Of a DNA stretch of 64,000 bases, positions 1 to 64,000 are shown piece after piece; position 1 is the first letter of the stretch, and each line of letters opens with the position of its first letter. A model generated the notes under the pieces. The model was not told the origin of the DNA, did not search any database, and saw only the letters and a program-made list of their open reading frames with translations. Where the stretch lies: contig CP036424.1 in the NCBI GenBank assembly GCA_007745835.1, positions 1,759,001 to 1,823,000 of the forward strand. The letters are read 5' to 3'. The position numbers were made by a program, and so were the translations under genes. This stretch comes from Planctomycetes bacterium MalM25. GTDB taxonomy: Bacteria; Planctomycetota; Planctomycetia; Pirellulales; Lacipirellulaceae.

Positions 1-828
1 GCTGCCGTACTCGGCGATCTTGCGGTAGTTGATGTCGCCGGTCAGCTCGGTGGCGTCCTGGTTCTTCTCGTCCTTCGGCTGGAACGTGCCGATGCCGATG
101 CGATCCTTCTCGCTGAGGATGACGCGCTTCACGCGGACGTCTCGGGTGACGCGCGTCCAATCGCCGTCGTACTTCTTCAGGCGTTGCTGGTAGAGGAAAC
201 GGCAGTACGGGTCGAGCGTCCCCTCGATCCGCACTTTGAATTCTTCCTCGCCGCGGCCCGCGTTGAGGCTCGCTTCGACGTCGGAGCGAAAGCGCGACGG
301 GATCAGGTGCAGCGGCTCCTCGTTCATCGGGCACCACTGCACGAGGTCGTCGTTCTCGGGCTCCGATTCATCCGCCCAGCCGAGCGTGTAGAGCGCCCCT
401 TCGTCGGTCGTGCTGTACTTCTCCAGTCCCTTCTTCAGCAGCCGGGCGATCGTGCTCTTGCTGCTGCCGACCGGTCCGTGCAGCAGCAGCACGCGGCGTT
501 CGATGCCGTACCCCTTGGCGGCGCTCTTCAGCGCGTTCACCAACTGGTTCAGCGCGCTGCGCAGCCCGAAGACCGCGTCCTTGCCATTGCCGGTCGGGTC
601 GTCAAAGAAACGGTAGTGCGTGACCTTCTCGCGGCCGACCTCCTCGGTCTCCACGCCGTACGACAGGATCATGTCGTAGAGCCGCTGGTAGGCGGTGCGG
701 GTGACCTCGGGCTGCTCGCGCACGATGTCGAGGTACTCCTCGAACGAGCCGACCCAGTTCTTGCGGCGGAACTGTTCGCGGTCCTGGCGTTCCGACACCA
801 GGCGGATGATCTCGCTTCCGTTGGCCAT
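1..828 (-). CDS. prkA: Serine protein kinase PrkA, N-terminal part (cut by the window edge)
   Basis: The frame is open from the start near 828 to the window edge, giving about 276 residues of N-terminal sequence. A clear P-loop GPVGSSKS lies near residues 118-125, in the AAA-like ATP-binding region that defines the PrkA family. Known family members are cytoplasmic serine kinases linked to stress and stationary-phase responses. An in-frame ATG nine bases upstream (837) is also possible: an AGGAG sequence sits 3 bases before that ATG and 12 bases before the one chosen, so the spacing does not decide it. I chose 828 because the protein then begins MANGSEIIR, which fits family N-termini. The C-terminal kinase part lies outside the window. 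The gene is transcribed away from a long non-coding stretch that probably holds its promoter. Confidence 0.93.
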   Translation of the reverse strand, partial: MANGSEIIRLVSERQDREQFRRKNWVGSFEEYLDIVREQPEVTRTAYQRLYDMILSYGVETEEVGREKVTHYRFFDDPTGNGKDAVFGLRSALNQLVNALKSAAKGYGIERRVLLLHGPVGSSKSTIARLLKKGLEKYSTTDEGALYTLGWADESEPENDDLVQWCPMNEEPLHLIPSRFRSDVEASLNAGRGEEEFKVRIEGTLDPYCRFLYQQRLKKYDGDWTRVTRDVRVKRVILSEKDRIGIGTFQPKDEKNQDATELTGDINYRKIAEYGS

Positions 829-837
829 GATTTGCAT

Positions 838-1314
838 CGGCTCCTGCGTTGCGGCGGATAGAACGCGCGTCGCGATGCCCTTGGTGCATGCCGGCAACCG
901 CGAGCCCAACACAAGAAAGAAGCCAACTGCGAGGCGACTTAAGACGCGTCGCCACGGCAGCCCCGGAGAGAGGGGGCTGCGCCGTTACCCTCGGTCACGA
1001 GGGGCTCACCATTGCGGGGTTGGCAAAGAGCGGTGGCGGCGGATGGCGGGGTGAAAGGAGGGCGTGTCGCGGGGCGACCCGCTGCGACGCTCGGCCACAG
1101 CGAGAAGGCGACCCGTGCCTCTTCTCTTCCTAGTATCCCTACGATGGCGTAAAGCCAGCAAGAGAAATGTAGCTCACGGAAAACCGCCAAACGGGCGGAT
1201 CCGTAGCGAGGCGGAAGCCCCTTGGGGCCTTCTACTTACGTTCAATCCGGCCAAGCGGCGCAGGCCGCCGGCGGGCCCCCCGCGGAGGACCGAAAGGCCT
1301 AAAAATCGGCCCGA
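838..1314. other. Non-coding stretch upstream of prkA
   Basis: No convincing gene lies in these ~480 bases; the short open frames have no recognisable domains and lie antisense to one another. It separates the stop of the Arg-rich protein (1315) from the start of prkA, so it must hold the prkA promoter and leader. An 8-bp hairpin (GCAGCCCC 957-964 with GGGGCTGC 973-980) is visible but has no T-tract. A possible sigma70-like promoter on the minus strand is listed separately. Confidence 0.6.
1132..1161 (-). promoter_or_regulatory. prkA: Possible sigma70-like promoter for prkA
   Basis: On the minus strand TTGCTG (1161-1156) is followed after 18 bases by GATACT (1137-1132). Matches to the -35 and -10 consensus are only partial (3/6 and 4/6), and it lies about 300 bases before the prkA start. 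It is the best candidate I see in the stretch, but promoters cannot be called securely by eye in this phylum. Confidence 0.22.
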
Positions 1315-2601
1315 TCAGCTAGACGCTTCGCCGCCCGAGCCGTTGCCCGAGCCGTTTGACGTCGCGCCCGAACTGCGACGGCGGCGTCCGCCACGCGAAC
1401 GCCCGCCGCGCCCCGAGCCGCCCCGGCCGCCTCCGCCCGGAGGTGTGCGGCGCCGCTCGGAGCGGGCCGCGATGTTGGCGTCGACGATCACGCCGATCGC
1501 TTCCTTCCAGGGCGTGATGTTCTTGTGGCTGGCGGCGGGCGCCGCTTCGCCCGACTCGTCTTCGTCGTCCTCTTCTTCGTCGAGATCGCTGCTGACGCGC
1601 GGGCTCGGCCGCGGGTCGTCTTGGGGCTTCTCGTCTTGCGACTCTTCGGCTCCCTCGCGTGCTTCGCTCGAACGGCCGCGTCCGCCACGCCGGCGACGCC
1701 TGCGGCGGCGTTTGGGCTTTTCTTCGCCCTCTTCCGAGTCGCCCTCGGCCGAGTCGGACTCCCCGTCCGCCGCGGCGATCGGGGCGAGCCCGGCGCCAAA
1801 GCCCTCCTCGGCGACGGCCGTCTCGGCGAAGCCTTCGTCGCGGGCGGACGTCTCGCCGTCGGCGCTCGACCCGCCTTCAGTGTTCGTCGAGTCCTCGGCG
1901 GTGCCGTCGCTCGACTTCTTCCGGCGGCGGCGTCCGCCCCGGCGGCGACGGCGTTTGGGCTTCTCTTCAGAGCCCTCCTCGTCGGTCGCTTCGGCGGGCT
2001 TCTCCTCGCCTTCGTCGGGGTCGCCGACGAGCGCCTCGGGGGCGCTGAATAGATCACGCGGCAGCTCGGCCGATTCGGCCGGCTGCGGAGCCGGCTCGGC
2101 GGCCGCCTCGGGTTCCGCAGCGGGCTCCGGCTTGGCGCGGCGGCCGGCGAAGGGGAACCAGCCGGTGAAGCCACGCGGCTTTTCGGCGGGGGCATCGGGC
2201 TCGGCGGCGACCTCGGGGGTCTCCTCGACGGGCTCGTCCGCTTCGACCGCTTCGGGTTCCGAGCTCGCGACTTCGGCACAGTTATCGGCGGGGTCGTCGG
2301 TTTCGGGCTCCTCGGCGACCTCTTCCTCGACTTCTGGCTCCTCTTCTTCCTTAGCCTCGGCGATCGGCTCAGGAGCGGGAGTTGGGGCGGGAGCGGGCAG
2401 CACGGGCTCTCCCTCGGCTCCCAGCGTCGACGCCAGCGAGTCCCAGGCGCTCGGCTTCGCCTCGGGGTACTCTTCCGGCAGCTCGACCTCGGCCGCCGGA
2501 GCCGGCTCGACCGGCTTGGGCTTGGCGGGGGTCGGCTCGGGGGTGTCGCTCGGGTTGGCGCCCAGATCGCGCGCCAGGTCGTCCCAGTTGTTTGCGGCCA
2601 T
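1315..2601 (-). CDS. Disordered Arg-rich/acidic protein with RGG-type tail
   Basis: 428 residues starting MAANNWDDLARDLG at 2601; the longer open frame upstream to 3006 is rejected because it runs through the terminator of the next gene and has no coding character. The protein alternates acidic Pro/Ala/Glu-rich segments with two compact basic blocks (KPKRRRRRGGRRRRKK and KPKRRRRRRRRGGRGR). Near the C-terminus a short ordered-looking segment ITPWKEAIGVIVDANIAAR is followed by a Gly/Arg-rich GGRGGSGRGGRSRGG tail. Such compositions occur in RNA- or DNA-binding proteins, and similar proteins with a conserved W-x-EAI motif are, from memory, common in planctomycetes. The function is not known. Nucleic-acid binding is an inference from composition only. 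It has its own transcription unit. Confidence 0.75.
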   Translation of the reverse strand: MAANNWDDLARDLGANPSDTPEPTPAKPKPVEPAPAAEVELPEEYPEAKPSAWDSLASTLGAEGEPVLPAPAPTPAPEPIAEAKEEEEPEVEEEVAEEPETDDPADNCAEVASSEPEAVEADEPVEETPEVAAEPDAPAEKPRGFTGWFPFAGRRAKPEPAAEPEAAAEPAPQPAESAELPRDLFSAPEALVGDPDEGEEKPAEATDEEGSEEKPKRRRRRGGRRRRKKSSDGTAEDSTNTEGGSSADGETSARDEGFAETAVAEEGFGAGLAPIAAADGESDSAEGDSEEGEEKPKRRRRRRRRGGRGRSSEAREGAEESQDEKPQDDPRPSPRVSSDLDEEEDDEDESGEAAPAASHKNITPWKEAIGVIVDANIAARSERRRTPPGGGGRGGSGRGGRSRGGRRRRSSGATSNGSGNGSGGEASS

Positions 2602-2837
2602 GAAGTCGGTTGGCTGGTGAGCGGCTCGCCGCGGGGCCCAGGGGGATCGGGCGAACGCTCGGGCGGCCGGCCTCGACGAAGCCCTCACGCCCCCCCAGAT
2701 GGTCGGGGCGGAACGGGATATCGGAGGCGCCGGCCTGTGGATTGGTGCTTCTCGCCACGCCTTGTGGCGACGTAAGTCCCCCAGTCTAAGGGACTTTGCA
2801 TCGATCGGGAAGATGACCACCCGGATCGACCCCAGAC

Positions 2838-2877
2838 ACAAAAAAAGCGGCCCTGAACCGGTCGGTTCAGGGCCGCT
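2838..2877 (-). terminator. Rho-independent terminator of the Cys-rich protein gene
   Basis: A perfect 14-bp stem (2846-2859 with 2864-2877) and a 4-base loop GGTC. On the minus strand it is followed directly by a run of seven T (2847-2840 region), the classic intrinsic-terminator form. It lies about 40 bases after the stop codon at 2919. Confidence 0.93.
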
Positions 2878-2918
2878 CTCGCGATTCCGTGCTCGAATCG
2901 TTAACCCGCGGGCTCGAT

Positions 2919-4256
2919 TCAGAGGTTGTCGATGATCAGCGAGCTGTTGTCCGCCACGCGGAACATCGGACGGTACGGGCTCTGGTACGACTTCTTCGCC
3001 CGGCATCCGTAGTGCCAGACCATGTTCATACCCACATTCCAGGCCTCTTCCTGAGCGCCGACACCGGCGTTGTCTTCCTCGGGGATCACGTAGGTGAACC
3101 CGGTCTCCAGCGACCAGCGGTCGGTCAGAGGCACCGAGAAATCGGCGCCGACGATCCCCTTGCTGTCGCTGTCGAACCCACCCTTCACGCGGAACTCGCC
3201 GCCTTGGCAGCCGTGCAAGCGGTAGAAGAGCAGGTACTGGTCGAGCGGCTGGTAGGTGACCCCGTTCAGCTGCGCGTTGGTCGTTTCACTGGTGAACTGG
3301 AAGCCGATCTCGTGGCCGCGCGGGTTGGTCACGCTGATCAGACCGCGGATCTGGCCAAAGTCCATCGTGCCCTGACGCTCGTCGTGCAGCATGTCGTACA
3401 CCACGCCGTACTGCAGCCCGACCGGCTTGCGGCGGAAGAGGCCGGCGGTGAAGAAGGTCTGCGTGTGCGAGTCGGACGTGCCGGAGGTTGCGTCGCCGTG
3501 CAGCTGGCTCGAGGCGAAGCGGCCGCCGATCTGATAGCCGAGCCCGGGGGCGCCGAACCAGGTCATCTGGCCGCCGACATTGACGCCCAAGTTGAGGCCG
3601 AAGTTGCCCCGGTCGCGGCCCACGTCGAGCGGGTTCTTGAAGGCGTGAACGCCGCCGTCGAAGGTCAGTTCGCGGATCGGCGGCACGTACAGCATGAGGG
3701 GCACGCCGAGCGATTGGCATGGGCTTCCGCAGCCGACGCCGGCGCCGCATCCCATGTCGCACTCGCCGCAGCAACCGATGTCGCCACAGCCGCACGGTTC
3801 GCCATAGGTCAGGCCACAGGTCGGCTCGCCGCCGTGGCAGCCACCGACGCCGCAGGCCGGTTGTTCGTCGTAGTAGACCTCGCCGCCACCGGGTCCGCAC
3901 TCGCACCCGCCTTGGCATCCGCACGCGCTGCCGACGGGCTGCACGGCCGTGTCGACGCGGATCCCGCTCGGCGAAACCTGCTGGGGCGCCGTGGCGACGG
4001 CGGTCTGCACCCGGCCCGGCGCGCTGGTGACCGCGGCCTGTGTGACCTGCGGCGGCTGAGGCGCCGGGGGCGTTGCGGACCGCCGCTTGCGGACAACGGT
4101 CGGCGCTTTGGGGGCGACCTTTGGCCGGTCGGCGGGGCGGGCCGGGGCTTGATGGCTGACTTGCTGCACCCCGCTCGACTGCCATTCCAGGGCGAGCGCG
4201 GGCGTGGCGACAGAGGCGATTAGTAGGCCGGCCAAGGCGTGCATCAAACGACGCAT
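2919..4256 (-). CDS. Exported Cys-rich, outer-membrane-type protein (planctomycete family)
   Basis: 445 residues from MRRLMHALAGLLIASVATPALA, a clear signal peptide with an ALA cleavage site near residue 22. After a Pro/Ala-rich stretch comes a Cys/Gly-rich region (CGCQGGCECGPGGG near residue 95, later CGCGDIGCCGECDMGCG), about 20 cysteines within some 80 residues. The remaining ~240 residues have alternating hydrophobic strands and aromatic residues (for example GNFGLNLGVNVGGQMTWFG), the look of a beta-barrel or beta-rich surface protein. I think it belongs to a planctomycete-specific DUF family (possibly DUF6666), but I cannot confirm this. Start chosen because it gives the signal peptide; the longer frame to 4355 adds unlikely sequence. 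A strong terminator follows. Confidence 0.8.
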   Translation of the reverse strand: MRRLMHALAGLLIASVATPALALEWQSSGVQQVSHQAPARPADRPKVAPKAPTVVRKRRSATPPAPQPPQVTQAAVTSAPGRVQTAVATAPQQVSPSGIRVDTAVQPVGSACGCQGGCECGPGGGEVYYDEQPACGVGGCHGGEPTCGLTYGEPCGCGDIGCCGECDMGCGAGVGCGSPCQSLGVPLMLYVPPIRELTFDGGVHAFKNPLDVGRDRGNFGLNLGVNVGGQMTWFGAPGLGYQIGGRFASSQLHGDATSGTSDSHTQTFFTAGLFRRKPVGLQYGVVYDMLHDERQGTMDFGQIRGLISVTNPRGHEIGFQFTSETTNAQLNGVTYQPLDQYLLFYRLHGCQGGEFRVKGGFDSDSKGIVGADFSVPLTDRWSLETGFTYVIPEEDNAGVGAQEEAWNVGMNMVWHYGCRAKKSYQSPYRPMFRVADNSSLIIDNL

Positions 4257-4408
4257 CGCGGTGTCCTCAACTAGGGGGGCGTAGTGACTCGAATGGCGTA
4301 CGGCCGCCGGCGTCGCCACAAAACGGGTGGTGGCGGATCGCCAGCACGCTCGCAACGCCAGGCCCCCCTGGACGTAGCTACTCCCATCATCGGCCCGCCC
4401 CGGCCCTC

Positions 4409-4422
4409 ACTTTCATGAAAGT
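4409..4422. promoter_or_regulatory. 14-bp palindrome in the divergent region before ade
   Basis: ACTTTCATGAAAGT is a perfect palindrome in an otherwise GC-rich intergenic region between the divergent Cys-rich protein gene and adenine deaminase. Its form suits a dimeric regulator. It could equally be chance, and no second copy was noticed. Confidence 0.3.
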
Positions 4423-4525
4423 CGGCGTAATCGGCAGAGTCGGCGCCATCGCCGCTGGCTTGCTAGCGGCCGTCGCGATACGCTCGGCCAATCGCCAGGC
4501 TCACCCCACAATCCTCGCTCCCGCC

Positions 4526-6172
4526 ATGCCCGCCGAATTCTCGATCAAGTCGAACGTCGTTGACCTCGCCGCCAAGCGCGTGACCCCCGCCGAGGTGCGT
4601 GTCGCCGAGGGCAAGATCGTTTCGATCGAGCCCTTGGCCGAGGGCGAGGCGGTCGAGGGCTACCTGACGCCCGGCTATATCGACGCGCACGTTCACGTCG
4701 AGAGTTCGATGCTCGTGCCGACTGAGTTCGCCCGCGCCGCGGTGACGCACGGCACGGTTGGCTCCGTGAGCGACCCGCACGAGATCGGCAACGTGCTGGG
4801 CGTCGCGGGGGTGGAGTACATGCTGGAGCAGGGGGCGCCGTCCCCCTTCAAGTTCTGCTTCGGAGCGCCCTCCTGCGTGCCGGCCACCACGTTCGAGACC
4901 GCCGGCGCCACGATCACCGTCGAGGAGGTCGAAGCCCTGCTCGATGACGATCGCATCGGCTATCTCAGCGAGATGATGAACTTCCCCGGCGTCCTGGGGG
5001 GCGATCCGGAGTGCCTCGCGAAGATCAAAGCGGCCCAGGAACGCAACAAGCCGGTCGATGGCCACGCCCCCGGACTCCGCGGCGAGGAGGCGGCCCGTTA
5101 CGTCGCCGCCGGCATGACGACCGACCACGAGTGCTTCACGATCGAAGAGGCCCGGGACAAGCTGGCCGCGGGCTGCAAGATCGCCATCCGCGAGGGCTCC
5201 GCCGCCCGGAACTTCGACGCCCTGCAGCCCCTCATCAGCGAGGCGCCCGGCCAGGTCCTGCTGTGCAGCGACGACAAGCACCCGGACGAGCTGGAGGTCG
5301 GCCACATCAACCTGCTGCTCCGCCGCGCCGTCGCCGCGGGGTCGGACGTCTTCGACGCTCTCCGCGCCGCCTGCCAAGTCCCGGTCGAGCACTACTCCCT
5401 GCCGGTCGGCCTGCTGCGGGTGGGCGACCCGGCCGACTTCGTGGAGATCGATTCGCTCACCGAGTTCAACGTCCGCCGCACCTGGATCGACGGCGAGCTG
5501 GTCGCCGAGAACGGCGAGACGTTGCTGCCGCGTGTCGAGCCCGCGGTGGCGAACCAGTTCACGGCCCGCGAGGTGCGGGGCGAGGAGCTGGCGATCCCGG
5601 CGACCGGGGCGACGAGCCTCCGCGTCATCGAGGCGATCGACGGGCAGCTCATCACAAACGCCCTCAGCGAGACACCCAAGGAACACGCCGGCAACGTCGT
5701 GTCGGACGTCGACAAGGACGTGTTGAAGCTGGTCGTCGTCAACCGCTACGCGGACGCCCCGCCGGCGGTGGCGTTCATCAAGAACTTCGGACTCCAGCAG
5801 GGGGCGATCGCGTCGAGCGTGGCGCACGACTCGCACAACGTGATCGCCGTCGGCGTGGATGACACCGACCTGTCGACCGCCATCAACCTGGTGATGGACA
5901 ACCAGGGGGGCCTCTCCGCCGCCAACCATAAAGAAGCAGTCGCGGAGGCGTTGCCGCTGCCCGTCGCCGGCCTGATGGCCACCGGCACGTGCCAAGAGGT
6001 CGCCGCTGCCTACCAAGAGCTCGACAAGCTCGCCAAAGCGTGGGGCAGCCCGTTGCGGGCGCCCTACATGACGCTCAGCTTCATGGCCCTCTTGGTCATC
6101 CCGGCGCTCAAGCTCAGCGATAAGGGCTTGTTCGACGGGGCAAAGTTCGAGTTCGTGCCGTTGATGGATTGA
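4526..6172 (+). CDS. ade: Adenine deaminase
   Basis: 548 residues with the features of bacterial adenine deaminases of the amidohydrolase superfamily, which convert adenine to hypoxanthine and ammonia in purine salvage. Metal-ligand motifs are visible: DAHVHVESS (residues 53-61), SDPHEIGNV (82-90), DGHAPGL in the middle and SDDKHPDEL further on. The C-terminal third matches the ade-specific domain (AFIKNFGLQQGAIASSVAHDS, then VGVDDTDL). ATG at 4526 gives an N-terminus MPAEFSIKSNVVDL like those of the family; an in-frame ATG at 4415 would add 37 residues with no homology and starts inside a palindrome. Length is close to the usual 550-590. It stands alone, divergent from the Cys-rich protein gene. 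Confidence 0.95.
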   Translation: MPAEFSIKSNVVDLAAKRVTPAEVRVAEGKIVSIEPLAEGEAVEGYLTPGYIDAHVHVESSMLVPTEFARAAVTHGTVGSVSDPHEIGNVLGVAGVEYMLEQGAPSPFKFCFGAPSCVPATTFETAGATITVEEVEALLDDDRIGYLSEMMNFPGVLGGDPECLAKIKAAQERNKPVDGHAPGLRGEEAARYVAAGMTTDHECFTIEEARDKLAAGCKIAIREGSAARNFDALQPLISEAPGQVLLCSDDKHPDELEVGHINLLLRRAVAAGSDVFDALRAACQVPVEHYSLPVGLLRVGDPADFVEIDSLTEFNVRRTWIDGELVAENGETLLPRVEPAVANQFTAREVRGEELAIPATGATSLRVIEAIDGQLITNALSETPKEHAGNVVSDVDKDVLKLVVVNRYADAPPAVAFIKNFGLQQGAIASSVAHDSHNVIAVGVDDTDLSTAINLVMDNQGGLSAANHKEAVAEALPLPVAGLMATGTCQEVAAAYQELDKLAKAWGSPLRAPYMTLSFMALLVIPALKLSDKGLFDGAKFEFVPLMD

Positions 6173-6175
6173 TTC

Positions 6176-6184
6176 ACCACAGAG
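6176..6184 (+). repeat. ACCACAGAG site, left border of a lower-GC gene
   Basis: ACCACAGAG begins four bases after the ade stop codon and is repeated in inverted orientation at 6581-6589, bracketing the small gene between. Motifs of this sort (ACCACAGAG next to GGCACAGAGG) are widespread dispersed repeats in planctomycetes and related phyla. Confidence 0.55.
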
Positions 6185-6201
6185 AACACCAAGGGGAAGT
6201 G

Positions 6202-6558
6202 ATGAGCGCCGTCAAGGAACAACACGTCTCTTCTGACGGACTGCTCACTCTGGTTGTTGAGGAACTTGGTGGCGGCGACCTTGCAATCGGATTCGTCGGG
6301 ACTCCGTGGCATACGCACGCTGACATCTTGGCGAGCATGAGCGATCTACCAGCTCACGACGCGGTTCGCCAGTTCATCGATAACATCCTCGAAGATGCGG
6401 CGGTTATCGCGGTTGCTTACAAGGCACAAGTAATACGAGATGCCTGGGTTACCGATGATCCACAGCACGAGTTGCGTAAGCACTTGAGATATGCAGAAAC
6501 TCAAGAAAGGCTCGAGCTGCGTTTCTGGTCGGGCGCGGCGTATCGGCAGACGGAGTAA
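6202..6558 (+). CDS. Small hypothetical protein of lower GC, bracketed by inverted repeats
   Basis: 118 residues from MSAVKEQHVSS, with AAGGGGAAG 2 bases before the ATG serving as ribosome-binding site; this start is preferred over an ATG at 6169 that overlaps the ade stop. I do not recognise a family. The protein is soluble, with a beta-rich first half (LLTLVVEELGGGDLAIGFVG) and a helical second half with several Asp, His and Glu. Codon use is clearly less GC-biased than in its neighbours, and inverted ACCACAGAG sites lie just outside both ends. This suggests the gene arrived as a cassette. The function is unknown. Confidence 0.65.
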   Translation: MSAVKEQHVSSDGLLTLVVEELGGGDLAIGFVGTPWHTHADILASMSDLPAHDAVRQFIDNILEDAAVIAVAYKAQVIRDAWVTDDPQHELRKHLRYAETQERLELRFWSGAAYRQTE

Positions 6559-6559
6559 T

Positions 6560-6594
6560 CTCCTCCGCGTCCTCTGTGCCCTCTGTGGTTAATT
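6560..6594 (-). repeat. Inverted ACCACAGAG repeat, right border of the lower-GC gene
   Basis: On the minus strand the sequence reads TTAACCACAGAGGGCACAGA followed by GGACGCGGAG, a two-unit CACAGAG repeat. CTCTGTGGT at 6581-6589 is the exact inverse of 6176-6184. It overlaps the stop codon of the LmbU-like gene (6589-6591). Confidence 0.55.
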
Positions 6595-7017
6595 CTTCTG
6601 CTGAGCCTTCCGCGCCTCGACCCGCAGCTCCTCGCTCGACCAGCCGTTCTTCTCCGCCAGCGCGAGCAGCCGCCGCTGCCCGGCGTCGTCGAGGCGGGCC
6701 ACGGCGGCGTGGGCGCTCCAGCTCAGGTTCGCTCGGCGGTTGCGGATCGGCACCCGGCGGGCGACCGACGCGTACCGGTTCAGCTGGTCGCCGGAGACGT
6801 AGCCGTCGCACATGGCGTAGAACGACTCGCCGAACTTCCCCTCGCCCGCGTTGAGCAGGTCGCCGATCCACCACGGCCCCGCCTTCTGGCACCAGAGGGC
6901 GAACTGCAGCGGGCCCTTCCACGCCTCCAGCTCGGGCCGCCCCTCAAGGCGCACGCCGACGCTCGTGAACCGGAACGGTCCGATGCGCATCTCCGGCGGT
7001 GGTGGATTGGTGGGCAT
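6589..7017 (-). CDS. LmbU-like protein
   Basis: 142 residues from MPTNPPPPEMRIGPFRF. The pattern WWIGDLLNAGEGKFGE (around residues 45-60), LNRYASVARRVP (about 76-87) and LSWSAHAAVARL followed by GWSSEELR matches the family of LmbU-like regulators and related phage-type proteins that share a W-x-GD-x-L-x-GE segment and a helical HHAEVA-like motif. Known LmbU proteins are DNA-binding regulators in actinomycete lincomycin clusters; a regulatory DNA-binding role here is inference. The frame continues upstream to 7107, but that part runs into the inverted repeat and is unlikely to be translated. The 3' end abuts the ACCACAGAG repeat. Confidence 0.65.
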   Translation of the reverse strand: MPTNPPPPEMRIGPFRFTSVGVRLEGRPELEAWKGPLQFALWCQKAGPWWIGDLLNAGEGKFGESFYAMCDGYVSGDQLNRYASVARRVPIRNRRANLSWSAHAAVARLDDAGQRRLLALAEKNGWSSEELRVEARKAQQKN

Positions 7018-7070
7018 TGTGGATACGCTAGAGGGACCGGGCTGGAACCTGCAACGGGGGGGGACCCATT

Positions 7071-8175
<1,105 letters not shown>

Positions 8176-8190
8176 GGGACGCGATCGTGT

Positions 8191-8261
8191 GGCGCCCGGG
8201 GCTAGCGCCCTCGGCTCAGACCCATCACGCGTTTGAGCCGAGGGCGCTCGCCCCGGACGCC
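8191..8261. repeat. Large imperfect hairpin between convergent genes (family C)
   Basis: Arms 8191-8218 and 8234-8261 are complementary over 28 bases with about two mismatches, loop 15 bases. It sits in the 97-base gap between the convergent hemB and sulfatase stops, where it could act as a two-way terminator. The form (GGGGCTAGCGCCCTCGGCTCA) recalls dispersed repeats I associate with planctomycete genomes. I see no second copy in the window. Confidence 0.8.
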
Positions 8262-8272
8262 CACCCAATGAG

Positions 8273-9832
8273 TCACTCGGCCGGCTTGGAGCCCCACCAC
8301 GTCGGGTCGGGCTCCCAATCGGCTTCGAGCACGCGCTTGGCGCCCCGCTCCTCTTGGTCCATCCGCTTGGTGCGGAGCTTCCGCAGCTCGCGGGAGAACG
8401 CCATCGCGTCGAACGCCCCGTTCATCGGCGGCTGGGTCGCGCCGGTCTCGGCGAGCCACGCGTCGAGCTCCTCGCCGAGCGCCGCGACACGCTCGCCGTT
8501 CTCCGCGGCCAGGTCGACCTGCTCGCCGGCGTCGTTGGTCAGGTGGTACAGCTCCTCGCGGCCGTCCTCGTGGTAGCGGACGAGCTTCCAGTCCTGCTTG
8601 AGGATGACGCTGCTCGGCTCGCCCCCCTGGTTGCCGTAGTGCGGGTAGTGCCAGAAGAGGGGGCGGTCGGGGATCGATCCGCCCTTGAGCAACCGGCCGA
8701 GGCTCACGCCGTCGACGTGCTGCTCGGGCCGTTGATCGACACCGACCAGCTCGAGCAGCGTCGGGTAGAGGTCGGTGCTGATGGCGCGGACATCGGTCGT
8801 CTGGCCCGCCCCGATGCGGCCGGGCCAGGCGATGGCGAGCGGCACGCGGAAGCCCCCCTCCCACTGCCGCCCCTTGCCGCCGCGCAGCGGCAGCGAGCTG
8901 GTGGCGCGGCCGTCACCGGCGGCGACGCCGCCGTTGTCCGACGTAAAGACGACGATCGTGTTCTCGCGCTGTCCGCTCTCGTCGATCGCCGCCAGCACAC
9001 GCCCGACCGCTTCGTCCATCGTCTCGACCATGCCGGCGTAGACCGGGTGGTCCTGCACCTGGCGGACCGGCAGGCGGCGGTCGAACCGGAAGCGGCGCTC
9101 CGGTTGGGGCTTCGCTAGGGCTTCGACACGGTTCGCCTCCCAACGCTCGCGCGTCGTCTGCAACGGCCCGTGAACCGTGTAGAACGACAGCATCGCGAAG
9201 TAAGGCGCGTCCCCTTGGTCGCGGATGAATCCGGCCGTCTCGTCCGCGAGGCGGAGTGTGAGGCTCTCGCCGGCGGGGCCGTCCTTCAAGTAGGGGTTCT
9301 TGTACGGCGAGAAGTACCCGCCCGGTGGCGAGCCCCGGTGGTGCCCGCCGAGGTTGATGTCGAAGCCGTGATCGGTCGGAAGCGAGCCCTCGCCCCCCAG
9401 GTGCCACTTGCCGGCGAAGAAGGTCCGGTAGTCGAGCGATTTGAACGCCTCGGCGAGCGTGGTGTCTTCGGCGGGCAGCGAGTGAACGTAGCCGGCCGCC
9501 TCGAAGGGCGTGTTGCGTTTCCAGCGCTCGCCATACGGCGCGCCGATCCAGTTGGTGATCCCGTGGCGTGGGGGCGCCTTGCCGGTCAGCAGGCTCGCGC
9601 GGGTCGGGCTGCAGACCTGGCAGCTCGCGTAGCCCCGGCGGAAGTGCATGCCCGAGGCGAACAGCCGGTCGACGTGGGGCGTTTCGTAGTAGTCGCTCCC
9701 CGTCACGCCCAGGTCCCGCCAGCCGAGGTCATCGACCAGGATGAGCACCACGTTCGGGCCGCGGTCCGCCGCGGTGGCGAAGCTCGCCAGCGTCAGGAAG
9801 GTGATTGTCGCCGCGTGTTGAAAACGAGTCAT
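8273..9832 (-). CDS. Secreted sulfatase (formylglycine-dependent)
   Basis: 519 residues. Signal peptide MTRFQHAATITFLTLASFATA, then the alkaline-phosphatase-like sulfatase fold with VVLILVDDLGWRD (metal-binding DD near 34-35), and the maturation motif C-S-P-T-R-A-S at residue 74, whose Cys is converted to formylglycine. GKWHLG (about 145) and VFTSDNGG (about 290) are the other usual active-site segments. The substrate is probably a sulfated polysaccharide or glycoside, as in other marine planctomycete sulfatases. No maturation enzyme is encoded nearby. Start chosen at the ATG that begins the signal peptide; the frame extends 22 residues further upstream. Confidence 0.95.
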   Translation of the reverse strand: MTRFQHAATITFLTLASFATAADRGPNVVLILVDDLGWRDLGVTGSDYYETPHVDRLFASGMHFRRGYASCQVCSPTRASLLTGKAPPRHGITNWIGAPYGERWKRNTPFEAAGYVHSLPAEDTTLAEAFKSLDYRTFFAGKWHLGGEGSLPTDHGFDINLGGHHRGSPPGGYFSPYKNPYLKDGPAGESLTLRLADETAGFIRDQGDAPYFAMLSFYTVHGPLQTTRERWEANRVEALAKPQPERRFRFDRRLPVRQVQDHPVYAGMVETMDEAVGRVLAAIDESGQRENTIVVFTSDNGGVAAGDGRATSSLPLRGGKGRQWEGGFRVPLAIAWPGRIGAGQTTDVRAISTDLYPTLLELVGVDQRPEQHVDGVSLGRLLKGGSIPDRPLFWHYPHYGNQGGEPSSVILKQDWKLVRYHEDGREELYHLTNDAGEQVDLAAENGERVAALGEELDAWLAETGATQPPMNGAFDAMAFSRELRKLRTKRMDQEERGAKRVLEADWEPDPTWWGSKPAE

Positions 9833-9927
9833 GCAAGGCCCGATGGGAGGGGATGAGGTGACCCCAGCGTAAGCAGCCGGCGGGGGCGGGGGAACCATCG
9901 GCGGGCGATCCGCGATACGCTGTGCGG

Positions 9928-10422
9928 ATGCACCCCGCCCGCCTGCCGATCGACGAACTGCTCGCCCAGTGCGACGAGCGACGCCTCCGCCGCAGCGGGC
10001 CGGGGGGGCAGCACCGGAACAAGGTGGAGACCGCCGTCGTGCTGACGCACACGCCGACCGGCGTCGCCGCCGAGGCGAACGAACGCCGCAGCCAGCAGCA
10101 GAACCGCGAGGTCGCGATCCATCGCCTGCGCGTGCGTCTGGCCTTGGAGCACCGTGAGCCCCCCGCCGCCGAGCCGAGCGATCGGTGGCGTTCGCGTTGT
10201 CGCGGCGGACGGATCGCGGTTAACCCGCAGCACGCCGATTTCCCAACGCTGCTGGCGGAGGCGCTCGACCGGATCGCCGCCGAAGACTGGGACGAATCGA
10301 CCGCCGCCGAGTCGCTCGGCTTATCGAGATCGCAGATGGTGAAGTTCCTGAAGCTAGAAGCCCCCGCGTTCGCCTTGCTCAACCAACAACGCGCCGCTCA
10401 AGGAAAGAAGCCCCTTAGTTAG
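9928..10422 (+). CDS. Stand-alone GGQ-domain release-factor-like protein
   Basis: 164 residues from ATG 9928 (a GTG two codons upstream is also in frame). The peptidyl-tRNA hydrolysis motif is clear: RRSGPGGQHRNKVETAVVL places GGQ near residues 26-28. No codon-recognition domain is present, so it resembles ArfB-type rescue factors or the release-factor-like proteins seen in planctomycetes. Unlike ArfB, which ends in a basic tail, it ends in a helical segment (TLLAEALDRIAAEDWDES then AAESLGLSRSQMVKFLK) that looks like a small helix-turn-helix. A role in rescuing stalled ribosomes is inference. A family B repeat follows. Confidence 0.88.
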   Translation: MHPARLPIDELLAQCDERRLRRSGPGGQHRNKVETAVVLTHTPTGVAAEANERRSQQQNREVAIHRLRVRLALEHREPPAAEPSDRWRSRCRGGRIAVNPQHADFPTLLAEALDRIAAEDWDESTAAESLGLSRSQMVKFLKLEAPAFALLNQQRAAQGKKPLS

Positions 10423-10426
10423 CATT

Positions 10427-10516
10427 CCCCTCCTCCTTCAGGAGGAGGGGCTAGGGGAGGGGGCGCCCCGGGCACCCGGTTCGTCACCCCTCCCCACCCT
10501 CCCCATCGAGGGGAGA
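10427..10516. repeat. GC-rich multi-hairpin element, family B, copy 1
   Basis: A 10-bp stem (10427-10436 with 10441-10450, loop TTCA), a central GGGGCGCCCCGGG region and a second stem (10499-10504 with 10510-10515). Related elements lie at 42090-42175 and 44622-44714. It fills the gap between the GGQ protein and the HAD hydrolase; as a hairpin it could also terminate transcription. Confidence 0.8.
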
Positions 10517-10561
10517 GAGCATCTATTTACCTTCCACATTCCCACCCCCAAGTTCCCACTT

Positions 10562-11239
10562 ATGAAGGTCTGTTTCTTCGACATCGATGGCACCCTGGTC
10601 CTCACCGGCCGGGCGGGGCAGTACGCCTTCGCGGAGACCTTCGCCGAGGAGTTCGGCGTCGAGGAGCTCTCGAAGGAGGTCTCCTTCGCCGGCTGCAGCG
10701 ACCGCGGCATCGCGGGCGGGCTGTTCGAGGCGCACGGCGTTGAGAACAGCCAGGCGAACTGGGAACGCTTTTACGAGGGCTACGTCCGGCGGCTCGACGC
10801 GCAGGTCGAGCAGCGCGAGGGCGAGGTCCTGCCGGGAGTGGTGGACCTCATCAACAAAGTCGAAGCTCTCGGCGACGTGCACCTCGGACTGCTCACGGGT
10901 AACGTCGTCGCCGCGGCGGAGGTGAAGCTGCGCTACTACGGCCTTTGGGAGCGCTTCGCGTTCGGTGGGTTCGGCGATGAGCACCCCGATCGGAACGACA
11001 TCGCCGCCAGCGCGCTCGACGCGGCACGCGTGCATCACGGGCCCCCTTCGGGCGAGGAGCGGATCGTCGTGATCGGCGACACCCCCAACGACGTCCGCTG
11101 CGCCCGGGCGATCGGCGCCCACGCGGTGGCGGTCGCCACCGGGCACACCGAGCCGATCGAGCTGATGGTCGCCAACCCGGACCTCCTGATCCCCACGCTA
11201 GAAGAGAGCGACGACATCCTGAGCTATCTCGCGGCGTGA
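10562..11239 (+). CDS. HAD-family hydrolase (phosphoglycolate-phosphatase-like)
   Basis: 225 residues with all four HAD motifs: FFDIDGT (nucleophile D7, acid D9), LLTGN (T112), K122 in AAAEVKLRYY, and IGDTPND (D173, D177). A helical cap sits between motifs I and II, as in phosphoglycolate phosphatases and similar subclass I phosphatases. The substrate cannot be read from the sequence. The frame opens directly with MKVCFFDIDG, so the start is secure. Family B repeat before it, family A after it, so it is probably its own unit. Confidence 0.92.
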   Translation: MKVCFFDIDGTLVLTGRAGQYAFAETFAEEFGVEELSKEVSFAGCSDRGIAGGLFEAHGVENSQANWERFYEGYVRRLDAQVEQREGEVLPGVVDLINKVEALGDVHLGLLTGNVVAAAEVKLRYYGLWERFAFGGFGDEHPDRNDIAASALDAARVHHGPPSGEERIVVIGDTPNDVRCARAIGAHAVAVATGHTEPIELMVANPDLLIPTLEESDDILSYLAA

Positions 11240-11267
11240 GCCACGGCGGTGATAACACCAACCGCTC

Positions 11268-11357
11268 CTGTGGGAGGCGTCTCCCGACGCCGATTCCGTG
11301 CTCCTAGCGGTGCGCGGCTGGCATGCCGCTATCGGCGTCGGGAGACGCCTCCCACAG
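11268..11357. repeat. Inverted-repeat element, family A, copy 2
   Basis: Arms 11268-11294 and 11331-11357 are perfectly complementary over 27 bases, centre 36 bases. Compared with copies 1 and 3, an A to G change and an added C in one arm are matched by the complementary changes in the other. It lies between the HAD hydrolase and sthA. Confidence 0.92.
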
Positions 11358-11497
11358 TTTAGATCGTTCCCGACGACCCCTCTGACCGGCGCAACCGGAC
11401 CGAAACCATCCCGCTCGCGCCACGCCGCCCCGCCGCGCTCGATTCCCCGCCGTAGGTTTGCTGGAACCCATTCTCCAGCGAATCAAGCGAGCGTGAG

Positions 11498-12952
11498 ATG
11501 CATCACTACGATCTCGTCGTCATCGGCAGCGGCCCCGGCGGGCAGAAGGCGGCCATCGCGGGCGCGAAGCTCGGCAAGCGTGTCGCCATCATCGAGCGCG
11601 CCAAGGAGCTCGTCGGCGGGGTCTGCCTGCACACGGGCACGATCCCCTCGAAGACGATGCGCGAGGCGATCCTGCACCTCACCGGCTTCCGTCAACGCGA
11701 GGTCTACCAGGAGCAGTACCGCTCGCGTAAGTCGATCACGATGGACGACCTGCGGCAGAAGCTGGCCCAGGTGTCGCGCAGCGAATGGGACATCATCCAA
11801 GACCAGTTCGACCGCAACGGCGTGGCGACCTTCGTCGGCGAGGCAAGCTTCGTCGATCCGCACACGGTCGAGGTGCTCGGCCCCGAAGGCCCGACGCTCC
11901 TCACCGCCGAGAAGGTGCTGCTCGCGCCCGGCACCAAGCCGGCCCGCCCCGCGCACATCCCGTTCGACGGGACCACGGTCTTCGACTCGGACGAGTTCCT
12001 CAACCTCGAGAACATCCCCCGCTCGATGATCGTTGTCGGCGGGGGCGTCATCGGCGTCGAGTACGGCCTGATGATGGCCACGCTCGGCGTGCGGGTCACG
12101 GTGATCGACGGCCGCGAGCGGCTGCTCGATTTCTGCGACCGCGAGATCGTCGATTCGTTGGTCTACAACGCCCGCTCGATGGGCGTCACGTTCCGCTTGG
12201 GCGAGAACGTCTCGGAGGTGCGACGCGTCGGGCCGAACTCGGCCGCGGTCGAGCTGGAGAGCGGCAAACGGATTCTTGGCGAGACGGTGCTGTTCAGCGT
12301 CGGCCGCCAGGGCGACACCGAGGCGCTCAAGCTCGAAGCGGCCGGCCTCGAGCCGGACAAGCGGGGACGCATCACCGCCCAGCCCGGCACGTTCCAAACC
12401 GACGTGCCACACATCTACGCGGTGGGCGACATCGTCGGCTTCCCGGCGCTCGCCAGCGCCTCGATGGAGCAGGGCCGGCAGGCGGTGGGGCACGCGTTCG
12501 GTGTCGCGACCCGCGACCTGGGCGAGATCCCGTACGGCCTGTTCACCGTGCCGGAGATTTCGCTGATCGGCAAGAACGAGCAGCAGCTCACCGCGGACCA
12601 CGTGCCGTACGAGGTGGGAGTCGCCCGCTTCTCGGAGATCGCCCGCGGTCAGATCGTCGGCGACCACACCGGGCTGCTGAAGCTCCTCTTCCACCGCGAG
12701 ACCCGCGAGCTGCTGGGCATCCACGCCATCGGGGAGACCGCGACCGAGATCATCCACATCGGCCAGGCCGTGATGGCGCTCGGCGGCACGCTCGAGTACT
12801 TCCGCGACACGGTCTTCAACTACCCGACGATGGCCGAGTGCTACAAGGTCGCCGCGCTCGACGGCCTGAACAAGCTCTCCGCTTACGACGACGACTGGGT
12901 CGAGGGCCAAGCCCCCACCGAAACGGTTGAGGCGGAGCTGGCGGGCGTCTGA
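11498..12952 (+). CDS. sthA: Soluble pyridine nucleotide transhydrogenase
   Basis: 484 residues of the flavoprotein disulfide-reductase family. FAD-binding GSGPGG is at residues 10-15, the second Rossmann motif GGGVIG near 180, and the C-terminal dimerisation domain with HAIGETATEIIHIGQAV is complete. The redox site reads CLHTGTIPSKT: the second Cys of the usual CxxxxC is Thr (T48), and CLHTGT with SKT is the signature of SthA, which moves hydride between NADPH and NAD+ rather than reducing a disulfide. The protein is cytoplasmic and balances NAD(P)H pools. Normal length. Confidence 0.95.
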   Translation: MHHYDLVVIGSGPGGQKAAIAGAKLGKRVAIIERAKELVGGVCLHTGTIPSKTMREAILHLTGFRQREVYQEQYRSRKSITMDDLRQKLAQVSRSEWDIIQDQFDRNGVATFVGEASFVDPHTVEVLGPEGPTLLTAEKVLLAPGTKPARPAHIPFDGTTVFDSDEFLNLENIPRSMIVVGGGVIGVEYGLMMATLGVRVTVIDGRERLLDFCDREIVDSLVYNARSMGVTFRLGENVSEVRRVGPNSAAVELESGKRILGETVLFSVGRQGDTEALKLEAAGLEPDKRGRITAQPGTFQTDVPHIYAVGDIVGFPALASASMEQGRQAVGHAFGVATRDLGEIPYGLFTVPEISLIGKNEQQLTADHVPYEVGVARFSEIARGQIVGDHTGLLKLLFHRETRELLGIHAIGETATEIIHIGQAVMALGGTLEYFRDTVFNYPTMAECYKVAALDGLNKLSAYDDDWVEGQAPTETVEAELAGV

Positions 12953-13040
12953 TCGGCTCGCCGCAGGGGTTTACCGATCCGAGGGCCTCGCCCTAGGCTG
13001 GTCCGGCTCACTCCCCCAAGCGCGAGACCGGAAAACGGAC

Positions 13041-13877
13041 ATGGCCAAGCGGATCGGCTTCCTCGACGACGACCTCGATAACTTCCACGCCAACACGTAC
13101 CTCGACGCGTTGCGCGGCCCGCTGGCCGAGCGGGGCTACAAGGTCGCCGGCGCCACGGCGCTGCAGGCGGAGAAGGGCGCCGCGTGGGCCGCAGAGAAAG
13201 GGATCGCCTACTTCGATTCGGTCGAGGCCTTGTCCGACCGGGTCGACGCCTTCGCGGTGCTCGCCCCCGCCACGCCCGAGACGCACCTCGGCCTCTGCGA
13301 GCTGGCTCTGCCGCACGGGAAGCCGACCTTTGTCGATAAGACCTTCGCGCCCGACGTGGCGACCGCCGAACGGATCTTCGCGCTGGCGGATGAGCACGGT
13401 GCGCCGATCCAGACGACCTCCGCCCTGCGATCGACCAACGTGCAGGCCGAGGTCGCCCAGATGAACGACCTGCTGGTCAGCGTCGCCCAGTGGGCGGGCG
13501 GGGCGTCGTTCGACGAGTACGGCATCCACCCCGTTGAGCTGGCGATCAGCTGCCTCGGGCTCGAGCCGCAGCGTCTCATGATCGGCGGGGCCGAGCACCA
13601 CCCGACCCTGCTCATTGAATTTGATCACGGCCGCGTGGCGACGATCGACTTCAACGCCAGCGAGTACGTCCCGTTCGTCGCCGTGCTGACGAGCGACCGC
13701 TCGTGCAAGGCGGTGGTGGTCGACGACTCGAAGCTCTTCGTCGACGCCGCCGCGGCGATCCTCGACTTCTACGACGCGGGCGAAGCGCTCGTCCCCCGGG
13801 GCGAAACGATGGCCGTCCTGCGGGTCCTCGAAGCGGCCAGGAACCCCGCCGCCCGGGAGGGTTGGGTCGCCATTTAG
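13041..13877 (+). CDS. Gfo/Idh/MocA-like protein without a classical Rossmann motif
   Basis: 278 residues from MAKRIGFLDDDLDNFHANTY. The overall order (N-terminal nucleotide-binding-like half, VDKTFAPDVATAERIF in place of the EKP motif, then a beta-rich C-terminal half with the EYGIHPVEL segment) matches Gfo/Idh/MocA oxidoreductases, but the GxGxxG loop is replaced by GFLDDDLDNFHA. Such proteins occur as accessory partners of sugar oxidoreductases. A full-length relative of the same superfamily follows 135 bases downstream, so the two may act together; this is inference. The frame continues 38 residues upstream into sthA and is not used. Confidence 0.8.
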   Translation: MAKRIGFLDDDLDNFHANTYLDALRGPLAERGYKVAGATALQAEKGAAWAAEKGIAYFDSVEALSDRVDAFAVLAPATPETHLGLCELALPHGKPTFVDKTFAPDVATAERIFALADEHGAPIQTTSALRSTNVQAEVAQMNDLLVSVAQWAGGASFDEYGIHPVELAISCLGLEPQRLMIGGAEHHPTLLIEFDHGRVATIDFNASEYVPFVAVLTSDRSCKAVVVDDSKLFVDAAAAILDFYDAGEALVPRGETMAVLRVLEAARNPAAREGWVAI

Positions 13878-14012
13878 GGCTCCCGGCCGACCCGCTTGCG
13901 CTCCGGCCGATGGTCGTCTGCGCTACGCCCCGCTTGCATCGCCGGGGCTCGCCGACGACAGTTCTCTGAGCGTCGCACCCGCGGCGTGGACGGTCCGACA
14001 CGGAGAGAGTGC

Positions 14013-15089
14013 ATGCGATTGGGAATCCTGGGCGCCGGGGCGATCGGCGAGAAACACGCGGCGGCGGCCGCCGCCTCGGGTGTGGAAGTCGCCGCGGTCG
14101 TCGACCGCGACGCGGACCGGGCCGCTTCGGTAGCGGGCGAGCACGGCGCGACCTCCGCGACCGAGCCGCAGGCCCTGTGGGACGACGCGGCGATCGACGC
14201 GGTCGTCGTTTGCGTGCCGAACTGCTTCCACAAGCCGCTCGCGCTGGAGGCCCTCCAGGCGGGCAAGCACGTGCTGCTGGAGAAGCCGATGGCGCTCTCT
14301 GCCGGCGAGTGCGACGAGCTGATCGCCGCCGCCGAGAAAGCGGGCCGCCACCTGCAGATCGGCTACGCCCACCGCTACACGGCGGTCGGTTCGGGGGCCA
14401 AGCAACTGATCGAGTCGGGCGAGCTGGGCGACCCCTACCACGCCAAGGCGCACCTCCACCTGCGGCGGGGGATCCCGGGGTTGGGCGGTTGGTTCACGAC
14501 CAAGGCGCTCTCCGGCGGCGGCGCGCTCATTGACCTGGGCGTCCACCTGATCGACCTCTCGCTCCACCTGCTCGGCCAGCCGACGGCGGTCGCCGTCACG
14601 GGGAAGGCGTACTCGAAGTTCGGCGTGAAGAAGGAAGAGTACGTCTTCGAGTCGATGTGGGCCGGCCCGCCGAAGTACGACGGCGTGTTCGACGTCGACG
14701 ACCACGCCACGGCGATGATCACCTTCGACAGCGGCGCCACGCTCGACTTGCAGGTTTCGTGGGCGTGCAACCTGCCGGACGGCTCGCTGCCCGACTCGAT
14801 GATGGCCGTGCTCGGCGATCGGGGAGGCGTCTCGTTCGAGCTGTTCGGCGATCACCTGCTGCTCCGCAACGAGGTCGCCGGCCGCAACGCCAGTAGCAAG
14901 CTCGCGCTGCCGGCCGCCGAGCACATGCAGCTGCAGATGGCCGATTTCGCGAAAGCCGCCGCCGAGGGCCGCCCCGGCGTGGGGGCCACGCCAGGCGACG
15001 GCCGCCAGGTGCAGGCGATCGTGGACGCGATCTACGAATCGAGCGAGCAGAACGCCCCGGTGACGATCGGCCGAGAGACCTGTCGGTAG
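14013..15089 (+). CDS. Gfo/Idh/MocA family oxidoreductase
   Basis: 358 residues. NAD(P)-binding GAGAIG at residues 7-12, EKP at 90-92 and the catalytic segment GGGALIDLGVHLIDL with D174 and H178 identify a typical NAD(P)-dependent sugar or inositol dehydrogenase. The substrate cannot be told. The ATG at 14013 is preceded by CGGAGAGAG, a good ribosome-binding site, and gives the canonical N-terminus; the longer frame to 13896 is rejected. The stop codon (15087-15089) falls inside the left arm of family A copy 3. A sodium:solute symporter follows and may import the substrate. Confidence 0.93.
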   Translation: MRLGILGAGAIGEKHAAAAAASGVEVAAVVDRDADRAASVAGEHGATSATEPQALWDDAAIDAVVVCVPNCFHKPLALEALQAGKHVLLEKPMALSAGECDELIAAAEKAGRHLQIGYAHRYTAVGSGAKQLIESGELGDPYHAKAHLHLRRGIPGLGGWFTTKALSGGGALIDLGVHLIDLSLHLLGQPTAVAVTGKAYSKFGVKKEEYVFESMWAGPPKYDGVFDVDDHATAMITFDSGATLDLQVSWACNLPDGSLPDSMMAVLGDRGGVSFELFGDHLLLRNEVAGRNASSKLALPAAEHMQLQMADFAKAAAEGRPGVGATPGDGRQVQAIVDAIYESSEQNAPVTIGRETCR

Positions 15090-15169
15090 GAGGCGTCTCC
15101 GACGCCGATTACGGAACGCCAGCCGTACAGGGCCGAGACAATCGAATCGGCGTCGGAGACGCCTCCTAC
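15086..15169. repeat. Inverted-repeat element, family A, copy 3
   Basis: Arms 15086-15110 and 15145-15169 are perfectly complementary over 25 bases and share their sequence with copy 1. The TAG stop of the upstream oxidoreductase (15087-15089) is part of the arm. The symporter start follows 27 bases after the right arm. Confidence 0.92.
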
Positions 15170-15196
15170 AGCACGGTACGCGGCGGGGATAACTCG

Positions 15197-17116
15197 ATGA
15201 CTCACCTCCCGCCCTTCGCCGCCGCCGAACTGAGCGACCAGATCGTGGTCGCGGTCTACTTGCTCGGCAGCCTGGCGCTCGGCCTCTACGCGAGCGGTTG
15301 GTTCCGCGCGCCCGCAGGGGAGGGGGGCGAGGCGGAGGACGATTACTTCCTCGCGGGCCGGCGTGTGCCGGGCTGGATGAACGGCGTCTCCTACGCCGCG
15401 ACCGCCCTCAACGCCGACGTCGGCCCGACCTACTGCGGTTTTGCCGTGGTGGTCGGCCTGCCGATCGCCTTCTTCTACCTGCCCCGCTTTGCGCTGGCCT
15501 GGATGATCGCCGCGCTGCTGTTCGCCGTCCGTTGGCGGCAGCTCGGCGTGCGGACGGGGCCCGAGTTCTACGCGCTGCGGTTCGGCGGCGCCCGGACCCG
15601 CTTCGTGCGGATTTACTCGGCGCTGTTCGCGGTGCTCGTGAACATGGCCCCCTGGATCGGCGCGGGGCTGCTGGGGGTCCACAAGATCTTCGGCCCCGCG
15701 TTCGGGGTCGACGACGGCCTCGCCGCCGCGTGGGGCGTGGGCGACCCGAAGGTCATCACGCTGGCGATCGTGCTGCCCGTGCTGATGGTCTACGTCTGGA
15801 TCGGCGGGTTCGCGGGCGTGGTGGTCACGGACGTGATGCAGACGCTGGTGATCGTCGCTGCGAGCCTCGTGCTGCTCGGCTCGGTGCTCGTCGAGCACGG
15901 CGGCCCGAGCGGACTCGCTGAGGGGATCCTCGCTGCGCAGCCCGAGCACGCGGGCGAGATCCTCTCGACCTGGCCCGTGTGGGGCCATCGTGTATTGGGG
16001 CCGATCGTCGTGCTGGCCTGGCTGGTCGTGCCGACAGTGGGGCGGGGCGGTTCGGTCGACCTGGAGGGGCAACGCCTCTTTTCCTGCAAGAGCGACCGCG
16101 ACGCGGCGCGGATGAACGTGTGGGCGGTCGTCGGACTGTTTGTGATGCTCCTGCTGCTGACGCTCCCGTCGCTCGGCCTGCTGATCAAGCACCCAGGCCT
16201 CTACCTCGCCGAGCCCGCCGAACGCGAGCTGGCGTACGGGATGCTCCTGGACGAGTACCTGCCGGTCGGGCTGTTCGGCGTGGCGTTGGCGGCGCTGCTG
16301 GCGAGTGTCATGTCGACGATCTCCAGCCACTTGAGCTACGGCTCGCAGACCCTGGTGAACGACGTCGCGCGGCAGTTGCTGCCCGGCGCGGAATGGCTGC
16401 GCGAGGGGGGCGCCGGCGCCGTGTGGGCGGGTCGGGCGCTGATGCTCGTGATCCTGGCTTTCGGAGTCGCGGTGACGTTCAACGCGGACTCGTTGATCGG
16501 CATCGCCATCGTGCTGGGCGGCATGTACGGGGCCACCGCGACGGTCTACTGGGGCCAGTGGTGGTGGTGGCGTGTCAACTTCTGGAGCTGGCTTACCGCG
16601 ATGGTCGGCGGCCCGATCGTCTACGCCGTGCTGGGCGGGCTCCAACTCGGTCCGATCGACCTGCCGGGCGTGCTCGACCAGTTCCCCCAGTGGGCCGAAG
16701 CGGCCGCCGAGAGCGCCTCGGCTGCGCAGGGGATGAACATGCTGAAGGCGGCGATCGGCATGACGATCACCTTCGCCCTGTGGGTCGCGGTCACGCTGCG
16801 GACCCGGCCCGAGTCGATGGAGACCCTCAAGGCGTTCTACCGCCGGGCCCGGCCGATGGGCGCCTGGGGCCCGGTGCGCGAGGCTTGCCTCGCCGAAGAC
16901 CCCGAGGGCTTGCCCCCCGAGGGGCTGCTGACCCACGGATTCGGCGTCGCGGTGCTCGGCGCCGCGGCGGTCTCGAGCGGTGTGCTGGCCGCTTCGGTCG
17001 CGTTCGTCGGGCGCTGGGGCGAGTGCCTCGCGCTGCTGGCGGTTGTGGCGGTCACGGGCGTGGCGTTCGCCCGCGGCTTCGGACGCCAGATGGACCGGCT
17101 CGACGCGAACGGTTAG
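15197..17116 (+). CDS. Sodium:solute symporter (SSS family)
   Basis: 639 residues with about 14 hydrophobic segments. The N-terminal region DDYFLAGRRVPGWMNGVSYAATALNADVGP carries the family's FLAGR and sodium-site sequence, and later segments (LASVMSTISSHLSYGSQTLVND) contain the Ser-rich region typical of TM8. Imports a small solute (sugar, nucleobase or monocarboxylate; not decided) with sodium across the cytoplasmic membrane. A long C-terminal region after residue 550 has two more helices. Its start lies 27 bases after family A copy 3. Its 3' end is only 3 bases from the convergent PEP-CTERM gene. Confidence 0.93.
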   Translation: MTHLPPFAAAELSDQIVVAVYLLGSLALGLYASGWFRAPAGEGGEAEDDYFLAGRRVPGWMNGVSYAATALNADVGPTYCGFAVVVGLPIAFFYLPRFALAWMIAALLFAVRWRQLGVRTGPEFYALRFGGARTRFVRIYSALFAVLVNMAPWIGAGLLGVHKIFGPAFGVDDGLAAAWGVGDPKVITLAIVLPVLMVYVWIGGFAGVVVTDVMQTLVIVAASLVLLGSVLVEHGGPSGLAEGILAAQPEHAGEILSTWPVWGHRVLGPIVVLAWLVVPTVGRGGSVDLEGQRLFSCKSDRDAARMNVWAVVGLFVMLLLLTLPSLGLLIKHPGLYLAEPAERELAYGMLLDEYLPVGLFGVALAALLASVMSTISSHLSYGSQTLVNDVARQLLPGAEWLREGGAGAVWAGRALMLVILAFGVAVTFNADSLIGIAIVLGGMYGATATVYWGQWWWWRVNFWSWLTAMVGGPIVYAVLGGLQLGPIDLPGVLDQFPQWAEAAAESASAAQGMNMLKAAIGMTITFALWVAVTLRTRPESMETLKAFYRRARPMGAWGPVREACLAEDPEGLPPEGLLTHGFGVAVLGAAAVSSGVLAASVAFVGRWGECLALLAVVAVTGVAFARGFGRQMDRLDANG

Positions 17117-17119
17117 CGA

Positions 17120-17848
17120 CTACCGACGCATCGCCAGGCCGCACGAAGCGATCGTGATCAGCAGCAGCGCCGTCGCCGGCTCGGGGATGATCGGCGTTTG
17201 CACCAGGATGACCAGGCCGTTGCCGGTCGCCTCGACCTCGTTGTCGATCGGCACGTTGTATCGCAGGGTGCCGGTCAGCTGACCGCCGGCGGCGATCGGG
17301 CCGGGGGGGACCGGGTTGCCATCGATAGCGAAGTTGGCGCCGTAGATCACGAGCACCCCTTCGTCGGTGGCGACCAGCGCGTCGCCGAACGTTCCGCCGC
17401 GGACTTCGACCCAGGAGTCGCCTTGGGCGCCGAGCGTACCGAGCACCTCGCCGCCGTTGATCCACGCCCTGGAGAAATCGGCCGTCCGGAGGAAGCGGCC
17501 GACCGAGGCGCCGTTGTTAACGAACACCCAAGCGAGATCGGCGGCCAAGACGTCACGGCCAACCGATCCACCGTTGAGGTGCAGCTCGCTGAGATCCTCG
17601 ACGAGCGCGTCGCCGGTGATCGATCCGGTCGGGCCGACGTAGACTTCGGTCCAGCCATCGGTCGGATGGTCCCGCACCAGCGCGTTGCCGGCGATCTCGG
17701 TCGTGACGTTGTGGACGCCGCCGTCGTCGAAGATCATCGACGCCGAACTCGGCGCCGCGAGGGCGAGCAGCGCGGCCACCGTGGCCGCCAAGCGGGCGCA
17801 CAACGGGCCCGCGGGATGAGAGAGTGAATCGCGGTGGGTCCGGTTCAT
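17120..17848 (-). CDS. PEP-CTERM sorting domain protein
   Basis: 242 residues. N-terminal export signal (LCARLAATVAALLALAAPSSA) and a C-terminal PEPATALLLITIASCGLAMRR tail, the PEP-CTERM tripartite signal recognised by an exosortase. The middle shows repeats of about 20-25 residues (for example LVEDLSELHLNGGSVGRDV, then VNNGASVGRFLRTAD), like a short beta-helix with GG-turns. It is an exported surface or matrix protein; binding partner unknown. The gene is convergent with the symporter. Confidence 0.9.
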   Translation of the reverse strand: MNRTHRDSLSHPAGPLCARLAATVAALLALAAPSSASMIFDDGGVHNVTTEIAGNALVRDHPTDGWTEVYVGPTGSITGDALVEDLSELHLNGGSVGRDVLAADLAWVFVNNGASVGRFLRTADFSRAWINGGEVLGTLGAQGDSWVEVRGGTFGDALVATDEGVLVIYGANFAIDGNPVPPGPIAAGGQLTGTLRYNVPIDNEVEATGNGLVILVQTPIIPEPATALLLITIASCGLAMRR

Positions 17849-17922
17849 TGGGTCTCTATTCGGCGGAAAAGTGCGGGGCCCCTGTCCCTTCAGGCTATTT
17901 CAGCTCGCCCAATCGGTCAACT

Positions 17923-19053
17923 TTAGCGCGCTTCGGCAGGGGGCCCGTTCTGCCCCGTTTTGTACAGGTTTTCAAACGTTTCGGCGTGCTGTTTGAGGCC
18001 GTCGTAGTAGAAAAAGACCTCTCCCTGGAAGCCCATTTCGCGGTTGATCTCGACCATCTGGCGGACGTGCTCGCTCGGCAGGTCGTACCCGTCCGCCAAC
18101 GCGATCAACACCCCGGGGGCCACTTTCGACCGCAATTCGGGGGGGACTTGGTTCTCGGCGAGGGCCCGCAGCGTCTGGCGGTAGGAGTCCAAATCCTTGC
18201 GGTAGACCTGCGGGCAGAAGAGGTCGCCCCACCCCTCACGGAGCCAGCGGGGCCAGTCCTGCAGATAGTTTTCCTTGCTCCACGGGTAAACGCTCGGCGA
18301 CCACGAGACGCACAGCTTCGGGTCGATCGCCTTCAACTCGTGATAGGCGCGCTCCACGAAGCGGCTCAGTCGATCGGCACGCCACTGCGTCCATTCGGGG
18401 TCGGTCGGGTCGTCGGGCGGGGCGGCGCCTTGGTGCTCCTTCGCGTACAGCGACACGGTGAGCGGGTCGTAGCCCCCCGTGTTGGGCAGCGCGGGCAGCC
18501 GGTCGTCGCCTTGCACGCCGTCGACGTCGTAGCGGGTGACGACCTCCTTGAGCATCGCCAGCAGGAAGTCCTGCACCTCCGGGTCGAAGGCGTTCATCCA
18601 CTGGAAGCCGTTGCGGCTGACCAGCTTCCCGTCCCGGTCGAGCGCCGCCCACCCGGGACGCCGCTCCAGCAGCGCGCCGCCGTCGGGCTTCTGGTAACTG
18701 CAACTGAAACCGAACTCGAACCAGGCGACGACCCGGATGTCGGCGGCGTGGGCCAGCTCGATCAGCTCGGCCAGCGGGTCGCGCCCCGCGAGCCGGGGGT
18801 CGATCGCCACGCCGAACTCCCGCCGCATCAACTCGCTCGGGTAGAGCGTGACGCCCCGGTTCCAGGTCACGACGAAGATCGTGTTGATCCCGACCCGCTT
18901 GCAGTTGGCGACGACCTCGGCGAGCCCCTCGTGCGAGGCGATCGACTCGCTACCGACGCTCGCCAGCCAGACGCCCCGCACCGGCTCCGCGGCTTGGGAG
19001 GCGCCGCCGAGGGCGAGCAGGGCGATTGCAAAGAGGCGAGCGAACAAGGTCAT
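17923..19053 (-). CDS. Secreted GH10-like (UPF0748/GHL10) hydrolase
   Basis: 376 residues with signal peptide MTLFARLFAIALLALGGASQA. The fold matches the family often annotated 'family 10 glycosyl hydrolase' or GHL10: VRGVWLASVGSESI, then TIFVVTWNRGVTLYPSE, VVAWFEFGFSC, and YDVDGVQGDDRLPALP, a (beta/alpha)8 barrel with catalytic acidic residues in DGVQGDD and nearby. Substrate unknown, likely a peptidoglycan- or polysaccharide-derived glycoside. The start overlaps the stop of the upstream paralogue by four bases (ATGA at 19050-19053), so the two are translationally coupled. Confidence 0.9.
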   Translation of the reverse strand: MTLFARLFAIALLALGGASQAAEPVRGVWLASVGSESIASHEGLAEVVANCKRVGINTIFVVTWNRGVTLYPSELMRREFGVAIDPRLAGRDPLAELIELAHAADIRVVAWFEFGFSCSYQKPDGGALLERRPGWAALDRDGKLVSRNGFQWMNAFDPEVQDFLLAMLKEVVTRYDVDGVQGDDRLPALPNTGGYDPLTVSLYAKEHQGAAPPDDPTDPEWTQWRADRLSRFVERAYHELKAIDPKLCVSWSPSVYPWSKENYLQDWPRWLREGWGDLFCPQVYRKDLDSYRQTLRALAENQVPPELRSKVAPGVLIALADGYDLPSEHVRQMVEINREMGFQGEVFFYYDGLKQHAETFENLYKTGQNGPPAEAR

Positions 19054-20696
19054 GCGTGGTTCTTGCGGGTGCCCAGTACGCCGAGCAGGGCGAGCAGGGC
19101 GAGCAGGGCGGCGGAGGGCTCGGGGACGGTGAGCGGTGGGGGCGTGTCGTACCCGTAGCCGGCGGACCACAGGTCGTAGTCCATCGCGTTGACGAAGTTA
19201 TCGCCGTTCGCGTCGGCGCGGAGGTCCTCGATCTCGGCGAACGTGTCCCGCCAGACCGTGTAGTCCGCTGCGTTGACGAGCCCGTCCCCGTTGAAGTCGG
19301 CCGGGTCGATCGGCCGACGATCGTACAGCAGTTCAATGCCCGTGGCGTTGAAGACGGTCAGCTCGCGCTGCCCTGCAGGGAAGTAGCCCCGCGACAGCTC
19401 CTGCCAGTCACCGGCGAGCTCCGCCAGCAGGCGGTAGCCGCCAGCAACCGGGACGTCGACCGTCCAGGTCGAGCTGTCCACCACCTCGCCGACCACCGCC
19501 TCGGGGCGGACGTAGTCGAACAGCGGGTTAGCGGCGTGCCCCGTGTTCTCGACGTCGTAGAACGCGGTCAGCTGCGCGGCGTACTCGTCGCGGGCCGCGC
19601 GGCTGTACCAGACCGAGTGCCCGGCGACGCCCTCGTCGCGCGTCGTTTCGATCATGTCCTCCAGCGCGGCGTACGGCGTGTTGGCGCCGCTGCCGTTCGC
19701 CCGCACGCCGACAACCAGCTCGTCGCGCTGGCCCGGGTCGAACGGGGCGAGCTGCGCCGGCAGCGTCGCGTTGAACGAGCCGGTCGTGGATCGATAAACT
19801 TGGACCGCGTACTCGTCGAACAGGCCCTGATCCTGCCAGACTGGCCATTCGGCGTTGTAGGTCACGTCGGAAAAGCTGGTCACCGACGGCGCGACCGAGA
19901 CCAGCAGGTCGGGCCGTGCCGCGCGGACCGCGGCGGAGAGTTCCTGGGCGAAGAGCGTCACCTTGTCTTGCCGCCAGTTGCGGAAGAGGGCGTCGTCGAC
20001 GTTGTTGGGCAGGTTGCGGCCGGTCTCTTGTTGGTAGATGGCGGCGGTCGTGTCGTCCCAGCCGAACTCGCGCGGCCACGCCAGGCGGTCGTCGAACTGC
20101 ACGCCGTCGAGGTCGTAGTTGTCGATCGCCTCGAGCGTGACGTCGATCAGCAGCTGGCGCACCTCGGGCACCGCCGGGTTCATCCAGGCAAAGCCGTTCG
20201 AGGCGTTGCCGTAGCCGCCGATCGCGTCCTCCAGAAGCCAGCCATGATCGCGCGCCTTGCGGCCGAGCGGCGTCCAGGGTTGACCACCGTTGCCGACGAA
20301 CTCGGCGGCGAAGCCGTATTCGAACCAACCGACGTAGTGCAACCCGTTGCGGTGCGCTTCGGTCAGGGTCTCATCGACCAGGTCGCGCGAACCGAGGAAG
20401 GGCGAGCGGTCCGCCCCGCCCGTGAACGAGGCGAGCGCCTGCGACGGGAAGTTCGTGTAACCCGACTTCCAGGTCTCCACGTACACCGTGTTGAATCCGA
20501 TGTCGCGCAGGTCGGACATCACGGCGGCGGTCTTCGCGCCCGATCGGATGTGGTCTTCCACACCGGTGGTGGTGAGCCAGGTGCCGCGTGCCTCGTCCGG
20601 CGCGGCGTCGCAGGCGTTGGGCGCGAGCGCCGCCGCGATCGCGAGCGCGACGAAGCGGTGAGGGCCGTGTGCGAAGGGGGGGCGGCTGTCCGTCAA
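19050..20696 (-). CDS. GH10-like hydrolase with dockerin-like region and PEP-CTERM
   Basis: 548 residues. Signal peptide, then a GHL10-type barrel (RGTWLTTTGVEDHI near residue 37, FNTVYVETWKSGYTNFP, YDLDGVQFDDRLAWP), homologous to the next gene. Around residues 465-520 is a dockerin-like pair of calcium-loop repeats: DFNGDGLVNAADYTVWRDT and DANGDNFVNAMDYDLW. The C-terminus VPEPSAALLALLALLGVLGTRKNHA is a PEP-CTERM signal. It is exported and probably anchored via exosortase, unlike its shorter downstream paralogue. ATGA overlap with that gene. Start at 20696 is GTG- or ATG-like; the signal peptide supports it. Confidence 0.9.
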   Translation of the reverse strand: MTDSRPPFAHGPHRFVALAIAAALAPNACDAAPDEARGTWLTTTGVEDHIRSGAKTAAVMSDLRDIGFNTVYVETWKSGYTNFPSQALASFTGGADRSPFLGSRDLVDETLTEAHRNGLHYVGWFEYGFAAEFVGNGGQPWTPLGRKARDHGWLLEDAIGGYGNASNGFAWMNPAVPEVRQLLIDVTLEAIDNYDLDGVQFDDRLAWPREFGWDDTTAAIYQQETGRNLPNNVDDALFRNWRQDKVTLFAQELSAAVRAARPDLLVSVAPSVTSFSDVTYNAEWPVWQDQGLFDEYAVQVYRSTTGSFNATLPAQLAPFDPGQRDELVVGVRANGSGANTPYAALEDMIETTRDEGVAGHSVWYSRAARDEYAAQLTAFYDVENTGHAANPLFDYVRPEAVVGEVVDSSTWTVDVPVAGGYRLLAELAGDWQELSRGYFPAGQRELTVFNATGIELLYDRRPIDPADFNGDGLVNAADYTVWRDTFAEIEDLRADANGDNFVNAMDYDLWSAGYGYDTPPPLTVPEPSAALLALLALLGVLGTRKNHA

Positions 20697-20804
20697 AACT
20701 CGTGGGTTGCCTCGACCGAGGGGGCGTGTGAAGGGATCCTCTTCGACTCTAACCGTGCACGCGGCCCGGTCAATGAATGAGGGCGCAGGCGAATCTCGCC
20801 CCGC

Positions 20805-21908
20805 TCACAGCCAGCTCGCCAGCCCGCTCGCGGTCGAGGCGCCCGCGCACTGCGCCGCGCGGCAGCCGGTCGTTTCGGGCGTCGAGACTGGCAGGCCCCG
20901 CAGGTAGCGGATCGCCAGCCAGCCGAACGACTCGGCTTGCAGCGTGTCGGGGTTCAGGTTGCGCTCGCTCACGTTGCGGACTTCGTCGAAGGCCTCGGCG
21001 AGCCGTTTGAGGATCAGCGGATGGCGGCTCCCCGAACCGGTCACCCACGCCAGCTTCGGGCGTTCGGGCAGCTGATCGACCGCGGCGATCAACGCCTCGG
21101 CGATCACGGCGCAGATCGTGGCGGCGCCGTCGTGCGCGCTCAGGCCCGAGACGTCGATCCGCTCAAAATCGGAGCGCGTCGGCGTGCGGGGCAGCGGCCG
21201 TGCGAAGAACGGGCTGTCCAACGCGTACCGCACACAGTCCGCGTCCACCTCGCCGCGGGCGGAGATGGCGCCGTCGTAGTCGTCGGGCGCCTCGGCGACC
21301 TCGTTGACCCACTCGCTGAGCAGCTCCATCCCCGGTCCGACGTCGCCCGCGATGATGTCGTTCTCGCGGCTGAGCCAGGTGAGGCTCGTCACGGCGCCGA
21401 AGTTGAGCATCACGGCGGGGCGCGGCTCCTTCGTCATCAGGGCCCACTGGTACATCGCCTCGAGCGGCGCACCCTGCCCGCCGGCCGCCATGTCGTAGCG
21501 GCGGAAATCGGAGATCACGGGCAATCCGATTCGCTCTGACAGCAGCCACGGGTTGCCGATCTGGAACGACAGCCCCTCGCTCGGCACCCGGCGGAGGGTG
21601 TGGCCATCGAGGCCGATTACCGAGGCGGCCGCCATCGCCTCCGGGTGGCGGAGCCTGAGCTCGTCGATGGCGCGGACGTACTGCTGGGTGAGTTCGAGTT
21701 CGATCCGCAAGATCTCGGTCGTCGGCAGGTCGTTCTGCGTCGCCTCGAGCAGGCCCCAGCGGAGGTTCTCGTCACAGGGGGTGCTGACACCGCCGATGGG
21801 TTGGATCTCGTCGCGCCCGTCGCTGTGGATGACCGCCGCCTCGACGGTGTCGCCGGTCACCGACGAGATCACCCCGACGGCGTAGTGCATTTCTGGGGAC
21901 TGCGGCAT
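20805..21908 (-). CDS. Divergent anhydro-N-acetylmuramic acid kinase-like protein
   Basis: 367 residues. The segment SDFRRYDMAAGGQGAPLEA near residue 145 is the AnmK hallmark (DFR..DvAaGGqGAPLvP), so the protein belongs to the AnmK/ASKHA family, which phosphorylates 1,6-anhydro-MurNAc in cell-wall recycling. Several kinase motifs are altered: SGTSxDGxD reads SSVTGDTVE, HGQT reads DGHT, NxGGxxN reads NFGAVTS, and DxGPGN reads DVGPGM. Whether it still phosphorylates is unclear; it may bind a different ligand. Start chosen at MPQSPEMHYAVGV. It faces the divergent XylR-type regulator across a 136-base gap, which may be its control region. Confidence 0.8.
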   Translation of the reverse strand: MPQSPEMHYAVGVISSVTGDTVEAAVIHSDGRDEIQPIGGVSTPCDENLRWGLLEATQNDLPTTEILRIELELTQQYVRAIDELRLRHPEAMAAASVIGLDGHTLRRVPSEGLSFQIGNPWLLSERIGLPVISDFRRYDMAAGGQGAPLEAMYQWALMTKEPRPAVMLNFGAVTSLTWLSRENDIIAGDVGPGMELLSEWVNEVAEAPDDYDGAISARGEVDADCVRYALDSPFFARPLPRTPTRSDFERIDVSGLSAHDGAATICAVIAEALIAAVDQLPERPKLAWVTGSGSRHPLILKRLAEAFDEVRNVSERNLNPDTLQAESFGWLAIRYLRGLPVSTPETTGCRAAQCAGASTASGLASWL

Positions 21909-22044
21909 GGGCGGCCGTCGGGGGGAGTTCGGGGGGCGGGCGTCGTGGCGCGACCGTACCAACGGCCGTCACGGCCGCCTATCCTAGCTGGGTCGGCCGG
22001 CGTGCAACGACCGATTCCCGCCTCACCAAGCCCGGAGAACGCGA

Positions 22045-23202
22045 GTGGCGATCCCTGAAGTCGCGGTGCTCGTGGAGACCGACTCGAGCTGGGGCCGCAA
22101 CCTGCTCCGCGGCGTGGCGAGCTTCGCGCAGAAGTTCGGGCCGTGGACTTTGGTGGTCGATTCTCACGACCGCGGGTCGAGTTGGGTCTTCCCCGAAGCG
22201 TGGCGCGCCGACGGCGTGATCGCCCGCATCGCGACGCCCCTCGTGCTGCGGCAGATTCAGGACCGCGGCGCGCCGGCGGTCGATGTGGGCGACCTGTTCG
22301 TGGGCGCGGAAGGAATCGATTCGGTCATCACCAGCGCCGAGGCGTGGGCGCAGTTGGCGCTCGGGCATTTTCGGTCGAAGGGGTTCGAGCACTTCGCGCA
22401 CTACGCCCCGCCGAGCCGGGACTACTCGAAACGCCGGGGCGCCGCCTTTGCCGCCGCCGTCGAGCAAGCCGGTTGGCATTGCGCGCAGTACCGGCCCGGG
22501 TACCGTGTCGGCCGTGAGATCAGCCGCGACGAGCACCGCCGGCGCGTGGCGCGGTGGCTGCGGCAGCTGCCGCAGCCCGTCGCGGTGCTCGCGGTGGACG
22601 CCCAGCGCGGCAAGGACCTCGCCGAGGTCTGCGGCTCCGAAGGGGTCGCGATCCCGGACGAGGTTGCGATCCTCGCGGGCGACTCGGACGAGCTCTCGTG
22701 TGAGATCTGCTCACCCCCCTTGTCGAGCATCGATGTGGCGAGCCGGCGGATCGGCTACGAAGCGGCCGCCCGGCTGGCGGCCCGCTTCGCGGGTGGGCCG
22801 GCGCTCGAAGCCCCGTTGGAGGTCGAGCCGGACGGGGTCCACGCCCGCCAATCGACCGACGTGCTCGCCATCGAAGATCCCTTGATGGCCCAAACCATTC
22901 GCTTCATGCAGACGCACGCCTGCCGAGGGGTCACCGTCGAGGATGTGCTCGAAGCGATCCCGGTCGCCCGGCGTCAGCTCGAACGCCAGTTCCGGCAGTG
23001 CTTCGGGCGCTCGCCGGCCGAGGAGCTTCGCCGGCTGCGGCTTGAACGGGGCCGCCAGCTGCTGGCCGAGACCGAGCTGTCGATGGAGGAGGTGGCCGCC
23101 GCCTCGGGCTACTCCGGCTCCACCCAATTCGGAGCGGCCTTCCGCAAGGATCAGGGACTCACCCCTTTGGCCTACCGCCGCCGTTTGCAGTCGGGCGGGT
23201 GA
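22045..23202 (+). CDS. XylR-type AraC-family transcriptional regulator
   Basis: 385 residues. The N-terminal ~270 residues have a LacI/periplasmic-binding-like ligand domain (VAVLVETDSSWGRNLLRGVASFA, later VAVLAVDAQRGKDLAEVCGSEGVAIPDEVAIL). The C-terminal ~100 residues are an AraC helix-turn-helix pair (VEDVLEAIPVARRQLERQF, then MEEVAAASGYSGSTQFGAAFR). This fusion is the pattern of XylR-like sugar-responsive activators. The start is GTG with GGAG 7 bases before it. The gene is divergent from the AnmK-like gene, the likely target along with nearby exported enzymes; this is inference. Confidence 0.92.
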   Translation: MAIPEVAVLVETDSSWGRNLLRGVASFAQKFGPWTLVVDSHDRGSSWVFPEAWRADGVIARIATPLVLRQIQDRGAPAVDVGDLFVGAEGIDSVITSAEAWAQLALGHFRSKGFEHFAHYAPPSRDYSKRRGAAFAAAVEQAGWHCAQYRPGYRVGREISRDEHRRRVARWLRQLPQPVAVLAVDAQRGKDLAEVCGSEGVAIPDEVAILAGDSDELSCEICSPPLSSIDVASRRIGYEAAARLAARFAGGPALEAPLEVEPDGVHARQSTDVLAIEDPLMAQTIRFMQTHACRGVTVEDVLEAIPVARRQLERQFRQCFGRSPAEELRRLRLERGRQLLAETELSMEEVAAASGYSGSTQFGAAFRKDQGLTPLAYRRRLQSGG

Positions 23203-23373
23203 GCGGGGGCGCGTCGCATGCGGTGGAAAAAAATGCGCACTTGCGTTGGGTCTTGGATGCCAACGGGGTTAATCTGCGAACAACGGTGGCCGGCTCTGGT
23301 CTTCTCGCGGCAGCCGCGGATCCACCCGATTCTCTCATCTCGGTTCCACCCCCCTGACCAAGGCAGACGACTA

Positions 23374-24264
23374 ATGACACGCACCTTGTTGACCACCCTC
23401 TTTGTTGGGTCGCTGGTCGCGACCAGCACCGACACCTCGGCGCAAACGATCGCCAAAGACAGCTACACGGGATACACCGCCGGCGGATTGAGCGGCGCCA
23501 CGAGCCCCGACCCGATCGGATTCTCCGGCGCGTGGACGTCGAGTTCCGCGAACCTCCAGGTGGAGTCGGGCGGCATCCTCGACGGCGACCCGACCAACGG
23601 CCAGGGCAAGTTCATCGCCGCGCCCGGCAACTTCTCCAACTTCTCGCGGATCGCGCGCCACGACCTGGCGCCGATCGCCGCCGACCCGGTGAACAACACC
23701 TTCTACATGAGCCACTTGGTGAACGCCGGCACTTCGGTGGGCCCCAACAACGATTACGCACTCGTCGGCTTCGGCGACTTCACGGCCCAGGACACGATCG
23801 AAGGGACGGCCAACTTCCTCGGCGGCGCCTTCACCGGTTTCGTCGGCAACGGCACGGGCGGCGTTGACCTGGTCATCCGCTCGCGCACCGGCGCGGCCGC
23901 GGGCGTGATCAGCGACGAGGTCCTCGTGACCGACGCCGAGAACACCACGTACCAGGTCGTCATGGCCCTGGAGTACAACAACCCGGGCGACGAGGTCCGT
24001 TACTGGGTCAACCCGACCGACTTCAAGAACGGCGAGGCGGGCCTCACCGCGTCGTCCTCGATCAACGGCTCGATCGCCGGCTTCCAACTCGGCGGGCTTG
24101 CGAGCATGAACGACCTGACGGTCGCGGTTTACGGCTTCGACCGCTCGTTCTTCTGGGACGAGTCGATCCTCGCCGGCAGCGTGATGGGCCTGATCCCCGA
24201 GCCGACCAGCGCGGTGCTGGCCGCGGTGTCGCTGCTCGGCCTCGCCGCCCGCCGCGTCCGCTGA
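23374..24264 (+). CDS. PEP-CTERM sorting domain protein
   Basis: 296 residues. Signal peptide MTRTLLTTLFVGSLVATSTDTSA, then a beta-rich domain of ~230 residues with lectin/concanavalin-like features (SYTGYTAGGLSGATS, FSGAWTSSSANLQVESGG), and C-terminal IPEPTSAVLAAVSLLGLAARRVR, a PEP-CTERM tail. Exported, probably surface-associated. Start chosen at the ATG that opens the signal peptide; the frame extends 52 residues upstream without coding features. A hairpin terminator follows. Confidence 0.9.
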   Translation: MTRTLLTTLFVGSLVATSTDTSAQTIAKDSYTGYTAGGLSGATSPDPIGFSGAWTSSSANLQVESGGILDGDPTNGQGKFIAAPGNFSNFSRIARHDLAPIAADPVNNTFYMSHLVNAGTSVGPNNDYALVGFGDFTAQDTIEGTANFLGGAFTGFVGNGTGGVDLVIRSRTGAAAGVISDEVLVTDAENTTYQVVMALEYNNPGDEVRYWVNPTDFKNGEAGLTASSSINGSIAGFQLGGLASMNDLTVAVYGFDRSFFWDESILAGSVMGLIPEPTSAVLAAVSLLGLAARRVR

Positions 24265-24293
24265 TCGAACGGTAAACACGAACGACCCGTGTC

Positions 24294-24323
24294 GTGGCCG
24301 CCCCCGTTGGAGGGGGCGGCCAC
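24294..24323 (+). terminator. Hairpin terminator after the PEP-CTERM gene
   Basis: Perfect 12-bp stem, 24294-24305 with 24312-24323, loop GTTGGA. No T-run follows, so termination may be weak or Rho-assisted. It lies 30 bases after the stop at 24264. Confidence 0.6.
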
Positions 24324-24376
24324 GCCCGCGGGAACTACTCCCCAACTCCCGTCGCCCTCCCGGCCCCCTGAATCCC

Positions 24377-25795
24377 ATGATGTTCTCCAAGGTATCGCTC
24401 GGCCGTCTGAGCGCGGCCGCCCTGTTGTTGTTCGGCGCCGGGCAGGCGGCGGCGATCGAGTTCAACGAGATCGCCCGCCTCAACGTCGACTTCGCCTTCG
24501 CCGCCAACATCGGCGAGCAGGAGCCGCCCGACCCCGACAACAACCCGCAGTACATCGGCACCAACCCGCTCGGCCTCGCGTGGAACGGTTCGAAGATGTA
24601 CCTGGCCGGCTTTGATAACTTCGGCAGCTCGCTCCTGCCGATCGGGTTGATCGAGGTGCTCAACCCGGCGTCGATCAGCGGCGCAGCGGACCTCGGCGCC
24701 AGCGATTTTAGCCCCGCGTTCGGGCAGATCTTCCAACCGATCGGCCGCGGCTACTCGGGCCTCGCCATCGAGGGCGGTCGTCTCGCGGCGGCCTACGACA
24801 ACGGCAGCGCGACGGCCAACGGCATCCAGGTCTTCGACACCGCGGACAACTCGCTCCTCTGGGACCTCTCTGATAGCAGCGCCACCGCCCGCGGCGGCAG
24901 CGGCGTCGCGTTCGATCCCGGCTTCCCCGGCGGCGACGCCGCGCAGGGGGCGGGCGTTGCATGGACGACGTTCGGCAGCGGCCGACGCGCGCTCAACAAC
25001 ACCGAGACGGGCGCCACCGTCTGGCAGCTCGACGACCTGATCCCCGAGACGCTCGGCATGCAGTGGCTGACCGACGCGGCGGGCGTGGGCAACTTCGCCC
25101 GGGACCTGGCGTTCGACCCCGACACGGGCGACGTCTACACGCGCCGCAGCAACGACGTCGATGCCGCGGACCGGACCGGTGACAACGCCACCGACAACCG
25201 CCGCACGATCGTCGACAACGCCTCGAACGGCAACTTCAAGATCGGCGGCAAGATCGAGTTCCTCGCCGACACCGACGACGGCGACCTGCTGATCTACAAC
25301 GACAGCAGCGCCTCGAGCCTCGGCCAAGCGTTCGCCGACGTGGTGAAGGTGATCGACACCGACGGCGTCGCGCAGTCGCCCACCTTCACGCTGCTCGGCG
25401 GCGAGGTGCTGGGCGATCTCGGCACGGGCAACGGCGTCTACGACTTCGACTACGACGCCGCGTCGAACACGCTCGCGGTGCTCGACTTCGCCAACCGCAA
25501 CGTGCACGTCTTCTCGCTGGGCGCGGTCGGGGGCGACCTGACCGGCGACTACAACGGGGACGGCGTCGTCGACGCGATCGATTACACCGTCTGGCGCGAC
25601 ACCCTGGGGGGGACCGCCGTCCCGTCCGGCTCGGGCGCCGACGGCAACGACAACGGCGTCATCGACAACGGCGACTACGACGTCTGGTCCGACAACTACG
25701 GGGCGACCCTGGCAGCGGCCGTCGCCGTGCCCGAGCCGGCGACCGCGTTGCTGGTGGTGCTCGGCGTTGGGGCGTGCCTCTCGCGGCGCGTCTGA
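24377..25795 (+). CDS. PEP-CTERM protein with dockerin-like region
   Basis: 472 residues. Signal peptide MMFSKVSLGRLSAAALLLFGAGQAAA. The body reads like an all-beta domain of propeller type (LGLAWNGSKMYLAGFDN, GLAIEGGRLAAAYDN, GVAFDPGFPGGD). Around residues 395-450 are two calcium-loop repeats, DYNGDGVVDAIDYTVWRDT and ADGNDNGVIDNGDYDVWSDN, of the dockerin type, followed by VPEPATALLVVLGVGACLSRRV, the PEP-CTERM tail. Exported; function unknown. Follows the previous PEP-CTERM gene on the same strand, with a terminator between. Confidence 0.9.
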   Translation: MMFSKVSLGRLSAAALLLFGAGQAAAIEFNEIARLNVDFAFAANIGEQEPPDPDNNPQYIGTNPLGLAWNGSKMYLAGFDNFGSSLLPIGLIEVLNPASISGAADLGASDFSPAFGQIFQPIGRGYSGLAIEGGRLAAAYDNGSATANGIQVFDTADNSLLWDLSDSSATARGGSGVAFDPGFPGGDAAQGAGVAWTTFGSGRRALNNTETGATVWQLDDLIPETLGMQWLTDAAGVGNFARDLAFDPDTGDVYTRRSNDVDAADRTGDNATDNRRTIVDNASNGNFKIGGKIEFLADTDDGDLLIYNDSSASSLGQAFADVVKVIDTDGVAQSPTFTLLGGEVLGDLGTGNGVYDFDYDAASNTLAVLDFANRNVHVFSLGAVGGDLTGDYNGDGVVDAIDYTVWRDTLGGTAVPSGSGADGNDNGVIDNGDYDVWSDNYGATLAAAVAVPEPATALLVVLGVGACLSRRV

Positions 25796-25946
25796 GCGAA
25801 CGCAGAAACAACGACAGGCTCAGGGGCCGGCGGCGCGCGTTCCGGGGTGGCGTCGCCGCCGGGTCCTGGGGCTTGGCTTCGGCAGGAAGTGATAGGAATC
25901 GTGGCGGGGCGCGTCCCCGCTCCTTCAGGAGGCGAACAGGTCCGTC

Positions 25947-26957
25947 ATGTTTCATGAATCCCCAAGCCGCCCCGCAGCACGCGGCTTCACGCTCGTCGAG
26001 CTGCTGGTGGTCATCGCGATCATCGGCATCCTGGTGGCGTTGCTGCTCCCCGCGGTGCAAGCGGCCCGCGAGGCGGCCCGCCGCGCCCAGTGCACGAACA
26101 ACCTGAAGCAGATGGGGTTGGCGTGCCAGAACTTCATGTCGACCTACAACGACAAGCTCCCCTACGGCTACGCGGGGCGGCTCGACTCGCCCCCGCAGCG
26201 CAGCTTCCAGAAGCGGGGCGTCTTCACCGGCTTGCTCGAGTTCATGGAGGAGCAGGCCATCTTCGACCAGATCCAGTTCGACTACGGCGAGAACGGCGTG
26301 CCGAACAACCCGTTCGGCGACCCGTCGAAGTTCAACGTCGTGTCGGGTTTCATCTGCCCCTCGTGGTCGTTTCCTAGCATCTTCGATGAAGCGACTTCGG
26401 GCTTCGACTACCAGAACGGCGCGCTGGTCACCTACGCGGGCAACGGCGGCGCCGCCAACTCGCCCGATGTGAACCTGGTCGGCGGCCAGTACCCGGACAA
26501 CGGAGCCTTCACACTCGAGGAGCTCCCGACCACGCCCCGCATCACCATCAAGGGCCGCCAACGCCGCGGCAGCGAGATCACCGACGGGCAGAGCAAGTCG
26601 GCCCTGGTCGCCGAGTTCATCCACCACAACTGCGACTCGTTCGTCCGCGGAACCTGCACGAAGTTCGCCAACGAGGGCTGGATCGGCAACGTGAGGCCCT
26701 GGTACCTCGCCGGCTTCCAAGCCCGTGCGGACGGCGTGCCTTTCATTTACAGTGTGAAGGAGTTCGAGCTGACCCCGAACACACGCGGGCAAGACACTAA
26801 TATACCCGGATGGAACAAGCTGCCGATGGGGAGCTTCCACCCGGGCGTCACGCAGATCGGCTACATCGACGGCAGCGTGCACACGGTCTCGGACGACATC
26901 GAACTCCGGCTCTATCAAGCCCTGGCGACCGTCAACGGAGGCGAGGTTGGATTCTAA
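25947..26957 (+). CDS. DUF1559 pseudopilin-like protein
   Basis: 336 residues. Starts with a type IV prepilin N-terminus, GFTLVELLVVIAIIGILVALLLPAVQAAREAARR, the standard opening of the planctomycete-expanded DUF1559 family. The cleavage Gly is at residue 13. Typical later landmarks are present: NNLKQMGLACQNF and the C-terminal FHPGVTQIGYIDGSVHTVS. Presumably processed by a prepilin peptidase and located at the cell envelope; role unknown. It overlaps the next gene by 11 bases, so they are probably one operon. Confidence 0.95.
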   Translation: MFHESPSRPAARGFTLVELLVVIAIIGILVALLLPAVQAAREAARRAQCTNNLKQMGLACQNFMSTYNDKLPYGYAGRLDSPPQRSFQKRGVFTGLLEFMEEQAIFDQIQFDYGENGVPNNPFGDPSKFNVVSGFICPSWSFPSIFDEATSGFDYQNGALVTYAGNGGAANSPDVNLVGGQYPDNGAFTLEELPTTPRITIKGRQRRGSEITDGQSKSALVAEFIHHNCDSFVRGTCTKFANEGWIGNVRPWYLAGFQARADGVPFIYSVKEFELTPNTRGQDTNIPGWNKLPMGSFHPGVTQIGYIDGSVHTVSDDIELRLYQALATVNGGEVGF

Positions 26958-27402
26958 CTTCCGCGTCACGCAAGGAATCGCGTTGACTCTCGGGACGGGC
27001 CTGCTCGTGGGCTCACTCGGTTGCGATTCCTCGCCACCGCTCGCCCCGGTGCAGGGCGTCGTGACCTACAACGGCGAGCCGCTCGAGTTCGGCTACGTCA
27101 TGTTCCAGCCCCCCAAGGGCCAGCCCGCGCAGGGCCAGATCGCCGCCGACGGGACCTTCACCCTCGCGACCGAGGGGCACGGACCCGGCGCCTTCCTTGG
27201 CCAGCACCGCGTGAGCGTCTACTGCTACGAGGGCCACCGCCCCGGCGCCGTGGACCCGAACAACCCGAACCAATCGCTCGGCGCCTCGCTGATCCCGCCG
27301 GGCTACTCGCGTGGCGGCATGAGCGGCCTCTCCGCCGAGGTCACCACCGAAGGGCTCAGCGACTTCGCCATCGAACTCAGCTCGCGGGGCCCCGGCCGAT
27401 GA
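26947..27402 (+). CDS. Small lipoprotein with a carboxypeptidase-regulatory-like domain
   Basis: 151 residues. The start is TTG at 26947, preceded by GGAGGCGAGG; it overlaps the end of the DUF1559 gene. The N-terminus (ALTLGTGLLVGSLGC) is hydrophobic and ends in Cys, a lipobox-like site, though the residues before Cys are not perfect. The rest (VQGVVTYNGEPLEFGYVMFQP, DGTFTLATEGHGPGAFLGQHRVSV) has the pattern of the small Ig-like domains placed next to DUF1559 genes in planctomycetes. Function unknown. The stop overlaps the next start (ATGA). Confidence 0.85.
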   Translation: MDSNFRVTQGIALTLGTGLLVGSLGCDSSPPLAPVQGVVTYNGEPLEFGYVMFQPPKGQPAQGQIAADGTFTLATEGHGPGAFLGQHRVSVYCYEGHRPGAVDPNNPNQSLGASLIPPGYSRGGMSGLSAEVTTEGLSDFAIELSSRGPGR

Positions 27403-29123
27403 GCCGCCGCATTCTCCTCGGCTGGCTCGCCGCGCTCACGCTGCTCCGTGTCGCTGTCGCCGACGAGCCGACACGCTACGACGTCGTCATCGCGGGCGGA
27501 TCGACCGCCGCGCTCGCCGCCGCGTTCTCCGCGGCCGACGAGGGCGCCCGCGTCGCGTTGCTCGAACCGACCGACTGGATCGGCGGGCAGCTGACCGCGT
27601 CGGGCGTGCCCGCCGTCGATGAGGCTTGGCACAAGATCCACGCGCCGGCAGGGGGCGAAGCGGCCGACGCGCACGGCGGCTCGGGCCCGTTGTTGCTCAA
27701 CGTGTCGGTCGCGGCGCGCGACCCGCGCAACATGACCCCCTTTCTACGCGACGCCCTCGCGTCGATCGGCAACCCGGGCGGAGGCTGGGTCAGCCGCTAC
27801 TGCTTCGAGCCCCGCACGCTGCTGGACGGTTGGCTGCTGCCACGCGAGCGCGAGCTGGCCGACCGGCTGACCATCTTCCGCGAGACGGTCGTCAAACGGG
27901 TCGAGGCCGACGGACGCCGGACCACCGCGATCGTCGCCATCCAGCGCACGCCCCGGGCCGGCGTGGACGGCTACGAGCGGCTCCCTTCAGAGGAACTCTC
28001 CGATTGGTACTCGCCAGAAGATTCTGCGCGCTTCAAGAAGCGAACGCTCCGCTTCGAGGGCGCGGTCTTCATCGACGCGACCGAGTGGGGCGAGCTGCTC
28101 GCCCTGGCGGACGCGCCGTACTTGCAGGGCGCCGAGCCGAGCGAGGACGCGCTCGCCGGCGACGACCGCCTCGGCCAGGCGACCGTGTACGGCTTCGTCC
28201 AGCGGATGCACGACCGGCCCGTCGACGATCACCCCGCGATCGAGCCCACGCCGGGGCTCGGCTACGGCGCCTACCACGACCGCGACGACGCCTGGCGGAA
28301 GATCTGGACCTACCGCCGCCTGAAAGGAGAGGGCCCCGAGGCTTCGCCCGGCGAGCTCTCGCTCCAGAACTGGGGCTACTCCGGCAAGTTGAAGGAAGGT
28401 GGCAACGACTACCCGTTCGGCTACCTTTTCCTCCCCCGCGAAGCGACCGCCGCCCAGCGCGCCGACTGGCGGGGCGGCGTCCGCCTCGACACGCTCGCCG
28501 GCGCCGAACGTCGCGCGCTCGCCTGGCACGACTGGTTCCGCCACGCCGCGCCCGACGGCATCGACCCCGACCAGATCACCCTCGCGGGCGACGTCTTCGG
28601 CACACGGCACGGCCTCGCCAAGCTCCCTTACATCCGCGATACCCGGCGGTCGATCGGCGTGGGGGGCTTCACGCTGAAGTTCGACGACCTGATCGGCCAC
28701 ATCGAAGAGGGCGAGCTCGACCGCCTGACCGGCACGCCCTTCCCGGACCGCGTCGCCCTCGGCGCGTACCCCGCCGACATCCACCCGCTGATCGGCTACA
28801 CCTACCCGCCGCACGTGCTGGAGAACCACCCGACGCTGCCGTTCTATATCCCATTGCGGGCGCTGACCAGCGACGGCTACGACAACCTGCTGGTCGCGGG
28901 CAAGACGATGGCCCAGACCTTCCTCGCCAACTCAGCGACCCGCCTGCAGCCGATCGAGTGGTCGAGCGGCGCGGCGTGCGGTGTGGTCGCCGCGGACCTA
29001 GCGGAGTCCGGCGCCACGACCGCCGAAGCGTGCGAGGACTACGAGCGCCTCCGCACAAGGATCGCCCCGCACACGCCGATCGATTGGGTGATCCCCGAAG
29101 CGGCGTTGCCGGCGGCTGAGTGA
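27399..29123 (+). CDS. Exported FAD-dependent oxidoreductase
   Basis: 574 residues. Signal-like N-terminus MSRRILLGWLAALTLLRVAVA, then an FAD-binding Rossmann segment YDVVIAGGSTAALAAAFSAADEG with GGSTAA in place of the usual GxGxxG, EPTDWIGGQLTASG, and a C-terminal half with NLLVAGKTMAQTFLANSATRLQP that closes the FAD site. This is the FAD_oxidored (PF12831-type) pattern common in planctomycetes and Bacteroidetes. Substrate unknown. The ATG at 27399 overlaps the TGA of the lipoprotein gene. The frame is open to 27021, but that part overlaps the previous gene. Confidence 0.85.
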   Translation: MSRRILLGWLAALTLLRVAVADEPTRYDVVIAGGSTAALAAAFSAADEGARVALLEPTDWIGGQLTASGVPAVDEAWHKIHAPAGGEAADAHGGSGPLLLNVSVAARDPRNMTPFLRDALASIGNPGGGWVSRYCFEPRTLLDGWLLPRERELADRLTIFRETVVKRVEADGRRTTAIVAIQRTPRAGVDGYERLPSEELSDWYSPEDSARFKKRTLRFEGAVFIDATEWGELLALADAPYLQGAEPSEDALAGDDRLGQATVYGFVQRMHDRPVDDHPAIEPTPGLGYGAYHDRDDAWRKIWTYRRLKGEGPEASPGELSLQNWGYSGKLKEGGNDYPFGYLFLPREATAAQRADWRGGVRLDTLAGAERRALAWHDWFRHAAPDGIDPDQITLAGDVFGTRHGLAKLPYIRDTRRSIGVGGFTLKFDDLIGHIEEGELDRLTGTPFPDRVALGAYPADIHPLIGYTYPPHVLENHPTLPFYIPLRALTSDGYDNLLVAGKTMAQTFLANSATRLQPIEWSSGAACGVVAADLAESGATTAEACEDYERLRTRIAPHTPIDWVIPEAALPAAE

Positions 29124-29355
29124 TCGCATCCGGGTCAGCTTCTTTAGCGCGCCTTCTTGGTAAGCCATCCAAGAACTACGGAAAGTCGGCGAACCCTCTT
29201 GCTGGGTCCGGAGTGCTTCTTGGACCCCTTCCGGGTTTTCCGACAGAGTGGGCAGTGAACTTCATCGCAGCCAGGCAGCTTATCTATGCAAGTTGCTATC
29301 GGCCGGCGTATAAATCCTGAATAAACATTACAAATAACCGCGCAAGGAACGGGGC

Positions 29356-31146
29356 ATGAACGCAGCGGAACCCGTGATCGAAGCGATGACCACGACTTTC
29401 AAGCCGCTGCGCATCTGGCCGGCGATTTTGTTGCTAGCGGGCATGGCGCTGGCGCGGGTCACGCCGATGCTGGTGGAGGACATGCCGTTCGCCGTGGTGA
29501 TGTTCGTGGCGATGGGGCCGCTCGCCTTGGGCCTGCTCGTCCAGCTCTGGTGGCTGATCGCGAGCCGCGCGAGCTGGCGAGAGCGGCTGGTCGGGTTCTT
29601 TGGCGTGGTCGTTGCAGCGGCTGTGGCGATCGGGTTGTCACACAAATCGATGCTCGTTCCCGGGTCGATGCTAGTGACAATCCCGCTCGGCGCCGCCGGC
29701 TTCGGGCTCGGCGCCGCGCTGTGCGGGCGCTGGCTCTCGTTCGACCGGACCTGGGTCGCCCTGTTGCTGGCGGTCGCGGGCTTCGGCTTCGGCGCGATGA
29801 TCCGCAGCGAGGGCGTCTGGGGCGACATGCTGGTCGACTGGAGCTGGCGTTGGGACGCCACTGCCGAAGAGGTGCGCCTCGCGAAGCTCGCCGAGCAACC
29901 CACCGCGGTTGCCGATGAGGCGAGCCGCAACGACGCGCAGCTCGACGCCTGGCTCGCCTCGCCGGAGTGGCCCCAGTTCCGCGGCCCGCGCGGAGACGGC
30001 GCTCAGAACGGGCCGGGCGTCGACACTGGGGCGATCGGCGACTCGCTCGAACCGCTTTGGAAACGCCCGGTCGGGCTCGGATGGTCTTCCTTCTCGGTCG
30101 CCGGCGGCCTGCTCTTCACGCAGGAGCAACGCGGCCCGATGGAGGCCGTCGTCTGCTACGACGCCGAAACGGGCGCCGAGCTTTGGAAGCACGAGGTCGA
30201 GTCGTTCTTCGAGGACTCGATCGGCGGCCACGGCCCCCGCGCCACGCCGACGCTCGCTGGCGGCGCCCTCTACGCGCTGGGTGCGAGCGGCCACCTGATG
30301 CGACTTGATCCGAAGACCGGTGACGAGGTGTGGGCCGTTGACCTGCGCGAGGTCGCCAAGCGGAAGCCCCCGGAGTGGGGCTTCAGCGCCTCGCCGCTCG
30401 TTTATGAATCGAAGGTGATCGTCCACGCGGGCGGTGCAGATGTACTCGGCACGCTCGCCTTCGATACCGAGAATGGCGAACTCGCCTGGTCAGCGCCGGC
30501 GGGGGACCACGCCTACAGCTCGGCTCAGCTCGGAATGATCGTGGGCGAAGAGGTTGTGATGATCCTCACCAACCGGGGCGCCGATCTGCTCTCCCCGACC
30601 ACGGGCGATGTCCGCCTCGCCTACGATTGGACGCACCAGGGGTACCGTGCGTTGCAGCCGCGGCTGGTCGGAGATGCTCTGCTGATGCCAACCGGGCTGG
30701 GAACCGGGACGCGGTTGGTGCGTCTTCAGCCGGACGAACCGGGTTTCGCTGCCGAGGAAGCGTGGACCTCGTTGCGGCTGAAGTCGGACTACAACGACCT
30801 AGTGATCCACAACGGCCACGCGTACGGCTTCGACAACGCGATCTTCACCTGCCTTGACCTGGAGAACGGCGAGCGCGCGTGGCGGCGCGGTGGGCGGTAC
30901 GGCAAGGGGCAGGTCCTTCTCCTCACCGACGAGGATCAGCTGCTCGTGCTCGGCGAAGACGGCGAAGTGATCCTCCTGGAGGCTGACCCGAAGCAACTGA
31001 TCGAACTAGCCCGATTCCAGGCCCTCGAGGGCCGCACCTGGAACCACCCGGTGCTGGTCGGCGACCGCCTCTACGTCCGCAACGCCCAGGAGGCCGCGTG
31101 CTATCGACTGCCGATGAAACCGGCAAGGGGCGTGGCGTCGAATTAG
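29356..31146 (+). CDS. Membrane-anchored PQQ-binding-like beta-propeller protein
   Basis: 596 residues. About four membrane segments lie in residues 15-155 (RIWPAILLLAGMALARV, VMFVAMGPLALGLLVQLWW, and two more). After residue 200 the sequence shows the BamB/PQQ-like blade pattern: CYDAETGAELWKHEVE, LMRLDPKTGDEVWAVDL, LAFDTENGELAWSAP, LTNRGADLLSPTTGDVRLAY, ENGERAWRRGGRYGKGQ. Planctomycetes have many such proteins; a cofactor is not implied. Start ATG at 29356 with AAGGAACGGGG before it. An AT-rich stretch (about 29280-29340) precedes it and may hold its promoter. Confidence 0.88.
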   Translation: MNAAEPVIEAMTTTFKPLRIWPAILLLAGMALARVTPMLVEDMPFAVVMFVAMGPLALGLLVQLWWLIASRASWRERLVGFFGVVVAAAVAIGLSHKSMLVPGSMLVTIPLGAAGFGLGAALCGRWLSFDRTWVALLLAVAGFGFGAMIRSEGVWGDMLVDWSWRWDATAEEVRLAKLAEQPTAVADEASRNDAQLDAWLASPEWPQFRGPRGDGAQNGPGVDTGAIGDSLEPLWKRPVGLGWSSFSVAGGLLFTQEQRGPMEAVVCYDAETGAELWKHEVESFFEDSIGGHGPRATPTLAGGALYALGASGHLMRLDPKTGDEVWAVDLREVAKRKPPEWGFSASPLVYESKVIVHAGGADVLGTLAFDTENGELAWSAPAGDHAYSSAQLGMIVGEEVVMILTNRGADLLSPTTGDVRLAYDWTHQGYRALQPRLVGDALLMPTGLGTGTRLVRLQPDEPGFAAEEAWTSLRLKSDYNDLVIHNGHAYGFDNAIFTCLDLENGERAWRRGGRYGKGQVLLLTDEDQLLVLGEDGEVILLEADPKQLIELARFQALEGRTWNHPVLVGDRLYVRNAQEAACYRLPMKPARGVASN

Positions 31147-31311
31147 ACACGTAGGCTGCAAGCTTGCGCACCCACGATCGCGGTCTTGGCCGGCTCGGAT
31201 CGGCTGTCAATCACGATTCTTGGCCACCCGAGTTGTTTAACGAGGGCCGCGCCCAAACCGCGGCCTGAGGCCGAAAACGGGTGGTTCGCTTCCAACAATT
31301 CGGTTAACCGC

Positions 31312-32160
31312 TCAGCGCGAGCGGGTCAGCTGCTCGATCGGCACGAGCGTGTTGAGGGCTCCCGATTCGAAGCCGGCGAGGTCGAGGGTAACCCGCTTGA
31401 AGCCGAGAGCCAGCAGGTCGCGCACGAGGGGCTCGCGCACCGCGGGATCGGCCAGCCGGGCGATCGACTCGGGCGGCACTTCCAGGCGGGCCAGGTCCCC
31501 CTCGTGGTAGCGGACCCGCAGCTCGCGCAGGCCGAGCGAGCGGAGCCGCTGTTCGGCCGCGTCGATCATGGCGAGCCGCTCGGGCGTGACCTGTTGGCCG
31601 TACGCGATGCGGCTGGCGAGGCAGGGCGCCGCCGGCTTGTCCCACACGGGCAGCCCCCACAGCTTCGCGAGCCGGCGGACGGTCGCCTTGTCGATGCCGA
31701 GTTCGAGCAGCGGGCTGCGGACCGCGTGCTCGTCGGCCGCCCGCATGCCGGGGCGGTGGTCGCCCGTGTCGTCGGCGTTGGCGCCGTTGACGATTCTCCC
31801 GAGGCCGAGTTCCGCCGCGACCCGCTCGACGTGCGTGTACAGCTCGGTCTTGCAGTGGTAGCAGCGGTCGGGCGCGTTGGCTTGGTAGTCGGGGTCGTCG
31901 ATCTCGTCGGTCGGCTGCTCGACGAGCCGGACGCCGATCAGCTCGGCCAGCTCGCGGGCCGTTTCCAGCTCCCCCTCGGCGAGCGCCGGGCCGACGCCGA
32001 TGACCGCGACGGCCCGATCGCCCAGCGCGAGCCGGGCCGCCTTGGCGACGACCGTGCTGTCGACCCCCGCGGAGAACGCCACGGCGCACGGGCCGAGCCC
32101 GCGTAGCGACTCGACGAGCCGTTCGGCGATCGCTTCGGCGGATAGGTCGCCGTGGGGCAT
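31312..32160 (-). CDS. larE: ATP-dependent sulfur transferase LarE
   Basis: 282 residues. PP-loop AFSAGVDSTVVAKAA near residue 30, PDRCYHCKTELY near 97 and APCLASRIAYG near 178 are the LarE signature. In Lactobacillus the last Cys donates its sulfur to pyridinium dicarboxylate, a precursor of the nickel pincer cofactor of lactate racemase; the three-Cys pattern seen here may instead fit the [4Fe-4S] type. LarB and LarC are not in the window. Its start is 4 bases from the stop of the UvrB/C-motif gene, so both are one transcript. Confidence 0.92.
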   Translation of the reverse strand: MPHGDLSAEAIAERLVESLRGLGPCAVAFSAGVDSTVVAKAARLALGDRAVAVIGVGPALAEGELETARELAELIGVRLVEQPTDEIDDPDYQANAPDRCYHCKTELYTHVERVAAELGLGRIVNGANADDTGDHRPGMRAADEHAVRSPLLELGIDKATVRRLAKLWGLPVWDKPAAPCLASRIAYGQQVTPERLAMIDAAEQRLRSLGLRELRVRYHEGDLARLEVPPESIARLADPAVREPLVRDLLALGFKRVTLDLAGFESGALNTLVPIEQLTRSR

Positions 32161-32164
32161 CGGT

Positions 32165-32968
32165 TCAGGCGGTGGGGGGCGGTGGGTTCTCGAGCCGCTC
32201 TAGCTCGTCGCGCAGGTTGGCGGCCTCCTCGTAGTGCTCGGCTTCGATCGCTTCGTTTAGCCGTTGCCGGAGCTTCTCGATCGGGTCGTCGGCCTCGTCG
32301 GGCGAGGGGAGGCCCCGCTGGCCGCGGCCGGCGACTTCGCGGCGCCAACGTCGCAGGAAGGTCAACTCGTTGACCTGGTCGGCTTGTTCGGAGCGGTTGT
32401 AGTCGGAGAGGAACGCCTCGATCCGCTCGACCGCCCGGTCGATCGCCGCGAGCCCCGCCTCCTCGTCGCCCGCGTCGAGCAGCGGCGTCGCCACGGCTCG
32501 GGCGTGCATCATGATGACGTACGGCCGCCACTGATCGAACTGCAGCTTGTCCCGTTCGAGCCGCGCGTGGTCGCGCACGAAGTTGATGAGCTGGAGGTTC
32601 CGCTCGGTGTCGCGGGCGCACAGCTCGTACTTCTTGAGCGCCCAAAAGCTGATGTACCGGTGGTAGTACTGCACGCCCTCGCGGAGCAGCTCGGCGCAGT
32701 CTTCGGGCGCGAGCTGGTAGGGGGCGCCGTCGGGGTGGGCCGTGTCGTGCTCGGCCTGGCGGGCGCGGTGCAGGTCGAGCCACGAGTCGAAGTCCTCGAT
32801 GCGGCGGCCGTCGGGGCGGCCGTCCCGCTCGAACTGCATGAGGCCCAGGTCGAGTCGCAGCTGGACCTTCTCGCGCCCGTCCTCGCCTTCGACTAGGCGG
32901 ACGGTGACCTCTTCGGGATGGAACTCCCAGTCGCGCAGCACGTGGGTGATGTCGAGGGTCACGTCCAT
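32165..32968 (-). CDS. UvrB/UvrC-motif-containing protein
   Basis: 267 residues from MDVTLDITHVLRDWEFH. The C-terminus PIEKLRQRLNEAIEAEHYEEAANLRDELERLE is a UVR motif, the helical hairpin of UvrB and UvrC used for protein contacts. The rest is acidic and helical (YYHRYISFWALKKYEL, RDHARLERDKLQFDQW), with no nuclease residues evident. Homologues with this layout occur in planctomycetes; the function is unknown. Co-transcribed with larE (4-base gap). Confidence 0.85.
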   Translation of the reverse strand: MDVTLDITHVLRDWEFHPEEVTVRLVEGEDGREKVQLRLDLGLMQFERDGRPDGRRIEDFDSWLDLHRARQAEHDTAHPDGAPYQLAPEDCAELLREGVQYYHRYISFWALKKYELCARDTERNLQLINFVRDHARLERDKLQFDQWRPYVIMMHARAVATPLLDAGDEEAGLAAIDRAVERIEAFLSDYNRSEQADQVNELTFLRRWRREVAGRGQRGLPSPDEADDPIEKLRQRLNEAIEAEHYEEAANLRDELERLENPPPPTA

Positions 32969-33039
32969 CCTTGTGGGCGGGCGAATCGAAGGGGTGTGCC
33001 CTCCGATCCTAGCGGATGACGCCCCAAAGGCTATCCGCT

Positions 33040-34104
33040 CTAGCTGGCGGCCGTGTCGCGACGGCGGGGTTCGAGCGCCTTCGTGTTGCGCTCGACGCCC
33101 AGGATGATCGTCTTCTGGTGCAGGCCGTCGGCGCTGCTGGCGATGACCGGGATCACCTGCCGGCGGTCCGGGAAGGGGAGCTTCACGGCAAAGGCGCCAT
33201 CCTCCCGGACGGCGATCGGCTCGCCCTGGATGGTCAGGTGGGCGTGCGGGGCGGTCGCGCCGCGGACGACCAGCTCGGCGTCGATCTCGACGTTCAGCGA
33301 CGCCGGTCCCGGCAGGCCGGCGCCGTTGATGAAGCGGGTCTCGGTCGGGCGGCCGAGCGGCCGGCGGAGACGCTCTTCTAAGGCCTGACGCAGCTCGTCG
33401 CTCGGGCCGCCGTTGGAGTACCCGCCCGACAGGGCGTACACGCGGTCGGCGTTGCGGGCGACGTCCGACCAGGCGTGGTCTTGCGGCTCAGCGACGCCCG
33501 GCTCGGGGGTTTGAACCTCGTTGCTGCGGACCAGGCTGTAGAAGACGCCCGTCAGATCAACGTAGCCGATCTCGACGCGGTACTTGCTGGGCGGATCGGA
33601 GACATCGAGGTACCAGTGCCCGACGCCGCCGTGGATCTTGAATTGCCGCGTGGAGGCGACCGCGCCGTCGTCTCCCAGGCGGCCGAGCCGCAGCACCGGC
33701 GTGGCGCCGTGCCAGTGCTGGCCGAGGGCGGTCTTCGCCCGGCTAACGCTCGTCGGCGTGATCTCCCAATTGGCCTGCAGCCAGAAGGGGTCGCGAACCA
33801 GCAGCACGAGCTGATCGCGCTCCGCCGTGGGGGTCGGGGTGCTGAGATCTTGCATCCGTTGCCGCTGCTGCTGCATGGCGGCCAGCCGCCGCTGGGTGGC
33901 GGTGGGACGCGGTTTGCGGGCCGGTGGCGTTTCGCGGCGGGCGGCCTTCGGCTCGCTCGGGGCCTCTTTCCCCTGGACGCCGAGGCCAGCCAGGGCGGAG
34001 ATGAGATCGTCTTTGCGCATCGAATGCCAGCCAGAGACCCCCCGCTTGCGAGCCATCTGGGCGAGGTCTTTCGCGGTGTAAGAGCGGAGCTTAGCTGGCG
34101 TCAT
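33040..34104 (-). CDS. DUF4912 domain protein with a Rho-N/SAP-like N-terminus
   Basis: 354 residues. Residues 1-40, LRSYTAKDLAQMARKRGVSGWHSMRKDDLISAL, are a SAP/Rho-N-like nucleic-acid-binding hairpin. A linker rich in Lys, Arg, Pro and Gln follows. About residues 95-200 read LVRDPFWLQANWEITPTSV, then WHGATPVLRLGRLGDDG, FKIHGGVGHWYLDV, the DUF4912 pattern. The C-terminal half has further beta-rich parts (LVVRGATAPHAHLTIQGEP). Function unknown. Divergent from the ATP synthase operon. Confidence 0.85.
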   Translation of the reverse strand: MTPAKLRSYTAKDLAQMARKRGVSGWHSMRKDDLISALAGLGVQGKEAPSEPKAARRETPPARKPRPTATQRRLAAMQQQRQRMQDLSTPTPTAERDQLVLLVRDPFWLQANWEITPTSVSRAKTALGQHWHGATPVLRLGRLGDDGAVASTRQFKIHGGVGHWYLDVSDPPSKYRVEIGYVDLTGVFYSLVRSNEVQTPEPGVAEPQDHAWSDVARNADRVYALSGGYSNGGPSDELRQALEERLRRPLGRPTETRFINGAGLPGPASLNVEIDAELVVRGATAPHAHLTIQGEPIAVREDGAFAVKLPFPDRRQVIPVIASSADGLHQKTIILGVERNTKALEPRRRDTAAS

Positions 34105-34614
34105 CTTGACGGGCGGGGGAGAGAGGAAGGCCGGCGAGGCTGCCGGTCGGCGTGGCGATCGCCACGGTCGCGGGCGGGAGGGTTGTGCAGAACCTTTAGA
34201 ATAAGCGGAGTGCGGTGTTTGGGCAAATTATTCCCCTCGTTCCGAATATCGAGAACAAGTGCTGTAAATGCTTTTTGTGTAAGGGTTTGCAACGAACGCT
34301 TAAGTCCATCGCCCCGAGCTCCGATGCCTGCCTACACGGACACACGCCAACCGACTCCTGGTCGGGGCGGCGGGGCTCGTTGTTCCCGGTTTGCTGTGGC
34401 GTAACCCACCGTCAGGTCGAAAGTTGCGTCGTCAGCGAATACTTTGTGAAAAAAGGCACGAATTGCCATTCAGCCCGTTGACGGACGCCTGACTCGCCGC
34501 GACGATAGCGGCCTCAAAAGAACCATTCTGCCGCCCGACGGACCGTTAAACACCAGCCGAAACGCTTGGCTCCCCCGCCAAACCTCCCTCCCCGCTGCTA
34601 GCTCCTTCCCCTTC
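34105..34614. other. Long non-coding region before the ATP synthase operon
   Basis: Between the divergent DUF4912 gene and atpI no convincing gene is seen. The stretch from about 34195 to 34470 is much less GC-rich than its surroundings. An 88-codon open frame at 34215-34481 has an unusual Cys/Ser-rich composition and no family match, and I treat it as chance. Promoters for both flanking units must be here. Confidence 0.6.
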
Positions 34615-35016
34615 ATGAAGGCGATCGTCTCCAACCGCCCGATGCTGCTCGGCGCCAGCCCGCTCGCTGCGGTCGCTGCGCCGGTTGTGGCGATGGCTTG
34701 GTGGTTGGCCGGGAGCGAGGGCTTGGGCGTGGCGGTGGTCGGCGTGCTGGCGGCCGTGGTGATCTACTTCGCCTCGGAGCTCTTTGTCGCTCTGACCGGC
34801 GTGGCCCAGCCGCTGGAGCGGTTGATGCTCGGCATGCTGATCCGCGGTGGTGGCGGCCTCGCTGCCGTGACGGCGGGTGTCTTCGCCGCGGGCGGAGAGC
34901 CGAAGCTCGTGGCGCTCGTGGCCTTGCCGTTGTACGCGGCCTTGGTGGTGGGCGAGATCCTCACTGCCCTAAGCCTGCAATCGGCTGGGCCGCACTCTGT
35001 TGGAGATGGGGACTGA
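34615..35016 (+). CDS. Putative ATP synthase subunit I (AtpI-like)
   Basis: 133 residues with four hydrophobic segments (about 10-32, 36-55, 68-92, 97-118) and the position directly before atpB. AtpI-like proteins help assemble the c-ring. The sequence itself carries no clear motif, so the call rests on topology and location. ATG at 34615; no Shine-Dalgarno sequence is evident. It ends 3 bases before the atpB start, and the two are probably co-translated. Confidence 0.7.
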   Translation: MKAIVSNRPMLLGASPLAAVAAPVVAMAWWLAGSEGLGVAVVGVLAAVVIYFASELFVALTGVAQPLERLMLGMLIRGGGGLAAVTAGVFAAGGEPKLVALVALPLYAALVVGEILTALSLQSAGPHSVGDGD

Positions 35017-35019
35017 CGC

Positions 35020-35967
35020 ATGGCCGCAGGCAAGAACCCGCTGGCGCCCGAGGTGCTCTTCGAGCACGTGCAGGATGCGCCCTACTTCCACGTGCCCCGC
35101 GCCTTCGCCCCTGAAGGAGCTGATGGCCACATTTACTTGCCGCAGCCGCTGGCGACCCCGGTTGAGGGGAGCGACCACGGCCACGGCCCCGCTTACGAGC
35201 CCAAAGTCGAGCTGAAGACCGGCGTGCCGGTGCTGGACAAGTCGCTCCTGCCGATGGACTTTGTCTTCACGAAGTTCATGGCGATCGAGGTGCTGGTCCT
35301 TGTCATCAGCGTGCTGCTGTTCGGGTGGCTGGCGATGAAGATCAAGGCGGGCGCCGCCGCGAAGGGGTGGTTCGCCAACCTGCTGGAGACCTTCCTGGTC
35401 TTCATCCGCGACGAGGTCGCCCGGCCGACGATCGGCAAGAAAGAGGCCGACGACTACCTGCCGTTCCTCTGGACGTTGTTCTTCTTCGTGCTCGGTTGCA
35501 ACCTGTTTGGCATGCTCCCCTGGTTTGGCTCGCCGACCGGCTCGCTGGCGGTAACCGCCGTCCTCGCGCTGGTGACCTTTATCACGGTCTGCGGTGTGGG
35601 CATCAGCAAGTATGGCCTCGCCGGTTTCCTGGGCGCTCAGGTGCCGCACATGGACTTGCCGAAACCGGTGGCATTATTCCTGGTGCCGATGATCTTCGTG
35701 ATCGAGTTGTTCGGCCTACTCGTGAAGCACTTGGTGCTTGCCGTTCGTTTGCTCGCGAACATGATGGCCGGCCACATCGTGCTGGCGGTCATCCTTGGAT
35801 TCATTAGTTACACGGCCGCTTCGGTCGTTTGGTGGGGTGTGGCGCCCGTGAGCGTTCTCGGCGCAACCGCCCTCAGCCTGCTCGAACTGTTTGTCGCCTT
35901 CCTACAGGCGTACATCTTTGTTTTCTTGACCTCGCTGTTCATCGGATCGGTGGTGCATCCGCACTGA
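35020..35967 (+). CDS. atpB: F-type ATP synthase subunit a
   Basis: 315 residues. Five to six membrane helices; the helix with the essential Arg is in LVLAVRLLANMMAGHIVL (about residue 247), and the last helices carry LFVAFLQAYIFVFLTSLFIG. The first ~85 residues are hydrophilic with a His-rich patch (EGSDHGHGPAYEP). Forms the proton half-channels with the c-ring. Slightly longer than the usual 250-290, because of the N-terminal extension. Confidence 0.95.
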   Translation: MAAGKNPLAPEVLFEHVQDAPYFHVPRAFAPEGADGHIYLPQPLATPVEGSDHGHGPAYEPKVELKTGVPVLDKSLLPMDFVFTKFMAIEVLVLVISVLLFGWLAMKIKAGAAAKGWFANLLETFLVFIRDEVARPTIGKKEADDYLPFLWTLFFFVLGCNLFGMLPWFGSPTGSLAVTAVLALVTFITVCGVGISKYGLAGFLGAQVPHMDLPKPVALFLVPMIFVIELFGLLVKHLVLAVRLLANMMAGHIVLAVILGFISYTAASVVWWGVAPVSVLGATALSLLELFVAFLQAYIFVFLTSLFIGSVVHPH

Positions 35968-36030
35968 CGCATCCAGCGGCGAGGCTTTGCCCAAGCTTTC
36001 CTACTGCATTTTTCGACGGAGACCCTACCC

Positions 36031-36360
36031 GTGGCGAACTTCTTCCGCGTCGCCGGCCTGTGCCTGGCTGTTCTGTTGCTCGCCTCCCCGGCGATGGCCC
36101 AAGATGGCGGCGCCGAGGCTGGCGCCGAGGCGGCCGCTTCGGCCGGCATTTCCTTCGACACGTTCGGCAAGGGCATCGGCGCCGGCCTGGTGATCCTGGG
36201 CGCCGGCCTTGGCATCGGCCGCATCGGTGGTCAGGCCGTTGAGGGCATGAGCCGTCAACCGGAGGCCGCCGGCGGCATCCAGACCGGCATGATCATCGCG
36301 GCCGCTCTTATCGAGGGCGCCACGTTCTTCGCGCTGATCCTGATCGGCTTCTTGATGTAA
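36031..36360 (+). CDS. atpE: F-type ATP synthase subunit c with signal-peptide-like N-terminus
   Basis: 109 residues from GTG. Two membrane helices of the c hairpin: GKGIGAGLVILGAGLGIGRIGGQAVEGMSRQP, with the polar loop RQP, and MIIAAALIEGATFFALILIGFLM with ion-binding E95. Residues 1-23 (LCLAVLLLASPAMA) form a signal-peptide-like sequence before the first helix, extra to the usual ~80-residue c subunit. The site residues (E-G-A-T) suit proton rather than sodium coupling, by analogy. GTG start gives the only plausible frame. Confidence 0.93.
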   Translation: MANFFRVAGLCLAVLLLASPAMAQDGGAEAGAEAAASAGISFDTFGKGIGAGLVILGAGLGIGRIGGQAVEGMSRQPEAAGGIQTGMIIAAALIEGATFFALILIGFLM

Positions 36361-36421
36361 GTCGCGACGCCGTCGCGCGTGCGGCGGCCCGCCCAACACC
36401 CGAGGCTTTACGGGGCCCGTT

Positions 36422-37243
36422 ATGTTGCGTGAATGGTTGCTGATCCCGGCGCTCGCCGCCGGCCTGTGCTTGACGCTCGCTCCGTCGGTCCACGCCGACG
36501 ACGAGGCCAAGCCGGCCGTCGAAGAGACGACCGCGGAAGACGATGCCTCCGCCGACGAGTCGGCTGAAGAAGAGTCCGACGCCGACAAGGCGGACGAGGA
36601 TTCGGAGGCTCACGGCGAATCGGATTCCGAGGCGGTCCACGAGGAAGGCGAGCACGGGGAGGAGTCGCACGACTCGTCCCACGGCGCCTCGGCTCATGGT
36701 GATGAAGCTCACGGCGAGGGGCACGCGGCGGCGTCGCCCGACCCGTTGGCGACCGATCCGGACCTCGCGTGGTGGACCGCGGGCGTCTTCTTCCTGATGC
36801 TCGCCATCCTCAGCCAGATCGCGTGGAAGCCGATCATGGAGGGCCTCGCGGCTCGCGAGGAAGGGATCACGAGCAACCTCGCCGCGGCGGACGCCAAGCA
36901 CGAGGAGGCCAAGGCCCTGTTGGAGAAGCACCAGCAAGAGCTGGCGGGCGCCGCCGACCAGGTGCGTGAGCTGCTCGAAGAGGCCCGCCGCGACGCCGAC
37001 ACGACCATGGCTCAGGCCAAGGCGGACGCCAAGCACGAGTTCGAGCTGGAGCGTGAGCGGGCGATGCGCGACATCGACCAGGCCAAGGACGCGGCCGTGC
37101 GTCAGCTCGCCGAGCGGACCGCCGGCATGGCGATCGACTTGGCCGGCAATGTTGTGAAGAGCGATATCTCGTCCGAAAGACAGAGCGAGATCGTCCGCGA
37201 GGCGCTCGGCCGTTTCGTCTCGAGCGACCCCAGCAACAACTGA
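36422..37243 (+). CDS. atpF: F-type ATP synthase subunit b with acidic/His-rich N-terminal extension
   Basis: 273 residues, against the usual ~160. MLREWLLIPALAAGLCLTLAPSVHA is signal-peptide-like. Residues ~26-110 are dominated by Glu, Asp, Ser and His (eight His in SEAHGESDSEAVHEEGEHGE and the following segment). Then the single helix DLAWWTAGVFFLMLAILSQIAW and the long coiled coil (LAAREEGITSNLAAADAKHEEAKALLEKH) that forms the peripheral stalk. The extension would lie on the outer side of the cytoplasmic membrane. Normal C-terminus. Confidence 0.95.
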   Translation: MLREWLLIPALAAGLCLTLAPSVHADDEAKPAVEETTAEDDASADESAEEESDADKADEDSEAHGESDSEAVHEEGEHGEESHDSSHGASAHGDEAHGEGHAAASPDPLATDPDLAWWTAGVFFLMLAILSQIAWKPIMEGLAAREEGITSNLAAADAKHEEAKALLEKHQQELAGAADQVRELLEEARRDADTTMAQAKADAKHEFELERERAMRDIDQAKDAAVRQLAERTAGMAIDLAGNVVKSDISSERQSEIVREALGRFVSSDPSNN

Positions 37244-37274
37244 AGCCCCAGAGACCCTTCGCTTAGCGAATCGC

Positions 37275-37904
37275 ATGGCTGATCTCAGCGACACCCCGCC
37301 GCAAGAGCCCGTCCTGGACGTGACGGCCGAGCAGATCGCTCGGACGTACGCCGAGGGCTTCCTCGGCGCCGCCGGCGACGATCCGACCGCGGCGGTCGAG
37401 GACCTGGAAGCGGTTCGGGCGGAGGTCCTTGGGGCGTTCCCCCAGTTCGCCGCCGCCCTGCGTTCCGCCTTCCTCGATCACGACGCCCGCGTGGCGATGA
37501 TCGACCGGGTGGTGGGGGGCCGCGTGGCGCCTTCGGTGCTGAACCTCCTGAAGGTGCTATCGGCCCACGGCCGCATGGAGCTGGTCGGCGAGGTCGTCCG
37601 CCAGGCCCGCAAGCTGTTCGACCAGAAGTGCGGCCGCGAGGACGTGCTGGTCCGTCTCGCCCACAGCGCCGACCCGGCCCTGTTGAGCGAGATCGAGCAG
37701 ACCGTGCGGGCGAAGACAGGCATCGAGCCGATCATCCGCGTGGAGATCGACCCGGAGCTGGTCGGCGGCCTGGAGATCCGGGTCGGCGACACTGTCTTCG
37801 ATGGCTCGGTCCGCACCGCGTTCAAGAAGGCTCACAAGCAGATCGTCGATCAGACGGTCGAAGCAATCGAATCCCGACCCGAGCGTTTCACGCTCGCCGA
37901 GTGA
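37275..37904 (+). CDS. atpH: F-type ATP synthase subunit delta
   Basis: 209 residues. Contains ITYA-like IARTYAEGF at residues 21-29, the helical N-terminal domain, and the C-terminal beta segment [28 protein letters not shown], which is the hallmark of delta/OSCP. Links the peripheral stalk to the F1 head. Located between b and alpha as usual. Start ATG 37275. Confidence 0.95.
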
Positions 37905-37938
37905 TAAAAACCGGCCGAAGGCCGCCCGGAGAATTGCG

Positions 37939-39471
37939 ATGAAGTTCAATAGCGACGAGATCGCGTCGGTCATCCAGCAAGAGATCGCCAACTACGACGC
38001 GCAGATCGACGTCCGCGAAGTCGGCCGCGTCCTGGAAGTCGGCGACGGCATCGCCCGCGTCTACGGCCTGGGCGGCGTCATGGCGGGCGAGATGGTCGAG
38101 TTCGCCAGCGGCGTGTTCGGCCTGGCGTTTAACCTCGAAGAGAACTCGGTCGGCGTCATCATCCTTGGCGACTACCTGAAGATCGCCGAGGGCGAAGAGG
38201 TCAAGTCGACCGGTCAGCTGCTGAGCGTGCCCGTCGGCGACGAGTTGCTCGGCCGCGTGGTCGACCCGCTCGGTCAACCGCTGGACGGCAAGGGCCCGAT
38301 CAACACGACCAACCGCCGCCCGGTCGAGGTGATCGCCACGGGCGTGTCGGAGCGTCAACCGGTCGCCGAGCCGATGCAGACCGGCATCAAGGCGATCGAC
38401 GCGATGACGCCGATCGGCCGCGGCCAGCGTCAGCTGGTGATCGGCGACCGCAAGACGGGCAAGACCGCCATCTGCGTCGACGCGATCATCAACCAGAAGG
38501 ACTCGGGCGTTAAGTGCTTCTACGTCGCGGTCGGCCAGAAGGAATCGACGGTCGCCGGCGTGGTTGAGAAGCTCCGCGAGTCGGGCGCCATGGACTACAC
38601 GACGGTCATCGTGGCCGGCGCCAGCGACCCGGCCCCGCTGCAGTACATCGCCCCGTACTCCGGCACGGCGATGGCCGAGGAGTACATGTTCAACGGCGGC
38701 CACGCGCTGGTGGTCTACGACGACCTCTCGAAGCAGGCGGTCGCCTACCGCGAGCTGTCGCTGCTGATGCGTCGCCCGCCGGGCCGCGAGGCGTTCCCGG
38801 GCGACGTCTTCTACTGCCACAGCCGCCTGCTGGAGCGTTCGGCCAAGCTCTCCGACGAGCTGGGCGGTGGTTCGATCACCTCGCTGCCGATCATCGAGAC
38901 GCTCGAGGGTGAGGTCTCGGCTTACATCCCGACGAACGTCATCTCGATCACCGACGGCCAGATCTACCTGCAACCGGACCTCTTCTTCGCGGGCGTGAAG
39001 CCGGCGATGAACGCCGGTATCTCGGTCAGCCGGGTCGGCGGCGCCGCCCAGATCAAGGCGATGAAGAAGGTGTCGGGCGGCCTGCGTCTCGACCTCGCGG
39101 CGTTCCGCGAGCTGGAAGCGTTTGCCCAGCTCGGCACCGAGCTCGACCCGGACACCCAGGCGAAGCTCGACCGCGGTTACCGCATGGTCGAACTGCTGAA
39201 GCAGGGCCAGTACAAGCCGCACGCGACTGAGGACGAGGTCATGCTCATCCTCGCCGGCACGCAGGGTCACCTCGACGACGTCGACGTGACCGACATCGCC
39301 GCGTTCGAGGATCAGTTCGTCACGTTCCTTAAGGACCAGAAGCCGGAGATCCGCGACGAGATCCGCAACACCGGTGCGATCGGCGACGAGTTGGCCGAGA
39401 CCATCAAGGGCGCGATCGGCGAGTTCAAGTCGCAGTTCGTGGCCCCCTCGAAGGAAGCCGCCACCGCTTGA
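37939..39471 (+). CDS. atpA: F-type ATP synthase subunit alpha
   Basis: 510 residues. N-terminal beta barrel ([22 protein letters not shown]), Walker [10 protein letters not shown] near residue 170, and the signature [17 protein letters not shown]. Non-catalytic nucleotide-binding subunit of F1. Start at ATG 37939 with CGGAG 8 bases before it; an earlier start at 37801 would overlap atpH and is rejected. Confidence 0.98.
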
Positions 39472-39532
39472 TTACCGCGGTCGGGACGACCCGGCTCTCC
39501 AACGGCAAATCGCTAACAGCTAACTGCTTCGT

Positions 39533-40414
39533 ATGGCCAACCCCCGCCAACTCGACAAACGCCGCAAGTCGGTCAAGAACATCCGCAAGATCACGCGGAC
39601 GATGGAATTGATCGCCACCGCGCGGTTCAAGAAGGCGATGGACCGCGCCTCGGCGGCGACGGCTTACACGGACCGCGTCACGCAGCTGGTCGCCGACCTG
39701 ATGCAGACCGGCCTGGAGGTCAGCCACCCGCTGCTCGACAAGCGGGAGAAGACCGCCAGCGCGAAGCTGCTGGTGCTGACCGCCAACCGCGGCCTCTGCG
39801 GCGGCTTCAATGGCAACCTGATCCGCACCGGCCTCAAGCAGTGGGACTCGCTGGAGTCGGAGATCGAGAACTGCTCGCTCGAGGTGAGCGGCAAGCGGGG
39901 CATCTCCGGCATGCGTTACCGCGGCCTTGAGATGCAGGAGGAGTTCACGCACTTCGAGGACAAGCCCCGGTTCGACGAGGTCGACGCGATCGCTTCGCGT
40001 TATCTCGAAGAGTACACCGCCGGTAAGATCGACCGCCTCGACGTGGTCTACACCCGCTTCGTCAACGCCGCGAAGCAGGAGGTCGTCACCGAGACCCTGC
40101 TGCCGCTCGGTTCGATCTCCGCCGACGAGGAGATGGCCTCCGCCGGCGAAGGGGGCTCGCCCTACGAGTTCCTCCCCTCGCCCGAGAGCATCCTCGAAGA
40201 GGTTGTGCCGACCAGCTTCAAGGTGAAGCTCTTCAAATGCTTCCTCGACTCGGCGGTGAGCGAGCAGATCGCCCGCCGTGTGGCGATGAAGGCGGCCACC
40301 GAGAACGCCGACGACCTGATCAAGTCGCTCAGCATGCAATACAACCGCGCCCGTCAGGGCCGGATCACCAACGAGCTGATGGACCTCATCGGCGGCGTTG
40401 AGGCGATTAGCTAA
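39533..40414 (+). CDS. atpG: F-type ATP synthase subunit gamma
   Basis: 293 residues. Conserved N-terminal RRKSVKNIRKITRTMELIATARFKKA, central LTANRGLCGGFNGNL and C-terminal MKAATENADDLIKSLSMQYNRARQGRITNEL, the coiled shaft of the rotor. Start ATG 39533. A 224-base gap separates it from atpD, larger than elsewhere in the operon. Confidence 0.97.
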   Translation: MANPRQLDKRRKSVKNIRKITRTMELIATARFKKAMDRASAATAYTDRVTQLVADLMQTGLEVSHPLLDKREKTASAKLLVLTANRGLCGGFNGNLIRTGLKQWDSLESEIENCSLEVSGKRGISGMRYRGLEMQEEFTHFEDKPRFDEVDAIASRYLEEYTAGKIDRLDVVYTRFVNAAKQEVVTETLLPLGSISADEEMASAGEGGSPYEFLPSPESILEEVVPTSFKVKLFKCFLDSAVSEQIARRVAMKAATENADDLIKSLSMQYNRARQGRITNELMDLIGGVEAIS

Positions 40415-40442
40415 CCGAACTCACTAAGCTCAGAGACCTTAG

Positions 40443-42081
<1,639 letters not shown>

Positions 42082-42089
42082 GCGAACTT

Positions 42090-42175
42090 CCTCCCCCTTT
42101 GGGGGAGGATCGAGGTGGGGGCGAAGCGGGTACCCGGTTCTCCCCCACCCCAGCCCTCCCCCATGGGGGGAGGGG
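42090..42175. repeat. GC-rich multi-hairpin element, family B, copy 2, inside the atp operon
   Basis: Stem CCTCCCCC (42090-42097) with GGGGGAGG (42101-42108), central GGTGGGG/CCCCACC arms around the palindrome CGGGTACCCG (42127-42136), and a third stem CCCTCCCCC (42154-42162) with GGGGGAGGG (42166-42174). It lies between atpD and atpC. The order of parts resembles copies at 10427-10516 and 44622-44714. Confidence 0.8.
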
Positions 42176-42206
42176 GTCATGCAAGTGTTAGCGGTGGTTG
42201 ATTCCT

Positions 42207-42605
42207 ATGGCTGAAATGACTGTCACCGTCGTGACGCCCGAAGAGACCGTCCTCGAAGCGGCGGCCTCGTCGCTCGTGCTGCCGCTGTTCGACGGCGAGG
42301 TCGGCATCCTGCCGAAGCACGCCCCGATGATCGGCCGGCTGGGCTACGGCGAGATGCGGCTGACGACGGCCGACGGCCCGACCAGCCTGTACGTCGACGG
42401 CGGCTTCGTCCAAGTCGCCGGCGACGAGGTCAACGTGATGACCAACCGGGCAATGACCCCCGACAAGCTCGACGGCGAAGCCGCTGAGAAACAGCTCCAA
42501 GAGAGCCTCGAAGGCGCCGTCGGCGGCGACGACGCCATCACCGCCCGCCAGCGGACGGTCGATCAGGCCCGGGCGCAGGTGCGGCTGGCGAAGAAGGGCA
42601 AGTAG
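42207..42605 (+). CDS. atpC: F-type ATP synthase subunit epsilon
   Basis: 132 residues. The N-terminal beta sandwich reads MTVTVVTPEETVLEAAASSLVLPLFDGEVGILPKHAPMIGRL, the conserved core of epsilon, followed by a helical C-terminus (AITARQRTVDQARAQVRLAKKGK). Coupled regulator of ATPase activity. ATG 42207 preferred over a TTG at 42198. Last gene of the atp operon. Confidence 0.95.
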   Translation: MAEMTVTVVTPEETVLEAAASSLVLPLFDGEVGILPKHAPMIGRLGYGEMRLTTADGPTSLYVDGGFVQVAGDEVNVMTNRAMTPDKLDGEAAEKQLQESLEGAVGGDDAITARQRTVDQARAQVRLAKKGK

Positions 42606-42610
42606 AAGAA

Positions 42611-43213
42611 ATGAGTGCAAACGGAGCACTCTATCTCTTCATAGGCTTTTTTTGGCTTCTCTGTTGGGCAAGCATCAAGCTTTCCCATCTGGTTAACGGC
42701 CGTCCCTTATCGGACGGTCCGTCGCTGTTGCCTTTAGTAATCACACTTGGGCCAGCTTCGTGCGCAATCGGCTGGGCCGTTAACTCGATAAGCCCTCCTT
42801 TTGGCACGGGCCTTCTGGTACTCCTGTATTTCGGTTGCGTAGTATTTCAAGCGATCAAGATTCGATGGGCGGGAGGCATGCCGGTTAAGAATTGCACCTC
42901 AGCGATCGTGCCCGCAACCAAGCTGAACGACTACCTGCTGAACCCCGCGCACCCTGTTGGTGGCCCGAAGGCACGGTGGTTTCTCGCTCGCGGCTTCCAT
43001 GCCTCGAAACCTGAACTCTTGCGGGACGCCCTGCTGGCCATTGTTCGCAGCAGCGAAGATTTCACCGAGGAGATGACGCTGTACGGGGCTAAGCACCTTG
43101 TTCGCGGCGAGTTGGAGTGCCCCGATGACAGCCGCCGGAGTATATTGACGATCTGGATCACCGAGACTGGGGCCGCTGCGCCGCGCCTGGTGACCGCCTA
43201 CCCAACGAGGTAA
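42611..43213 (+). CDS. Membrane protein with a DUF6883 domain, possible toxin
   Basis: 200 residues. Two membrane segments lie in residues 5-25 and 48-80 (FIGFFWLLCWASIKL and LITLGPASCAIGWAVNSIS / LLVLLYFGCVVFQ). Residues ~100-200 match my memory of DUF6883: KLNDYLLNPAHPVGGPKARWFLARGF, then LRDALLAIVRSS and the ending PRLVTAYPT. In other genomes this domain often sits next to a DUF4926 protein, as here, and the pair is considered toxin-immunity-like. GC content is lower than in the neighbours. Starts 6 bases after the atpC stop, so it may be expressed with the ATP synthase operon. Function inferred, not shown. Confidence 0.75.
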   Translation: MSANGALYLFIGFFWLLCWASIKLSHLVNGRPLSDGPSLLPLVITLGPASCAIGWAVNSISPPFGTGLLVLLYFGCVVFQAIKIRWAGGMPVKNCTSAIVPATKLNDYLLNPAHPVGGPKARWFLARGFHASKPELLRDALLAIVRSSEDFTEEMTLYGAKHLVRGELECPDDSRRSILTIWITETGAAAPRLVTAYPTR

Positions 43214-43217
43214 CCCT

Positions 43218-43442
43218 GTGATAGCCGAACACAGCTCAGTCGTTCTAAAGCACGACGTGGCAGAGCACGGATTGCGAACCGGTGACGTCGGCGTCGTCGT
43301 CCATGCCTATCCCGGAGGCAAGGCCTACGAGGTGGAGTTCGTAGCTGGCGATGGCTCAACGGTGGCTGTGGTCACGCTTGAGGTGGACGCGGTGCGATCG
43401 TTTGCGGGGGCAGAGATTCTGCACGTTCGGCCAGTCAATTAA
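43218..43442 (+). CDS. DUF4926 protein, possible immunity/antitoxin partner
   Basis: 74 residues from GTG. VLKHDVAEHGLRTGDVGVVVHAYPGGKAYEVEF and AVVTLEVDAVRSFAG match the DUF4926 SH3-like fold. Begins 5 bases after the DUF6883 gene. The stop codon overlaps the opposite-strand stop of the ROK kinase (shared TTAA at 43439-43442). A small companion to DUF6883; whether it binds it is untested. Confidence 0.8.
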   Translation: MIAEHSSVVLKHDVAEHGLRTGDVGVVVHAYPGGKAYEVEFVAGDGSTVAVVTLEVDAVRSFAGAEILHVRPVN

Positions 43443-44488
43443 GGCGTGGCCCACGCCAGGGCGCCGATCACCGGGGCGTTGTCGCCGCAGACGCTGAACT
43501 CGAAGCGGTCGAGGTCGCGGAAGCCGTCCAGGGCGTGCTGGTGGTACGCCTCCTCGGCGAGCTTGCGGTAGCGCTCGCGGACCTCGGGTGAGAGGTCGCA
43601 GACGCCGCCGCCGATGACGAGGCGGTCGTAGTCGCCCAGGTAGTTGGCGTTGAGCAACGCGACCCCGAGTGCGCGGGCTTGGTCGTCGAACAGCTCGCAG
43701 GCGAGGGCGTCGCCGCTGGCTGCCAGCTCGCGGAGCTGCTTCGCCTTGTCCCGGGCGGTCCCTTCGGCTGTGTTGAGCGGGTGGTCTTTCCACTCGTCGA
43801 GTGAGAGTCGGTAGGGGAGCTGGTGGGCGAGGCCGCTGAGAGAAATGGCCGACTCGGCGGTGGCGTACGCGTTGCCCTTCTTTAGGCCGCGGTCGTGCTC
43901 GTGGCGGAAGGCGTACTCGGGCAGCAGGATGTGCCCGACGTGCCCGGCGCGGCCCCCTTTACCCCGCAGCGGCTGGCCGTCCACGACCGCTCCGCCGCCG
44001 AGCCCCGTGCCGACGATCACCATGAACAGCGAGTCGAGCTCCTCGTCCGGGAGCGAATCGGCCGGCACGCTATCCAGGGTGAATTTCTTGCTACGGACGA
44101 CGTACTCGCCGAGCGCGGCGGCCTGGCCGTCGCCGAGGTAGGTGACCCGGATGTCCGGCGCCTGCTGCCGCAGGGCCTTCTCGAGTTCGGCCCGGATCGG
44201 GAATTGGTCCCAGTGCTCCGGGTTGAGGTTGGGCGTCATGTGGAGGACGCCGTCGTGCGAGGCGGGCCCGGGCGTGGCGAGGCCGAGCTGGGGCGCGTCC
44301 GCGAGCGTGGCCCCCAGCTTCTCCAGCTCGGCGATCACCTGGGCGACGATCGCTTCGATCACCGGCTTGGGCCCCTCGCCGGGCGCGGTGGGGAACTGGT
44401 CGCTGATGGCGAGGACGCGCCGCTGGTCGTCTCCGATCGCGAGTGTGCTGGTCGTTCCGCCGATATCGACGCCGAGGTAGTAAGCCAT
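43439..44488 (-). CDS. ROK family sugar kinase/regulator
   Basis: 349 residues. MAYYLGVDIGGTTSTLAIGD is the ROK N-terminal ATP-binding segment; GLATPGPASHDG, VTYLGDGQAAALGEYV and FMVIVGTGLGGGAVVDGQP follow. The zinc motif (CxCGxxGC) expected after GRAGHVGHI is missing; instead the sequence reads LLPEYAFRHEHDRGL. So it is a non-zinc ROK protein, likely a glucokinase-type enzyme, substrate uncertain. Start chosen at ATG 44488; the longer frame to 44551 is rejected. Confidence 0.88.
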   Translation of the reverse strand: MAYYLGVDIGGTTSTLAIGDDQRRVLAISDQFPTAPGEGPKPVIEAIVAQVIAELEKLGATLADAPQLGLATPGPASHDGVLHMTPNLNPEHWDQFPIRAELEKALRQQAPDIRVTYLGDGQAAALGEYVVRSKKFTLDSVPADSLPDEELDSLFMVIVGTGLGGGAVVDGQPLRGKGGRAGHVGHILLPEYAFRHEHDRGLKKGNAYATAESAISLSGLAHQLPYRLSLDEWKDHPLNTAEGTARDKAKQLRELAASGDALACELFDDQARALGVALLNANYLGDYDRLVIGGGVCDLSPEVRERYRKLAEEAYHQHALDGFRDLDRFEFSVCGDNAPVIGALAWATP

Positions 44489-44621
44489 TTCGTTCCCTGG
44501 TAGATGCGTAAGCGTGACGCGAGTATCCCCGATGCGGCGGCGGGCTGCCAAGTGCTGCGGGCGCGCCCCGGCTTGATGCTTCGCCTCTCAGACGGCACAA
44601 CGTGCATAGTCATGAGCTTCT

Positions 44622-44714
44622 TAGCCCCTCTCCCCTTTGAGGGGAGAGGTTGGGTGAGGGGTGGCGGCACGCCGTAGCGTCACCCTCCCCTAGCCCCTGC
44701 CTGTGAGGGAGGGG
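44622..44714. repeat. GC-rich multi-hairpin element, family B, copy 3
   Basis: Stem CCTCTCCCC (44627-44635) with GGGGAGAGG (44641-44649), then GGGTGAGGGGTGGCGGCACGCC... with CACCCTCCCC at 44681-44690, and a closing CCCCTGCCTGTGAGGGAGGGG. The layout matches copies 1 and 2. It lies in the divergent gap between the ROK gene and pyrF. Confidence 0.75.
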
Positions 44715-44757
44715 AATCAACCCAGATACGTTTCATTTGCTCACCGGTAACCCCTCG

Positions 44758-45657
44758 ATGCCCAGCTTTACCGATCGCCTCGCCGCCGCCGTGCGGGCCA
44801 AACGGAGCCCGCTGATGGTGGGCCTCGACCCGCGCGTCGCGCAACTGCCCGACGCCCTGCGTCCGGCGGAGGGAGCGCCGATGGCGGAGGTCGCCGACGC
44901 GTTCCGCCTGCACTCGTGCGGCGTGATCGACGCGGTCGCCGATCTGACACCGATCGTGAAGCCGCAGGCGGCCTTCTTTGAGCAGCTCGGCCCGGCCGGC
45001 ATGGTGGCGCTTGGGGCGGTGATCGAGCACGCCCGCGCGGCGGGGCTGTTGGTCTGTGTGGACGGCAAGCGCAACGACATCGGCAGCACCGCCGAGGCGT
45101 ACGCCGACGGCTGGCTCGGCGCCGACAGCCCGTGGAAGGGGGACGCCCTCACGGTGAGCCCTTACTTGGGCGACGACAGCCTCGAGCCGTTCACCAAGCT
45201 CGCCGCCCGGCGCGACGCGGGCGTGTTCATCCTGGTGAAGACCTCCAACCCGGGCGGCGGTCTGTTCCAGGACGAAGTGTCCGACGGTAAATCGCTGTAC
45301 CAACGCGTCGGCGAGCACGTCGAATCGCTGTCGGCGGCGACCGCGGGAGAGTGCGGGTACGGCGTCGCGGGGGCGGTGGTCGGGGCGACTTACCCGGAGC
45401 AGCTCGCCGAGCTGCGCGCCGCAATGCCGCACACCTGGTTCCTGGTGCCCGGCTTCGGGGCGCAGGGCGGGGCGGCTGCGGACGTGGCCGGAGGGTTCGC
45501 GGCGGACGGTCTCGGCGCCGTGGTGAATAGCTCACGCGGGGTGATTTTCGCCTACAACAAGCGGCCCCACCCGGGCGGCTGGCAGGAGGCGGTCCGCGCC
45601 GCGGCGGAGGAAGCGGTCGAGCAGTTCCGCGCTGAAACCCCCGCCGGCGCCCTCTAA
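44758..45657 (+). CDS. pyrF: Orotidine 5'-phosphate decarboxylase
   Basis: 299 residues. Decarboxylates OMP to UMP, the last step of pyrimidine synthesis. The catalytic segment is VDGKRNDIGSTA (K104, with D102 and D107), and the phosphate-binding end is VPGFGAQGG plus NSSRGVIFAY. This is the longer type 2 form. ATG 44758 gives MPSFTDRL; the frame opens 7 codons earlier. Divergent from the ROK gene. Confidence 0.96.
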   Translation: MPSFTDRLAAAVRAKRSPLMVGLDPRVAQLPDALRPAEGAPMAEVADAFRLHSCGVIDAVADLTPIVKPQAAFFEQLGPAGMVALGAVIEHARAAGLLVCVDGKRNDIGSTAEAYADGWLGADSPWKGDALTVSPYLGDDSLEPFTKLAARRDAGVFILVKTSNPGGGLFQDEVSDGKSLYQRVGEHVESLSAATAGECGYGVAGAVVGATYPEQLAELRAAMPHTWFLVPGFGAQGGAAADVAGGFAADGLGAVVNSSRGVIFAYNKRPHPGGWQEAVRAAAEEAVEQFRAETPAGAL

Positions 45658-45718
45658 TCGTCGGGCCTTGTTTGCGCCCGATGCTTGTTGTTCCGGGGAA
45701 GTCGGTAACAATCGAGGC

Positions 45719-45925
45719 ATGCTCGCCCCCCGTTTCACGCTCCGCACCGGCCTCATCGCCTTGACCGCGGCCGCCTTCGTGGCGGTCGTCTTCCGCTCGG
45801 CGCAGGCCGGCGAGTCGTGGGCGGTTGGCGTGGCGGTCGCCCTCGTGGCCGTCGTGTTATCGATCACGCTACAGGCCGTGGCGTTCGTCGTGTCGCTCGC
45901 CCTCGGCGGGCGGGGGGAGCGATGA
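45719..45925 (+). CDS. Small two-helix membrane protein
   Basis: 68 residues, MLAPRFTLRTGLIALTAAAF..., with two hydrophobic stretches (about 12-30 and 36-58). No family recognised. The stop overlaps the start of the next gene (ATGA at 45922-45925), so it is translated with the ABC-transporter unit that follows. May be an accessory membrane subunit. Confidence 0.6.
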   Translation: MLAPRFTLRTGLIALTAAAFVAVVFRSAQAGESWAVGVAVALVAVVLSITLQAVAFVVSLALGGRGER

Positions 45926-48333
45926 GCATACTGAAGAGTTTTCGGCTCGCCCTCCTGATCGCGGCGATGTGCCTCACCGAAGCCCCCGCGTGGGCCGTGC
46001 GTGGCGAGGTGGTCTTGGCCCCGTTGGACAAGAACCGCGTCCACGTCTTCTCGGGTGGCAGCGGTTTGCGATTGTCCCTCAACAGCAGCTGGTACCCGGA
46101 CGGCGGGTACCTGCCGGTGAACGTCGTCCTCGAAGCGAAGGGGGCATCGATCACCGATCGCCGCCTCGAGGTCTCGTTGCATCTGCTGAGCACGATGAAC
46201 CAGCGGTTCAACGCCACACGCGACCTGGACGACGCCGAGGCCGTTGTGCGGCGCGAACTGATCCTGCCCGCCGGCGAGACCGAGCTGGTGGCGCGGATCC
46301 TCTGCCCGACCGTCGCCCTGAGCGACCGACTCGGTTGCCGGGTGCTGGTCAACGGGGTTGAGGACCAAGCCCTCCGGACGCTCACGACGCTGGTCACCCC
46401 GGGCATGCGACAGACCGGAGCCTTGCGGGTCTACCGGCCCGTCGACGCCAGCCCCAAGTCGTACCCCCGCCAAGGCAACTGGTTCGCTATCGGATCACGG
46501 CGCAACTCTTGGGTCTCCATCGATGACCTCCAGGGCGAGCGTTTCGACGAGTGGCTCGCCTACACGGCAGTGGACGCGGTGGCGATGAGCCTGGCGGAGC
46601 TAGAGCGACTCGCCGAGCAATCCCCCGAGAAGCTCAACGCCATCCGGCGTTGGACACTCGCGGGCGGTTCGCTCTGGATCGAGCAAGCCGAACCCGGCGG
46701 AACGGGCTCGATGGAAGAGGAGTCGCTACCCGAGATCGATCGCCTGCTGGCGCTCGGGGGGTGGCGCTTCGTGGCGGTGGGCGAGGAGAGCCAGAGGCCA
46801 CCGGAAGAGGAGGACGAGGACGATCAGGCAGAAGACGATGATCGTGAGATCGAAGCCGACGCCGAAGCGGCCCAAGCCGACCCACCCGAGACCAGCCAGC
46901 CGCCACCAACGCCCGGCTCTCCTCCCCAGCCCGTCGCAACCCCCGCCGAGACAACGCCCAAGCAGGACGTCGTTGTGCGCGAGCCGCCGTTGGTTCCGAT
47001 CGAGGGAGCGCCGGGGTGGGGGTACGTCGCCGCGACCCCGAAGCGTGAGCCCGGCCGAGGGGGTCGTCCGTCGATTCCAACAACCTTGCCCGACGGGACG
47101 CCGCTAGAACGTTTCACCGAGCTCCTCCGGCGGGCGGGCAGCAGCGCGCCCCCAGAGCGGATTGACTCGCGTGCTTGGTTTGCCCAGCGGGACGCGGGCT
47201 TCGGACGCATTCTGGCGTTCCGGCAGTCTTCGCGGAGCACGCCGACCGAGCTGCGCTCAATCGCCGGCGCCTCGCTGAGCAACTCCTGGCGCCTCCGTGA
47301 GTGGTCGCGGCGGCACGGGCTCGCGGTCGGGGGGAAGTGCAACGAGTACGGCAACCTGCTGATCCCCGATGTCGGCGTGGCGCCGGTCAACGAGTTCCAG
47401 GTGCTCATCACGCTGTTCGTGCTGGTGGTTGGGCCGCTCAACTACTGGCTCCTGTGGCGTCAGCGTCAGTTGCACCTGCTGGTGATCACCGCGCCGCTCG
47501 GGGCCCTGGTCGTGACCCTGGGGCTGGTCGCCTACGCGGCCGTGTCGGACGGTTTCGGCGTGAAGGCGCGAGCCCGCAGCGTCACGCTCTTGGACCAAAC
47601 CGCGGGCGAGGCCGCCTCGTGGAGCCGTGTCACGCACTACGCGGCGACAGCCCCCGCGCAACCGGCCACCATCCCCGCCGACACCGCCATCTACCCGGTC
47701 AGCCCGGCGTGGGAGGGGGCGTTCAACACGGCTGCCGGCACGCGGACGCTCGATTGGACCGACGCGGGGCAACAACTCACGAGCGGCTGGTTCCCCACAC
47801 GCACCGCCGTGCAGCACCTGATGGTCCGCTGCCGCGCGACAGAAGCCCGCCTCGACTTCGCCGGATCCGACGAGAGCCCCGAGGTCACCAACCGGCTCGG
47901 GACGCCACTCGAGCTGCTGCTGGTTCGCAACGAAGCGGGCGACTGGCTCGCCGCCGAAGAGCTCCCCGCCGAGGGGCAGACGACGCTCGAACCGATCGCC
48001 TACCGCGAGGCGATGCTGAAGTACCGCACCCTCGGGATCGACAACGAGCCGACCTTCCCGATCGGTGCGGGCCGGGCGATCGAGGAGACGCTCGACCGGA
48101 TGGGACGCTCCGCCGAAGTGCGCCGCAGGCAACGCAACCTCTCCACGGTGACGCTCGACGGCAACCTCGCGAATCGGACCCTCGACCGCCTCGGCGGGCT
48201 GGCCGGCGGGGCCGCGCTCGACGTGCCCCCGCGGAGCTACCTCGGGGTGTCGACCCAAGCGGTCGAGACCCCTCTCGGCTGGGACGGGGTCGTCGAAGTC
48301 GGCAGCTACCACGTGACCGTGGGGAGGTGGTGA
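45922..48333 (+). CDS. Large exported membrane protein of an ABC-transporter operon
   Basis: 803 residues from MSILKSFRLALLIAAMCLTEAPAWA, a signal peptide. The N-terminal ~270 residues are beta-rich. A very acidic, Pro-rich linker (EEEDEDDQAEDDDREIEADAE and following) lies near residue 295. Two membrane helices near residues 490-540 (EFQVLITLFVLVVGPLNYWLL, VITAPLGALVVTLGLVAYAAV), then ~270 residues mostly beta. Such proteins often come with an ABC-2 transporter in planctomycetes. Function unknown. The start overlaps the small membrane protein, the stop overlaps the next start by one base. Confidence 0.85.
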   Translation: MSILKSFRLALLIAAMCLTEAPAWAVRGEVVLAPLDKNRVHVFSGGSGLRLSLNSSWYPDGGYLPVNVVLEAKGASITDRRLEVSLHLLSTMNQRFNATRDLDDAEAVVRRELILPAGETELVARILCPTVALSDRLGCRVLVNGVEDQALRTLTTLVTPGMRQTGALRVYRPVDASPKSYPRQGNWFAIGSRRNSWVSIDDLQGERFDEWLAYTAVDAVAMSLAELERLAEQSPEKLNAIRRWTLAGGSLWIEQAEPGGTGSMEEESLPEIDRLLALGGWRFVAVGEESQRPPEEEDEDDQAEDDDREIEADAEAAQADPPETSQPPPTPGSPPQPVATPAETTPKQDVVVREPPLVPIEGAPGWGYVAATPKREPGRGGRPSIPTTLPDGTPLERFTELLRRAGSSAPPERIDSRAWFAQRDAGFGRILAFRQSSRSTPTELRSIAGASLSNSWRLREWSRRHGLAVGGKCNEYGNLLIPDVGVAPVNEFQVLITLFVLVVGPLNYWLLWRQRQLHLLVITAPLGALVVTLGLVAYAAVSDGFGVKARARSVTLLDQTAGEAASWSRVTHYAATAPAQPATIPADTAIYPVSPAWEGAFNTAAGTRTLDWTDAGQQLTSGWFPTRTAVQHLMVRCRATEARLDFAGSDESPEVTNRLGTPLELLLVRNEAGDWLAAEELPAEGQTTLEPIAYREAMLKYRTLGIDNEPTFPIGAGRAIEETLDRMGRSAEVRRRQRNLSTVTLDGNLANRTLDRLGGLAGGAALDVPPRSYLGVSTQAVETPLGWDGVVEVGSYHVTVGRW

Positions 48334-49358
48334 TGGGTGTCCTAGCTCCGCGGAACGCCGGCCCCGACGGGAAGTCTCTCCGCACTCCCAAGGCGAGCGC
48401 CGGACCGCCGATCGAGCTGCGCAGGCTGCACCGTTGGTTCGGCCCGACCCACGCGGTGGCCGACGTGTCGTTCACCGTCGAGCCGGGCGAGGTCTTCGGT
48501 TACATCGGCCCCAACGGGGCCGGCAAGACCACCAGCATGCGGATCCTCTCGACGCTCGACGAGCCCTCCGCGGGCGACGCCTTCGTCGATGGGTTCAGCG
48601 TGATCGAGGACCCCGATCGGGTACGGGCGCGGCTCGGTTTCATGCCGGATTACTTCGGCACCTACCAGAATGTAAGCGTCCGGGAGTACCTCGACTTCTT
48701 CGCCCGCGCCTACGGCCTGCGGGGCAAGGAGCGTCTCGGATCCCTGGCCTACGCGATGGACTTCACGGGCCTCGACAAGCTGGCCGACAAGCCGATCGAT
48801 GGCTTGTCGAAGGGCATGAAGCAACGCCTGTGCCTGGGGCGCACGATGATCCACGACCCCTCCGTCATGGTGCTCGACGAGCCCGCCGCCGGCCTCGATC
48901 CGCGGGCGCGGATCGAGCTGCGCGAGATGATCTCCCGCCTCGCCGAGGTCGGCAAGGCGGTGCTGATCAGTTCGCACATCCTGACGGAGCTGGCGGAGAT
49001 CTGCGATCGGGTGGCGATCATCGAGCAGGGCTCGCTCGTCGCGGTCGGCACGGTCGATGAGATCAGTAGCCGCGTCGAGGAGGAGATCTCCGTCCGGCTG
49101 CGTGTCCTGGAGCAGGACGATCGGGGGCAAGCCTCGGCGGAGCGGTGGCTCGCCCAGCGAGAACACGTCGATCGGGTCGCCGGCACGAAGGAGGGGCTCT
49201 CCTTCGTGCTGTCGGTGGAGCCGGATCAACGCGACAGCGCCCTGAGCCGCCTGCTCGCCGACTTGGTCGCCGCCGGTTTCGGGGTGGTGGAGTTCACCTC
49301 GCGGGGCAAGACGCTCGAGGACGTGTTCCTCCACGTGACGGAGGGCCGCGTGCAATGA
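48333..49358 (+). CDS. ABC transporter ATP-binding protein
   Basis: 341 residues. Walker A GPNGAGKTTSM (near residue 68), signature LSKGMKQRL, Walker B VMVLDEPAAGLDP and the switch His in ISSHILTELAEI. ABC-2-type exporter ATPase. ATG 48333 with GGGGAGG before it; the frame is open far upstream but overlaps the previous gene. Followed at four-base overlap by the permease. Confidence 0.96.
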   Translation: MGVLAPRNAGPDGKSLRTPKASAGPPIELRRLHRWFGPTHAVADVSFTVEPGEVFGYIGPNGAGKTTSMRILSTLDEPSAGDAFVDGFSVIEDPDRVRARLGFMPDYFGTYQNVSVREYLDFFARAYGLRGKERLGSLAYAMDFTGLDKLADKPIDGLSKGMKQRLCLGRTMIHDPSVMVLDEPAAGLDPRARIELREMISRLAEVGKAVLISSHILTELAEICDRVAIIEQGSLVAVGTVDEISSRVEEEISVRLRVLEQDDRGQASAERWLAQREHVDRVAGTKEGLSFVLSVEPDQRDSALSRLLADLVAAGFGVVEFTSRGKTLEDVFLHVTEGRVQ

Positions 49359-50983
49359 GCGAAGCGATCGAGGCAAGCGGCCCGCCCCAAGAGGCCCCGC
49401 CGGCGGGCCCCGTCATGCGTTTCTTGAGTTGGGCCGGGGATCGGCTGAACCCGATTCTCGTGAAGGAGACCCGCCAGTCGCTCAAGAGCCGGCAGTTCAC
49501 GCTCTGGTTCGTGCTGCTGCTGCTGGCGTGCTGGGTCGCGACGATCGGCGCGATCGCGATCATCGGGCCGAGCATCTACTACGTGTCGGCCGGTTCGCTG
49601 ATGCTGTACGTCTACTACGTCATCCTGGCGCTGCCGCTGGCGGTGGTGGTCCCGTTCTCCGCCTACCGATCGCTCTCGAGCGAGCACGAGGAAAACACCC
49701 GCGACCTGCTCGAGGTCTCGACGCTCACGCCCCGCCAGGTGATCAACGGCAAGCTCGGCAGCGCCGGGTTGCAGGTGACGATCTATCTGTCGGCGCTCGC
49801 CCCCTGTATCGCCTTCACCTACCTGCTGCGCGGCGTGAACCTGGCGACGATCGCCCTGCTGCTGCTGTACGCCGTCTTCGCGGCGATGGGGATGTCGATG
49901 ATCGGCTTGATGCTGGCGGCCGTGACACGCAAGAAGTACTCGCAAGTGGTCATGTCGGTTGCGTTGGCGGGCATCCTATTCGGCGTCTTCTCGGGGCTCC
50001 TGACCGCCGCGGCCGGGGTGCTGGCGCTCGACCCGTCGGAGTTCCGCAGCGAGTGGTTCTGGTGGCTTCACCTGGGGATCCTGTCGTTGTACGTGACGAC
50101 ATTCGCGGTTTTTTACGCCGCGACGGTCTCGCTCACCACGTTCACCTCCGCCAACCGTTCGACCCCGGTCCGGATCGCCCTCTTCGCTCAGCAAACGGTC
50201 TTTGTCGCTTGGGTGGCGGGCTTGCTCCACTCGGGGATGCCCGGCGAGGGGTTGTTCGGCTCGTTTGCCGTCGCGGCGGTCTACTGGTTCCTCGCGGGGG
50301 CGATCATGACCAGCGAAGACCCGACGCTCAGCCACCGCGTCCGCCGCTCGTTGCCGCAGAGCTGGCTTGGACGCGCGGTCGGGTCGTGGTTCAGCCCGGG
50401 GGGAGGCTCGGGCTACGTCTTCGCGACGGCCAACCTGCTGACCCTCGCGCTGCTGTCGATCGGCTACGCGATTCAGCAGGGGGGAGGCGGCAACCCCCAG
50501 ATCGCCAAAGCGGTGGGGCTGCTCACGGCTTACGTCGTGCTTTACTTGGGGCTGGGCCGATTCATCATCCTCGGGCTCCGGCGGGTGACCGAGGTCTCCT
50601 CGCTGGGCGGTTTCCTGTTGCAGGTCCTGTGCGCCCTGGCCGGTTCCGGCCTGCCCTTCGTGGTGGACACGCTCAGCGATCGCATCCGCGTCGCTGACAC
50701 GGCGTGGATCAACGCCATGAGCCCGTTGTGGAATACGCCCCGCGTGCTCAACGCCGCTTTGAGCTCCGACCGCGAGCTGACGTTGCTGTTCACGGTTGGG
50801 GCGCTCGCCCTGGCGGTGGCGCTCATCAACCTCGCCCTGGCCAGCCACGAGGCGAGCCAGCTCCGGGTCTCGGCGCCGAAGCGTGTCCGCGAAGACGACC
50901 TCGACCTCAACCCTCCGCCCGAAGCCCGACCGACCAACCCGTGGGGCGATCGACCCGAGCCGGCGACCGACGCGATGACGTAG
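49355..50983 (+). CDS. ABC-2-type transporter permease
   Basis: 542 residues with about 12 hydrophobic segments. The N-terminus NPILVKETRQSLKSRQFTLWF and DLLEVSTLTPRQVINGKL are typical of ABC-2 permeases. C-terminal tail of ~60 residues is hydrophilic. Forms the membrane part together with the ATP-binding protein; substrate unknown. Start overlaps the previous stop (ATGA). Convergent with the next gene, gap 3 bases. Confidence 0.92.
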   Translation: MSEAIEASGPPQEAPPAGPVMRFLSWAGDRLNPILVKETRQSLKSRQFTLWFVLLLLACWVATIGAIAIIGPSIYYVSAGSLMLYVYYVILALPLAVVVPFSAYRSLSSEHEENTRDLLEVSTLTPRQVINGKLGSAGLQVTIYLSALAPCIAFTYLLRGVNLATIALLLLYAVFAAMGMSMIGLMLAAVTRKKYSQVVMSVALAGILFGVFSGLLTAAAGVLALDPSEFRSEWFWWLHLGILSLYVTTFAVFYAATVSLTTFTSANRSTPVRIALFAQQTVFVAWVAGLLHSGMPGEGLFGSFAVAAVYWFLAGAIMTSEDPTLSHRVRRSLPQSWLGRAVGSWFSPGGGSGYVFATANLLTLALLSIGYAIQQGGGGNPQIAKAVGLLTAYVVLYLGLGRFIILGLRRVTEVSSLGGFLLQVLCALAGSGLPFVVDTLSDRIRVADTAWINAMSPLWNTPRVLNAALSSDRELTLLFTVGALALAVALINLALASHEASQLRVSAPKRVREDDLDLNPPPEARPTNPWGDRPEPATDAMT

Positions 50984-50986
50984 CGC

Positions 50987-51466
50987 CTACTCGATCGAGG
51001 CGGTCCAGCGGCTGCGGCCACGCTGCAGCACAGCACGCGGCGGGTCGATCGAGATGACCCGCACGCCCGCCGCCTCCTGCCCATGCTCTAGCGGGGTCAC
51101 CCGTCCGTTGATCGCGAGCAGGACGCTCGGCTCATCGATCTTGGCGAAGCCCATCAGCACGACACTGTCGGCCGACCCGTTCGACTTCTGTCGAGCCATG
51201 CGGGCGAGCTGCTTGGGCGGAGAGAACAGGTTCCGGCGTTCGGGGTAGGGCGGGGTGTAGGCCGCCTGCGGCTCGGGTTCGGCGGGGGATTCTTCGGCTT
51301 CGGCTCCGTCCGCGCTGACCGGCTCGGCGGCATCGGCGGGCTCGCTCGGTTCATCGGCAACCGCCTGCACCGGGTCGGTCTCCGAGAGTGGCGTCGGTGC
51401 GGACGAAGAGCAACCGGCCGCCAACGCGAGGCAGATCCACGGCGAGAGACGCAGGGAGACAGACAC
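50987..51466 (-). CDS. PilP-like lipoprotein of the secretion operon
   Basis: 159 residues from GTG 51466, which has GAGG 8 bases upstream; the open frame extends to a TTG at 51499 and a GTG at 51475. Lipobox LALAAGC lies near residue 19. An acidic Ala/Pro/Glu-rich segment is followed by YPERRNLFSPPKQ and VVLMGFAKIDEPSVLLAINGRVTPLEHGQEAAGVRVISI, which fits the beta-domain of PilP/GspC-like proteins that bind the secretin. Last gene of the operon. Family assignment moderate. Confidence 0.75.
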   Translation of the reverse strand: MSVSLRLSPWICLALAAGCSSSAPTPLSETDPVQAVADEPSEPADAAEPVSADGAEAEESPAEPEPQAAYTPPYPERRNLFSPPKQLARMARQKSNGSADSVVLMGFAKIDEPSVLLAINGRVTPLEHGQEAAGVRVISIDPPRAVLQRGRSRWTASIE

Positions 51467-51627
51467 AGCAAGCACGCCTCGGTTTGAGCCCGTATTCAAC
51501 CGCGCACCGCAGGGGCACGCACGCTCAAAGCTAGCTTGCTGCGGTGGACTCGAGGCCCCAAGCCAGGCCGCCGGCGCCCTGTTCAGCCTCTACAACCGGC
51601 ACGACCCGGTCGAGCTGTGCTCGCCAC

Positions 51628-53700
51628 CTAGCGCCAGAAGAGCCAATCGTTCAGAGTCCGCTTGGGCTCCGGCGTCTTCTCAGGCTCGCCTTCGGTGGCG
51701 GGGGCCAGCTCCCCTTTAGCGCGAAACCGAGATCCGTACCCGACGCGGAGCGGCTGTTCCGGCTTCTCGATCCCAGCGGTCGAACCCGACCTCGCCGCCA
51801 CCTGCATGACCGGCCGCTCCTCATTCGGGTCGGGCAGGCGCCGTGCGGTGTGCTTCGCGAGTTTGGGGTAGTTGAGCCCCGCCGACTTCGGCTCCTGTGA
51901 GGCCTGAGGCGCCGGGAGCTCCGCCGGGATCGGCGTGATCTCTCGCGGGCCCTGGCTTTCCCCGGGCGAGGGGAGAACGCGGTGCTCCTGGGCCGGTTGT
52001 GGCGAGCTCAGCTCGCCCGGCAGGATCGTCGTGTCGATGATCCCCCGAGACTCGCAAGCGCACGGCCCCGGCGAGCCACAGCCGGGACAGCCTTCGGCGG
52101 CGGGGATGTAGTCGAGACGGCATCCGACCGTGTCCGCCGCCAGACGCTCGCGTTGCCCCATCGGGTCGCTGTAGCCGACCACTTCGGGCGTGATAAAGAC
52201 CACCAGCTCGCTCTCGGTGATCTGGGTATCACGCGAACGGAATAGGTGGCCGACGAAGCGAATGTCTTTCAGCAGGGGCACGCCGTCGAAGTCGCCCACG
52301 TCCGAACGCTGGCGCAGGCCCGCGATCATCAGCGTCTGGCCGTTCTGCACCCGCACCCGCGTTGTCGCCCGACGGGTCTCGACGATCGGTTGGTTGTCGC
52401 CCGGCGTGAAGCCGGCCAGGCGGCTGAACTCGGGGACGACCGTCATGTCGATCGAGCCGTCGCGCGAGATCTTGGGGACCACGTCGAGCTTGATGCCGAC
52501 CTCCTTGAAGGCGGTCGTGCCGATGTTCCCCCCGCCGGTGGTCTGCGTGAGCTGCTGGAAAGGGATCTCCGAGACGCTCTCGATGGCGGCCGACTCGTTG
52601 TCCATGACCGTCACGTTCGGGTCGGCGAGCAGCCTCGAGTCCTCGGCTTGCTGCAGCGCGAGGATGATCGCCTGGATGTTGAAGTCGTTGTGCATGCTGA
52701 AGAAGGTGAACGACCCGCCGGAGGCGCCCGCCTCGAAGGGCGCCTTGGTGACGCTGTTCACCAGGGCGCCGTTGCCCGACGAGGGCGTGCCGTCCGCGTT
52801 CACGACGCCGCTGGACAGGGCGTCCCAGTTGATGCCGATCTGCTCCAGGTCGCTCAGGCTGATGTCGTAAATCAACGACTTGATGTTCACCTGAGGGCGC
52901 GGCCGGTCGAGCCGGGAGAGGACCGCCTCGACCATGCGGACGTGCTCGGGGTAGTCGACCACGAGGAGCCGGTCGTCGTTCTCGACCGAGGCGATGCGGC
53001 CGTCGGCGCTGAGGACCACGTCGATCGCCGTCGCGGCTTGCAGGGCCGGGACGAAATGTGTGCGGAAGTAAGCGACCTCGAGCTGTCTCGGGCCGACGCC
53101 GGTCGGCCCCGCCGACGCGAGCCGGCGCGTCGCCCTGTCGATCTGCGCGACGAGCTCACGGATCTTCTCGACGCGGTCCGGGAAGTCGACCACCAGCAAC
53201 GCCCTCGCCGACGGCAGAGCGCGCACCTGCCCCTGCGGCGTGCTCATCAGGCGGGCCGCTTCCATGACCTCGTCGACCTTGCTGGCTCCGACGGGTATCG
53301 TCTCGGTGGTGAAGAAGGGGTTGATCTGCCCGAGCTGCTCCATCGGGCTGACCACCAGGCTGCCGCCAACGGGGCGGTAGCCGTAGCCGTTCGACAGGAG
53401 GATCGAGTCGAGGATCTCGCGGAGCGGGGCGTCCTTGAAGACGCCGTTCACCGAGCCGCTGACGTCGCCGGCGACGATGTTGATGCCCCACAGCTCGCTG
53501 ATGGTGAACAGCGCACTCTCGAGAGTCGCTTCACGCAGCGTCAGGTCGCCGTGACGCTCGAGCGTCTTGAGGATGCGCACGGCCCCGGCGGGTCTCTCGC
53601 CCGTGGCCTGCGCCCTAGAGTCCGAAACCCCAAACGCTAGCGCCAGGAATCCTAGCGCGGCGATAGCGGCTCGCGTCCGGTTCGATTGCCGTGTTCCCAT
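51628..53700 (-). CDS. Secretin (GspD/PilQ-type outer-membrane channel)
   Basis: 690 residues. Signal peptide ends near SRAQA (residue 31). N-terminal STN-like domain (LTLREATLESALFTISELWG), N-domains with ETIPVGASKVDEVMEAARLM, and the secretin core VGIKLDVVPKISRDGSIDMTV, VRVQNGQTLMIAGLRQRS, VPLLKDIRFVGHLFRSRDTQI, ESELVVFITPEVV. A C-terminal tail of ~170 residues is rich in Cys (GCPGCGSPGPCACES) and Pro, not usual in secretins. Forms the outer-membrane pore. Start ATG 53700 with AAGGA 10 bases upstream. Confidence 0.94.
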   Translation of the reverse strand: MGTRQSNRTRAAIAALGFLALAFGVSDSRAQATGERPAGAVRILKTLERHGDLTLREATLESALFTISELWGINIVAGDVSGSVNGVFKDAPLREILDSILLSNGYGYRPVGGSLVVSPMEQLGQINPFFTTETIPVGASKVDEVMEAARLMSTPQGQVRALPSARALLVVDFPDRVEKIRELVAQIDRATRRLASAGPTGVGPRQLEVAYFRTHFVPALQAATAIDVVLSADGRIASVENDDRLLVVDYPEHVRMVEAVLSRLDRPRPQVNIKSLIYDISLSDLEQIGINWDALSSGVVNADGTPSSGNGALVNSVTKAPFEAGASGGSFTFFSMHNDFNIQAIILALQQAEDSRLLADPNVTVMDNESAAIESVSEIPFQQLTQTTGGGNIGTTAFKEVGIKLDVVPKISRDGSIDMTVVPEFSRLAGFTPGDNQPIVETRRATTRVRVQNGQTLMIAGLRQRSDVGDFDGVPLLKDIRFVGHLFRSRDTQITESELVVFITPEVVGYSDPMGQRERLAADTVGCRLDYIPAAEGCPGCGSPGPCACESRGIIDTTILPGELSSPQPAQEHRVLPSPGESQGPREITPIPAELPAPQASQEPKSAGLNYPKLAKHTARRLPDPNEERPVMQVAARSGSTAGIEKPEQPLRVGYGSRFRAKGELAPATEGEPEKTPEPKRTLNDWLFWR

Positions 53701-53737
53701 GTGGTCATCCTTGACCGGGATTGTGCCCCGCAAGCCT

Positions 53738-54364
53738 TCAAGCGACGCCCTGGCTACTCGACAGAGCGAAGAACCAAAGCGTGAGGTCGAGTTGCAGTTC
53801 GTTGGTTTTACGCCCGACAGGCTTCAAGTCGAGCGTTCGGGTGTGTTTGAGCCGTGTGTCTTCGTCGATCGTTCTGAGCAGCGCCATGACCTCGTCGCTC
53901 GATCCGGTCACGCTGAAGGCGACCGGTCGCGTCCGCAGGCGGAACGGGGTCTTGGCGTTGCTCTTCGCTGGAGTCGGGGTGCTGAGCGGGTGGTCGTCGT
54001 CGGTCCAGGAACGCTCGTTCGGATTGGAGAGCTCGATCCGCCGCACCCGGCATCCGGCCTGGCGTGCCGCATCAACAAGCCAGGTTCGGAGCTCAGCGAC
54101 TTCGTCGTCGTCGATCTCTCGATCGCGCAACCCGGCGAGTTCGGAGGCCTTTTCAGCGATCCGCTGCTCGTAGAGAGGCAGACGCTTGGCGGTCTCGTTG
54201 GCTTGCGCGAGTTGTTCCAGAAGTTCGGCTCGTTCCGATCGTTCCGCAATCAGATGATCGACCTGAGGAAGCACAATCGCGAGGGCGAGCACGAACGTGA
54301 CGCCTGTAACGATTAGCCAACGCCGGGGGTTCTGGGAGAGTTTTTCCGCGAGGTTCTCAATCAT
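53738..54364 (-). CDS. PilO-like inner-membrane assembly protein
   Basis: 208 residues. One membrane helix (RWLIVTGVTFVLALAIVLPQV), coiled coil (ERAELLEQLAQANETAKRL), then a small ferredoxin-like domain ending in LQLDLTLWFFAL. This is the PilO/GspM pattern of the inner-membrane platform. It starts within a 4-base overlap of the GspL-like gene (54361-54364). Confidence 0.85.
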   Translation of the reverse strand: MIENLAEKLSQNPRRWLIVTGVTFVLALAIVLPQVDHLIAERSERAELLEQLAQANETAKRLPLYEQRIAEKASELAGLRDREIDDDEVAELRTWLVDAARQAGCRVRRIELSNPNERSWTDDDHPLSTPTPAKSNAKTPFRLRTRPVAFSVTGSSDEVMALLRTIDEDTRLKHTRTLDLKPVGRKTNELQLDLTLWFFALSSSQGVA

Positions 54365-55908
54365 GGCTTCGACGCCTTGGTTGCTGGCGTGGCTAGCGGT
54401 AGTTGCAGTTCGACTTCAAAGCTCGTGGCCGGGCCCTGGGGGGTTTGGGCGACGCCGGTGCCCCGGAGCGCGACCTCGCCCCAGCTGGGCGCCTCCTGCA
54501 GATGACGGACGAAGTCGTACACACCACTCTCTGTGTAACTGTTCCCTTCCAGTGAGACCTTGCCCTCGAATTCGCGCAGACTCCGGAGCCATACGTCGCC
54601 GGGCAGGCAGCCGCCGAGGCGTTCGACGAGCGGTGTCAGGTTCTGCTCGGGGGTGCTTTGGACCAGTCGGGTGAGGTTGTCGATCTCCGAGCCGGCCTTG
54701 GCGATTTCGTGGGACAGACGCTCGCCGCGCAGCTGCGCGGGTCGGGCCTTCTCGAACTTGCTTCGCAGGGCGGCAATCTCCGCTTGCTGCTCCAGGTTCA
54801 CCAGCCACAGGGTGGCGGCCGCGAGCAAGGTGGCGGCGATCGGCGCCAGGGCGCGCATCAGGAACGGGCGGATCGGTGGCTTCGCCCGGGCGTGGATCTC
54901 GTCCATCAGGTTGGGGCACGCGCCCTGCTCCGTGAGTCGGGCGCGGAACGCCAAGCCGAGGGCGGCGCCCATCTCGGCGGTGATGGACGAGCCGTCGGGC
55001 AAGCGCCAGTACTCTGAGAGTCGATCCAGTGGCATCACCTCGGTGGCCAGCCCGGTCTTGGTTTCCGAGTTGGTCGCGGCCACTTCTGCCGGTTTGCCAA
55101 CGAGCCACATCCGCTCGAAGGGGACGCTCCACATGTTGTACAGCTTGCCGCAGTATCGCTTCAGGCGATCGAGGTGATCATCGACCACCTCGCCGAGACG
55201 CTCGACGGTGGCGTCACTCGCGGGGCGGTACTCGACGAGCAGCTCCCCCAGCCGGCTCACGCCGATCTCGAAGTGCTCCTCGTCGAGCTGCGCCAGGATG
55301 ACCGGTGCGTCGTTGTCGGGCTCGAGCCTCCCCTGCAGTCGGCTCAGGGCGACCAGGGCGGACTCGACCACATCGACCACCATGCCGGCCGATTCGACGG
55401 CGTCGATCAGCCGCTGTAGGGTGCGCTCGTTGGTGACGGTGACCAGGGCGTGTTCGTGGCGGGCATCGATGCTCTTGCGTCCGACCGCGGTCGTCTTCGG
55501 CCCCGGGCCCAAGGAGAGGTACAGCTGGCTCCGCTCTTTCAGTTCAGCGATCTCGCTCTCGACCTTCGCGGTCGCGCCCGACGTGGCGCGGTTGACACAC
55601 AGCGTACTGCTGATCGCCAGCGACACGCTGCACCCCGCCAAGCGTTCTTCGGTGACGAGGCGGCGCAAGCCCTCGGCGAGCTCCGCCTGGCCGGCGTCGC
55701 ACATCAGGTCGGGCGCTTCGTTCCGCCAGCGGACCGTGCGGGTGCGGAGTTCGGGCAACTCTTCTGAGTCGCTCTCGATCACGATCGCGACTCGCAGCAC
55801 CGAGTGGCAGAGCTCGAGATAGATGCTCCGCGCGTCGGCGTGCCGACGGCGCGCCGCCGAGTTGCGGCGGTCGGACGACTGTCGGCGATCGGGGGAGGAT
55901 TGGTTCAT
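54361..55908 (-). CDS. GspL-like protein, fused PilM-PilN type
   Basis: 515 residues. A basic start (SSDRRNSAARRRHADARSIY) precedes an actin-like domain of ~340 residues (VEYRPASDATVERLGEVVDDHL, ITAEMGAALGLAFRARL), like PilM. Then a membrane helix (LAPIAATLLAAATLWLV), coiled coil (IAALRSKFEKARPAQLRGE) and a C-terminal PilN-like domain (GGCLPGDVWLRSLREFEGKVSLEG). In many systems these are two genes; here one. It joins the cytoplasmic ATPase to the inner-membrane complex. Start ATG 55908. Confidence 0.88.
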   Translation of the reverse strand: MNQSSPDRRQSSDRRNSAARRRHADARSIYLELCHSVLRVAIVIESDSEELPELRTRTVRWRNEAPDLMCDAGQAELAEGLRRLVTEERLAGCSVSLAISSTLCVNRATSGATAKVESEIAELKERSQLYLSLGPGPKTTAVGRKSIDARHEHALVTVTNERTLQRLIDAVESAGMVVDVVESALVALSRLQGRLEPDNDAPVILAQLDEEHFEIGVSRLGELLVEYRPASDATVERLGEVVDDHLDRLKRYCGKLYNMWSVPFERMWLVGKPAEVAATNSETKTGLATEVMPLDRLSEYWRLPDGSSITAEMGAALGLAFRARLTEQGACPNLMDEIHARAKPPIRPFLMRALAPIAATLLAAATLWLVNLEQQAEIAALRSKFEKARPAQLRGERLSHEIAKAGSEIDNLTRLVQSTPEQNLTPLVERLGGCLPGDVWLRSLREFEGKVSLEGNSYTESGVYDFVRHLQEAPSWGEVALRGTGVAQTPQGPATSFEVELQLPLATPATKASKP

Positions 55909-55943
55909 GGTTCGGTGCGGTTGGGGACGGTTCGCGTCTCGCT

Positions 55944-56315
55944 CTACAGCTCGATGGTCGCCTGGACGGTGCGCATGCCCTGGCCGGAGTAGCCGATCGA
56001 GGTGACCAGCACCCCGCCCGACCCGTCGTCGACACCGGTAGCCGAGTAGCCGCTCGCCGCGGGGGAGGGGGGGGCTGTCCCCTCGCTGACGGCGCCGCGC
56101 CAGCCCGGATCGTTCATGAGCTCGACACAAGCGTGGTGCACGCCGGCGTTCGCCCAGTAGAGGGCCTGCTCGTACTCGATCGCGTTGCGCGTGGCGGCGA
56201 GCTGCAGTGTCTCGGTCTGCATGACGTTCAGCACCAGCGCGCTGACCATGAAGACCAGGAACAGGGACATCAGCAACGCCGCACCGCGGCGTGGTTGGTG
56301 TGTGCGTTTCACCAT
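55944..56315 (-). CDS. PilX/GspK-like minor pilus assembly protein
   Basis: 123 residues. MVKRTHQPRRGAALLMSLFLVFMVSALVLNVMQTETLQLAATRNAIEYEQALYWANAG is the pattern of PilX-type N-termini: Gly-Ala-Ala-Leu-Leu followed by a membrane helix. The prepilin-like cleavage Gly is at residue 11. Shorter than GspK. The start overlaps the stop of the GspJ-like gene by seven bases. Confidence 0.8.
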   Translation of the reverse strand: MVKRTHQPRRGAALLMSLFLVFMVSALVLNVMQTETLQLAATRNAIEYEQALYWANAGVHHACVELMNDPGWRGAVSEGTAPPSPAASGYSATGVDDGSGGVLVTSIGYSGQGMRTVQATIEL

Positions 56316-56827
56316 GCCCTCACCCAGGTGAACGAGGAGACCGTGCGGGCGCCGCCGTCCGGCAGCGAGGCGGTGACGGTCGTCCGGAAGGTCTGCACGT
56401 CGCTCGGCTCGGTGGTCGCGGTCACGCCGTCGGCCTCGTAGCCTTCCAGCGTCAGCGAGACCACGCCGTCCGCGAGCGGCTGGGGAGAGGTGGCGTCGAC
56501 CTGCAGAGTGACCTGAGTCCCCGAATGGTCCCAGCGGAGCGTGGAACCGTCGGCCCTTTCGATCGCGAGGTGGCCGCTCGAATCGGCCGCCGACGAGATG
56601 CTCCTGACCGCCACCGCCTGCCGGGCGTGCTGGCGCAGGTGCCGCAGAACGGCGGCCGCCGACTCGGCGGCGTCGAGGTCCGACTCGTGCGCCTGCCAAG
56701 CGGCGTAGCTCGAGCGCAGCACCACGAACGACGACGCCATAAGTGTCGCCGAAAGCGAGACCGCGGTTATCACCTCCAGCAAGGTGACGCCGGCGCGGCG
56801 TTCGCGTTGTGGGGCGGGACGAGTCAT
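56309..56827 (-). CDS. GspJ-like prepilin-type protein
   Basis: 172 residues. RRAGVTLLEVITAVSLSATLMASSFVVLRSSYAAW is a type IV prepilin N-terminus with G at -1 and E at +5. Length and composition fit GspJ-type minor pseudopilins. Start at ATG 56827; a 4-base overlap joins it to the upstream GspI-like gene. The longer frame to 56881 overlaps that gene. Confidence 0.85.
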   Translation of the reverse strand: MTRPAPQRERRAGVTLLEVITAVSLSATLMASSFVVLRSSYAAWQAHESDLDAAESAAAVLRHLRQHARQAVAVRSISSAADSSGHLAIERADGSTLRWDHSGTQVTLQVDATSPQPLADGVVSLTLEGYEADGVTATTEPSDVQTFRTTVTASLPDGGARTVSSFTWVRAW

Positions 56828-57282
56828 GTTCCGAGGGCTTCGTAGGTGGCGAACTTGCCGATCTTGGTCCGGCACGAGCAACTCCTCTCGCCGGGCGTGA
56901 GAGTGTCGTCGCCGTTGGCGTCGTCGTAGACCGTGGTGCGGACATCCATCAGCTGATCGGTCAGCCCGCCCGCGAGCGGGTCGTCCGAGCAGGCGGTCTC
57001 GAAGCGGATGTTGGGGTGCCCGTCCGCGGCGAAGTCGCCGGTGTAAGTAGCGGAGGCCCAGGTCATCGCGATCGAGGCGAGTCGCTGCTCGATCTGCGAG
57101 GCGGCGTACAGCGACAGCAGCTGTTGCCGGTCGGTCTCCGAGCTCTTTTGCACGCCCAACCGCACTAGCTGCATCGCCGGCACGAGGGTGGCGGCCATCA
57201 GCGCGGTGGCGGCGACAACCTCGACGAGCGAGTACGCGCGACGCGGGGGCCGGGGCCGGCGGATTGTCGGATCGCTAGGCAT
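56824..57282 (-). CDS. GspI-like prepilin-type protein
   Basis: 152 residues. The N-terminus PRRAYSLVEVVAATALMAATLVPAMQLV carries an A at the -1 position instead of Gly, followed by YSLVE. The C-terminal part has SCSCRTKIGKFATYEALG. A minor pseudopilin by location and N-terminus; GspI is the closest guess. Start ATG 57282. Confidence 0.8.
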   Translation of the reverse strand: MPSDPTIRRPRPPRRAYSLVEVVAATALMAATLVPAMQLVRLGVQKSSETDRQQLLSLYAASQIEQRLASIAMTWASATYTGDFAADGHPNIRFETACSDDPLAGGLTDQLMDVRTTVYDDANGDDTLTPGERSCSCRTKIGKFATYEALGT

Positions 57283-57315
57283 ACGGAAACCTAGCTCACG
57301 CTGGGGACGCGGCCG

Positions 57316-57810
57316 TCACTTGGCTTTCACGGTTTCGATGTGCCCGGTGAGGGCGTTCACCGTCAGGTCCCAGTTCCAATCGCCGTCGCCGATCCCGATT
57401 TTGCCGCCGGCGACCGGCGTGTTGAGGGCCCCGCTGTAGTTGAACTCCCAGCGGTCCGATGAGCCGGTGAGGGTCACACCGTTCGGGACGGCGATCTCGG
57501 CTTCGGTGACTTGGTCGCCCCCCGAGGTAACCCGCACCACGCGTAGAGCGGTGACAACGCCACTGTCGCGCACCAGCACGACCGCCGCGGGCGAGCCCTC
57601 GCCGATCGCCTGGCGTTGGGCCAAGTGGAGCGATTGGGCGACGCTGCGGGCGAAACCTTGGGCCGAAGCGGTCGTCAGAGCGTAGTCCCCCCATCGGACG
57701 ACGGCGGCAGCCGACAGCACGCCGGCGATCGCCACCACCGCGGTCAGCTCCAGCAAAGAGAACGCACGCCGCTCGTAACGAGGGCGTGCGTCGGTCGATC
57801 TGTGGTTCAT
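57316..57810 (-). CDS. GspH-like prepilin-type protein
   Basis: 164 residues. YERRAFSLLELTAVVAIAGVLSAAAVVRWGDYALTTASAQGFARS is a prepilin N-terminus with A before FSLLE and a following helix, as in GspH (minor pseudopilin). The C-terminal domain is beta-rich (WEFNYSGALNTPVAGGKIGIG). Start ATG 57810; the longer frame to 57834 overlaps the GspG-like stop. Confidence 0.82.
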   Translation of the reverse strand: MNHRSTDARPRYERRAFSLLELTAVVAIAGVLSAAAVVRWGDYALTTASAQGFARSVAQSLHLAQRQAIGEGSPAAVVLVRDSGVVTALRVVRVTSGGDQVTEAEIAVPNGVTLTGSSDRWEFNYSGALNTPVAGGKIGIGDGDWNWDLTVNALTGHIETVKAK

Positions 57811-57833
57811 AGCGGGGGACTGCCCGAGATGCA

Positions 57834-58154
57834 TCAGTCGATGCGGTGCGACGTGGCGTTCATTGCGTACGACGAGCTATCGATCGGGTTGGTCGGGATA
57901 CCGTCCGGGAAGTAATCGACGGTGTCCAGCTCCTTCAGGTTTGCCGAAGGCCACGAGCCCTGCTCGATGTAGTAGCGCTCGATCGCCGAGTTGATGGTCG
58001 CCCGATTATGGGCGTGGACCTTCGCTTTGGCGGTGTCGCTCGACGTCGTGACCCGCGGGACGATGATCGCCGCGATGATGCCGAGGATCGTGACAACGGC
58101 CAGGAGTTCCATCAACGAGAACGCCTGACGACGGGGGCGGCGTGTGCGATTCAT
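57834..58154 (-). CDS. GspG-like major pseudopilin
   Basis: 106 residues. RRQAFSLMELLAVVTILGIIAAIIVPRV is a prepilin N-terminus with A before FSLME. The helical part then reads HNRATINSAIERYYIEQGSWP, followed by a short GspG-like C-terminus with IPTNPIDSSSYAMN. Shorter than typical GspG (~140). A second, similar protein lies just upstream (58303-58638). Start ATG 58154. Confidence 0.85.
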   Translation of the reverse strand: MNRTRRPRRQAFSLMELLAVVTILGIIAAIIVPRVTTSSDTAKAKVHAHNRATINSAIERYYIEQGSWPSANLKELDTVDYFPDGIPTNPIDSSSYAMNATSHRID

Positions 58155-58302
58155 AGCAAGTGACTCGGCTGCGGTTTCGAAATGAAGTACTTACTTGGCG
58201 TTGTGTGTCAGGTGGCGCCTTGCGGCGTTGCGAAAACGTAGAACGTAGTTTTGCGCTCCACGGAAAGAAATGCGGATTTCCGACGCGTAAACTGTTCCCC
58301 GG

Positions 58303-58638
58303 TTAGTGATTGTGGCCTACCACACGGCCGTCTGCATCGATTGTGTAGGTCGCGCCATCGACCGGACAGCTGGGCACCCCCTGGGGGAAGTAGCTCGGGT
58401 CGATGCCGATGTCCGACAGGCTGTTCGTCGGGAACGACCCGGTCGCCCGCATCCAGAGAGCCGACTGCAGCTCGATCTCCGTGCGGATCACGTGGCAGGC
58501 GGCGCGGTTCCCTTTCGTCCGCGTCGACTCGGTGCGTGGCAACGCCATCGCGGCGAGCACGCCGAGGATCGTGACCGCCGTCATCAGCTCGAGGAGCGAG
58601 TTGCCGCGCCGCGTGGCGCGATTCCTTGGAAGCATCAT
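58303..58638 (-). CDS. Second GspG-like pseudopilin
   Basis: 111 residues. RRGNSLLELMTAVTILGVLAAMALPRTESTR is a prepilin N-terminus with NSLLE, and the C-terminus (SYFPQGVPSCPVDGATYTIDADGRVVGHN) parallels that of the next gene, whose KELDTVDYFPDGIPTNPID has the same plan with a Cys extra. Start at ATG 58638; the frame is open far upstream, in the GspF gene, and is rejected there. Only 5 bases separate it from the GspF stop. Confidence 0.82.
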   Translation of the reverse strand: MMLPRNRATRRGNSLLELMTAVTILGVLAAMALPRTESTRTKGNRAACHVIRTEIELQSALWMRATGSFPTNSLSDIGIDPSYFPQGVPSCPVDGATYTIDADGRVVGHNH

Positions 58639-58643
58639 GGCGA

Positions 58644-59804
58644 TTATCCCACCGTGTTGATCATGTCGAACATCGGCAGGTAGATCGCTAGCAGAATGAC
58701 CGCGACGGCGCACGCCATCGAGATGGTGAGAACCGGTTCGATGACTCCGATCGCCAGGTCCGTCTTCCGCTCGATCTCCTCCTCCAGCAGCTCGCAGATC
58801 TGCTGGGTCGACTTGGACAGCCGCCCCGTCTGCTCGCCAACGATCACCAGCTGGCTGACCATCGGTGGGAAGAGGTCGTCGTGGCGTTCCACTTCGCGGC
58901 TGAACCGTTCGCCTTGTTGCACGGCCTGGTGCAATGAGCCGACCGCGAGTTTCATCGCGCGGTTGCCAACCGAATCGGCCGCCTCTTCGAGCGACTCGGC
59001 GAGGGTGAACCCCGATTCCATCAGGCTGCCCAGCACCTCCATGAGTTGCAGCAGCGAGATGTCGCGGAGCCAGGGGCCCACCAGGGGGACCTTCAGCAAG
59101 TTCGTGTCCATCCGCTCGGCGATCCGTTCGTTCTGGCGGAGCTGGCGCAGCAGGAGGGGCAGGCCCACGGCAACCAGCGCTGCCGCCCACCAGTACCCCT
59201 GGGCGAGGGCGCCGACGTCGATCATCACCTGGGTGATGCCCGGAAGCGGCACGTTCGCCGAGGCGTAGGTCTCCTCGAATACCGGGACGACGTAGCAGAG
59301 CAGGAAGCCGACCACCGCGGCGCCGACCGAGGCCAGCACGACCGGGTAAGCGAGCTTCTTGATCACGTTCTCTTGGAGCTTGCCCGCTTTCTCGCGCTGC
59401 TCGGCGACGTGGAGGAGGGTCTCCGGCAGGGCGCCGGCGCGCTCGCCGACGTGGATCTGGCTGACGGTCACTTTGTCGAAGGCGCCATCGAGCTGACCGA
59501 GTGCCGAGCTGAACAAGTCGCCGCTCTCGACCCGTCGCCGCAGGCCCTGAAGGGTTTGCCGGCAATTCTCTAGAGCCTTCTCTTCCGCGAGGGCGCCGAT
59601 CGCCTTTGGCAGCGAAACCCCGTTGCTGGTGAGCGTGGCGAGGTTGCGCAGGATGAGCGTCGTTTCTTTCTTCGTCATCCGCCGACGCGACTTGTCGCCG
59701 AAGGCCAACCAGCCGGCGGCCGGTTGGTTCTTCTTGGCGCTCTGGCGGACCGCCGCCGAGGCGGAGGCGAGCGGGGCGAGTTTCTTCTTGGTGGCGGCGC
59801 GCAC
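58644..59804 (-). CDS. gspF: GspF/PilC-like inner-membrane platform protein
   Basis: 386 residues from GTG. MTKKETTLILRNLATLTSNGVSLPKAIGALAE, IHVGERAGALPETLLHVAEQREKAGKLQENVIKKLAYPVV and the second half MVSQLVIVGEQTGRLSKSTQQICELLEEEIERKTDL show the two T2SSF repeats. About three membrane helices. The N-terminus carries ~45 extra Lys/Ala-rich residues. Interacts with the ATPase. Confidence 0.94.
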   Translation of the reverse strand: MRAATKKKLAPLASASAAVRQSAKKNQPAAGWLAFGDKSRRRMTKKETTLILRNLATLTSNGVSLPKAIGALAEEKALENCRQTLQGLRRRVESGDLFSSALGQLDGAFDKVTVSQIHVGERAGALPETLLHVAEQREKAGKLQENVIKKLAYPVVLASVGAAVVGFLLCYVVPVFEETYASANVPLPGITQVMIDVGALAQGYWWAAALVAVGLPLLLRQLRQNERIAERMDTNLLKVPLVGPWLRDISLLQLMEVLGSLMESGFTLAESLEEAADSVGNRAMKLAVGSLHQAVQQGERFSREVERHDDLFPPMVSQLVIVGEQTGRLSKSTQQICELLEEEIERKTDLAIGVIEPVLTISMACAVAVILLAIYLPMFDMINTVG

Positions 59805-59819
59805 GGCGGGTCGGCTCCG

Positions 59820-61508
59820 TTAGCTCGACAGCTTGTAGTAAACCTCTTCGAGCGTCGTGCGGCCCGCGTAGACCTGCTCGATCCCGGCCTGCGCCAGCTC
59901 GACAAGCCCTTGGCCGACCGCGATCTCGCGGAGCTTGGAGACCGGTTCGCCCTTCTCGACCGCGTCGGCCAGCTCGGGCGTCATGACCATGATCTCGTAG
60001 ATCGGGATCCGCCCCGAGTAGCCCGTCCCGAGGCACTTCTTGCAGCCGCGTCCGCGGAAGAAGACGGCGTCTTCAGGCGGCGTGGCGTCGCCGGCGAGCT
60101 TCCGCCAGAGCTGCTCATTGAGCTCGGCGGGCGCTTTGCACTCCGTGCAGATCGACCGCAACAGCCGCTGCGCGATCGACCCGAGCAGGGCTCCGCCGAT
60201 CTTGAAGTCGTCGATCCCCAGGTCATTGAGCCGCTGCACCGCCCCGATCGAATCGTTCGTGTGCAGGGTGCTAATCAAGAGGTGCCCGGTGAGGGCCGCC
60301 TGGACGCTGGTGCCGGCCGTCTCGTGGTCGCGGATTTCGCCGACCATGATGACGTCCGGGTCCTGGCGCATGATGTACTTCAGCGCGTTGGCGAAGCCCA
60401 TGCCGTGTTCGTTATCGCTCGCCACCTGATTGATGCCGGTCAGGCGGTACTCGACGGGGTCTTCGACCGTGACGATGTTCCGGTTCACCGCGTTCAGCTT
60501 CGACAGCACGGAGTACATCGTGGTGCTCTTTCCCGAGCCGGTCGGGCCCGTCACTACGATCATGCCGTGCGGCTTGTCGATGAGGTTCTGCACCTGCTTG
60601 AGGTCGCGTTCGCTGAACCCGAGGCTCTGCAGGTCGAAGGTCTTGCCCCCCTCGTCGAGCACACGCATCACGACCTTCTCGCCGCCGACCGTGGGGATCG
60701 TGCTGACGCGGAAGTTGACCCGCGCGCCGGCCTCGGTGATGGTGAGGCGGCCGTCTTGGGGGCGGCGGTTCTCGGTCGTGTCCATGTCCGCCATGACCTT
60801 GATCCGGGCCACGACCGCGTCTTCGGTGTGGTTGGGGATGGTCATGACCGGCTGGAGTTCGCCGTCGACGCGGTAGCGGACCCGCATCTCGGGCACGTGC
60901 GGTTCCAGGTGGATGTCGCTGCACCCGGCGTTGATGGCGCCGGTGAGGATCGAGGTCACCAGCCGCACGACGGGCGCCTGCTCTTCCTCGGCGACAACGG
61001 TCGCTTCGAGTTCCTCGTCCTCGCTGTGCTCGGCGTTGGCGAGGTCGGCCAGCTTCATATCGACGATCGTCTGGCGCGCGGTCAGGCGGTCGTCGAAGCC
61101 CCGGTCGAGCGCCGCCCGCACCGGCCCGTCGAGCGCGACGACCGGCTTCACGTGGTAGCCGGTGATCAGCTCGGTCTCGCTGATGGTGTCGATGTCGTCC
61201 GGCGCGACCATGGCGAGCTCGAGCTCGCCGCCGTGGACCTTGACGGGCACGCACGAGCGATCGCGGGCCAGGTCCTCCGGGACGAGCCGCGCCACCTGCG
61301 GGTTGACCGACTGGGGCACCAGGTCGAGGTACGGGACGTGGTACTGCTCGGAGAGCGCGTCGCCGAGTTGGTCGATCGAGATCAGGTTGCGGCGCAACAT
61401 GATCTGGCCGAGCATGCCACGCTCGTTACCCTGGGCCGCGAGCGCAGCCTCAAGCTGGTTCTGCGTGATGTAGCCACGCTGCACCAGGATGTCGCCGAGG
61501 CGGGCCAT
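59820..61508 (-). CDS. gspE: GspE/PilB-type secretion ATPase
   Basis: 562 residues. N-terminal MshEN-like domain (ARLGDILVQRGYITQNQLEAALAAQ), Walker A GPTGSGKSTTMYSVL near residue 320, Asp box DPVEYRLTGINQV, Walker B MRQDPDVIMVGEIRD and His box LLISTLHTNDSIGAVQRL. Four cysteines (CTEC and CKKC) form the zinc site. Hexameric ATPase powering pseudopilus assembly. The most secure gene of the operon. Confidence 0.97.
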   Translation of the reverse strand: MARLGDILVQRGYITQNQLEAALAAQGNERGMLGQIMLRRNLISIDQLGDALSEQYHVPYLDLVPQSVNPQVARLVPEDLARDRSCVPVKVHGGELELAMVAPDDIDTISETELITGYHVKPVVALDGPVRAALDRGFDDRLTARQTIVDMKLADLANAEHSEDEELEATVVAEEEQAPVVRLVTSILTGAINAGCSDIHLEPHVPEMRVRYRVDGELQPVMTIPNHTEDAVVARIKVMADMDTTENRRPQDGRLTITEAGARVNFRVSTIPTVGGEKVVMRVLDEGGKTFDLQSLGFSERDLKQVQNLIDKPHGMIVVTGPTGSGKSTTMYSVLSKLNAVNRNIVTVEDPVEYRLTGINQVASDNEHGMGFANALKYIMRQDPDVIMVGEIRDHETAGTSVQAALTGHLLISTLHTNDSIGAVQRLNDLGIDDFKIGGALLGSIAQRLLRSICTECKAPAELNEQLWRKLAGDATPPEDAVFFRGRGCKKCLGTGYSGRIPIYEIMVMTPELADAVEKGEPVSKLREIAVGQGLVELAQAGIEQVYAGRTTLEEVYYKLSS

Positions 61509-61542
61509 AGGGGTTTGTCTTGGTAAGGAGGTGGCGGACGGG

Positions 61543-61929
61543 TCAGCCTTCGATCGGCTGCGTCAGCCGGGCGAGCTTTCTCTCGAGCATGAGCGGGTCG
61601 TAGGGCGTGACGAGGTAGTCGTCGGCGCCGGCGTTGAACGCCTTCTGCACGTCGGTCAGCTCGGCGTTGGGCGAGAGCAGCATGACCGGCACCTCGCTGG
61701 TTCGCAGGTCGTTGCTCAGCCGGTCGATCATCTCCAGCCCGTCCATGTCGGGGAGGAAATGGCCGATGAGGATCGCGTCGGGCAGCTCGGACGCGAGCCA
61801 CTCGAGCGCGTCGCCGCCCGAGGCCCGCGACACGACGGCGTGGCCGAGCAGCTCCAGGCGGAACTGTGTGATCTCGCGCAGCGTCTCGTCCTCTTCGATC
61901 AGCAGGATCGTCTTTTGAAGTTCGTTCAT
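61543..61929 (-). CDS. Receiver-like protein lacking the phospho-acceptor Asp
   Basis: 128 residues. A receiver (CheY-like) fold: TILLIEEDETLREITQFRLE, LPDAILIGHFLPDMDG, VPVMLLSPNAELTD and FNAGADDYLVTPYDP. The acidic cluster E12-E13-D14 is intact, but the position of the phospho-acceptor Asp is Gly (G56, in ILIGHFLP) and the conserved Lys near the end is Thr (T108). A pseudo-receiver by sequence. It is the first gene of the secretion operon, 34 bases before gspE, so it may regulate or bind the ATPase rather than respond to a kinase. Confidence 0.9.
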   Translation of the reverse strand: MNELQKTILLIEEDETLREITQFRLELLGHAVVSRASGGDALEWLASELPDAILIGHFLPDMDGLEMIDRLSNDLRTSEVPVMLLSPNAELTDVQKAFNAGADDYLVTPYDPLMLERKLARLTQPIEG

Positions 61930-62042
61930 GGTGGTTGTGCTTGACGGGGCGGACGCTCGGGGACGGTTGAGCGCAAGGCCTAGCGGTATTTACGTCGCCC
62001 CCGGCGGCGGTCAAGCCGTTCCCGCACGAGCCGGTGCGCACG

Positions 62043-62085
62043 ACAAAGCGACGCCGGCGCGCTCAGCGCCCCGGCGTCGCTTTGT
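62043..62085. terminator. Hairpin terminator between the CBS gene and the secretion operon
   Basis: Perfect 15-bp stem ACAAAGCGACGCCGG (62043-62057) with its complement (62071-62085), 13-base loop. On the minus strand it lies just after the CBS stop at 62117. It is followed by a short T-rich run only, so termination strength is uncertain. It isolates the CBS gene from the operon. Confidence 0.75.
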
Positions 62086-62116
62086 GAGGTTTGTACGTTC
62101 TGTGACGCGCCCGCTT

Positions 62117-62512
62117 TCAGCAGGTGGCCACCGGCGCCGACGCTTGGTAGATGGCGTTCAGCACGTCACGGCGGGACACGAGGCCGGTCAGGCACCCGTT
62201 CTCGACCACCGGCAGGCGACGCACGCGGTGCACGATGCACAGATCGGCGACCTTGTTGACCGGGTCGCTCGCCTCGACGGTGAGCACCTCGCTGGTCATG
62301 TGATCGCACACCTTGTGGTCCGCGACGTTCTGATCGTACGCCAGCGCGAGCAGGGCGAACTCGGTCAGGATGCCGACCAAGCGGTCGCGATTATCGACCA
62401 CGGGTAACCCGCTGATGCGGCGTGCTAGCAACAGGTCGATGGCGTCACGGATCGAGGCGTCCGGCGAGATCGTGACGATCTCACGGCTCATGATATTCTT
62501 GACGGTCAGCAT
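62117..62512 (-). CDS. CBS-domain protein
   Basis: 131 residues with two CBS repeats: IMSREIVTISPDASIRDAIDLLLARRISGLPVVDNRDRLVGILTEF and MTSEVLTVEASDPVNKVADLCIVHRVRRLPVVENGCLTGLVSRRDVL. Stand-alone CBS pairs bind adenosine nucleotides and act as energy sensors. Partner unknown. Same strand as the secretion operon, with a terminator between. Confidence 0.93.
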   Translation of the reverse strand: MLTVKNIMSREIVTISPDASIRDAIDLLLARRISGLPVVDNRDRLVGILTEFALLALAYDQNVADHKVCDHMTSEVLTVEASDPVNKVADLCIVHRVRRLPVVENGCLTGLVSRRDVLNAIYQASAPVATC

Positions 62513-62730
62513 GAAGAAGTCCTTGGCGAGAGGAGGGCGGACGCAAGCTCCCCAAACCTAGTCCGAGACTCTTACCCTGGCGCCACCCTTGTGGAGCGAG
62601 TGTCGTCGTTCGCGTCGTGGCTCAATGCGGATCCTCGGCACAGACGCTACGAGCGACACACGGGCTCACGAACCACGCCATCAGCCACGACGTACTCTTA
62701 GTAGCGACTGCGAGCCCCCAGGACGCCGTG

Positions 62731-63876
62731 ATGATCGCTCTAACGGAACCCCGAATCGCGTCTTCCGCGCTGGCGTTCCGTGGCTACAACCAAACCAACC
62801 TGGGACGCACACCCGAACTCCTCGAGATCCCTGCCTACCGCGCCACGATGGAGCGGCGTTTGCTCGAAGCGGCTGATCTTTGCGAGCAGGCGACCGGGCG
62901 TCCGACCGACCTGGTCGCCCGCGTGACCGATCGCGCCGAACCCGGCCTGGAGCGCTACGCCGAGGCGATCGCCATCGTCTTCGCCGCCGAGATGGCGCAG
63001 GTCGATTTGCTGCGTGAGGTGCACGGCGTTGAAGTTGGCGGGGCGAAGATGGCCTACGGCTACAGCCTGGGTGAGCTGGTCGCGGTCGCGGTCAGCGGGC
63101 TCTACCCGATCGAACAGATGATGCGTCCCCCGCTTGAGTTGGCGACCGACTGCGCTTCGATGGCGTCCGAATGCACGATGGCCGTCCTCTTCTCAAGGAG
63201 CGAGAGCCTCAACGAAGCCCGCATCCACCGGCTTTGTGAAGAGATCACCGCCGCAGGCGAGGGCGCGGTCGCGGTGTCGGCTGTCTTGTCTCCCAACACC
63301 CTGCTCGTGCTCGGCGAGGGCGAGACGATCCGCCGGTTGAAATCGGAGTGCAAGACGCTCGAAGGCCCGGCGATCCACGTCCGTAACAACGACGGGCTCT
63401 GGCCGCCGCTGCACACGCCGCTGGTCCGCCGCCTGCACGTCCCGGACCGGGCGGCGTTGATGATCCGCGAGTCGACCCGCCTGAGCGAGACGCCCCGCCC
63501 GCCGATTTGGTCGCTCGTGACGGGCCGGCGTGAGTACGAGGAGGACAGCGGCCGTGAGGTGCTCCGCCGCTGGGTCGATTCGCCCCAACGCTTGTGGGAC
63601 GTGGTCGAGGCGACGCTCGCGGCCGACGTGCGGACGGTGATCCACATCGGCCCGGAGCCAAACGTCATCCCCGCGACCTTCACCCGGTTGGCGGACAACG
63701 TCGTCAAGCAGACACTCGCCTGGTCGCTCAGCGGCGTCGGCATGCGAACCGTTCAGCAGATGGCCCATAGTTCCTGGCTCACCCCCCTGCTGCCGCGCAG
63801 CGGCTGCCTGCTCAGGGCCCCGCGCGTCGAGCACGTGGTGCTGGAGGATTGGCTGCTCGAGAACGCCCCGGCGTAG
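62731..63876 (+). CDS. Acyltransferase-domain protein related to malonyl-CoA:ACP transacylase
   Basis: 381 residues from MIALTEPRIASSALAFRGYN. AKMAYGYSLGELVAV holds the nucleophile Ser (S112), and the catalytic His is in GLWPPLHTPLVRR (H228); this is the FabD/AT-domain plan. The Arg that holds the malonyl carboxyl group in FabD (25 residues after the Ser) appears to be replaced; R132 lies five residues too early. A partner ACP and condensing enzyme are not next to it. Substrate unclear. The frame is open 38 residues upstream; the ATG at 62731 is preferred. Convergent with a gene cut by the window edge. Confidence 0.85.
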   Translation: MIALTEPRIASSALAFRGYNQTNLGRTPELLEIPAYRATMERRLLEAADLCEQATGRPTDLVARVTDRAEPGLERYAEAIAIVFAAEMAQVDLLREVHGVEVGGAKMAYGYSLGELVAVAVSGLYPIEQMMRPPLELATDCASMASECTMAVLFSRSESLNEARIHRLCEEITAAGEGAVAVSAVLSPNTLLVLGEGETIRRLKSECKTLEGPAIHVRNNDGLWPPLHTPLVRRLHVPDRAALMIRESTRLSETPRPPIWSLVTGRREYEEDSGREVLRRWVDSPQRLWDVVEATLAADVRTVIHIGPEPNVIPATFTRLADNVVKQTLAWSLSGVGMRTVQQMAHSSWLTPLLPRSGCLLRAPRVEHVVLEDWLLENAPA

Positions 63877-63877
63877 C

Positions 63878-64000
63878 TCAGAGCGATGCGGTCTCAGCGG
63901 TGGCTTCATCCACAGCGGACGGTTCTTCGGTGGTTCCGGCGAGTGGCAGCCGGTAGGCGGCCGCTTCGGTCGCGCTGCGGATGACCAGCAGGTCGCCAAC
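63878..64000 (-). CDS. C-terminal end of a gene cut by the window edge
   Basis: An open minus-strand frame enters the window and ends with TGA at 63878-63880, 1 base after the convergent FabD-like gene's stop. The 40 residues visible (VGDLLVIRSATEAAAYRLPL and then a Glu/Ala/Thr-rich tail) are consistent with the last blade of a PQQ-type beta-propeller protein. The evidence is too short for a firm call. Confidence 0.45.
   Translation of the reverse strand, partial: VGDLLVIRSATEAAAYRLPLAGTTEEPSAVDEATAETASL

Follow-up and report, generated by a model that had tools for sequence, protein, structure and literature searches.

A stand-alone pseudo-receiver encoded beside a planctomycete clade of GspE/PilB-type ATPases is a candidate phosphorylation-independent partner of the motor

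In Pirellulales, and in some of the other class members, a stand-alone pseudo-receiver is encoded immediately ahead of one clade of GspE/PilB-type assembly ATPases, and we give about an even chance to the reading that it is a dedicated, constitutively folded and phosphorylation-independent partner of that ATPase. Docking of the receiver onto GspE is what we infer from sequence comparisons; adjacency of two genes in an operon is not proof of contact between their proteins. All coordinates below refer to the window, a 64,000-nucleotide stretch of the genome of Planctomycetes bacterium MalM25, which is a single contig of 4.72 Mb.

The receiver gene occupies 61543..61929 on the minus strand, running from its ATG at 61929 to the stop codon at 61543, and, based on the ORF and its translation, encodes 128 aa with PF00072 (Response_reg; 66.3 bits against a cut-off of 30.2) as the sole Pfam match in the protein. 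A structural model built with a 43-row alignment as input reached a mean pLDDT of 93.6 and showed (βα)5 order, and its top match among solved structures was RR468 in the HK853-RR468 complex (Foldseek E 7e-12; Z 23.0, rmsd 0.9 Å across 121 residues). Alignments gave the catalytic set as Glu12, Glu13, Gly56, Ser86, and Thr108, at sites where ordinary receivers carry Asp/Glu, Asp, Asp, Thr/Ser, and Lys, respectively. The sequence-only reading had proposed that Gly replaces the phospho-acceptor Asp and Thr the conserved Lys, and both assignments agree with the alignment, which places Gly56 (in LIGHFLP) at the acceptor site and Thr108 (in DYLVTPYDP) at the Lys site. That reading had also described the acidic pocket as kept; the pocket is acidic, but its pair is Glu12-Glu13 rather than Asp-Asp, and position 13 is Asp in 21/21 control receivers (PhoB-type, picked by score and not at random). 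Compared with the canonical phospho-accepting residue set, Ser86 alone fits. The protein is a pseudo-receiver (PsR) as defined in PMC12632262, that is, a receiver without key catalytic residues; according to the same source, pseudo-receivers make up ~6% of a representative bacterial set and ~80% of them carry a non-acidic residue at the second acid position, so an all-Glu pocket differs from the most common form. The name aspartate-less receiver (ALR) applies to the window protein and to those of 23/26 family genomes, and does not apply to 19/45 orthologues.

The link between the receiver gene and gspE that had been read from the window held in every genome in which this gspE was found. Within the family (43 genomes searched), the GspE protein identified 26 carriers and the receiver profile 27; the receiver lies immediately upstream on the same strand in 26/26 genomes with this gspE, and in the extra, receiver-only genome (G050) gspE is cut by a contig edge. 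The same arrangement was present in 30/30 genomes with this gspE among 297 genomes of the class, where membership of the GspE clade was set at E 1e-150 or better and the best 14 receiver candidates and best 4 GspE candidates per genome were scored. Three of these 30 receivers scored only 83–93 bits in the first receiver search, yet they adjoin gspE. In the phylum search (244 genomes), GspE matches of >480 bits occurred only in G000 (the window's own genome), G072, G127, and G391, and the receiver adjoins gspE in all four, although the G391 pair is distant and its receiver is canonical (DD/D/T/K). Likewise, gspE is downstream of the receiver in 31/31 and gspF in 29/31 named-record loci, which were chosen with a receiver α1 peptide pattern (FRLELLG[YFH]xV), and the receiver-gspE gap has a median of 59 nt over 35 loci. 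As controls, such a receiver flanks 1/11 T2SSE ATPases of the window's own genome, and some receiver occurs in the flank of 4 out of 27 more distant GspE loci (including G391), within ~160 nt in 2 of them. The broad list of receiver matches was discarded as evidence, because most matches below ~97 bits were PhoB-type regulators of the ordinary kind, with no gspE.

Several observations accompany these searches. In other planctomycete lineages, distant gspE genes are directly preceded by receivers with the canonical residues (L127 and L142, from G391 and G335); in these loci, a functional switch may accompany a motor of the same kind. The receiver-gspE pair is also present on a contig labelled Leptolyngbya, a cyanobacterium (L114; GspE 50% identity), which may be planctomycete DNA that was binned wrongly. 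A metagenome assembly of Rubripirellula (L112) has a receiver reading frame that is interrupted ~47 aa in, and an error of assembly could be the cause. In another genome (G015; L190:1501-2600), the gspE match ends at about residue 343 and is followed by an unrelated ORF that resembles an insertion element by eye, with the receiver intact upstream. The window's own genome contains 11 T2SSE-family ATPases above the Pfam cut-off in 4.7 Mb and is unusually rich in secretion/pilus motors.

In the window, the receiver stands at the head of a putative secretion operon, in agreement with the sequence-only reading. The gene for the GspE/PilB-type ATPase (59820..61508, minus strand; 562 aa; PF00437 410.8 bits, PF05157 60.1 bits) follows after a gap of 34 nt (61543 to 61508) on the same strand. 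Further along the minus strand are genes for a GspF/PilC-type platform protein (58644..59804; PF00482 168 bits), two pseudopilin-like N_methyl proteins (A, 58303..58638, PF07963 25.6 bits for 58303-58650; B, 57834..58154, PF07963 27.1 bits), and a GspH-like pseudopilin (57316..57834; PF12019 21.6 bits, cut-off 21). Two probable pseudopilins occupy the GspI position (56824..57282; no Pfam match, a prepilin-like start by eye) and the GspJ position (56309..56881; PF07963 17.2 bits, under cut-off), and both are conserved neighbours in the named loci. They are followed by an ORF with a PilN-like C-terminal part (54361..56130; PF05137 35.0 bits, residues 503-576), the true start of which probably lies inside the ORF, a PilO-like protein (53738..54364; PF04350 19.5 bits, just below the cut-off of 22), and a secretin (51628..53733; PF00263 149.5 bits). 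The set therefore holds an ATPase, which scores under the NCBIfam equivalog cut-offs of both GspE and PilB, a platform protein, several N_methyl proteins, PilN-like and weak PilO-like proteins, and a secretin. Upstream of the receiver, an inverted repeat with 21-nt arms (62043..62085) is terminator-like and was also marked, on the minus strand, by a terminator scan; it fits a separate transcription unit that begins with the receiver, and a promoter scan of the receiver upstream region found no sigma-70-like promoter. Beyond the repeat, on the same strand, is a gene for a two-CBS-domain protein (131 aa; 62117-62512), which is probably a separate unit because a CBS gene is upstream of the receiver in only 10/31 named-record loci and ~4 kb away in one of them. 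In two loci (L102 and L103), pilin-like genes are inverted upstream of the receiver and the receiver-gspE pair is still together, an arrangement that hints at the pair being the unit.

To compare the phosphorylation sites, we used 45 receivers collected purely by their position beside gspE and identified there by means of a profile made from A2. None of them has Lys at the Lys site (Thr 29, Ala 4, Ile 3, His 1, and Val, Met, Leu, and Ser 2 each), whereas the acceptor site is mixed (Gly 23, Asp 19, Glu 2, Asn 1), with Asp absent in 26/45. Gly prevails within the family (23/26, with Asp in 3/26) and is less frequent in the class sample (Gly 11/30, Asp 16, Glu 2, Asn 1). Lys was again absent when the comparison was widened to 58 distinct sequences, of which 57 had data at these sites after L112 was dropped (Asp 28, Gly 25, Asn 2, Glu 2). 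To judge from these alignment columns, the shared trait of gspE-linked receivers is the loss of Lys and not Gly, which is a trait of one lineage. The earlier view that normal phosphorylation chemistry is lost stands for the window receiver (Gly56, Thr108), and Lys is present in 0/45 of the gspE-linked receivers. The proposed check of Gly conservation next to gspE gave a divided answer, since Gly is common to 23/26 family genomes but 19/45 orthologues have Asp. The sequence-only reading had reasoned that orthologues with Asp would mark the Gly as a single mutation or sequencing error; such orthologues exist, but they have no Lys either, and an isolated mutation or error is ruled out because 23/26 family genomes share the Gly. 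In a quick GspE tree with moderate supports and a very long outgroup branch, in which one and two origins of Gly look alike, Gly is confined to family rows and unclassified neighbours and the acceptor changes at least five times tree-wide. The canonical G391 pair could not serve to polarise the change between Asp and Gly: it had no close GspE relative in 9 genomes of its class, and among 18 loci examined receiver matches were found in one only (L220).

The mixed acceptor site raises the alternative that the function of the receiver family depends on a kinase, such that Asp-keeping lineages still phospho-switch with Lys replaced and Lacipirellulaceae lost phosphorylation secondarily. The 19/45 orthologues with Asp, the retention of Ser/Thr86 in 42/45, a Glu-Asp acid pair in many of the Asp-bearing sets, and the canonical receiver beside gspE in the distant G391 pair are all in its favour. 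Nevertheless, we regard it as unlikely: Lys is absent in 45/45, several Asp members are without the acid pair (e.g., L189, L188, L182), and no kinase gene was noted among the identified operon parts in the annotated flanks. Some remnant of the ordinary switch may also persist, because about half of the orthologues keep Asp and most keep Ser/Thr86 and an aromatic residue at 105 (43/45). In the Gly set, Glu12-Glu13 is present in 25/25 and His57 in 21/25 (L112 and L114 were left out of these counts and of the control comparison), and in many Gly-bearing receivers the acceptor loop has lost one residue. This set is more regular than free drift, as would be expected if the emptied pocket of Lacipirellulaceae (Glu12-Glu13-Gly56-His57) were a ligand, metal, or pH sensor that binds a non-phosphate species and switches the protein. 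Such a sensor seems improbable, given that the residue set is limited to one family with an irregular pocket elsewhere, that common ancestry could account for the regularity, and that there is no known ligand.

In contrast to the drifting pocket, the end of helix α1 is fixed as R24-L25-x-L27-L28-G29. Because the named-record loci were picked by an α1 peptide, α1 counts were taken from the 45 gspE-derived loci, in which R24, L25, L27, L28, G29, A97, G101, P109, P112, and K118 are invariant (45/45) and E116 is present in 42/45. The fixed surface comprises the α1 end and single positions of α4, the β5-α5 loop, and α5. We compared this gspE-linked family with the 21 canonical controls, omitting the gspE-free receivers L121, L122, L130, and L133 and also L037; although its mean identity is lower (46% vs 62%), α1 is the one helix that is clearly less variable than in controls (0.82 vs 1.15 bits). 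Overall, α5 is more variable (1.56 vs 0.90 bits). Distinctive residues are R24 (Asn in controls), L27 (Lys/Arg), and L28 (mostly Glu), together with E26, E116, and K118 (Arg in controls), while P109, P112, G29, and G101 are typical of receivers in general. Because P109 and P112 occur in 21/21 and 20/21 controls, respectively, neither was counted as evidence for a special surface. Only part of the proposed face thus stands out, with α5 variable and the two prolines equally fixed in ordinary receivers.

The ungapped structural alignment places model residues 16, 17, 20, and 24 on RR468 V13, L14, I17, and N21, and R24 is aligned with N21, one of the four residues changed in the rewired HK853-RR468 interface (based on entry titles). 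On this alignment, the fixed part is the site where an ordinary receiver meets its helical partner, and from helix geometry we infer that the Leu pair at the α1 end is exposed. The coincidence of conserved α1 residues with the kinase-docking face of RR468 also fits a receiver that binds a histidine kinase through α1 as a competitor or decoy, with the gspE neighbourhood only setting its expression. We hold this to be quite improbable, because in the genomes examined the receiver goes with one ATPase clade without exception and no adjacent kinase was noted.

Selection on the two genes was compared in 16 pairs, two of which gave no dS. The receiver dN/dS was <1 in 14/14 computable pairs (0.025–0.52; rough ratios, as several dS values exceeded 1), and the receiver is under purifying selection and maintained; its free decay is ruled out. 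The gspE values in the same 14 pairs were 0.011 to 0.24, and the receiver ratio exceeded that of gspE in 12/14, showing that the receiver evolves faster. This faster rate and the lost catalytic residues speak for a remnant that the operon passively carries, but dN/dS <1 throughout, an α1 end invariant in 45/45 receivers, and no loss in 30 class and 26 family genomes make such a passenger very hard to credit.

The partner ATPase begins with a putative c-di-GMP-binding region: its residues 3-55 match the NCBIfam c-di-GMP_motif NF053729 (57.4 bits against a cut-off of 38). Motif I of this MshEN domain is intact (R3-L4-G5 in 55/55 GspE sequences, the partial L061 and L190 being left out of column counts), and motif II starts with Arg in only 7/55 and mostly with Met or Leu. 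GspE is likely to bind c-di-GMP, and because the motif II Arg is so rare, the mode of binding may differ from the known form. The GspE positions specific to the clade show no concentration in the N-domain. A cluster at 144-147, where four residues are fixed in the clade and different elsewhere, was considered as a docking site and kept as a weak lead only, because its p-value rises with window width (0.013 for the 4-residue window, 0.05 and 0.18 for wider windows, uncorrected).

The reading of the receiver as a dedicated partner of this ATPase can be put as a mechanism. Direct binding to the ATPase, as the sequence-only reading suggested, would fit both the linkage without exception and the conserved α1 surface. 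With no acceptor Asp and no Lys, the receiver would not be switched by phospho-Asp. It would dock by its α1/α5 face, by which ordinary receivers meet the histidine kinase, onto the GspE N-terminal region, either the MshEN domain or the linker after it; this is the most probable site, since small partners bind to the same region in related motors, for example PilZ on the PilB N1 domain (PMC11656802). Once docked, the receiver would load, position, or gate the motor together with c-di-GMP, in the way suggested by PilZ/FimX and TadZ/CpaE, small cytosolic partners of related motors, and the signal would be the expression level or c-di-GMP on the ATPase side rather than a kinase. A further and more tentative reading, which we rate as possible but short of an even chance, takes the pseudo-receiver as an accessory subunit that is obligate for a distinct clade of planctomycete GspE, docking by the old kinase face and acting with c-di-GMP on MshEN; the steps of its conversion would then be preserved as Lys lost throughout, Asp replaced by Gly, Asn, or Glu, and finally the deletion in the acceptor loop. 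If a role of this kind is true, the receiver would represent a new class of regulator or subunit for GspE/PilB-type motors. These loci provide a pseudo-receiver with a single constant candidate partner, a natural Asp-to-Gly series, and a short stretch of conserved surface as a target for mutation, so that the role of a receiver without phosphorylation can be reduced to a direct binding experiment.

The mechanism of bacterial pseudo-receivers has been described as largely a mystery (PMC12632262), and the closest known systems resemble the window protein in part. TadZ/CpaE of Tad pili is likewise an atypical receiver belonging to a pilus machine, and in Caulobacter CpaE dimers were fitted around the motor CpaF, with CpaE-CpaF contacts predicted by AlphaFold3 (PMC13170226). 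As described there, however, TadZ/CpaE is a receiver fused to a ParA/MinD-type ATPase in Tad systems, whereas the window encodes a lone 128-aa receiver beside a GspE/PilB-type motor. FimX of Pseudomonas and Xanthomonas has a REC domain without the acceptor Asp and binds the assembly ATPase PilB, but it is a multidomain REC-PAS-GGDEF-EAL protein whose PilB binding is ascribed to c-di-GMP binding by EAL and not to the receiver (PMC11656802), in contrast to the single-domain window protein. FrzS of Myxococcus xanthus uses a non-phosphorylated receiver as a docking domain in type IV pili (PMC1974792, PMC12632262). In these accounts, Lys is retained in FrzS and Thr is replaced by Gly, whereas the window receiver has lost Lys and kept Ser; FrzS is also longer, polar-localised, and binds SgmX via α3-β4-α4, compared with 128 aa and a fixed face on α1 here. 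TadZ and FrzS were absent among the 50 matches listed by either structure search, which excludes nothing.

Gly is a known replacement in ALRs (11% of substitutions), and the 2015 survey, in its available text, gave no Gly example with a structure (PMC4395418); relative to the ALRs, Asp loss in the gspE-linked receivers is patchy and the shared loss is that of Lys. On the motor side, MshE, PilF, and PilB with MshEN (two 24-residue motifs with a 5-residue spacer; PMC5013675) share the two-motif N-terminal domain with the partner GspE, but they differ in the motif II Arg, which is so rare in this clade, and the available text of that source mentions no receiver partner. A literature search that covered few subscription journals found neither a report of a receiver, stand-alone or otherwise, encoded with gspE nor a paper on planctomycete GspE. 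In TadZ/CpaE, FimX, and FrzS, the atypical receiver tied to a pilus motor is always one domain of a larger protein. Pilus-linked atypical receivers are therefore already known, and what we count as new, because these precedents are domains of larger proteins and the search returned no such report, is the stand-alone form encoded with gspE.
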